Assembly (NCBI RefSeq): GCF_009829685.1
Contig: NZ_VWSD01000018.1
Span: forward strand, 1-32,390
Length of the DNA: 32,390 nt
Source of the DNA: Cellulomonas citrea
Lineage (GTDB): Bacteria > Actinomycetota > Actinomycetes > Actinomycetales > Cellulomonadaceae
Reading direction: 5' to 3'
Shown here in pieces: positions 1 through 32,390 of the stretch; position 1 is the stretch's first letter, and every line of letters starts with the position of its first letter. The translations under genes and the position numbers were made by a program. The notes beneath the pieces were generated by a model. The model searched no databases, was not told where the DNA came from, and worked only from the letters and a program-made list of their open reading frames with translations.

Positions 1-668
1 CCGGCGTCGTGCGGCGCCCGGCCGCGGTGCCGCAGCAGGTGCCCGGTGAGCAGGCCGCGGGCGTGCTTGGCGTGGTGCGAGACCACCCGGCGCCGGTCTC
101 CCACCTGCTGCTCGACCCGCACCTGCACCCAGCAGACGTCGGCCGGCGGGGTCCAGGCGCTCGCATAGGCCGACGAGCGGCAGTCCACCACGAGGTCGCC
201 GGCGATCGGGTCCAGGGCCTGCGGCAGCCGGTCGCGCCAGTACGCGGCCAGCGGCCCGACGCCCGGCAGGTCGGTGCCCATCGACAGCCGGTAGGCCGGG
301 ACGGGGTCGTCCGGGCCGACGGCTCCCCACAGGGCGGACACGATGCGCACCTGGTCGCAGGCCCGGCGGGCGGCGGCCGGCGGCAGCGTGGCCAGACCCG
401 CCGCGGCGTAGAACACCCCGGAGTAGACCTGCGCCGCGGGTGCGGAGGCGGCCTCGTGCAGCCGGGTGTTGCGCACCACCTCGTCGGCCAGGGACGGGCC
501 GACGCCGAGCACCTGGGCGGCTTGCGGCGTCGCACTGACGGCGACGAGCGCGTCGAGCACCTCGCGGCGGTGCGCGGTCAGCTCCGGGGCGGACAGCGCG
601 GCCAGGTCGAGCGCGGGTCCGGCGGTCGGTGCCGACTTGCCCTCGGACGGCGGCAGCAGGACGAGCAC
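1..668 (-). CDS. yaaA: YaaA family peroxide-stress protein, C-terminus beyond the window edge
   Basis: The minus strand is open from a GTG at 668 to the window edge, giving 222 codons. The N-terminus reads VLVLLPPSEGKSAP, the signature start of the YaaA (DUF328) family. Further conserved stretches are a YSGVFYAAAGL segment in the first half and VVSHHAKHARGLLTGHLL near the visible end. YaaA proteins are about 250 residues, so roughly 30 are missing. The family protects DNA and proteins against peroxide by limiting free iron; that role is known for E. coli YaaA and is inferred here. The GTG start fits the family N-terminus. A TATCCT hexamer at 681-676 lies seven bases upstream, so the message may be leaderless. 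The gene diverges from the lacI gene that follows, with about 120 bp between them. Confidence 0.85.
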   Translation of the reverse strand, partial: MLVLLPPSEGKSAPTAGPALDLAALSAPELTAHRREVLDALVAVSATPQAAQVLGVGPSLADEVVRNTRLHEAASAPAAQVYSGVFYAAAGLATLPPAAARRACDQVRIVSALWGAVGPDDPVPAYRLSMGTDLPGVGPLAAYWRDRLPQALDPIAGDLVVDCRSSAYASAWTPPADVCWVQVRVEQQVGDRRRVVSHHAKHARGLLTGHLLRHRGRAPHDA

Positions 669-733
669 GCAGGTGAGGATAGGCGAGCGGGCGAGGTGAG
701 ACGCCGACCGGCCGAGGCGGTGGACACCCTGCT

Positions 734-765
734 CAGGCCGGTGGTGGCCTGCCGCAGCGGGCAGG
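734..765. repeat. two overlapping 6-N6-6 inverted repeats upstream of the lacI-type gene
   Basis: CAGGCC-N6-GGCCTG lies at 734-751 and CCTGCC-N6-GGCAGG at 748-765. They overlap by four bases and share the same arm and spacer size. They cover the region where a -35 element for the lacI-type gene would fall. They could be a regulator site or chance in GC-rich DNA. They do not resemble the GAACCGGTTC sites found downstream. Confidence 0.25.
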
Positions 766-775
766 TCGCACCGCC

Positions 776-781
776 TAGGGT
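776..781 (+). promoter_or_regulatory. -10 hexamer for leaderless lacI-type mRNA
   Basis: TAGGGT sits exactly six bases before the ATG at 788. This places the predicted transcription start on the A of the start codon. No purine-rich ribosome binding site is visible, so the transcript is probably leaderless. No clear -35 box is present. Confidence 0.5.
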
Positions 782-787
782 GAGCGC

Positions 788-1807
788 ATGGCCACCATCC
801 GTGACGTCGCCGCAGACGCGGGGGTCGCGGCCAGCACGGTGTCCTACGTGCTGTCGGGCAACAAGAAGCTGCCGCAGGCGACCGTCGACCGGGTGCTGGC
901 CAGCGTCGCGCGGCTGGGCTACCGGCCCTCACCGGCGGCCCGGGCGCTCGCACTGGGACGGACGAACATCCTCGGGATGCTCGCCCCGCTGTCCGCGGAC
1001 ACCCCGGACGCCGACGTCGACATCTTCATGCGCTTCGTCCGCGCCGCGATGTACGCCGCGCAGCCCCGTGGCTACGACGTGCTCGTCATGGGCCGCGGCG
1101 ACGACGAGCTGCGCGGTGACATCCTCGCGGACGCGATCGTGGTGATGGACATCCGCGTGGTCGAGGCGCGGCTGCCGCTGCTCGTCGACCGGGGGCTGTC
1201 GACCGTGCTCATCGGCATCCCGGACGACCGGCTCGGCACCACCGCGGTGGACCTGGACTTCGGGCATGCGGCCCGCGTCATGGTGCAGCACCTGGCGGCC
1301 CAGGGGCACGGGCAGCTCGCGGTGCTCGCGCCCCCCACGGAACGGCCCGGTCACGAGCTGGCGTACCGCCGGCGGTTCTGGAACGCCTTCGACGCCGAGT
1401 GCGACCGGCTGGGGGTGCGCGGCACCTTCCAGCCGTGCGCCGGCACGAGTGACGCGGACGTCGAGCAGTGGCTGGGGCAGGTGCACGCCGTCCTGCCCGG
1501 GGTCACCGGGGTGCTCGTGCTCGGCGTGTCCTCGTTGCCGGCGCTCGACCGGGCGCTGAACGCCCGGGGCCTGTCGGTCCCGGGGGACCTGTCGGTGGTG
1601 TCGTTGGCGCCGCAGGAGCAGTTCGAGACGCTGTACCCGGCGATGACGGTGGTCGACCTGCCGGGGCAGGCGATGGTCGAGTGGGCGGTCAACCGGGCCC
1701 TCGACGAGCTCGCGGGGGCACTGCCGGGGGCCGTGCGGCTGCTGCCCGCCGTGCTGCACGACCGCGGCTCGACGGGTGCGCCCGGGCGCGGGCTCGTCGG
1801 GCGCTGA
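788..1807 (+). CDS. LacI family transcriptional repressor of the downstream sugar operon
   Basis: This 339-residue protein has the full LacI architecture. A helix-turn-helix at residues 1-24 (MATIRDVAADAGVAASTVSY) is followed by a hinge helix near 46-60 (RPSPAARALALGRT) and a periplasmic-binding-protein-like sensor domain from about residue 62. The length is normal for the family. It lies directly upstream of, and in the same direction as, a sugar ABC transporter and two glycosidase genes. The spacer carries two GAACCGGTTC palindromes, one over the -35 box of that operon. I infer that it represses the operon and is released by a sugar, probably an arabinose- or xylose-containing oligosaccharide. 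The inducer cannot be read from sequence. The start is the ATG six bases after a TAGGGT hexamer. Confidence 0.93.
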   Translation: MATIRDVAADAGVAASTVSYVLSGNKKLPQATVDRVLASVARLGYRPSPAARALALGRTNILGMLAPLSADTPDADVDIFMRFVRAAMYAAQPRGYDVLVMGRGDDELRGDILADAIVVMDIRVVEARLPLLVDRGLSTVLIGIPDDRLGTTAVDLDFGHAARVMVQHLAAQGHGQLAVLAPPTERPGHELAYRRRFWNAFDAECDRLGVRGTFQPCAGTSDADVEQWLGQVHAVLPGVTGVLVLGVSSLPALDRALNARGLSVPGDLSVVSLAPQEQFETLYPAMTVVDLPGQAMVEWAVNRALDELAGALPGAVRLLPAVLHDRGSTGAPGRGLVGR

Positions 1808-1854
1808 CGGGCCGTCGCGGGGTGGCCCAGGGTGTCGCACCGCGGTCCCAGGTC

Positions 1855-1878
1855 ACGAGACGGTCACGAACGTCTCGT
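1855..1878 (+). terminator. stem-loop after the lacI-type gene
   Basis: ACGAGACG (1855-1862) and CGTCTCGT (1871-1878) form a perfect 8-bp stem with an 8-base loop, 47 bases after the stop codon. No long T-run follows, only TCTTG. It may terminate the repressor transcript. The right arm also lies inside GAACG-TCT-CGTTC (1868-1880), a weaker relative of the operator half-site, so the element may have a second role. Confidence 0.45.
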
Positions 1879-1884
1879 TCTTGT

Positions 1885-1915
1885 GAACCGGTTCTCCAAC
1901 CTATTGAACCGGTTC
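1885..1915. promoter_or_regulatory. tandem LacI-family operators
   Basis: The 10-bp palindrome GAACCGGTTC occurs twice, at 1885-1894 and 1906-1915. The centres are 21 bp apart, two helical turns, so two dimers would sit on the same DNA face. The central CCGG/CG step is typical of LacI-family operators. The second copy overlaps the -35 element of the sugar operon, which fits repression by blocking RNA polymerase. Confidence 0.75.
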
Positions 1916-1932
1916 TCCTGATCGGCTAGCCT
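1904..1932 (+). promoter_or_regulatory. promoter of the arabinoside uptake and hydrolysis operon
   Basis: TTGAAC (1904-1909) and TAGCCT (1927-1932) are separated by 17 bp, the ideal spacing for a housekeeping sigma factor. The predicted start is near 1939, which leaves a leader of about 77 bases before the binding-protein gene. The -35 box is embedded in the second GAACCGGTTC operator. Confidence 0.65.
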
Positions 1933-1941
1933 CGCGGCGTC

Positions 1942-1957
1942 GGTGAAGTGGTTCACC
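1942..1957. promoter_or_regulatory. inverted repeat just after the predicted transcription start
   Basis: GGTGAA-N4-TTCACC is a perfect 6-bp inverted repeat centred 39 bp downstream of the second operator. It could be an auxiliary operator with diverged arms or a small hairpin at the 5' end of the operon mRNA. Confidence 0.35.
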
Positions 1958-2015
1958 AGTGATGCGGCCGCGAGGCACCGGCGATGGATGACACTCTTCA
2001 GAGAGGAAGACTGTT

Positions 2016-3245
2016 GTGAAGCAACGACGCCTGACCCTTGGGGTGGCCGCCTCGATCCCGGTCCTGCTCCTGGCCGCCGCCTGCACCTCCGGCGGCTCCC
2101 CGGCGGCCACCGGCTCGGCCGCGGCCACCTCGCTGTCCCTGTGGGACGGCTACACGCAGTACAACACCGGCAGCTCGCCGTACGAGGGCCTCATCTCCGC
2201 GTGCGAGAAGGAGACCGGCATCACCATCAAGCGCACCGTCGACCAGGCGGTGGGCGACCGGCTCACCCAGGCCGCCTCGACCGGTGACCTGCCCAACCTC
2301 GTCATCCTCGACAACCCGAACGTCGCCCAGTACGCCGAGACCGGGATCCTGGTCGACAACGCGACCTCGGGCGTCGACACCTCGGCCATGAAGCCGAACA
2401 TCGTCGCGTCGGGCAACTACAAGGGCAAGACGTACGGCGCCCCCTTCGGCTCCAACACGCTCGCGCTGTTCTACAACACCGACATGTTCACCGCGGCCGG
2501 GCTGACCCCGCCCACCACGTGGGCCGAGCTCGAGGCGGACGCCCAGAAGCTCACCGACACGTCCAAGTCGCAGTACGGCATCGCGTTCTCCGCCCGCCCC
2601 GACGCCGAGGGCACCTTCCAGTTCCTGCCGTTCTTCTGGGGCGCCGGCGCCGAGCTCACCGACATCTCCTCGCCCCAGACCGTCGAGGCCCTCCAGCTGT
2701 GGGTCGACCTGGTGAGCAAGGGCTACGCGTCCAGCGAGAACGTCACGCTCAACCAGCAGGAGATCCGCGACCAGTTCACCGCCGGCCACGCCGCGATGAT
2801 GGTGAACGGCACCTGGCAGCTCAACGACCTCGACAAGAGCGGCATCAAGTACGCCGTCGTGCCGATCCCCGCCAAGGACGGCGGCAACGCCGCCAGCCCG
2901 CTCGGCGGTGAGTTCATCAACATCGTGCAGAGCAAGGACCCGGCCGCCGTCAAGGCCGCCGCGACGTTCGTCAACTGCTTCGTCAAGCCGGACAACCTGA
3001 CCGGCTGGCTCACCGGCCAGACCTACATCTCGCCGTACGCCGACCAGGCCGAGGCACAGGCCGCCAAGGACCCGCGCCTGGTGCCGTGGGTGAGCGCGGT
3101 GGCCGCGGCCCGCAGCCGGACCTCCGACCTCGGCTCGTCGTACGCGACGGTCGCGACCCACCTCGGCGAGGCGCTGTCCAGCGCGGTCGCCGGGCAGTCC
3201 AGCCCCGCCGACGCCCTCAAGACCGCAGCCGCGGCCTCGAACTAG
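2016..3245 (+). CDS. sugar ABC transporter substrate-binding lipoprotein
   Basis: This 409-residue protein begins with a lipoprotein signal peptide: charged MKQRR, a hydrophobic stretch, then LLLAAAC with the lipidated cysteine at residue 23. A Gly/Ser/Ala-rich linker follows, then a CUT1-type extracellular solute-binding fold beginning LSLWDGYTQYNTGS, as in the MalE/UgpB families. It would sit on the outer face of the membrane and deliver an oligosaccharide to the two permeases. The start is GTG at 2016, placed by GAGAGGAAGA a few bases upstream and by the signal peptide. The first permease gene follows after 14 bp. The ligand is inferred from the GH51 and GH31 genes as an arabinose- or xylose-containing oligosaccharide. 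Confidence 0.92.
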   Translation: MKQRRLTLGVAASIPVLLLAAACTSGGSPAATGSAAATSLSLWDGYTQYNTGSSPYEGLISACEKETGITIKRTVDQAVGDRLTQAASTGDLPNLVILDNPNVAQYAETGILVDNATSGVDTSAMKPNIVASGNYKGKTYGAPFGSNTLALFYNTDMFTAAGLTPPTTWAELEADAQKLTDTSKSQYGIAFSARPDAEGTFQFLPFFWGAGAELTDISSPQTVEALQLWVDLVSKGYASSENVTLNQQEIRDQFTAGHAAMMVNGTWQLNDLDKSGIKYAVVPIPAKDGGNAASPLGGEFINIVQSKDPAAVKAAATFVNCFVKPDNLTGWLTGQTYISPYADQAEAQAAKDPRLVPWVSAVAAARSRTSDLGSSYATVATHLGEALSSAVAGQSSPADALKTAAAASN

Positions 3246-3259
3246 GCGACGGCCCCGAC

Positions 3260-4216
3260 GTGGCACAGCACACCCGGGGCGCCGTGGGCCCGGTGGCGGG
3301 TGAGCGGGACGACGCAGAGCGTCTCGCCGCCCGTCGCCGGGCGACCCGGCGGACCCGCCTGGCGGCGTTCGGGTTCGTCCTCCCGGTCGTCCTGTACTCG
3401 GTGCTCTTCTTCCTCTACCCGATCGTGCGCACCGGCGAGCTCAGCCTGCAGCACTACACCTTCATGTCGTACTTCACCGGGCAGGCGGACTTCGTCGGCC
3501 TGGACAACTACGTGACGATCTTCGGCCACCCGCTGTTCCCCAGGGTGGTGCTCAACACCGCGGTGTTCACGGTCGTCTCGCTGGTGTTCCAGTTCGCGAT
3601 CGGGCTCGCGCTCGCGGTGTTCTTCAACCGGACGTTCCCGCTGTCGGCGCTGTTCAGGTCGCTCATCCTGGTGCCCTGGCTGCTGCCGGTCATCGTCTCG
3701 GCCACCACGTGGCGCTGGATGTTCTACAAGGACTACGGCATCGTCAACGCACTGCTCGGCACGCACATCGGCTGGCTGTCCGACCCGTCGTGGTCGCTGT
3801 GGGCCGTCATCATCGCCAACATCTGGCTGGGCATCCCGTTCAACCTCGTGCTGCTCTACGGCGGGCTGCAGGCGATCCCCGAGGGGCTCTACGAGGCGGC
3901 CGCGCTCGACGGCGCGGGCCCGTGGCGCCGGTTCCGGTCGATCTCCTGGCCGTTGCTGCGCCCGGTCACCCAGGTGACCCTGCTGCTCGGGCTCGTCTAC
4001 ACGATCAAGGCCTTCGACGTCATCTGGGTCATCACCAAGGGCGGGCCGGTCGACAGCTCGCAGACCCTGGCGACGTGGTCCTACAAGCTCTCGTTCCAGG
4101 GCGGGACGGAGCAGTCCCTCAGCCTGGGTGCGACCGTCGCGACGCTGCTGTTCCTCGTCGCCCTCGTGCTCGGCCTGTTCTACATCCGCACCCAGCGCAA
4201 GGAGATGGACGCATGA
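3260..4216 (+). CDS. CUT1 sugar ABC transporter permease (MalF type)
   Basis: This is a 318-residue integral membrane protein. A basic N-terminal tail rich in Arg precedes the first membrane segment (FVLPVVLYSVLFFLYPIV), and about six segments are visible. The EAA loop that docks on the ATPase is clear as YEAAALDGAGPWRRFR. I chose the GTG at 3260 because it lies just after the stop of the binding-protein gene. In-frame GTG codons at 3284 and 3293 are possible. An ATG-initiated extension from further upstream would overlap the binding-protein gene by about 160 bp with a non-homologous Arg-rich tail, and is rejected. It pairs with the following permease to form the channel. No ATPase gene is present in the operon. 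Confidence 0.9.
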   Translation: MAQHTRGAVGPVAGERDDAERLAARRRATRRTRLAAFGFVLPVVLYSVLFFLYPIVRTGELSLQHYTFMSYFTGQADFVGLDNYVTIFGHPLFPRVVLNTAVFTVVSLVFQFAIGLALAVFFNRTFPLSALFRSLILVPWLLPVIVSATTWRWMFYKDYGIVNALLGTHIGWLSDPSWSLWAVIIANIWLGIPFNLVLLYGGLQAIPEGLYEAAALDGAGPWRRFRSISWPLLRPVTQVTLLLGLVYTIKAFDVIWVITKGGPVDSSQTLATWSYKLSFQGGTEQSLSLGATVATLLFLVALVLGLFYIRTQRKEMDA

Positions 4217-5037
4217 GGCCGCGTACCGGACGTCGCTGGCTGACCACGGCCGTCGGGCTCGTGCTGTGCGCCGGGCTGCTCTTCCCGCTCTACTGGATGG
4301 TCAACGTCTCGCTCACCAAGCCCTCGGACCTGGTGCGCACGCCGCCGCTGCTCCTGCCGCTCGACCCGACGCTCGACGGCTACCGGCTGGCCCTGCAGCA
4401 GAACCTCGGGGCGCTGGGCACCAGCCTGTGGATCTCGCTCGCGACCGTCGTGCTCGTGCTGGTCATCGCGCTGCCGGCGGCCTACGGGATGAGCAAGCTG
4501 CGGGCACCGGGCACCGGGGCGCTCATGTTCACGTTCCTGCTGGCCCAGATGGTGCCCAGCGTCGTCGTGGTCACCGCGCTGTTCGCGCTCTACAAGCAGC
4601 TCGGCCTGCTCAACACGCCGTTCGGGCTGGTGCTCGCCGACTCGACCGCCTCGGTGCCGTTCGCGATCATCCTGCTGCAGGCGTTCATGCGGACCATCCC
4701 GGACGAGCTGCTCGAGGCCGCCCGCATCGACGGGGCCGGCCGGCTGCGCACGTTCGGCTCGATCGTCGTGCCGCTCAGCCGCAACGCCGTGGTCACCGCC
4801 GGGCTGTTCGCCTTCCTGTTCGCCTGGGGGGACTTCCTCAACGCCCAGACCCTCACCTCGGGCAACTCGATCACGCCGATCACGCTCGCGCTGTTCCGGT
4901 TCGTCGGCGCCGAGTCCACCAACTGGAACGCCGTCATGGCCTCGGCCGTCCTGGCCTCCATCCCGGCGACCGTCCTGCTCGTCTTCGCCCAGCGGTACGT
5001 CGCCGCCGGGGTGACCGCCGGCGCGGTCAAGGACTGA
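4213..5037 (+). CDS. CUT1 sugar ABC transporter permease (MalG type)
   Basis: This 274-residue membrane protein starts at an ATG that overlaps the stop of the previous gene (ATGA), so translation is coupled. The first membrane segment, around residues 10-28, is followed by the typical MalG periplasmic loop (SLTKPSDLV). The EAA motif reads LEAARIDGAGRLRTFGSIVVP. About six membrane segments are visible, and the length is normal for MalG-type subunits. It forms the inner-membrane channel with the upstream permease and receives sugar from the lipoprotein. As in many actinobacterial CUT1 systems, a shared MsmK/MsiK-type ATPase encoded elsewhere would supply energy. That is family knowledge, not visible here. 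Confidence 0.93.
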   Translation: MRPRTGRRWLTTAVGLVLCAGLLFPLYWMVNVSLTKPSDLVRTPPLLLPLDPTLDGYRLALQQNLGALGTSLWISLATVVLVLVIALPAAYGMSKLRAPGTGALMFTFLLAQMVPSVVVVTALFALYKQLGLLNTPFGLVLADSTASVPFAIILLQAFMRTIPDELLEAARIDGAGRLRTFGSIVVPLSRNAVVTAGLFAFLFAWGDFLNAQTLTSGNSITPITLALFRFVGAESTNWNAVMASAVLASIPATVLLVFAQRYVAAGVTAGAVKD

Positions 5038-5092
5038 GCCCCCACCCGTCCTCCTCGACCTGCCCCACGTCGTGCCCGAAAGGAACCTCTCC

Positions 5093-6625
5093 ATGCCCAC
5101 CGTGAGCATCAGCGTGCGCCCCGAGCACGCCGTGGCCCGTCTCGACCGACGCCTGTTCGGGTCGTTCGTCGAGCACCTGGGGCGCTGCGTGTACGGCGGC
5201 ATCTACGAGCCCGGCCACCCGAGCGCCGACGAGGACGGCTTCCGCCGCGACGTCGTCGACCTGGTCACCGAGCTCGGGGTGTCCACCGTGCGCTACCCCG
5301 GGGGCAACTTCGTCTCGGGCTACCGCTGGGAGGACGGGGTGGGCCCGCGGGAGAACCGGCCGGTGCGGCGTGACCTGGCCTGGCACGTGCGCGAGACCAA
5401 CCAGATCGGCCTCGACGAGTTCGCCGCCTGGACCCGGCTCACCGGCGTCGAGCTCATGATGGCGGTCAACCTCGGCACCCGGGGCATCGCCGAGGCGCTC
5501 GACCTGCTGGAGTACACCAACGGTGAGCCCGGCACGGCGCTCGCCGACCAGCGCGTGGCCAACGGCTCGCCGGCCCCGCACGGGGTGCGCATGTGGTGCC
5601 TGGGCAACGAGATGGACGGCCCCTGGCAGACGGGCTACATGACCGCCGACGAGTACGGCCGGCTGGCCGCCCGCACCGGTGCCGCGATGAAGCAGGCGGA
5701 CAGCGGTCTGCAGCTCGTCGTGTGCGGGTCGTCCGGCTCGTCCATGCCCACGTTCGGCGAGTGGGAGCGCACCGTGCTGGGGCACGCGTACGACGTCGTC
5801 GACTACATCTCGTGCCACGCCTACTACCAGGACCACGGTGACCGGGCCTCGTTCCTGGCCTCCTCGGTCGACATGGACCGGTTCATCACGACGGTGGTCA
5901 CCGCGGCCGACCACGTGCAGCAGCTGCGCGGCTCCGACCGGCAGATCGCGCTCTCGTTCGACGAGTGGAACGTGTGGGACCTCACCGGGTGGCAGGTGAT
6001 CGAGGCGCAGGTCGCAGCCGACGAGAAGGCCGGCCGGGCCGTGCCCTGGCCGATCGCCCCGCGCCAGCTCGAGGACACCTACACCGTGACCGACGCCGTG
6101 GTGGTCGGCAGCCTGCTCATCACGATGCTGCGCCGCCACGACCGGGTGCGTGCCGCGAGCCTGGCCCAGCTGGTCAACGTCATCGCGCCGATCATGACCG
6201 AACCGGGCGGGCCGGCCTGGCGGCAGACCACGTTCTACCCGTTCGCGCTCACCTCGCGGCTGGCCGCCGGCACCGTCCTGGCGCCGCTCGTGGACTGCCC
6301 GACGATGCCCACGGCGACCTTCGGCGACGTCCCCGTCGTGGACGTCGCCGCGACGTTCGACGACGAGACCGGCCGCGCCGCCGTCTTCCTGGTCAACCGC
6401 CGGCAGGACGCGCCCACGTCCGTCCGGATCGACCTGGCCGAGCTGGGCGCCACCCGGGTGGTGGCGGCGCACGTGCTGCACGACGACGACCCGACGGCCC
6501 AGAACACCCTCGCCGACCCGGACCGCGTCACCCCGGCCCCGCTGGTGTGCACCGTGACCGACGACGGCGCGCTGCTCGTCGAGCTGCCGCCGATCTCGTG
6601 GGCCGCGATCGAGCTCGCCCGCTGA
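5093..6625 (+). CDS. abfA: GH51 alpha-L-arabinofuranosidase, intracellular
   Basis: This 510-residue glycoside hydrolase family 51 enzyme releases terminal alpha-L-arabinofuranose from arabino-oligosaccharides or arabinoxylan fragments. The N-terminal part carries FGSFVEHLGRCVYGGIYEP and the family block VRYPGGNFVSGYRWEDG. The acid/base glutamate is E173 in WCLGNEMDG and the nucleophile is E291 in SFDEWNVW, both in canonical context. The C-terminal part forms a beta-sandwich ending LPPISWAAIELAR. There is no signal peptide, so it acts on imported sugar. The start is the ATG at 5093 behind GAAAGGA; an in-frame extension to 5072 has no better support. It follows the permeases by 55 bp in the LacI-controlled operon. 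Confidence 0.95.
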   Translation: MPTVSISVRPEHAVARLDRRLFGSFVEHLGRCVYGGIYEPGHPSADEDGFRRDVVDLVTELGVSTVRYPGGNFVSGYRWEDGVGPRENRPVRRDLAWHVRETNQIGLDEFAAWTRLTGVELMMAVNLGTRGIAEALDLLEYTNGEPGTALADQRVANGSPAPHGVRMWCLGNEMDGPWQTGYMTADEYGRLAARTGAAMKQADSGLQLVVCGSSGSSMPTFGEWERTVLGHAYDVVDYISCHAYYQDHGDRASFLASSVDMDRFITTVVTAADHVQQLRGSDRQIALSFDEWNVWDLTGWQVIEAQVAADEKAGRAVPWPIAPRQLEDTYTVTDAVVVGSLLITMLRRHDRVRAASLAQLVNVIAPIMTEPGGPAWRQTTFYPFALTSRLAAGTVLAPLVDCPTMPTATFGDVPVVDVAATFDDETGRAAVFLVNRRQDAPTSVRIDLAELGATRVVAAHVLHDDDPTAQNTLADPDRVTPAPLVCTVTDDGALLVELPPISWAAIELAR

Positions 6626-6674
6626 CGTCCGCGCGCACCCACCACCCCTTCTTCCTCGAGACGGAGCACCTCCT

Positions 6675-8708
6675 GTGACGCACTTTCAGACCGACGGCCG
6701 CAGCCTCACCTGGACCGGCGACGGCGAGACCCTCGTCGTCGCCGCCTGGGGCAGCGACGGCATCCGGGTGCGATCCACCCTGTCGGGACCCCTCGCCGAC
6801 GACGACTGGGCGCTGCTGCCCGACCCGGGGTCGGCACCGGTCGTCGAGATCGACGAGGGTGAGGCGGTGCTGGTCAACGGCCGGATCACGGCCCGGCTGA
6901 CCGCCCGTCAGGAGTTCGACGCGCAGTGCGGCTACGACGTGAGCTCCTGCACGCTCACGTTCCTCGACGCCACCGGCCGGGTGCTGCTCAAGGAGCTCGA
7001 CGACGGTGGCTCGCTCAAGCTGCGCGCCCGGGACTACCGGGCGATCGTCGGCGGTGACCACCACCTCACGGCCGCGTTCGAGTCCGACCCGGACGAGCAC
7101 CTCGTCGGGATGGGGCTCTACCAGCAGGAGCTCGTGGACCTCAAGGGCTCGACGCTCGAGCTGGTGCACCGCAACTCCCAGGCGTCCGTGCCGTTCGTCG
7201 TGTCGAGCGCCGGGTACGGGTTCTTGTGGCACAACCCGGCGATCGGGCGGGCGACCTTCGGCCGCAACCGGACCGAGTGGGTGGCGCAGAGCACCCGTCA
7301 GCTCGACTACTGGGTGACCGCAGGCGACACCCCCGCCCAGATCGCCGCCGCCTACGCCGACGTCACCGGGCACGTGCCGATGATGCCCGAGCACGGTCTG
7401 GGGCTGTGGCAGAGCAAGCTGCGCTACGCCACCCAGGACGAGCTGCTGGAGACGGCGCGCGAGTACCACCGGCGCGAGCTGCCGCTCGACGTCGTGGTCG
7501 CCGACTTCTTCCACTGGCCGCACATGGGTGACTACCGGTTCGAGGAGGAGTTCTGGCCGGACCCGGCGGCGATGGTCGCCGAGCTGGACGCGCTCGGCAT
7601 CGAGCTCATGGTCTCGGTGTGGCCGCAGGTCTCCGTCGAGTCGGAGAACTTCGCCCGGCTGCGCGCGGACAACCACCTGGTGCGGGCCGACCGCGGGCTC
7701 GACGTCCAGATGAGCTTCGAGGGCCCGAGCATGTTCCTCGACGTCACCCACCCCGGTGGCCGTGCGGCGCTGTGGGACCTGTGCCGGACGAACTACTACG
7801 ACAAGGGTGTGCGCACCTTCTGGCTCGACGAGGCCGAGCCGGAGTACGGCCGCTACGACGTCGACAACTACCGCTACCACGCCGGCCCGGGCCAGCAGGT
7901 GGCGAACATCTACCCGCAGCGCTTCTCGCAGGCCTTCTTCGACGGCATGACGGCGGCCGGGCAGGAGCAGGTGGTCAACCTGGTCCGCTGCGCGTGGGCC
8001 GGCAGCCAGCGGTACGGCGCGCTCGTGTGGTCGGGGGACATCCGGGCGACCTGGCAGGACTTCCGGCGGCAGGTCGTCGCCGGCATCCACATGGGCGCGG
8101 CGGGGATCCCGTGGTTCACCACCGACATCGGCGGGTTCCACGGCGGGGACGTGCGTGACCCGGCCTTCCACGAGCTGCTGGTGCGCTGGTTCCAGTTCGG
8201 CACCTTCAGCCCGGTGATGCGGATGCACGGAGACCGGCGCCCGGGGCACCCCGTGCAGGCCGCCGACGGGTCGCGCCGCAGCCCGAGCGGGGCCGGCAAC
8301 GAGCTGTGGAGCTTCGGCGAGGACGTCTACGCCGTGCTGCGCCGCTACCTGGCCGTGCGGGAGGCGATGCGGCCCTACACCCGCTCGCTCATGGCGCAGG
8401 CGCACACGGCCGGTCAGCCGGTGATGCGCGGGCTGTTCCACGAGTTCCCCGCCGACGCCCGGTCCTGGCAGGTGGGCGACGAGTACCTGTTCGGGCCCGA
8501 CGTGCTGGTCGCCCCGGTGGTGCAGCCGGGGGCCGCCGGGCGGACGGTCTACCTGCCCGCCGGTGCCGTCTGGACCGATCTGACCACAGGACGTACCCAC
8601 GACGGCGGGCAGGCCGTCGAGGTCGAGGCCGCGCTCGACGTGCTCCCGCTGTTCGGGCGGGACGGTGCCGGCGACTGGTTGACGCCGGTGCTGCGCGCGC
8701 GGGGCTGA
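6675..8708 (+). CDS. GH31 alpha-xylosidase or alpha-glucosidase, intracellular
   Basis: This 677-residue family 31 hydrolase has an N-terminal beta-sandwich (to about residue 230), a TIM barrel starting near PEHGLGLWQSKLRY, and C-terminal beta domains. The catalytic nucleophile is D385 in FWLDEAEPEYG. The acid/base is D455 in VWSGDIRATW. The WLDxxEPE context resembles alpha-xylosidases of the xyloglucan type (WLDATEPE) more than classic alpha-glucosidases (WNDMNEP), so alpha-xylosidase is my preferred reading. An alpha-glucosidase or a transglycosylase remains possible. There is no signal peptide. The start is GTG at 6675 with GGAG about eight bases upstream. It is the last gene of the operon, 49 bp after the arabinofuranosidase, and is followed by a strong stem-loop. 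Confidence 0.88.
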   Translation: MTHFQTDGRSLTWTGDGETLVVAAWGSDGIRVRSTLSGPLADDDWALLPDPGSAPVVEIDEGEAVLVNGRITARLTARQEFDAQCGYDVSSCTLTFLDATGRVLLKELDDGGSLKLRARDYRAIVGGDHHLTAAFESDPDEHLVGMGLYQQELVDLKGSTLELVHRNSQASVPFVVSSAGYGFLWHNPAIGRATFGRNRTEWVAQSTRQLDYWVTAGDTPAQIAAAYADVTGHVPMMPEHGLGLWQSKLRYATQDELLETAREYHRRELPLDVVVADFFHWPHMGDYRFEEEFWPDPAAMVAELDALGIELMVSVWPQVSVESENFARLRADNHLVRADRGLDVQMSFEGPSMFLDVTHPGGRAALWDLCRTNYYDKGVRTFWLDEAEPEYGRYDVDNYRYHAGPGQQVANIYPQRFSQAFFDGMTAAGQEQVVNLVRCAWAGSQRYGALVWSGDIRATWQDFRRQVVAGIHMGAAGIPWFTTDIGGFHGGDVRDPAFHELLVRWFQFGTFSPVMRMHGDRRPGHPVQAADGSRRSPSGAGNELWSFGEDVYAVLRRYLAVREAMRPYTRSLMAQAHTAGQPVMRGLFHEFPADARSWQVGDEYLFGPDVLVAPVVQPGAAGRTVYLPAGAVWTDLTTGRTHDGGQAVEVEAALDVLPLFGRDGAGDWLTPVLRARG

Positions 8709-8710
8709 AG

Positions 8711-8754
8711 CGTCGAGGGGCACCTCGGGCCCGCACCCGGGGTGCCCCTCGACG
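8711..8754 (+). terminator. terminator-like stem-loop closing the arabinoside operon
   Basis: CGTCGAGGGGCACC (8711-8724) pairs perfectly with GGTGCCCCTCGACG (8741-8754), a 14-bp stem. The loop holds a further CGGG/CCCG pair. It starts two bases after the GH31 stop. There is no T-run, as is common for actinobacterial stem-loop terminators. Confidence 0.7.
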
Positions 8755-8901
8755 TGCCCGCCGTGACGGGCGCCTGGTGGCGTGGTCCCGGCCGGGGCGC
8801 CCAGCCAGGGCGCGATAATGCCGGGTGGGGGTGGCGCCGACGTGCCCGCCGCCGGGGCGGGACGGACCGCCCGCAGTCGATCGGCGAGGGGAAGCACCAC
8901 G

Positions 8902-9540
8902 ATGTCCGGGGTAGACGGTCCGGCCGAGCGGCGTCCGCGGGAGCGGGCCACGACGACGAGCGGTCAGCGCAAGCGGGACCTCATCCTGGACGCCTCGGTC
9001 CGGGTGTTCGGCACCGGGGGGTCGGCGGCGGTGACGCACCGGGCCGTCGCGGACGCCGCCCAGGTGGCGCTGGGCTCGACGACGTACTACTTCACGGACC
9101 GTGACGACCTGCTGCTGCAGACGATGGAGCACGCCCAGGCGGCCGAGTCGGTGCGGCTGGCGGCGATCGTCGAGGCGGTGCAGGGGCCGGTCGACGTGGA
9201 CCGGTCGGTGGCGCTGCTCACTCAGATGTTCTTCGACAAGACGACGGCCGACCCGTTGTACGACCTCGCGCTGTTCGAGATGTTCATGGAGGCGACCCGC
9301 AACGTCGCCCTGCGGCCGCAGACCCAGGCGTGGTCGGCGATGATCGGCGGCCTCGTGGACCGGGTGCTGCCGCCGAGCGACCCGGCGCTGCCGCGTGAGG
9401 TCGTGGTGCAGATCATCGCCTGCCTGGTGGACGGGCTCATGCTCGAGGCGGTGGCGAACGGCGAGCTCGACGTGCCGGACCTGTCGAGCCGGTTGCGGGT
9501 GGCCGTGGACCGGTTGTGCCCGGCGGGGACGGCCGGCTGA
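8902..9540 (+). CDS. TetR family regulator, probable AguR-like repressor of the agmatine operon
   Basis: This 212-residue protein has an N-terminal TetR helix-turn-helix. QRKRDLILDASVRVFGTGG, VTHRAVADAAQVALGSTTYYF and TDRDDLLL are all in the expected positions between residues 22 and 72, followed by a helical ligand-binding domain. The start is the ATG at 8902 with GGGGAAG eight bases before it; a longer in-frame extension to 8782 covers the promoter region and is rejected. A GATAAT hexamer at 8814-8819 is a possible -10. In Pseudomonas, AguR, also TetR-type, represses agmatine deiminase genes and responds to agmatine and carbamoylputrescine. Position directly upstream of the agmatine operon suggests the same job here, by inference. 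Confidence 0.88.
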   Translation: MSGVDGPAERRPRERATTTSGQRKRDLILDASVRVFGTGGSAAVTHRAVADAAQVALGSTTYYFTDRDDLLLQTMEHAQAAESVRLAAIVEAVQGPVDVDRSVALLTQMFFDKTTADPLYDLALFEMFMEATRNVALRPQTQAWSAMIGGLVDRVLPPSDPALPREVVVQIIACLVDGLMLEAVANGELDVPDLSSRLRVAVDRLCPAGTAG

Positions 9541-9556
9541 GGGCGGTTCCGGGGGA

Positions 9557-9588
9557 GCCTGGGACGGCGGGGACATTGGTCCCTAGGC
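9557..9588 (+). terminator. stem-loop after the tetR gene
   Basis: GCCTGGGAC (9557-9565) pairs with GTCCC-T-AGGC (9579-9588), giving nine base pairs with a single bulged T and a 13-base loop. It lies 16 bases after the tetR stop and immediately before the tandem operator. It probably separates tetR from the agmatine operon. Confidence 0.5.
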
Positions 9589-9602
9589 CTGCATGACCAG
9601 AC

Positions 9603-9643
9603 TTGTACGTTTGTACATATCGAAGTTGTGCGTTTGTACACAT
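9603..9643 (+). promoter_or_regulatory. tandem TetR operator upstream of the agmatine operon
   Basis: Two near-identical units lie 23 bp apart: TTGTACGTTTGTACA at 9603-9617 and TTGTGCGTTTGTACA at 9626-9640. The first contains the perfect palindrome TGTAC-GTTT-GTACA (9604-9617). The second differs at one base but gains TGTG...CACA outer arms. This AT-rich island in otherwise GC-rich DNA lies about 140 bp before the transporter start. It is the probable binding site of the adjacent TetR protein. The promoter itself is not clear; TACGTT at 9606-9611 could be a -10. Confidence 0.7.
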
Positions 9644-9782
9644 CTCGGCACGGTCCGCCCGGCGGTCCGGTGACGTCCAGGCCGCCAGGCGGCCCAGGGG
9701 CCACCGGGGCAGGGTGACCGGGGCGAGGTGCCGGCGCCGGCTTCGTGTCATGCACGTCAGCGGCACTGGCAAAGGAGCACTC

Positions 9783-11273
9783 ATGGCCGCCCAGACCGAC
9801 CGACCCCCGGTGGAGACCGGGACCACCGGTCGTCCCGCCTTCCGACTCTTCGACATGGTCCTGTTCTCGGTCGCAGCGATGCTGCTGCTGTCCCAGCTCA
9901 CCGTGACCGCGGCGGTCGGTCCCACCGCCATCTTCTGGACCATCGCGATCATCGGGGCGTTCTTCGTCCCGTACGGCCTGGTCACCGCGGAGCTCGGTTC
10001 GGCCTACCCCGACGCAGGCGGCATCTACGCCTGGGTCGTGCGGGCCTTCGGCAACCGGTGGGGCAGCCGGGTCTCCTGGTGGTACTGGCTGAACGTCGGC
10101 CTGTGGGTACCGAGCGTCTACCTCATGTTCTCCGGCGCCATCTCCTCGATGTTCTTCGGCGGACACCTCAACTTCTGGGTGCAGATCGCGATCACCGTCG
10201 TGCTCATCTGGATCAACTACTGGGTGAACGCGCGCAGCCTGGAGACCGGCACCTGGGTGTCCAACGTCGGGGCCGGGATCACCATCGCGGTGATCGTCGC
10301 GCTCGCCGTCGCCGGTGGCATCTACGCCACCAACCACGGCTCGGCCACCGAGTGGACCGCGAGCACGATGCTGCCGACCGATGCGCTGCCGGCCTTCGCC
10401 GCCGCGCTGCCCATCGTCATCTACAACTTCCTGGGCTTCGAGCTCATGTCGTCCGCCTCGACCCAGATGGAGAACCCCAAGCGCGACGTGCCGCGCACCA
10501 TCGCCGTGGCGGGGGCCCTCATCGGCGGCTTCTACCTCATCGCCACCGTCGGCATGCAGCTCATCCTGCCGGCCGACGAGATCTCCAGCACCACCGGCCT
10601 CATCGACGCCCTGCAGCGTGGTCTGGGCGAGTCCGCGGTCGCCCACGTCATCGTCACCGCACTCGGCATCGGCGCCCTGTTCTGCTTCTTCGCCTGCCTC
10701 GTGCCCTGGACCATCGGGGCCAACCTCGCCGCCGCCGAGGCCGCCCAGCAGGGCGACCTGCCCAAGGTGTTCGCCCGGGTGCACCCCGAGCGCGGCACCC
10801 CGGTCGGTGCGGCCATGCTGTGCTCGGTCGTCGGGACGGTGTTCACCGTCGGCTACGCCGCCCTGTTCTCGCTCACCGACGGCGCCATCGACGACGTGTT
10901 CTGGAACCTGTTCGCGTTCTCCTCGGTGATCTTCCTGCTGCCGTACATCGTCATGATGCTGGCGTTCCGCACGCTGCGCCGCATCGACGGCGACCGGCCC
11001 CGCCCGTACCGCGTCCCCGGCGGCCCCGTGGCCACCTGGCTCATCACGTGGGTGCCCACGGCCCTGCTCGTCATCGCCGTCCTGTTCTTCGTCTGGAACC
11101 CGTTCAGCTACTCGTGGGCGGCCACCGGGTCGATCCTCGTCGGCCTCGCCGTCACGGTCGCCTTCCAGGAGTACTTCTGCTTCCGGTCACCCCGGTGGAC
11201 CCGCGAACGCGCCCTCGAACGCGGCGACGACCCCGACTCCGTCCGGCAGCAGTTCGCCGACACCCCGCTCTGA
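9783..11273 (+). CDS. APC superfamily amino acid/polyamine transporter, probable agmatine-putrescine exchanger
   Basis: This 496-residue membrane protein has about 12 hydrophobic segments. The first ([24 protein letters not shown]) carries the GadC/APC-type opening, and [21 protein letters not shown] is the consensus APC motif after the second segment. The C-terminus is cytoplasmic and charged. It belongs to the amino acid-polyamine-organocation superfamily. Its place as first gene of an agmatine deiminase operon suggests agmatine import, perhaps in exchange for putrescine, as AguD does in enterococci and lactococci. The start is the ATG at 9783 behind AAAGGAG; earlier in-frame codons run through the operator region and are rejected. 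Exchange versus simple uptake cannot be decided from sequence. Confidence 0.88.
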
Positions 11274-11293
11274 CCCCGAAAGGCGGTTCCACC

Positions 11294-12391
11294 ATGTCTC
11301 GCACCCTCACCACCACCCCCCGGGCCGACGGGTACCGCATGCCGGCCGAGTGGGCCCACCACACCGGCTGCTGGCTCATCTGGCCCGAGCGCCCGGACAA
11401 CTGGCGGCTCGGCGGCCGGCCGGCCCAGGCCGCGTTCACCGCGGTCGCCACGGCCATCGCCACGACCGAGCCGGTCACCGTCGCGGTCTCGGCCCGGCAG
11501 TACGACAACGCCCGCAGCATGCTGCCGGACCACATCCGCGTCGTGGAGATGTCCAACGACGACTCCTGGGTGCGCGACAGCGGCCCCACGTTCGTCGTGA
11601 ACGACGCCGGCGACGTGCGCGGCGTCGACTGGGACTTCAACGCCTGGGGCGGTCTGGTCGACGGGCTGTACTTCCCGTGGGCCGCCGACGACGCCGTGGC
11701 GCGCAAGGTCCTCGAGATCGAGGGCTGCGACCGGTACAAGGCGCCGCTCGTGCTCGAGGGCGGCTCGATCGACGTCGACGGCGAGGGCACCGTCCTGGTC
11801 ACCGAGGAGTGCCTGCTGTCCGCCGGGCGCAACCCCGACCTGACCCGCGAGCAGATCGAGCAGCACCTGCGCGACCACCTCGGTGTCGACGTCGTCGTCT
11901 GGCTGCCGTACGGCGTCTACCTCGACGAGACGAACGGGCACGTGGACAACTTCTGCCGGTTCGTCGAGCCGGGGAAGGTCATGCTCACTTGGACCGACGA
12001 CGAGGCCGACCCGCAGTACGAGCGTTCGGCGGCCGCGCTCAAGGTCCTCGAGTCGAGCACTGACGCCCGCGGCCGGGAGTTCGAGGTGGTGAAGATCCAC
12101 CAGCCCGGTCCGATCTTCATCACGGCCGAGGAGTCAGCCGGGGTCGACTCGGTCGAGGGCACCCTGCCGCGGGAGGCCGGCGACCGGCTCGCGGGGTCGT
12201 ACGTCAACTCCTACATCGGCAACGACATCGTCGTGCTGCCCACGTTCGACGACGAGCACGACGACGCCGCCGTCGCCGCGTACACCGAGCTGTTCGCCCC
12301 GCGCCGGGTCCTCACGGTGCCCGGCCGGGAGATCCTGCTCGGCGGCGGCAACGTGCACTGCATCACCCAGCAGCAGCCCTCCGGCCGCTAG
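11294..12391 (+). CDS. aguA: agmatine deiminase
   Basis: This 365-residue member of the guanidino-group modifying (PPAD_Porph) superfamily hydrolyses agmatine to N-carbamoylputrescine and ammonia. The active-site set is complete. It has D95 in [10 protein letters not shown], an [12 protein letters not shown] block, the catalytic H216 in [10 protein letters not shown], and the nucleophile C356 in [11 protein letters not shown] close to the C-terminus, where the family has it. Length matches bacterial AguA (about 365). The N-terminal [23 protein letters not shown] is also typical. The start is the ATG at 11294, with GAAAGG 10 bases upstream and only 20 bases after the transporter stop, so the two are cotranscribed. 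The enzyme is cytoplasmic. Confidence 0.97.
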
Positions 12392-12406
12392 CCGCGCACG
12401 GCCGGC

Positions 12407-12437
12407 ACCGGCCGCACCGCTCGCAGGTGCGGCCGGT
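12407..12437 (+). terminator. stem-loop between aguA and ptcA; partial terminator or mRNA stabiliser
   Basis: ACCGGCCGCACC (12407-12418) and GGTGCGGCCGGT (12426-12437) form a perfect 12-bp stem with a 7-base loop, 15 bases after the aguA stop. No T-run follows. The remaining 12438-12640 holds nothing else I recognise: no clear promoter and no convincing ORF. The downstream genes belong to the same pathway, so the hairpin may reduce rather than stop read-through. Confidence 0.55.
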
Positions 12438-12647
12438 CCCGGACCGGCGCCGGGCCGCGCCCCGGCCCCCGTCCCGCCCGTCCACGGTGCGGGTCCCCAA
12501 CCCCTCGGTGACCCGGCCTGGCCGCGCCCTGCCCTCGTGCACCCCGCAGGCCCGTCCGCCCGGACGTGCCTGGAGCTCGACCTACCCGCAGCACCCCCGT
12601 CAGCACCCTGCCCGCACCCTGCGCGGCACCGTTCGAAGGAGACGATC

Positions 12648-13658
12648 ATGACCGTCCGGAACTTCATCGACACCCAGGACCTCACCAAGGCCGAGATCCT
12701 CGACATCGTCGACCTCGGCCTCACCCTCAAGAAGTGCGTGCAGGTCGGCTACTTCCCGCCGCTGCTGCACGGGCGCACGCTCGGCATGATCTTCGAGCAG
12801 TCCTCGACCCGCACCCGGGTCTCGTTCGAGACCGCGATGTCCCAGCTCGGCGGGCACGCCCAGTACCTGGCGCCCGGCCAGATCCAGCTCGGCGGGCACG
12901 AGTCCATCGAGGACACCGCGCGCGTCCTGTCCCGCCTGGTCGACGTCGTGATGGCCCGCGTGGCCCGGCACCAGACCGTCGTCGACCTGGCCGCCCACGC
13001 GACCATCCCGGTGCTCAACGGCATGTCGGACTACAACCACCCGACGCAGGAGATCGGCGACCTCATCACGATGGTCGAGCACCTGCCGGCCGGCAAGCGC
13101 CTCGAGGACTGCAAGGTCGTCTTCGTCGGCGACGCCACCCAGGTGTGCGCCTCGCTCATGATGATCACCACGAAGATGGGCATGGAGTTCGCCCAGTTCG
13201 GCCCGGAGCGGTTCCAGCTGCGCGAGTCCCTGCAGGACCTGGGCCGGGCGAACTGCGCCGTGTCCGGTGGCAGCATCCTGGTGACCGACGACGCGCACAA
13301 GGCGCTCGAGGGTGCCGACTTCGTCTACACCGACGTCTGGTACGGCGACTACGAGGCCGAGCTCGGCGAGGCCGAGCGGCTCGCCGTGTTCATGCCGAAG
13401 TACCAGGTCAACGCCGAGCTCATGGCCCTGGCCGGTGAGGGTGCGAAGTTCATGCACTGCCTGCCCGCCACCCGCGGCGAGGAGGTCACCGACGAGGTGC
13501 TCGACTCGGCGTACTCGCTCGCGTTCGACGAGGCCGGCAACCGCCTCACGGCCCAGCGGGCGCTGCTCGTCTACTTCCTGCGTCCGGAGGTCGTCAACCC
13601 GGTCAAGGTCGACGACGCCCGTGCCGAGCTCGAGCACGTCCTGGCCGGGATCCTCTGA
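12648..13658 (+). CDS. ptcA: putrescine carbamoyltransferase
   Basis: This 336-residue transcarbamylase carries the carbamoyl-phosphate site SSTRTR (residues 52-57), HPTQ (H131) and HCLP (residues 270-273). It is distinguished from ornithine carbamoyltransferase by [14 protein letters not shown] and [19 protein letters not shown], and by an extended C-terminal helix ([20 protein letters not shown]) that is characteristic of PTCases. It performs phosphorolysis of N-carbamoylputrescine to putrescine and carbamoyl phosphate, the second step after AguA. The start is the ATG at 12648 behind GAAGGAGA. It lies 256 bp after aguA and abuts the carbamate kinase gene. Assignment as PTCase rather than OTCase is supported by motifs and by context. 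Confidence 0.93.
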
Positions 13659-14654
13659 ATGTCCCGCATCGTCATCGCCCTCGGCGGCAACGCCCTGGGC
13701 AGCACCGCGGCCGAGCAGCGGGCGCGGATCGAGGAGGCGACGCCGTCCCTGGTGGGCCTCATCGCCCAGGGGCACGAGATCATCGTGTCCCACGGCAACG
13801 GCCCGCAGGTCGGGGCCATCTCCCTGGCCTTCGAGGTGGCGTCCCAGCACACCGACAAGGTGAGCGCGATGGACCTGCCCGAGTGCACGGCCATGAGCCA
13901 GGGGTACATCGGGTACCACCTGCAGCAGGGCCTGGCCAAGGAGCTGCACCGGGTCGGCATGCCGTGGCACGTCGCCTCGGTGGTCACCCAGGTGGAGGTC
14001 GCGGCCGACGACCCGGCGTTCACCCGGCCGACCAAGCCGATCGGCGGGTTCTACGACGAGGCCACCGCGCAGGCGATGTCCGACGCGGACCCCGACCTCG
14101 TCATGGTCGAGGACGCCGGCCGGGGCTGGCGCCGGGTGGTCGCCTCACCGCGGCCGGTCGGCATCGTCGAGCGGGACTCGATCCTCAACCTGCTCGACCA
14201 CGAGTTCATCGTGGTCGCGTGCGGCGGGGGAGGCGTGCCCGTGGTGCGGGACGAGCACGGTGACCTGCACGGGGTCCCGGCGGTCATCGACAAGGACTTC
14301 GCCTCGGCGAAGTTGGCCGAGGTGGTGGGGGCGGACTACCTGTTCATCCTCACCGCCGTGGACCGGGTCGCGATCGGGTTCGGCACCCCGGACCAGCGCG
14401 ACCTGGACCGGCTGGACCTGGCGACCGCCCAGCGGTACGTCGACGAGGGCCAGTTCGGCGCCGGCTCGATGCTGCCCAAGGTCCAGGCGGCGATGCAGTT
14501 CGCCGCGAGCGGGCCGGGTCGCACCGCGGTGATCTGCTCGTTGGAGAAGGCACCGCTGGCGATGCAGGGCCGCAGCGGCACGGTGGTGCGCGCCGCCGGC
14601 GGCACCGTCCCCGAGCAGCGTCCGGGCGCCCTGGTGGGGGCGGTCCCGGCCTGA
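13659..14654 (+). CDS. arcC: carbamate kinase
   Basis: This 331-residue member of the amino acid kinase family transfers phosphate from carbamoyl phosphate to ADP, giving ATP, ammonia and CO2. The N-terminal IVIALGGNALG, the HGNGPQVG loop near residue 45 and VACGGGGVPVVRDEHG in the middle are the family signatures. The terminal GAGSMLPKVQAAMQF motif is also standard. The ATG at 13659 follows the ptcA stop with no gap, so translation is probably coupled; the only Shine-Dalgarno-like sequence lies within the end of ptcA. It completes the energy-yielding agmatine pathway. In this setting it could equally be called AguC. Confidence 0.96.
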   Translation: MSRIVIALGGNALGSTAAEQRARIEEATPSLVGLIAQGHEIIVSHGNGPQVGAISLAFEVASQHTDKVSAMDLPECTAMSQGYIGYHLQQGLAKELHRVGMPWHVASVVTQVEVAADDPAFTRPTKPIGGFYDEATAQAMSDADPDLVMVEDAGRGWRRVVASPRPVGIVERDSILNLLDHEFIVVACGGGGVPVVRDEHGDLHGVPAVIDKDFASAKLAEVVGADYLFILTAVDRVAIGFGTPDQRDLDRLDLATAQRYVDEGQFGAGSMLPKVQAAMQFAASGPGRTAVICSLEKAPLAMQGRSGTVVRAAGGTVPEQRPGALVGAVPA

Positions 14655-14657
14655 GGC

Positions 14658-14728
14658 GGGCCCTTCGGGTCCGATGTGTACCGGCCCGGCCGGGTGGTCG
14701 CCCTCGCGGCGGTCCCCGGCCGGGCCGG
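14658..14728 (+). terminator. double terminator-like stem-loop after the agmatine operon
   Basis: A short hairpin, GGGCCC-TTC-GGGTCC (14658-14672, one G-T pair), begins three bases after the arcC stop. It is followed by a 14-bp perfect stem, CCGGCCCGGCCGGG (14681-14694) with CCCGGCCGGGCCGG (14715-14728) and a 20-base loop. An extra A-T pair extends the second stem. Both are very stable, and neither has a T-run. They should close the agmatine operon. Confidence 0.7.
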
Positions 14729-14729
14729 T

Positions 14730-15011
14730 GTGCTGCGTGCCGACGCGGGCGCGGGTGCGACGTGCGTGGTGCGTCGTCGACGCCTGAGGGCCGGGCGGGA
14801 TCGACGGGGTGGTCCTCCAGCGGTCACCGTCGACACGGCGCGGGCTGAGCCTGGCCGTCCGCCCCGGACGCTGGACCCGGAAGGCGGGGAGCACGCGCTG
14901 ACCGGTCCGGTCCGACGACTGCGGGGTCGGCACCTGGCGACCGTCGGGAGACGTCCGAATGAACACCTCGTCCGGGTGTCGGATCGCCGGATCGATGCCG
15001 GCCTGCGCCGC
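14730..15011. other. intergenic stretch with no recognised gene
   Basis: Between the double stem-loop and the next promoter-like hexamer I see no ORF with native codon use, no RNA gene and no repeat that stands out. Open frames run through it on both strands, but only as GC-rich shadows. Confidence 0.5.
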
Positions 15012-15017
15012 TACCGT
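15012..15017 (+). promoter_or_regulatory. -10 hexamer for a leaderless transcript
   Basis: TACCGT ends six bases before the ATG at 15024. This is the same geometry as at lacI and argS, so transcription may begin on that A. It would serve the small ORF and the Clp-N gene coupled to it. No -35 box is evident. Confidence 0.4.
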
Positions 15018-15023
15018 CGCGCC

Positions 15024-15137
15024 ATGGCGTGCTTGCACCCCTCGGACCCGCGCTGCCGGGTCGTGGTCCCGGAACAGCGAGCTTCGGGCTTCGGCCGGGG
15101 GCGGAGCCGCCGGCTGGCGGAAGGTCTACGAGGGTGA
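15024..15137 (+). CDS. possible 37-residue leader ORF coupled to the Clp-N gene
   Basis: An ATG six bases after TACCGT opens a 37-codon frame whose TGA shares its last base with the ATG of the next gene (TGATG). The peptide is basic and Arg-rich (MACLHPSDPRCRVVV at the start, RGRSRRLAEGLRG at the end), with no recognised domain. Most codons end in G or C (30 of 37). The Clp-N gene lacks a well-placed ribosome binding site, so re-initiation after this ORF would explain its translation. The ORF could equally be chance in GC-rich DNA. A regulatory leader role is inference. Confidence 0.3.
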   Translation: MACLHPSDPRCRVVVPEQRASGFGRGRSRRLAEGLRG

Positions 15138-16096
15138 TGAGCGGCAGGGACCCCCTGAACCTCAGCCGCCGCGCGACCTACGTGCTGGCAGCCGCGAAGG
15201 CTATCGGGCAGCCACGCCAGCGGGTGGGGAGCGGAGAGCTTCTCGCGGCGCTCGCGGACGACGTCTGGGGTCCCGCGGGGATCACGCTCGCGCGGTGCGG
15301 TGCCGATGTCGACGCGGTGGTCGCGGGTGTCGAGGCGCTGCAGGAGCTCGGGCCCCGCACCTCCGGCACCGTGGCGTACTCGCCCGTCCTTGGACGAGTC
15401 CTGCGCAGCGCCACGGGCTATGCCCCGCTCAGGGCGCCGATCACCACGGAGCACCTCCTGCTCGGGCTGCTCGACGAACCGGACTCGGTGGCTGCGACGA
15501 TCCTGGAGGTGCTCGGCGTCCGGGTGCGCACGATTCGCACCGGCCTCGCGGACGTCGATCCTGTCCTGGCCGCGAGCGACGGGGATGGCCCCGGCGCACG
15601 CGTCCTGCGCTGGCCGGAGTCGATCGAGCTCAGCCATCCGCCGTCCAGCGTCTGGGCACTGATCGAGCCGCCCGAGCACGCTCATCTCCTCGCCGAGGGC
15701 ATCCTGAGCGGAGCGCGCCGGCAGCCGGAGGCCGGGCGGGAGATCCACGAGCTCGTCGTGCGTCCTGGCGGCCCCGGTGACCGGGTGCTTCTCGCGGTGG
15801 AGCGCGCGCCGTCCGGGCTGGGCGCCCGGGTTCGGCAGATCGAACCAGTACCCGCCGTCCCGTTCGAGAACGTGCACGAGGTCACGCCAACGATCGCTGG
15901 ATCTCTCCTGCGTCTGACCTGCGTGGTCGACGTCGACGACCTGCGGCCCCAGGCGAGGTACCTAGGACGACGCGTGCTCGGACGCATCGAGGCAGGGACC
16001 CGGACAGGGAGTCGCGACTTCCTGGACCGGGTGGCCGCGTGCCTCGACGGGGGGTGGGCACCCCAGGTCTCCGGGGTCGGCGATGCGTCCCAGTGA
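15137..16096 (+). CDS. Clp N-domain protein fused to an SRPBCC-like domain
   Basis: This 319-residue protein opens with two Clp-N (ClpC/ClpA N-domain) repeats. One, around residues 7-70, begins LNLSRRATYVLAAAKAIGQ. The second, around 78-142, contains the diagnostic TTEHLLLGLLDEPDSVAATILEVLGV. No AAA+ module follows. Instead residues from about 152 (WPESIELSHPPSSVWALIEPPEHAHLL) to 310 look like an SRPBCC/START lipid- or ligand-binding fold, by secondary-structure pattern only. Clp-N domains recognise substrates and adaptors for ClpC, so this may be an adaptor or decoy; that is inference. ATG 15137 is the first start that keeps repeat 1 intact; GTG 15134 and GTG 15029 are alternatives. It overlaps the next gene by 14 bp. 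Confidence 0.75.
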   Translation: MSGRDPLNLSRRATYVLAAAKAIGQPRQRVGSGELLAALADDVWGPAGITLARCGADVDAVVAGVEALQELGPRTSGTVAYSPVLGRVLRSATGYAPLRAPITTEHLLLGLLDEPDSVAATILEVLGVRVRTIRTGLADVDPVLAASDGDGPGARVLRWPESIELSHPPSSVWALIEPPEHAHLLAEGILSGARRQPEAGREIHELVVRPGGPGDRVLLAVERAPSGLGARVRQIEPVPAVPFENVHEVTPTIAGSLLRLTCVVDVDDLRPQARYLGRRVLGRIEAGTRTGSRDFLDRVAACLDGGWAPQVSGVGDASQ

Positions 16097-16862
16097 TCTG
16101 ACGCCGGAGTACTTCCTCGTCTGTTCCCTCCTGATCTCGACGAGCATCGGTGTCATGCTCGTGCGGCCGCGACCCCTGGGGCTGCGCGGTGAACGCATGC
16201 CACGACTGATCGGCTCGTATCTGCTGCGCATCGCGGTGCTGGTTGCTCTCGCTCTTCTCGCGCGCGACCTTGGAGGCGCCCCGGTGGCGCAGTTCCTGGA
16301 CGCGGCCGGCGCCCTCGGTGCCGTCAGCTGGGTGCGCACGCGGCTCGACCCCGGGTCCGGATCCGCCGCGCCGGTCCTCGTCGGCCTCGTCGCCGTCTCA
16401 CTGCTGTCCGTCTCCTGGCAGTACCTCGTTCTGCGGCCCTTCTCGGACCGGCAGATCGGACGCCGGCTCGACCAGGTCTTCGCGACGACGGGCAGGGCCG
16501 AGCACACCGTGATGACCATCGGATCAGCGGTCCTGGGGTGTCTCGAGGAGGTCGTGTTCCGCGCCCTTCTGCCGACGCTCTTGTACACCCGAGGGGCCGG
16601 CGTCGCTCTGGCGGTGGTCGCGCCTACCGTTGTCTTCGTCGCGCTGCATGTGGAGCAGAAGGCGGTGGGACTGGTCAACGCCACTGTCGTTGGCGTCGTC
16701 CTCATGGCGGTCTACCTGGTCACCGGGCAGCTGCTCTGGGTGATCGCTCTCCATGCCACTGCCAACGTGCTCGCGCTGGGCGTCGAACCCGAGATCCGCA
16801 GGATGAGGGAGCGGCGGATCGTTCGGCGCGCGATCGAAGCCCGCGGGTCGGCGGCCGTGTGA
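16083..16862 (+). CDS. CPBP family intramembrane glutamic protease (Abi/Rce1-like)
   Basis: This 259-residue membrane protein has about seven hydrophobic segments and all three CPBP motifs. These are EExxxR as E155-E156-VVF-R160, FxxxH as F185-VAL-H189, and HxxxN as H224-ATA-N228. Family members cleave prenylated or membrane substrates, or act in bacteriocin self-immunity, so the protease should be active at the membrane. Its ATG lies inside the end of the Clp-N gene, so the two are cotranscribed and probably coupled. Codon use departs from the neighbours: 15 of its first 60 codons end in A or T, compared with 5 of 60 in argS. A stable hairpin follows six bases after the stop. The substrate is unknown. 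Confidence 0.9.
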   Translation: MRPSDLTPEYFLVCSLLISTSIGVMLVRPRPLGLRGERMPRLIGSYLLRIAVLVALALLARDLGGAPVAQFLDAAGALGAVSWVRTRLDPGSGSAAPVLVGLVAVSLLSVSWQYLVLRPFSDRQIGRRLDQVFATTGRAEHTVMTIGSAVLGCLEEVVFRALLPTLLYTRGAGVALAVVAPTVVFVALHVEQKAVGLVNATVVGVVLMAVYLVTGQLLWVIALHATANVLALGVEPEIRRMRERRIVRRAIEARGSAAV

Positions 16863-16868
16863 GCGGTT

Positions 16869-16900
16869 GCCGAGCGGTCGTCGATCGGCGACCGCTCGGC
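16869..16900 (+). terminator. strong stem-loop between the CPBP gene and a small ORF
   Basis: GCCGAGCGGTCG (16869-16880) pairs perfectly with CGACCGCTCGGC (16889-16900), a 12-bp stem with an 8-base loop. It begins six bases after the CPBP stop and ends six bases before the ATG of the small ORF. It may terminate most transcripts or limit access to that start codon. Confidence 0.6.
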
Positions 16901-16906
16901 GGTCAG

Positions 16907-17035
16907 ATGATGCTCGAGGTCCCGGTGCAGAGCACCCCGGTCCCGCTCGACGTGCATCGCTTCGCTGCCGAGAAGGACGTCATGATCGTGGATCCTGCCG
17001 GGACGATCTACCGACTGCCGAAGGGGGCGCCGTGA
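16907..17035 (+). CDS. small protein of unknown function, 42 residues
   Basis: The frame opens with two adjacent ATG codons (16907, 16910) and encodes MMLEVPVQSTPVPL, then an acidic/hydrophobic stretch ending IVDPAGTIYRLPKGAP. I recognise no family. The stop overlaps the GTG of the next gene by four bases (GTGA), which supports real, coupled translation. A GTG at 16859 that overlaps the CPBP stop would give a 58-residue version reading through the hairpin. The shorter form is preferred because the extra residues are Arg-rich and match the hairpin arms. The linkage resembles small partner or antitoxin genes, but no function is assigned. Confidence 0.5.
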   Translation: MMLEVPVQSTPVPLDVHRFAAEKDVMIVDPAGTIYRLPKGAP

Positions 17036-17610
17036 CCGGCCCGGTGCGGTACACCGAGCACTGGAGCTCGCAGACTGGGCGCCCGTTCCCTGAGTGTCAT
17101 TGGATGACCCTCGACGAGGCGCGCGCGCGGTACGCGACGCTGGACCGCTCGTTCGTCGTGGTGGACGCGTCGCAGGTGATCGACGAGCAGACCGTCCAGG
17201 CTCGGTGGACGGTCGGTTTCGCACCGAACGGCTGGGTGAGGGCACGGTTCTTCTCCCCGGTCGGGTCGGTCACTCACCTCACCGACTACGCCCCGATCGA
17301 CGGTCGGTTGTGGCGGTCGCGAACGATCGACTACACCTACCCCGACGACGAGCACGAGTACGTCGAGTTCCAGGCCCTGCGGCACGTCACCTGCGCGTTC
17401 GAGCCGGACGGGTCGGCCACCGTCATCATCGTGGACAAGGAGCACTCGACGAAGGACGTGGGCACCAGTGAGCACGTCCACAGCGAGGGGTTCTGGATGG
17501 ACCGACCCGCGTTCGGCGACTGGGACGACCTGACCGACAAGAGCTACGGCATCCCCCCGACTGAGCCCGGGTGGCAGTCAAGGCCCCCCTCACCGGTGAG
17601 CTCGATCTGA
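17032..17610 (+). CDS. unrecognised 192-residue protein
   Basis: The GTG at 17032 overlaps the previous stop (GTGA). The soluble product begins VTGPVRYTEHWSSQTGRPFPE and is rich in aromatic and acidic residues. Alternating beta-strand-like segments (RSFVVVDASQV, VQARWTVGFAPNGWVRARFFSPVG, YVEFQALRHVTCAFEPDGSATVIIVDKEH) suggest an all-beta or alpha/beta domain. The C-terminal part, from about residue 150, is Trp/Asp/Pro-rich with EGFWMDRPAFGDWDD. No signal peptide, membrane segment or catalytic motif is evident. Only 5 of its first 60 codons end in A or T, like the housekeeping genes and unlike the CPBP gene. It could be an immunity-type or ligand-binding protein, but I cannot assign a family. 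Confidence 0.7.
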   Translation: MTGPVRYTEHWSSQTGRPFPECHWMTLDEARARYATLDRSFVVVDASQVIDEQTVQARWTVGFAPNGWVRARFFSPVGSVTHLTDYAPIDGRLWRSRTIDYTYPDDEHEYVEFQALRHVTCAFEPDGSATVIIVDKEHSTKDVGTSEHVHSEGFWMDRPAFGDWDDLTDKSYGIPPTEPGWQSRPPSPVSSI

Positions 17611-17679
17611 GGTCGCCCGGCGGCCAGTCGCTCTGCCGACCGCCATCTGGCCGGTGTTCTCGCAGGTCACCCGGCATGG

Positions 17680-17715
17680 CGAAGGGCGCGACCCCAGTGG
17701 AGGTCGCGCCCTTCG
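17680..17715. terminator. bidirectional stem-loop between the unknown gene and tRNA-Arg
   Basis: CGAAGGGCGCGACC (17680-17693) and GGTCGCGCCCTTCG (17702-17715) form a perfect 14-bp stem with an 8-base loop. On the minus strand it starts eight bases after the tRNA 3' end, the usual place for a tRNA terminator. On the plus strand it lies 70 bases after the stop of the 192-residue gene. It probably serves both. Confidence 0.75.
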
Positions 17716-17722
17716 ACGAACG

Positions 17723-17795
17723 TGCGCCTGACAGGATTCGAACCTGCGACCTTCTGCTCCGGAGGCAGACGCTCTATCCACTGAGCTACAGGCGC
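17723..17795 (-). tRNA. tRNA-Arg (anticodon CCG)
   Basis: The 73-base minus-strand sequence folds as a full cloverleaf. The acceptor arms are GCGCCTG and CAGGCGC with discriminator A. The D arm contains TAGCTCAGTGGATAGAGC. The anticodon loop CTCCGGA gives anticodon CCG, which reads CGG. The T arm contains GGTTCGAATCC. CCA is not encoded. A TAGGGT hexamer at 17830-17825 on the minus strand is a possible -10, about 30 bases upstream. A 14-bp stem-loop follows the 3' end. The placement next to argS, which charges this tRNA, is common in actinobacteria. Confidence 0.97.
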
Positions 17796-17798
17796 GGG

Positions 17799-17814
17799 AC
17801 GCCCTCGCGGGCGT
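17799..17814 (-). terminator. small stem-loop between the gntR gene and tRNA-Arg
   Basis: ACGCCC-TCGC-GGGCGT (plus-strand reading) forms a 6-bp stem. It lies between the end of the regulator gene and the tRNA 5' end, so it may end the regulator message or form part of the tRNA leader. Confidence 0.35.
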
Positions 17815-17830
17815 TCGGGGGACGACCCTA

Positions 17831-18496
17831 TCAGCCCTCGGGCTCGTCGAGCAGCGCCGAGAGGTAGTCGGCGGTCTCGCGGCCGGCGCCACCGGCGTCC
17901 TGCTCGATGATCGTGCGCACCAGACCGTCGTGCGCCGCGGCCCCGTGGGTGTCGCCGTCGGTGACGAAGTTGAACCGGATGTTCTCGCCGATGGCGTCGA
18001 TGAGGTTGTCGTACAGGTCGATGAGCACCGGGTTGCCGGAGGCCCGCACGATCGCGCGGTGCAGCGACAGGTCGGTCTCGACCATCGCGTCGAGGTCACC
18101 GGCCAGGTAGGCGTCGCGCCGCTGGGTGCGGGCCGTCTCGATCGCGGCGGCCTCGGCCGGGGTGCGGCGGCGGGCGGCCAGCCGGGCGGCCTCGACCTCG
18201 AGCGCGCGGCGCACCTCCACCACGTCGGACTGGCGGGCGTCGGCGATCTGGCGGCCCATGGTGACGGCCAGCTCGGAGACGCCGAGCACGTAGGTGCCCG
18301 ACCCCTGCCGCCGCTCCACGAGCCCGGAGTGCACGAGTGCCTGGACGGCCTCGCGCACGGTGTTGCGGCCCACGCCGAGCAGCTCGACGAGTGCCGGCTC
18401 GGTCGGGATGCGGGTGCCCACCGGCCACTGCCCCGACACGATCCGGGACCGCAGCTCCTCGACGGTCGCGTCGATCAGTCCTGGTCTGCGCGCCAT
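17831..18496 (-). CDS. FadR/GntR family transcriptional regulator with FCD domain
   Basis: This 221-residue protein has a winged helix-turn-helix at residues 7-72 ([27 protein letters not shown], then [11 protein letters not shown]). A helical FCD ligand-binding domain spans about residues 90-215. FCD domains usually bind a metal through one Asp and three His. D142 and H146 ([10 protein letters not shown]) and H189 (AAAHDGL) fit, but the last expected His near the C-terminus appears to be Tyr211, so metal binding may be altered. The ATG at 18496 has GAGGAC about nine bases upstream. It diverges from argS, with 115 bp between them, and ends 35 bp before tRNA-Arg. No metabolic target gene adjoins it, so its effector is unknown. 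Confidence 0.88.
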
Positions 18497-18599
18497 CGCG
18501 TCAACGTCCTCGTCCCGGCATGGGTCTCAGTGTTCCACGCCGGGAGGTCCGCCGGGGCCGATCGTCCTATGTGCGGCACGGTGGTGGTCGGCTCCTCGG

Positions 18600-18605
18600 T
18601 ACGCT
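18600..18605 (+). promoter_or_regulatory. -10 hexamer for leaderless argS mRNA
   Basis: TACGCT ends exactly six bases before the argS ATG at 18612. There is no ribosome binding site between, so the transcript is probably leaderless. No good -35 box is visible 17 bases upstream. Confidence 0.5.
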
Positions 18606-18611
18606 GACCGA

Positions 18612-20291
18612 ATGACCCCCGCACAGCTCGCCGCGGCCCTGCGGGCCGCACTGCTGAACGCCGTCGAGGACGGCACCCTCGCACTCGACCCCGCGCAGGT
18701 CCCTGCGCAGGTGCACCTGGAGCGACCGCGGCAGCGCGAGCACGGCGACTGGGCGACCAACGTGGCCCTGCAGCTGGCCAAGCCGGCCGGCACCAACCCG
18801 CGTGCCCTGGCCACCGACCTGGCCGCACGCCTGTCGAGCACCCCGGGGGTCGCAGCCGTCGAGATCGCCGGCCCGGGCTTCCTCAACATCCGGCTCGACA
18901 CCGCTGCCGCCGGTGAGCTGGCGCGCACCATCGTCGAGCAGGGCCCCGCCTACGGGCGCGGGGACAGCCTCGCCGGGCAGAGCGTCAACCTGGAGTTCGT
19001 CTCGGCCAACCCGACCGGTCCGCTGCACATCGGCGGGGTGCGCTGGGCCGCGGTGGGGGACTCCCTCGCCCGCGTCCTGACGGCTGCCGGTGCCCGCGTC
19101 GAGCGCGAGTACTACTTCAACGACCACGGTGCGCAGATCGACCGGTTCGCCCGCTCGCTGCTGGCCCGCGCCCGCGGCCTGGAGGCCCCGGAGGACGGCT
19201 ACGGCGGCCAGTACATCTCCGACATCGCCGACCGGGTGATCGCCGACGCGGCGGCCGCCGGTGAGCCCGACCCGCGCACGCTCGACGACGCCGAGGCCAC
19301 CGAGGCGTTCCGCCGCCGCGGGGTCGACCTCATGTTCGACGAGATCAAGGCCTCGCTGGCCGACTTCGGCGTGCACTTCGACGTCTACTTCCACGAGGAC
19401 GCGCTGCACTCCTCGGGCGCCGTCGACCGGGCGGTGGCGCGGCTGCGCGCGGCCGGGCACATCTACGAGCAGGACGGCGCGACGTGGCTGCGCACCACGG
19501 ACTTCGGCGACGACAAGGACCGCGTCGTCATCAAGTCCGACGGCGAGGCCGCCTACATCGCCGGGGACATCGCCTACTACCTCGACAAGCGCGAGCGCGG
19601 TTTCGACCGGGTCGTCATCATGCTGGGCGCCGACCACCACGGGTACATCGGCCGGATGATGGCCGTGTGCGCGGCGTTCGGTGACACCCCGCGGGTCAAC
19701 CTCGAGATCCTCATCGGCCAGCTGGTCAACCTGGTCAAGGACGGCGAACCGGTGCGGATGAGCAAGCGCGCCGGCACCGTCGTGACGATCGACGACCTGG
19801 TGGACGCGGTCGGCGTCGACGCGGCGCGGTACTCGCTCGTGCGCTCGTCCTACGACACCTCGATCGACCTGGACCTCGACCTGCTGGCCAAGGCCACCAA
19901 CGAGAACCCGGTGTTCTACGTGCAGTACGCCCACGCCCGCACGGTCAACGTCGCGCGCAACGCGGCCGCGGCCGGGGTGCGCCGGGCCGACGGGTTCGAC
20001 GCGAGCCTGCTCGACCACGAGTCGGAGGCCGTGCTGCTGGGCCAGCTCGCCGAGCTGCCGCGCGTGGTGGAGCAGGCCGCGACCGTGCGCGAGCCGCACC
20101 GCGTCGCGCGCTACCTGGAGGAGCTCGCCGGGGCGTACCACAAGTGGTACGACCAGCGCCGCGTCACCCCGTTCGGGGACGAGGAGGTGTCCGACGTGCA
20201 CCGCACCCGGCTCTGGCTCAACGATGCGACGACCCAGGTGCTCGCCACCGGGCTGGGGCTGCTCGGGGTCAGTGCCCCGGAGCGGATGTGA
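18612..20291 (+). CDS. argS: arginyl-tRNA synthetase
   Basis: This 559-residue class I synthetase attaches arginine to tRNA-Arg. The N-terminal additional domain (about residues 1-110) includes [16 protein letters not shown] and GPGFLNIRL. The HIGH-type motif is in [19 protein letters not shown], and the KMSKS-type signature is RMSKRAG at residues 382-388. The C-terminal anticodon-binding domain contains YVQYAHAR and ends [12 protein letters not shown]. The length is normal. I chose the ATG at 18612, just after a leaderless-type -10; earlier in-frame codons run back over the gntR start. The lysA gene overlaps its stop. It heads the argS-lysA-hom-thrC-thrB block, and the tRNA it may charge lies 0.8 kb upstream. 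Confidence 0.97.
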
Positions 20292-21670
20292 ACGAGCCGG
20301 CGGACGCCCGCGGCCCGTTGGGATCGCCCTGGTCGGCCTCGGTCGAGCGGGGCGAGGACGGTGCGCTGCGTGTCGGCGGCCTCGACGTGCGGGCGCTCGC
20401 CGACGAGCACGGCACCCCGGCCTACGTGCTCGACGAGCTCGACCTGCGGGCCCGGGCGCGGGTGCTGCGCCTGGTGTTCCAGGCCGCGTTCGCCGAGATC
20501 GGCACCGGTGTCGACGTGTACTACGCCGGCAAGGCGTTCCTGTCGGTGGCCGTCGCGCGCTGGGTCGCCGACGAGGGCCTCCTGGTGGACACCTCGACGG
20601 GTGGTGAGCTCGGCGTCGCGCTGTTCGCGGGTGTCCCGGGGGAGCGCATCGGGCTGCACGGCAACAACAAGTCGGACGGCGAGATCGCCCGGGCGCTCGA
20701 CGCCCGGGTCGGACGCATCGTGCTCGACTCGCTCGACGAGGTGGACCGCGTCGCGGATGCGGTGGCCCGCCGCGCGACCGGCCCGGCCCGCGTCATGGTC
20801 CGGCTCACCACGGGCGTGCACGCCGGCGGCCACGAGTACATCGCGACCAGCCACGAGGACCAGAAGTTCGGGCTGTCGATCGCCCCGGCGCCCGACGGCG
20901 GCGACAGCCCGGCGATGACGGCGCTGCTCGCGGTGCTGGCCCGTCCCGAGCTGGAGCTCATCGGGCTGCACGCGCACATCGGCTCGCAGGTGCTCGACCC
21001 GGCGGGGTTCGCCGCGGTGACCGCCAAGGTGCTCGCGGTGCGCGCCGAGCTGGCCGCCCGCACGGGCGTCCTCGTCCCGGAGGTGGACCTCGGCGGCGGG
21101 TTCGGCATCGCCTACCTGCCGCAGGACGTCGCGCTGGCCCCCGAGCGCATCGCCAAGGAGCTGGCCAGCGCCGCGGCCGAGGCTGCCGCCGGGCTGGGCA
21201 CCCCGCTGCCGCGCTTCTCGATCGAGCCCGGCCGGGCCGTCGTCGGGCCGGCGGGTCTCACGCTCTACCGGGTGGGCACCGTCAAGCCGGTGCAGCTCTC
21301 GGACGGGACCGTGCGCACCTACGTGTCGGTGGACGGCGGGATGAGCGACAACATCCGCCCGGCGCTGTACGGCGCCGCCTACCACGCCGTGCTCGCCGAC
21401 CGGGTCGGCTCACCGGACCTGGTCCAGGCCCGGGTCGTCGGCAAGCACTGCGAGTCCGGCGACATCGTCGTGCACGACTGCCTGCTGCCGGCCGATGTGC
21501 GCCGCGGTGACCTGCTCGCGGTGGCGGCGACCGGTGCCTACGGGCGGTCGATGGCCTCCAACTACAACCTCGTGCCGCGCCCGCCGGTGGTGGCGGTGGC
21601 CGACGGGGTGTCCCGGGTGCTCATCCGCCGGGAGACCGAGAAGGACCTGCTCGCGCTCGACCAGGGCTGA
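20288..21670 (+). CDS. lysA: diaminopimelate decarboxylase
   Basis: This 460-residue enzyme catalyses the last step of lysine biosynthesis, meso-diaminopimelate to lysine plus CO2. It is a fold-type III PLP enzyme: K82 in VYYAGKAFL binds the cofactor, HIGSQ and GGGFGIAY are the expected barrel motifs, and CESGD near the C-terminus supplies the second active-site cysteine. The start is GTG at 20288, overlapping the argS stop by four bases (GTGA), so translation is coupled. The in-frame ATG at 20144 lies well inside argS and is rejected. The argS-lysA overlap is a known actinobacterial arrangement. Confidence 0.96.
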
Positions 21671-21708
21671 GGGGCGGACAGGCTCACCGCCCCCCGTCGG
21701 CTTCGCCC

Positions 21709-21714
21709 TATCCT
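21709..21714 (+). promoter_or_regulatory. -10 hexamer upstream of hom
   Basis: TATCCT lies 30 bases before the hom GTG. The ribosome binding site GAGGAGAGG falls between them. It would give hom-thrC-thrB their own short-leader transcript in addition to read-through from argS-lysA. No leader peptide, attenuator hairpin or riboswitch is visible in the 74-bp gap. Confidence 0.45.
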
Positions 21715-21744
21715 GGGCCCCGTTCCCGAGGAGAGGTCAGGTCG

Positions 21745-23025
21745 GTGCCGGACGCGTTGAAGGTGGCTGTGCTCGGCTGCGGTGTGGTCGGCACCCAGGT
21801 GGTCCGGCTCCTCACCGAGCAGGCCGACGACCTGACCGCCCGCACCGGGGCGCGGCTCGAGCTCGTCGGGGTCGCGGTGCGCTCGCTGGACGCCGAGCGC
21901 GACCCGGTGGTCGACCGCGCGCTGCTCACCACCGACGCCGCCGAGCTGGTGACGCGCGCCGACCTCGTCGTCGAGCTCATGGGTGGGGTCGAGCCGGCGC
22001 GCACGCTGCTGCTGTCCGCGATCGAGCACGGCGCCAGCGTCGTCACCGCCAACAAGGCGCTGCTCGCGGCCGACGGACCCACGTTGTACGCCGCGGCCGA
22101 CGCGGCCGGGGTCGACCTGTACTTCGAGGCCGCGGTCGCCGGTGCGGTCCCGGTGGTGCGCGCGGTGCGCGAGTCGCTGGCCGGGGACACCGTGCGCCGC
22201 GTGCTCGGCATCGTCAACGGCACCACGAACTTCGTGCTCGACACGATGGCCTCCGACGACCTCGACCTCGAGCGGGCCGTCAAGGACGCCCAGCGCCTGG
22301 GCTACGCCGAGGCCGACCCGACCGCCGACGTCGAGGGCTTCGACGCCGCCGCCAAGGCCGCGATCCTCGCCTCGCTGGCGTTCCACACCCGCGTCTCGCT
22401 CGACGACGTCGCCCGTGAGGGCATCACGGGCCTCACCGACGAGGACGTCGCCTGGGCCGCGCGTACCGGGCACGTGCTCAAGCTGCTCGCGGTGGCCGAA
22501 CGGCTCGACGGCGGCATCAGCGTGCGGGTGCACCCCGCGCTCGTCCCGCTCGAGCACCCGCTGGCCGGTGTGCGCGGGGCGTTCAACGCCGTCTTCGTCG
22601 AGGCCGAGGCCGCCGGTCAGCTCATGTTCTACGGCCCGGGTGCGGGCGGGGTGCCGACGGCGTCGGCCGTGCTCGGCGACCTCGTCTCGGTCGCCCGGCA
22701 CCGGGTGGTCGGCGGGCGCGGCCCGGCCGAGTCGTTCTACGCCGAGCTGCCGGTGCTGCCCGCGCACGCCGCGGTCTCCCGGTTCCAGGTGCGGCTCGAC
22801 GTGGCCGACCGGCCCGGCGTGCTCGCCCAGGTCGCCGCGGCGCTGGCCAACCTCGGGGTGTCCATCGAAGCCGTCCGCCAGACGCCCACCGGCACCGGCC
22901 CCGCCCACCTGGTGATCTCCACCCACGCGGCCACCGAGGCTGCGCGGGCGGCGACGGTCGAGGCCCTGGCGGCGCTGCCCGTCGTCGACCGTGTCGTGTC
23001 CGTCCTGCGAGTCGAGGGAGCCTGA
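21745..23025 (+). CDS. hom: homoserine dehydrogenase
   Basis: This 426-residue enzyme reduces aspartate semialdehyde to homoserine, the branch toward threonine and methionine. The Rossmann dinucleotide site is [14 protein letters not shown] near the N-terminus. The catalytic domain has [12 protein letters not shown] and [14 protein letters not shown], with [25 protein letters not shown]-terminal ACT domain (from about residue 345, [23 protein letters not shown]) is the usual site for threonine feedback inhibition. The start is GTG at 21745 behind GAGGAGAGG. The stop shares its last base with the thrC ATG. The length is typical for the actinobacterial single-function enzyme, not the fused aspartokinase form. 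Confidence 0.97.
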
Positions 23026-24116
23026 TGGCCCACCAGTGGCGCGGCGTCATCGCCGAGTACGCCGACCGTCTGCCCGCGCACGTCCAGACCCACCCGGTGA
23101 CGCTGCTCGAGGGCGGCACCCCGCTGGTGCCGGCGCCCGCGCTGTCTGCGGCCACCGGCGCCGACGTCTGGGTGAAGGTCGAGGGCACCAACCCCACCGG
23201 CTCCTTCAAGGACCGCGGCATGACGACGGCCATGTCGGCCGCGGCGCACCACGGCGCCAAGGCCGTCGTGTGCGCCTCGACCGGCAACACATCGGCCTCC
23301 GCTGCCGCCTACGCGACGCGCGCGGGCATGGTCTGCGCAGTGCTCGTGCCGGACGGCAAGATCGCCATGGGCAAGCTCTCCCAGGCCGTCGCGCACGGTG
23401 CCCGGCTGCTGCAGGTCGACGGCAACTTCGACGACTGCCTGCTCGCGGCCCGCAAGCTGGCCGAGGCGTACCCGGTCGAGCTGGTCAACTCCGTCAACCC
23501 CGACCGCATCGAGGGGCAGAAGACCGCCGCCTTCGAGATCGTGGACACCCTGGGTGACGCCCCGGACATCCACGTCCTGCCGGTCGGCAACGCGGGCAAC
23601 ATCACGGCCTACTGGAAGGGCTACCGCGAGTATGCGGGGCTGGACGGCGGTGCGGCGCACGGCGCCGTGTCCACCAAGACCCCCGCCATGTGGGGGTTCC
23701 AGGCCGCGGGTGCCGCACCGATCGTGCTCGGCCACCCGGTGACCGAGCCGGAGACCATCGCGACCGCCATCCGGATCGGCAACCCCGCCTCGTGGGCCCA
23801 GGCCGTCGCGGCCCGGGACACCTCGGGCGGGCTCATCGAGTCGGTCACCGACGCCCAGATCCTGGCGGCGCACAAGGTGCTGTCCGCGCAGGTCGGGGTC
23901 TTCGTCGAACCCGCCTCGGCGGCCGGGGTCGCCGGGCTGCTCGCCCTGGCGCAGGCCGGTCGGGTGCCGGCCGGGGCGCGTGTCGTCGTCACGGTCACCG
24001 GGCACGGGCTCAAGGACCCGCAGTGGGCGTTGCGCGGGCCGGACGGGGAGTCCGTGGAGCCGCAGCGTGTGACGGCGGACGTGATGTCCATCGCCGCCGC
24101 GCTCGGGCTGGACTGA
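23025..24116 (+). CDS. thrC: threonine synthase
   Basis: This 363-residue PLP enzyme converts O-phosphohomoserine to threonine. K62 in [11 protein letters not shown] is the cofactor lysine, and [17 protein letters not shown] together with [19 protein letters not shown] bracket the active site. The length matches the compact class of threonine synthases. Its ATG overlaps the hom stop (TGATG), and the thrB start follows its stop after three bases, so the three genes form one translational unit. Confidence 0.97.
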
Positions 24117-24119
24117 GCC

Positions 24120-25034
24120 GTGCGGCTGGCCGCCGACCGGGTGCGCGTGCGGGTGCCCGCGACCAGCGCGAACCTGGGCCCCGGCTACGACGCGATGGGG
24201 CTGGCCCTCGGGCTGTACGACGAGGTGGAGGTGACCACCACCGCGAGCTCGCAGATCGTCGTCGAGGTGGCCGGTGAGTGCGCCGGGCAGCTGCCCGCCG
24301 GGGCCCGGCACCTGGTGGCGGCCACCATCCTCGACACGATGGACGAGGTCGGGGTCTCCCGCACCGGTCTGCACCTGCGCTGCACCAACGTCATCCCGCA
24401 CGGCCGCGGGCTGGGCTCGTCGGCTGGGGCCGTCGTGGCGGGCATCCTGGCCGTCCGGGGCCTGATCTCCGAACCGGACGCGCTGGACGACGACCGGGTG
24501 CTCGAGCTGGCCACCCGGCGCGAGGGGCACCCGGACAACGCGGCCCCGGCGATCCTCGGCGGGCTCACGCTGGCCTGGCTGCCCGGACCACGGGCGGTGC
24601 CGCTCACGCTGCACGACGCGATCCGCCCGGTGGTCGCGGTGCCGCCCACCCGGCTGGCCACCGTGACCGCGCGCAAGGTGCTGCCCGAGAAGGTGCCGCA
24701 CGTCGACGCGGCGTTCCAGCTGTCCCGTGCGGCGCTCCTGGTCGAGGCCCTGGGGCGTCGTCCCGAGCTGCTGTTCGAGGCGACCGAGGACCGGCTGCAC
24801 CAGGAGCAGCGCCGGTCGGTGATGCCGGACTCGTTGGCCCTGGTCGATGCGCTGCGCCGACGGGGTGTGCCCGCTGTCGTCTCCGGCGCCGGGCCGACGG
24901 TGCTCGCGCTCGGCGTCGACGGGCAGGTCGACGCCCAGGCCGCGATGGCCGAGGTGTTCGGCGGGGTGCTGGGCGGCTGGCAGATCCTGGTGCCGCCGGT
25001 GGACCGCACCGGCGGGACCGTCGAGCGGTTCTAG
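24120..25034 (+). CDS. thrB: homoserine kinase
   Basis: This 304-residue GHMP kinase phosphorylates homoserine, giving the substrate of threonine synthase. The N-terminal VRVPATSANLGPGYDAMGLALGLYDEV and the ATP-binding GRGLGSSAGAVVAGI are diagnostic. The C-terminal VVSGAGPTVLALG is the third GHMP motif. The start is the GTG at 24120, three bases after the thrC stop. It is the last gene of the block, and two hairpins follow. In many actinobacteria rho follows directly; here a 6.4-kb minus-strand operon lies between. Confidence 0.96.
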   Translation: MRLAADRVRVRVPATSANLGPGYDAMGLALGLYDEVEVTTTASSQIVVEVAGECAGQLPAGARHLVAATILDTMDEVGVSRTGLHLRCTNVIPHGRGLGSSAGAVVAGILAVRGLISEPDALDDDRVLELATRREGHPDNAAPAILGGLTLAWLPGPRAVPLTLHDAIRPVVAVPPTRLATVTARKVLPEKVPHVDAAFQLSRAALLVEALGRRPELLFEATEDRLHQEQRRSVMPDSLALVDALRRRGVPAVVSGAGPTVLALGVDGQVDAQAAMAEVFGGVLGGWQILVPPVDRTGGTVERF

Positions 25035-25083
25035 ACCCGGCGGCGGCCGGGTCGGCGCCAGGCGCGCCGCCGGACGGTCCGGC
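25034..25083. terminator. two stem-loops between convergent thrB and peptidase genes
   Basis: GACCCGGC-GGCG-GCCGGGTC (25034-25053) starts on the last base of the thrB stop and has an 8-bp stem. GCCGGA-CGG-TCCGGC (25069-25083) abuts the stop of the minus-strand gene. One probably terminates each converging operon. Neither has a T-run. Confidence 0.6.
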
Positions 25084-26244
25084 TCAGGCCGGCAGCAGCA
25101 GGGCGGCGCGTGACCCACCCCAGCCCCACAGCACCTCGACCGTGGCGTCCGGCAGCGGCAGCCCGGTCGCGTCGAGCCACGTCTCACCGAGGTCGACGTC
25201 GGTCCACGGGTCGTCGACCAGCACCCCGTGCTCGTCGCTGCGCGACCACAGGCCGTGCGCGGTGATCCAGTGCGGGCACGGCTCCAGGTGCATCGGGTGC
25301 TGGTCGATGAGCAGCAGCGCGAGCCCACCGGCGCGCAGGTGCGCGTGCAGCTGTGCCACCGTCGGCTGCTCCAGCCGCACCGGCAGCCCGGCCGCGAGCG
25401 CGCGGTCGTGGAAGTCGCCGAGCACGAACCGCTGCATGTCCTGGGTCTGCGCGCTCGAGGTGGTGTCGACGAGGGTCGGGTCGGCCGAGCTCGTCCACAC
25501 CGTCGGGGCGGCACCCCGCGCGGCGAGCCCGAGCGCCAGCCCGAACGGGTCGCAGCCGGGCATGTAGGTGGCCTCGCGCCACAACGCGAGCTCGGCGCGT
25601 CGGTCGGGTGCCCCGGCCAGCCCGGCACCGGCCAGCGCCATCGAACCCGCGACCGGACCGCACGTGTAGTCGGTGGTCTGGCGCATGTAGGGCACCGGCC
25701 GGTCGACCTCGACGTCGGCCAGCACGAGCCGCAGCCCCTGGGCCAGCGTGTCCGGGTCGTGCGGCAGCGGCGCACCCGAGGCGGGTGCGGCCACGGGGGA
25801 CAGGCCCGCGGCCAGCCCGGCAGCCTGCAGCGCCTCGTCGCCCGGCGGCACCGTGACGGTGAGGGTCGCCCAGCCGTCCCGCCGGGCCACCTCGACGGCC
25901 GCGTCGACCACCGCCGTCGCCACCTGCACGGACCCGGGCTCGGACGTCCAGGTGGCCGCCAGCCGCAGCCCCCGGGTGCGCGGGCGCGCGGTGAGCAGCC
26001 CGGCCCCGACGAGCCGGTCGTCGGCCCGCACCAGCACGAGGCTGCGGACCTGCCAGGAGGTGGGCTCGGACCAGGCCGCCAGCGGTCCGGCCAGCGCCTC
26101 GGCGGGTGCCCCGGCCGCGGCCAACCGGTCGGCCACCTGGGTGTCGCGCGCCGCGGCGACGAGCCCGTCGTACCCGCCCGTGGTGCCTTCGGGCAGGGCC
26201 GCCAGCACGGGGAGCGGGTCGACGGTGACGGTGAGGGTGCTCAT
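25084..26244 (-). CDS. GNAT-like / C39-like cysteine peptidase fusion, cytosolic
   Basis: This 386-residue protein has two parts. Residues 1 to about 175 resemble a GNAT acetyltransferase fold (DDRLVGAGLLTARPRTRGLRL, then TAVVDAAVEVARRDGWATLTVTV). They lack a clear acetyl-CoA pyrophosphate loop, so this half may be inactive. The second half is a C39-like papain-fold peptidase: QTTDYTCGPVAGSMAL with the nucleophilic Cys, CPHWITAHGLW with the His, and VLVDDPW with the Asp. There is no signal peptide and no membrane segment. It is the last gene of a peptide importer operon. Its ATG shares a base with the ATPase stop (TGATG), with AGGAG upstream; GTG 26247 is an alternative start. Trimming of imported peptides is inferred. 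Confidence 0.8.
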   Translation of the reverse strand: MSTLTVTVDPLPVLAALPEGTTGGYDGLVAAARDTQVADRLAAAGAPAEALAGPLAAWSEPTSWQVRSLVLVRADDRLVGAGLLTARPRTRGLRLAATWTSEPGSVQVATAVVDAAVEVARRDGWATLTVTVPPGDEALQAAGLAAGLSPVAAPASGAPLPHDPDTLAQGLRLVLADVEVDRPVPYMRQTTDYTCGPVAGSMALAGAGLAGAPDRRAELALWREATYMPGCDPFGLALGLAARGAAPTVWTSSADPTLVDTTSSAQTQDMQRFVLGDFHDRALAAGLPVRLEQPTVAQLHAHLRAGGLALLLIDQHPMHLEPCPHWITAHGLWSRSDEHGVLVDDPWTDVDLGETWLDATGLPLPDATVEVLWGWGGSRAALLLPA

Positions 26245-27998
26245 CACTGCTCCTGGGTGGCGCGGCCGGGCACCGAGGCCATGAGCGCGCGCGTGTAGTC
26301 GTGGGCCGGACGGGACAGCACCTGGTCGGTGGGACCGTCCTCGACGACCCGTCCGCGCAGCATGACGTAGACGTGGTCGGCCATCTGGCGCACCACGGCC
26401 ATGTCGTGCGAGATGAAGACGAGCGAGAGCCCGAGCCGGGCCCGCAGCTCGTGCAGCAGGTTGAGCACCTGGGCCTGCACCGAGACGTCGAGTGCCGAGA
26501 CGGACTCGTCGCAGACCAGGAGCGACGGGCCGGGGGCCAGGGCGCGGGCGATGGCCACCCGCTGCCGCTCGCCGCCGGACAGGGCGTGCGGGCGCCGTCG
26601 GGCGTAGGTGGCGGGCAGCCCGACGAGGTCGAGCAGCTCGGGCACGTCGGTGCGCGGCCGGCCGCCCACCGCCAGCGCCTCGGCCAACGTTGCACCGATG
26701 GACAGGGCCGGGTCGAGCGCCGAGTACGGGTCCTGGAACACGATCTGCACGAGCCGGTGCGCGGGCCGCCCGGCGGGGTCACCGGTGGGCGTGAGCGGTC
26801 CGAGGAACCGGATCTGCCCGCCGTCGGCTCGTTCCAGCCCGACGAGGCAGCGCGCCAGCGTCGTCTTGCCGGAGCCTGACTCACCGACCACGCCGACGCA
26901 CTCACCCGCGCCGACCAGGAGGTTCACGTCGTCCAGCGCCCGGGTGGTCGCGCCGGCGTAGGTCTTGGACAGCCCGGTGATCTGCACGACCGGCGCCGCC
27001 CGGTCGGTGCCCAGCACCGGCGGGGCGAGCTCGGGTGCGGTCGGGGCGGCCGCCAGCTCCTGCGCGGCGAACAGGCACGCCGAGCCCCGTCCGGCACCCA
27101 GGTCGACCAGCGCCGGTTCGCCCTCGCGGCACACGTCCTGCACCTTCGGGCAGCGGTCGGCGAACACGCAGCGTCCGGCCACCTGGGCCGGCCGCGGCAC
27201 GTTGCCCTCGATCACCGCGAGCGCGGCCACCTTGTGCTCGAGCGGCGGGTTCGCCTCGTGCAGGGCCTTGGTGTACGGGTGCGCCGGCCGGGACATGACG
27301 TCACGCGCCGGCCCGGTCTCCAGCACCCGGCCGGCGTAGAGCACGACGAGGTCGTCGGCGCGCTCGCGGGCCAGCTCCAGGTCGTGCGTGATGAGCACGA
27401 CGGCCATCCCGCGGCTGGTGCGCAGCTCGCCGATGAGGTCGAGGATGGCCCGCTGCGTCGTGACGTCGAGCGCGGTCGTGGGCTCGTCGGCCAGCAGCAC
27501 CTGCGGACCGGCGGCCAGTGCGGCCGCGATCGCGACCCGCTGGCGCATCCCGCCGGACAGCTCGAACGGGTAGCGGCGGGCCACGTCCGGGTCCAGCCCG
27601 ACCTCGGCGAGCGCCGCCGCGACCGCGCCGCGCCGCTGCGCCCGGTCGGGTGTGCCCGGCAGCGCCGCAGCCACCTGGGGACCACAGCGGTGCACGGGGG
27701 ACAGGGACGTGAAGGGGTCCTGCAGCAGCAGTGCGATCTGCCGACCGCGTACCGGCGCCCAGGTTCGCTCACCGCCCGCCAGGTCGAGCGGGGCGCCGGC
27801 GAGCTCCACCTGCCCGGTGGCGTGCACCCCGCGCGGCAGCAGCCCGGAGAGCGCCTTGGCGACCATCGACTTGCCGGAACCGGACTCGCCGACGACGGCC
27901 AGCGTCGTCCCGGCGTGCAGGTCGAGGTCGACCCCGGTGACGATCGGCCCGGCGCCGGAACGCACCTGCAGGTCACGGGCGGACAGCACGGTGCTCAT
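26244..27998 (-). CDS. fused double ATPase of a peptide ABC importer (DppD-DppF type)
   Basis: This 584-residue protein carries two complete ABC ATPase modules. Module 1 has Walker A GESGSGKS at residues 37-44, signature LSGGMRQRVAIA and Walker B VLLADEPTTALD. It ends with the oligopeptide-transporter C-terminal region (RCVFADRCPKVQDVCREGEP), whose spaced cysteines recall the iron-sulfur site of DppD-type subunits. Module 2 has GESGSGKT from about residue 372, LSGGERQRVAIA and LLVCDESVSALD. E. coli encodes these modules as separate DppD and DppF. The ATG at 27998 overlaps the permease stop (ATGA); the longer in-frame extension to 28781 is antisense-like shadow inside the permease. It powers uptake by the two membrane subunits. 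Confidence 0.94.
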   Translation of the reverse strand: MSTVLSARDLQVRSGAGPIVTGVDLDLHAGTTLAVVGESGSGKSMVAKALSGLLPRGVHATGQVELAGAPLDLAGGERTWAPVRGRQIALLLQDPFTSLSPVHRCGPQVAAALPGTPDRAQRRGAVAAALAEVGLDPDVARRYPFELSGGMRQRVAIAAALAAGPQVLLADEPTTALDVTTQRAILDLIGELRTSRGMAVVLITHDLELARERADDLVVLYAGRVLETGPARDVMSRPAHPYTKALHEANPPLEHKVAALAVIEGNVPRPAQVAGRCVFADRCPKVQDVCREGEPALVDLGAGRGSACLFAAQELAAAPTAPELAPPVLGTDRAAPVVQITGLSKTYAGATTRALDDVNLLVGAGECVGVVGESGSGKTTLARCLVGLERADGGQIRFLGPLTPTGDPAGRPAHRLVQIVFQDPYSALDPALSIGATLAEALAVGGRPRTDVPELLDLVGLPATYARRRPHALSGGERQRVAIARALAPGPSLLVCDESVSALDVSVQAQVLNLLHELRARLGLSLVFISHDMAVVRQMADHVYVMLRGRVVEDGPTDQVLSRPAHDYTRALMASVPGRATQEQ

Positions 27999-28861
27999 GC
28001 GCTCACCGCCTCGCCGACGCCGAACCGGTCGGCCAACCAGTCGCCGACCACGTTGGCCGCCACGGCCGCGACGATGATCATGACGCCCGGCACCACGGAG
28101 GCCGCCGGGTTGGAGAACAGCAGGTCGCGCCCGTCGGACAGCTGTCGCCCCCAGTCGGCCGCACCCGGCGCCACACCCACTCCCAGGTAGGACAGCGAGG
28201 ACATCGCGACGAGGGCGAACGCCACGTCGAGGAAGACGTTGGTGAGGGCGATGGGGGCGATGTTCGGCAGCACGTGACGCACGAGCACCTTCGGCGTGGA
28301 CAGCCCGAGCACACGGGTCGCCTCGAGGTAGGGCCGGTGCCTGGTGGCCAGCACGGCCGAGCGGATCATCCGGGTGTCCGACGGCGAGAACAGCACGACG
28401 AGCACCGCGACCGACACCCAGTAGCCGCCGCCGATGACCCCGGCGACGACGATCGCGAGCAGGATCGGCGGCAGTGCGAGCACGAGGTCGCACCAGCGTC
28501 CGACGAGGGAGTCGAGCAGCCCGCCGCGGTAGCCGGCGGGGGCGCCGAGCAGCAGCCCCAGGCTCATCGAGCCCAACGCGATGACGAGGGGCCCGACGAG
28601 GGCGGACCTCGTCCCGGCGATGGTGAGCGCGAGAACGTCGCGGCCGAGCGCATCGGTGCCGAGCGGGTGCCCGGGGCTGCCAGCCGGGACGGTGCCCAGC
28701 AGCACGTCCTGGGCCAGCGCGTGCGGGGCGAGCCAGGGCCCGGCGAGCACCATGACGGCGAGCACGGCGATGACCACCCACGCGGCCTGCACGGCACCGG
28801 GCAGCGACCGCAGCCGACGCACGACGCGCGGCCGGGCCAGCGGGACGGCGACGGCGCTCAC
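27995..28861 (-). CDS. peptide ABC transporter permease (DppC type)
   Basis: This 288-residue membrane protein has an N-terminal basic segment and a first membrane helix (AAWVVIAVLAVMVLAGPWLAP). The DppC/OppC signature HPLGTDALGRDVLALTIAGTR follows. The EAA loop reads YLEATRVLGLSTPKVLVRHVLPN, and VFLDVAFALVAMSSLSYLGVGV is also typical of the subfamily. The GTG start at 28861 overlaps the DppB stop by four bases. It forms the membrane channel with DppB. Confidence 0.94.
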   Translation of the reverse strand: MSAVAVPLARPRVVRRLRSLPGAVQAAWVVIAVLAVMVLAGPWLAPHALAQDVLLGTVPAGSPGHPLGTDALGRDVLALTIAGTRSALVGPLVIALGSMSLGLLLGAPAGYRGGLLDSLVGRWCDLVLALPPILLAIVVAGVIGGGYWVSVAVLVVLFSPSDTRMIRSAVLATRHRPYLEATRVLGLSTPKVLVRHVLPNIAPIALTNVFLDVAFALVAMSSLSYLGVGVAPGAADWGRQLSDGRDLLFSNPAASVVPGVMIIVAAVAANVVGDWLADRFGVGEAVSA

Positions 28862-29808
28862 GTGAGCCCCGCCCGCCGCACGCGCGGGTCGACCGCGAGC
28901 GTGAGCAGGTCCACCGCGAGCGCGGCCAGGGAGATGACGACGGCGACGACGAGCGTGACGGCCTGCACCACCGGGATGTCCTTGAAGGTGATCGACTCGG
29001 CGAGCAACGAGCCGAGCCCGGGCAGCGAGAACGTGGTCTCCACCAGGATGGTGCCTCCGAACAGGAACGCGAGCAGCAGCCCGGCGCTGGTGAGCACCGG
29101 GATGGCGGCGTTCGTGAGGTAGAGCCGGGCGACGGCCCGGGGGGTGAGCCCGCGGGCCCGGGCGAAGGTGACGTAGTCGGACTCGAGCTCGCGCAGCACG
29201 GCCGTGCGGGTCACCTTGACCACGAGGGCGGCGAGCCCGGCGGCGAGCGCGACGGCGGGCAGCGCCAGGTGCCAGAGCCGGTCGAGCGGGGTGTCCCCGG
29301 TGCCGTACACCGGGAACCAGCCGAGCATCACGGCGAACACGTAGAGCAGCACGAGGCCGACGGCGAACCCCGGGGCGGCGACCCCGACGACGGCGAGCGA
29401 GACGATCGTCTTGTCCTGCACCGACCCGTGCCGACGGGCGGCGCGGATCCCGGCCGGGGCGCCGACACCCAGCGCGATGACGAAGGCCAGGACGGTGAGC
29501 TGCAGCGTCAGCCCGACCCGCTGGCCGAGCACGTCGGTGACCTGCGACCCGGACCGCACCGACTCGCCGAGATCGCCCGTGAGCGCCCCGGAGAGCCAGT
29601 GCCAGTACTGGGTGAGGAAGGGCTGGTCGAGCCCGAACTTCTCACGTATCGCCGCGAGCGACTCGGGGGAGGCCGGACGGGCGCCCAGCAGGTTGCGGGC
29701 GACGTCCCCCGGGGCCAGGTAGAGCAGCGAGAAGACGAGGAACGACAGCGCGAGCAGCAGCGTGGCCGTGGCGACGAGCCGTCGGCCGATGCTGGCTGCG
29801 AGCCTCAT
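28858..29808 (-). CDS. peptide ABC transporter permease (DppB type)
   Basis: This 316-residue membrane protein has the DppB/OppB layout. A first membrane helix (LVATATLLLALSFLVFSLLYL) is followed by a long external loop containing FGLDQPFLTQYWHWLSGALTGDLG. The EAA-type motif is in DYVTFARARGLTPRAVARLYL, and the C-terminal region contains LVETTFSLPGLGSLLAES. The ATG at 29808 overlaps the binding-protein stop (ATGA). A much longer in-frame reading to 31587 is the antisense shadow of the binding-protein gene. Confidence 0.94.
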   Translation of the reverse strand: MRLAASIGRRLVATATLLLALSFLVFSLLYLAPGDVARNLLGARPASPESLAAIREKFGLDQPFLTQYWHWLSGALTGDLGESVRSGSQVTDVLGQRVGLTLQLTVLAFVIALGVGAPAGIRAARRHGSVQDKTIVSLAVVGVAAPGFAVGLVLLYVFAVMLGWFPVYGTGDTPLDRLWHLALPAVALAAGLAALVVKVTRTAVLRELESDYVTFARARGLTPRAVARLYLTNAAIPVLTSAGLLLAFLFGGTILVETTFSLPGLGSLLAESITFKDIPVVQAVTLVVAVVISLAALAVDLLTLAVDPRVRRAGLT

Positions 29809-31457
29809 GCCGCGGCGTACAGGCGCGAGCCCCAGGGGCCGACGAAGAAGAACGACCCGTAGTCGGTGAGCCCGAGGGACTTGTCGACCGCGGTCGAGCT
29901 CACGCCCCACCACAACGGCACCTGGGCCACCTTCTGCGCGGCCGCGGCGTTGGCGGCGATGATGGCCGCGACCCGGGTCGCCGGGTCGGTCTCGGCGTTC
30001 GCGGCAGTGAGCTTGGCGGCCACGGTGTCGTCGGTGAACTTGCCCGGGTTGCCCTCGCCGAGCAGGTAGCCGACGAGCTCGCCGGGGTCGCCCGTGGTCG
30101 GGAAGTACCACATGTACGACAGCCCGTGCACCCCGTCGCCGATCGAGGCGAGCCACTGCTCGAGCGGCTGCTCGACCACGTTGACCGTGATGCCGATCTT
30201 CGCCAGGTCGGCGGCGATCACCTGGGCGGCCCGTCCCAGCTGGGGGCCGGAGTTGGGGTACGTCCACTCGACCGTGAACCCGCCGGGCACCGAGGACTTG
30301 GCGAGCTCGGCCTTGGCGGCGTCGAGGTCGAAGTCGTACTGCGGGATGGTGCCCAGGAGCGTGCGGGCGTCGCTCTCCGGGACCGCGGTGGCGAGCACGG
30401 CGGGCGCCGGCAGCCCGAGGGCCACCTCGCCGTTGCCGGCGAGCACGCCGTCGACGATGTCCTTGCGGTTGCAGGCCAGCGCGATCGCGGTGCGCACGTG
30501 CTGGTCGTCGAACGGGGCGACCGTGACGTCGAACAGGATGCCGGCCCAGGAGCGGTCCGACGCGGTCTCGATCCGGGTGCCGGCAACCGACTTCCACTGG
30601 TCGAGCTGACCGATCGGCACGCTGAACGCCAGGTCGACGTCGCCGGACCGGCGTGCCAGCAGGCGGGCGTTCTCGTCGGAGATGAACTCGAAGCGCACCT
30701 TCTTGACCTTGGGCACCCCGCCCCACCAGGTGTCGACGCGCTCGAACTCGGCGTACGAGTCGGGCTGGAAGGCGGTCGCCTTGTAGGGGCCGGAGCCGAG
30801 GATGAGCGACTGCGCGGTGCCGAGGGTGCCGACCTTCTCGAAGAACGCCTTCGACGTGACGAACAGCGCACCGGCGGCGGTCGGGTTCCACTCGAAGGCC
30901 ACGTTGGGCGCGGACAGCGCGATCGTGATCTCGTCGGCGCCGGTCTGGGTCACCGCGTCCACACCGGCCCAGGCCCAGCTGGTGCCGGGGCTGGCCTTGG
31001 GGTCGCGCGCCTTCTCGATGGAGTACAGGACGTCGTCGACGGTCACGGGTGTGCCGTCGGCGAACTTCGCGTCGGTGCGCAGCGTGAAGACGTAGGTCGA
31101 GGCGTCGACGCGCTTCCACTCCTTGGCCAGCGCGGGGGTGAGCGTGCCGTCCGGCTCGACCTGGAGCAGACCTTCCTGGGCGATCGCGGCGACGTAGTAG
31201 TTGAAGATGCCGGCCTCGGTGTTGACGTCGAGGGAGGACAGCGACCCGGGCAGCGCGATGGTGACCAGGTCGATCTCGGCACCGGTGTCGGCGCCGACAC
31301 CGGCGGAGCCCGACGCGGTCGGGGAGGAGGACGACGGCGCGCAGGCCGCGAGCGCCCCCATGGTCGCGCCGCCGACGAGCAGGCCCTTGAGCAGGCTGCG
31401 GCGGGACAGCTGTCCCAGGTCGGGGACGATCAGCAGGTGCGACGGCGGGGTGCTCAT
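29805..31457 (-). CDS. peptide/oligopeptide-binding lipoprotein (SBP_bac_5), Tat-type signal
   Basis: This 550-residue extracellular binding protein begins with a twin-arginine signal: SRRSLLKG (Arg19-Arg20), a mild hydrophobic stretch, then lipobox LAAC with Cys39. A low-complexity Ser/Ala linker follows. The mature part is the family 5 solute-binding fold (LPGSLSSLDVNTEAGIFNYYVAAIAQEGLL, LAKEWKR, FADGTPVTVDDVLYS). Members bind peptides, but also nickel or some sugars. With DppB/C/DF subunits and a peptidase gene downstream, a peptide ligand is most likely. The ATG at 31457 has GGAGGAC six bases upstream. It is the first gene of the operon. Length is normal. Confidence 0.93.
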   Translation of the reverse strand: MSTPPSHLLIVPDLGQLSRRSLLKGLLVGGATMGALAACAPSSSSPTASGSAGVGADTGAEIDLVTIALPGSLSSLDVNTEAGIFNYYVAAIAQEGLLQVEPDGTLTPALAKEWKRVDASTYVFTLRTDAKFADGTPVTVDDVLYSIEKARDPKASPGTSWAWAGVDAVTQTGADEITIALSAPNVAFEWNPTAAGALFVTSKAFFEKVGTLGTAQSLILGSGPYKATAFQPDSYAEFERVDTWWGGVPKVKKVRFEFISDENARLLARRSGDVDLAFSVPIGQLDQWKSVAGTRIETASDRSWAGILFDVTVAPFDDQHVRTAIALACNRKDIVDGVLAGNGEVALGLPAPAVLATAVPESDARTLLGTIPQYDFDLDAAKAELAKSSVPGGFTVEWTYPNSGPQLGRAAQVIAADLAKIGITVNVVEQPLEQWLASIGDGVHGLSYMWYFPTTGDPGELVGYLLGEGNPGKFTDDTVAAKLTAANAETDPATRVAAIIAANAAAAQKVAQVPLWWGVSSTAVDKSLGLTDYGSFFFVGPWGSRLYAAA

Positions 31458-31514
31458 CGGAGTCCTCCAGGTGGGTGCGGGTGCCCCATCCTGGCGGATC
31501 GCCATGTCGACGGG

Positions 31515-31582
31515 GTTCGCGAACGGTATCCGGGGCGTTTCGTGTCCCGGCAGTGCCATCTCGCCCTTCAGACACCGGTGTC
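31515..31582. promoter_or_regulatory. two palindromes upstream of the peptide importer operon
   Basis: GTTCGCGAAC (31515-31524) and GACACCGGTGTC (31571-31582) are perfect palindromes about 57 bp apart centre to centre, in the region upstream of the binding-protein gene. The first overlaps TACCGT on the minus strand (31528-31523), a possible -10. They are candidate operators for an unlinked regulator. The rest of the spacer up to about 31720 shows nothing else I recognise. Confidence 0.35.
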
Positions 31583-31724
31583 GCCACGCAATCCGTCGTG
31601 ACGGCGCGGCAGCAGCGGCAGCCGTGACCAGTGCGCCGGGCGGTCGGCAGTCGGGACGGTGCCGCCCGGTGGCCGCGTCCGCACCCCGGCCGGTCGTCAG
31701 GGTGAGATCCGGAGCACAGTGATC

Positions 31725-31751
31725 CTGACAGTTCGGGCGCGATGCTACGAT
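31725..31751 (+). promoter_or_regulatory. probable rho promoter
   Basis: CTGACA (31725-31730) and TACGAT (31746-31751) are separated by 15 bp, somewhat short. The sequence before the hexamer (TGC) resembles an extended -10. Transcription would start near 31758 and leave a leader of about 225 bases before rho. Confidence 0.45.
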
Positions 31752-31757
31752 CGCCGT

Positions 31758-31983
31758 GCTCCCCGAACCTCCTGCCTCACGGCGACGGCATGTCCTGCCA
31801 GGACGACCCGCACGCTCGTGACGCGCAGGGGATGTCCGGGTCCGCTGACGGACCGGGGAAGCACCCCAGCCATGCGCGTGCCGCCGTCGCACGCGACACG
31901 TGGCTGTTCGAGACCCGTGCCGGCACATGCCGAGCGGGACGGTCGCTGCTGGTCGGCGGCCCGAACGAGGGAAAGGGTCCTTC
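31758..31983 (+). promoter_or_regulatory. long 5' leader of rho
   Basis: The predicted rho leader is about 225 bases long and is not covered by a known gene. It contains a small hairpin, GGTCCG-CTGA-CGGACC (31840-31855), and ends with GAGGGAAAGGG, a strong ribosome binding site for the rho GTG. Rho is autoregulated by termination in its own leader in several bacteria. Whether this leader does so is inference. Confidence 0.4.
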
Positions 31984-31987
31984 GTGA
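31790..31987 (+). CDS. possible upstream ORF coupled to rho
   Basis: An open frame of 65 codons (from ATG 31790; another ATG lies at 31832) ends with a TGA that overlaps the rho GTG by four bases (GTGA). The peptide begins MSCQDDPHARDAQG and has no recognised domain. 51 of its 65 codons end in G or C, lower than real genes in this window, and its own ribosome binding site is weak. It is either a coupled leader peptide or chance. Confidence 0.22.
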   Translation: MSCQDDPHARDAQGMSGSADGPGKHPSHARAAVARDTWLFETRAGTCRAGRSLLVGGPNEGKGPS

Positions 31988-32390
31988 CAGACATCATCGA
32001 CACCGCCGCGACCACGTCCGGCGGTTCCGCCCCGGCGCCTGCGCTCTCCGCGCTGCGCCTGCCCGAGCTGCAGGCGATGGCCGCCACGCTCGGGGTCAAG
32101 GGCACCTCCAAGATGCGCAAGGGCGATCTGCTCGCCGCCATCAGCGGCGCCGGGCAGCCGGCTGCGCAGCGGGCCGAGCGCACCGGCGCACCGGAGCCCG
32201 CCGCCGACCGGGCGCCGGCGCCCGAGCGCACCCGTGAGACGGCCCCCGAGCCCGCGCGCACCGCTGACGCCGAGGCCGCCCCGCAGCGCGCCCAGCGCCC
32301 GGCCCGGGCCGCGCGCAACGGCGAGACCGCCGGTCGCTCCGGCGAGCACGACGCAGCCGGCGACGGCCACGCCGAGCCCGCCGGTGAGCG
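31984..32390 (+). CDS. rho: transcription termination factor Rho, N-terminal part only
   Basis: The frame opens with GTG at 31984 behind GAGGGAAAGGG and runs off the window after 135 codons. Residues from about 20 to 55 (LSALRLPELQAMAATLGV, then KMRKGDLLAAI) are the Rho N-terminal SAP-like domain. An extended region rich in Ala, Pro, Arg and Glu follows, which is the low-complexity insertion typical of actinobacterial Rho before the RNA-binding cold-shock domain. The ATPase core lies beyond the window. Rho ends untranslated transcripts genome-wide. Its place downstream of thrB matches the common actinobacterial order, apart from the inserted peptide importer operon on the other strand. Confidence 0.93.
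   Translation, partial: MTDIIDTAATTSGGSAPAPALSALRLPELQAMAATLGVKGTSKMRKGDLLAAISGAGQPAAQRAERTGAPEPAADRAPAPERTRETAPEPARTADAEAAPQRAQRPARAARNGETAGRSGEHDAAGDGHAEPAGE

Follow-up and report, generated by a model that had tools for sequence, protein, structure and literature searches.

A motor-less ClpC-type N-domain fusion encoded in overlap with a CPBP-type intramembrane protease in Cellulomonas citrea

What might a ClpC-type N-domain do when it is encoded without an AAA+ motor and directly in front of an intramembrane protease? This question is raised by a locus in the window (the whole stretch of DNA analysed, 32,390 nucleotides of contig NZ_VWSD01000018.1 of Cellulomonas citrea), which belongs to a genome of 3.4 Mb in 434 contigs with a completeness of 99.9%. 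A first-pass annotation, made from the letters and their open reading frames (ORFs), had described the two genes as a two-part device in which a soluble protein senses a ligand or presents a target and links ClpC-type proteolysis to a cut in the membrane. The pair is a real, unusual two-gene unit made of known parts, and its family is tiny. The features of the locus, in window coordinates, are as follows.

15137-16096, plus strand: fusion gene (319 aa), with a ClpC-type N-domain at about residues 9-140 and then an SRPBCC-like C-terminal half at about residues 155-310, without an AAA+ motor.
15599-16069, plus strand: SRPBCC-like C-terminal half of the fusion; Pfam match just above the cut-off, strand and helix order of a low-confidence model fitting, hhalign weak.
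16083-16862, plus strand: CPBP/Rce1-like intramembrane protease gene (259 aa), assigned by Pfam and catalytic residues, overlapping the fusion gene by 14 bp.
16870-16899, no strand: perfect 11-bp inverted repeat with a loop of 8 and without a T run, placed behind the protease gene and ahead of the 42-aa ORF.
16907-17610, plus strand: 42-aa and 192-aa ORFs behind the pair, overlapping by 4 bp (GTGA).
17722-17795, minus strand: tRNA-Arg (CCG), adjoining the block of the pair.

Composition of the two genes

The N-terminal part of the fusion was found to match Clp_N (PF02861) in two stretches (E 2.1e-13, 50.6 bits), and a profile of the fusion and its homologue from a second genome (G736, see below) matched complete ClpC N-domains of the PDB over columns 22-160 (best E 1.9e-16). 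Both Clp_N repeats are present and the whole length of a ClpC N-domain is covered. No AAA+ family was detected in the 319-aa protein at E≤1, and the fusion consequently lacks what defines a Clp/Hsp100 unfoldase, an AAA+ motor in the same chain. The double ClpC-type N-domain without a motor that had been read from the sequence was thus borne out by both Pfam and the PDB profile match. The genome has its own ClpC-type protein on another contig (C397), whose Clp_N match is far better than that of the fusion. On the 19-residue Kyte-Doolittle scale no hydrophobic segment above 1.3 appears in the window fusion; the G736 fusion peaks at 1.43, within its Clp-N part, and the window protease has several segments above 1.3.

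The protease matches the Rce1-like family (PF02517) at E 3.7e-14, with 53.2 bits against a cut-off of 22.4. It possesses E155, E156, R160, H189, H224 and N228, which we take, as the first-pass annotation did, to be the CPBP catalytic motifs EExxxR, H and HxxxN, and all six are invariant in the G736 homologue. The Pfam score and the residue positions therefore agree with the catalytically complete CPBP protease first proposed, and the overlap of 14 bp proposed with it corresponds to positions 16083-16096. PF02517 and the three motifs are common to CPBP/Rce1-like (type II CAAX) glutamic proteases such as MroQ, MrtJ and SilX, from which the window protease differs in having a Clp-N fusion as its partner and in falling below the listed NCBIfam equivalog cut-offs (best 32.9 bits against 75, and 32.5 against 270 for the G736 homologue).

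The SRPBCC label of the C-terminal half is marginal and is the weakest point of the gene identification. Polyketide_cyc2, a family of the SRPBCC clan, was matched by residues 161-280 at E 4.2e-6 with 27.5 bits against a cut-off of 27.4 (28.6 bits in the whole-genome scan). The SRPBCC-like domain named in the first-pass annotation is thus retained on a match barely over the cut-off, while the C-terminal half of the G736 fusion has no Pfam family at E≤1 and a profile-profile comparison (hhalign) with 20 Polyketide_cyc2 segments gave a weak result (19% probability, E 0.0012; 0.1% for the C-terminal half against the protease pair, as a control). Structure prediction from the window sequence alone gave two models too poor to be used in a fold search (mean pLDDT 34.8 and 35.2), in which only the order of the elements fits the helix-grip fold of SRPBCC: one, of full length, has a strand, a helix, five strands and a long helix in the expected order, and the second is without the first strand. 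It is nevertheless likely that the C-terminal half has an SRPBCC-type ligand-binding fold. The just sufficient Pfam score and, in a low-confidence model, the order of strands and helices are what it has in common with SRPBCC/Polyketide_cyc2 proteins; it differs from them in its fusion to a ClpC N-domain and in a match that is marginal and is absent in the homologue.

The C-terminal half alone was also searched in 297 genomes of the order, a sample which may or may not include G736. Two C-half matches were rejected. One, in genome G163 (E 2.7e-4; E 1.6e-5 over 61 residues), is to a protein that reads as a secreted alpha/beta hydrolase; the other, in genome G635 (E 3.1e-4, 84 residues), lies within a 1025-codon frame, and none of the genes called at that locus matches the C-terminal half.

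Surroundings and probable acquisition

Behind the protease gene, the inverted repeat is a possible end of the transcription unit, to judge from its sequence and place; a promoter and terminator scan returned nothing, with no T-tailed site. The 42-aa and 192-aa ORFs have no Pfam match at E≤1 and no NCBIfam match, and the 192-aa protein has none among plasmids. As they are unmatched beside the G736 pair, they are not counted as part of the core. The tRNA is the only Rfam hit in the window.

A GntR gene adjoins the tRNA-Arg site, and 19 related loci (L103-L121) were compared. GntR was present in 19 of 19 and the same tRNA in 18, and the genes of the pair in none. One family recurs in 10 of the 19 loci and others in 8 and 7; most of the genes closest to the tRNA, GntR aside, were found in one or two loci. 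The site is a partly variable one, with a backbone common to part of the genus.

The third-position G+C content (GC3) of the pair is 0.850 for the fusion and 0.842 for the protease, against 0.940-0.983 (mean 0.964) for 22 other genes of the window; that of the 192-aa ORF is 0.912. The values of the G736 genes (0.864 and 0.892) do not stand out from those of the genes around them and are not off-type. A search for exact copies of parts of the tRNA 3'-half (12- to 20-base words at the first 30 offsets) found none elsewhere in the window, and hence no att site. The off-type GC3, the patchy presence and the variable tRNA-Arg site indicate that the pair was probably acquired in this genome.

Recurrence and distribution of the pair

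A second pair was identified in G736, a genome of the same order and another family (locus L102). The fusion homologue lies at 9456-10466 on the minus strand; directly behind it, on that strand too, comes a CPBP homologue (8663-9466) which overlaps it by 11 bp. The G736 fusion was retrieved by the window fusion at E 2.9e-25 with 34% identity over residues 12-309, and the two align end to end (32% over 316 columns in pairwise BLASTP); the proteases share 33.8% identity (E 8.6e-35). Pfam assigns Clp_N (9.8e-14) and Rce1-like (9.3e-15, 55.1 bits) to the G736 proteins. The fusions have HLLLGLLDEPDSVA in common in the second repeat, together with scattered residues along the C-terminal half, and the proteases also share sequence blocks that lie beyond the Pfam match or at its margin, such as ERMPRL and TTGRAE. 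The two fused domains group together in a tree of 36 N-domains with support of 99/95, on long branches of which the tool warned.

The pair, its overlap and its gene order are thus seen in two families of the order, and in both the catalytic residues are intact and the fusion is motor-less. No other called gene of the window matched the genes of the 20-kb G736 stretch at 1e-4, so that the unit consists of the fusion and the protease. The first-pass proposal depended on homologues of the two genes being adjacent in other genomes; they are adjacent in G736, and since the second pair is known from a single genome this recurrence rests on one independent case. It is on this account better founded than could be known from the sequence of one locus. 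The part of the proposal that makes the genes one unit is supported by the G736 pair, while the soluble sensor or presenter stays at the level of a suggestion.

The recurrence also bears on the explanation that the two are cargo genes which merely travel together, with the CPBP protein working by itself, for instance in immunity, and the fusion having an unrelated task. In its favour, CPBP proteins are found in a great variety of contexts with no partner of this kind, and the position of the window pair is an accessory one. Against it, G736 has the genes in the same order and with a stop/start overlap at about 34% identity, among different neighbours, and genes whose overlap persists through divergence of this extent usually act jointly. 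Co-transfer without joint action is considered improbable.

The pair is rarely met. With the whole fusion as query, 81 genomes of its own genus gave a full-length match only in the genome of the window, and 149 genomes of the phylum gave no other at 1e-12. The same query gave no other full-length match in 394 genomes of the class, where the listed matches were in the N-domain only, apart from one rejected C-half match, and one other full-length homologue, that of G736, in 396 genomes of the order. A two-sequence profile matched 373 of 398 genomes in the family of G736, because ordinary ClpC N-domains match the fusion profile; sorted by E, G736 (1.5e-185) was followed by a match to the N-domain alone (5.8e-17), and among the matches listed only G736 was full-length. 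The class, order and family searches scored at most five candidates per genome, so that a diverged copy could have been missed, and as the genome samples overlap their counts cannot be summed. The G736 fusion as query found only G736 in 60 genomes of its genus, and the protease alone found no other at 1e-8 in 60 genomes of the window genus.

Mobile elements were searched as well. Neither plasmids nor phages gave a match to the window fusion, and plasmids gave none to the window protease; the G736 fusion matched one plasmid record, annotated as a Clp subunit, and the G736 protease 39 (38 from Lactococcus and one from Sphingomonas), none of which covers 80% of the query. Single-sequence queries of the viral_contigs set gave no relative of either window protein, and the protease profile gave none. 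The fusion profile matched one viral contig (L183, 5001-5420) in the Clp_N region only (residues 7-140, 24% identity). In the genome_contigs set the fusion query gave two loci with the N-domain only, of which L022 is a full ClpC.

To serve as a control, 33 motor-less Clp-N loci were taken from the class, genus and order searches, with gene calls from a simple script. A called Clp-N gene was obtained in 28; L060, L064, L073, L087 and L088 were dropped, having no called gene that matches the N-domain. None of 87 neighbours (at least 120 aa, within two genes) in 27 loci matched Rce1-like at E≤0.001, L058 having no neighbour of this size; the window protease was added to the set as a positive control. 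A narrow scan for the motif EE..FR, run on the genes called in the window, in L022 and L023 and in the 33 control loci, hit the window protease and nothing else. Polyketide_cyc2 was present in 0 of the 28 motor-less Clp-N proteins. As the G736 fusion itself misses this family, the C-terminal half was queried directly; it retrieved the G736 fusion at E 1.3e-7 and none of the 28 other proteins at E≤1. In the first-pass annotation it had been proposed to count how often a CPBP gene lies beside motor-less Clp-N genes. The count is 0 of 27 loci, with the G736 fusion as the sole other case, so the CPBP partner belongs with this fusion, the rest of the motor-less Clp-N genes surveyed having none. This difference is a further reason to regard the two genes as one unit, which looks rare and specific, though it has been seen only twice.

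Two other arrangements were seen among the motor-less Clp-N proteins. In alignment A4, from which the cut-off Clp-N protein of L066 was left out, one protein carries a NUDIX domain and one member has a weak CcdA match; Clp-N may have been combined with several small domains. At 5702-6441 of locus L084 (genome G031, same genus as the window) a different motor-less Clp-N gene (176 aa) shares one base with an upstream 69-aa ORF, perhaps another two-gene arrangement.

Residues of the N-domain and a possible role of the pair

The first-pass annotation tied the fusion to ClpC-type proteolysis, and here the comparison was unfavourable. In alignment with the ClpC1-type N-domain of the same genome, the equivalents of ClpC1 F2, F80, K85 and E89 are S, Y, G and R in the window fusion and P, F, A and L in the G736 fusion, the F2 position adjoining an alignment gap. 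Four of four are changed in the window and three of four in G736; F2, K85 and E89 are lost in both, and only the F80 position is still aromatic in both. Among other motor-less Clp-N proteins, 8 of the 28 were aligned, and these keep F2 in 8/8, F80 in 7/8, K85 in 8/8 and E89 in 7/8. Both Clp_N repeats over the entire domain length are shared with ClpC1; in contrast to ClpC1 and other Clp/Hsp100 unfoldases, the fusion is motor-less and has the cyclic-peptide-binding and resting-state residues changed.

A close known likeness is ClpC2 of mycobacteria, a motor-less partial homologue of ClpC1 described as a sponge for cyclomarin and as a repressor of the gene that encodes it (PMC10030653). Both have a ClpC-type double-repeat N-domain without an AAA+ motor, but in ClpC2 an additional dimerising domain precedes it, whereas the fusion has an extra SRPBCC-like domain behind. 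F2, F80 and E89 are named as the residues on which cyclomarin binding by ClpC1 critically depends and which ClpC2 conserves (PMC10030653). ClpC2 thus keeps the cyclomarin contacts; the fusion loses most of them (S, Y and R in the window; P, F and L in G736) and has a membrane protease gene attached.

Could the fusion itself be such a decoy, which would soak up, in solution, toxic peptides or natural products directed at the ClpC1 N-domain, with the protease as a second defence at the membrane? ClpC2, which binds cyclomarin and protects, is a precedent (PMC10030653), and the genome has its own ClpC1-type protein. The loss in both fusions of F2, K85 and E89, which the eight other motor-less proteins mostly keep, weakens the idea, and we consider a decoy quite unlikely.

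The glutamates bear on a further explanation. According to PMC12583610, all the cyclic peptides make contact with K85, on which the resting state of Staphylococcus aureus ClpC also crucially depends, and E32 and E106 are the glutamates of the phosphoarginine pockets. By our own assignment from the alignment, which equates glutamates of GTEH motifs with E32 and E106, the window fusion keeps the second and the G736 fusion the first. A ligand-gated modulator of ClpC/ClpP, whose N-domain would compete for adaptors or substrates or pass membrane-cut proteins to ClpC, could draw on a complete ClpC-type domain with one of the two glutamates kept in each fusion, but is just as unlikely as the decoy: the pocket that is lost differs between the window and G736 fusions, and neither fusion has the K85-type contact. 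For the same reasons no ClpC-specific surface is clearly conserved, and with F2, K85 and E89 lost in both fusions the link to ClpC proteolysis is left unsupported. The N-domain appears, on its residues, to be a diverged recognition module and gives no indication of a cyclomarin-type sponge or of a ClpC mimic.

The reading we tentatively prefer, at somewhat short of even chances, is that the pair is a small, rarely kept and horizontally spread unit in which the fusion is a receptor or regulatory subunit of the membrane protease and the ClpC motor is uninvolved. A more pointed version, in which a retired ClpC recognition domain and a ligand-binding domain form the receptor of an intramembrane glutamic protease, as a mobile two-gene module where cytosolic recognition of a ligand or peptide governs an intramembrane cut, is conceivable though on the doubtful side. 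Under the preferred reading of a receptor or regulatory subunit, ribosomes finishing the fusion would re-start on the protease by coupled translation, so that both proteins would be made and act together. The fusion would be cytosolic, its diverged ClpC N-domain would recognise a protein or peptide, and the SRPBCC-like half may hold a hydrophobic ligand or lipid. The two proteins would form a physical complex, in which the fusion would either bring the substrate to the membrane protease or release the activity of the protease.

As to purpose, our guess is that the pair protects the cell against envelope stress, such as that from a membrane-active peptide; it is drawn from CPBP proteins in bacteriocin loci (for example SilX, PMC9298176) and from ClpC2. 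The neighbours lend this role no support; PADLOC matches were partial and weak (best E 0.0041), and none to a known anti-phage defence system was significant.

The first-pass annotation knew of no described system with this pair, and none was found in the literature searched, which took in subscription papers in part and no preprints; within the same scope no paper was found that names Clp_N together with SRPBCC, both so spelt. For many bacterial CPBP proteases, to our knowledge, the way in which cuts are chosen and timed is not settled. If the preferred reading is true, a dedicated soluble partner would make the choice and timing of a CPBP cut testable in a two-gene system, and the ClpC N-domain would have been reused outside the Clp machine in a way that goes beyond decoys.
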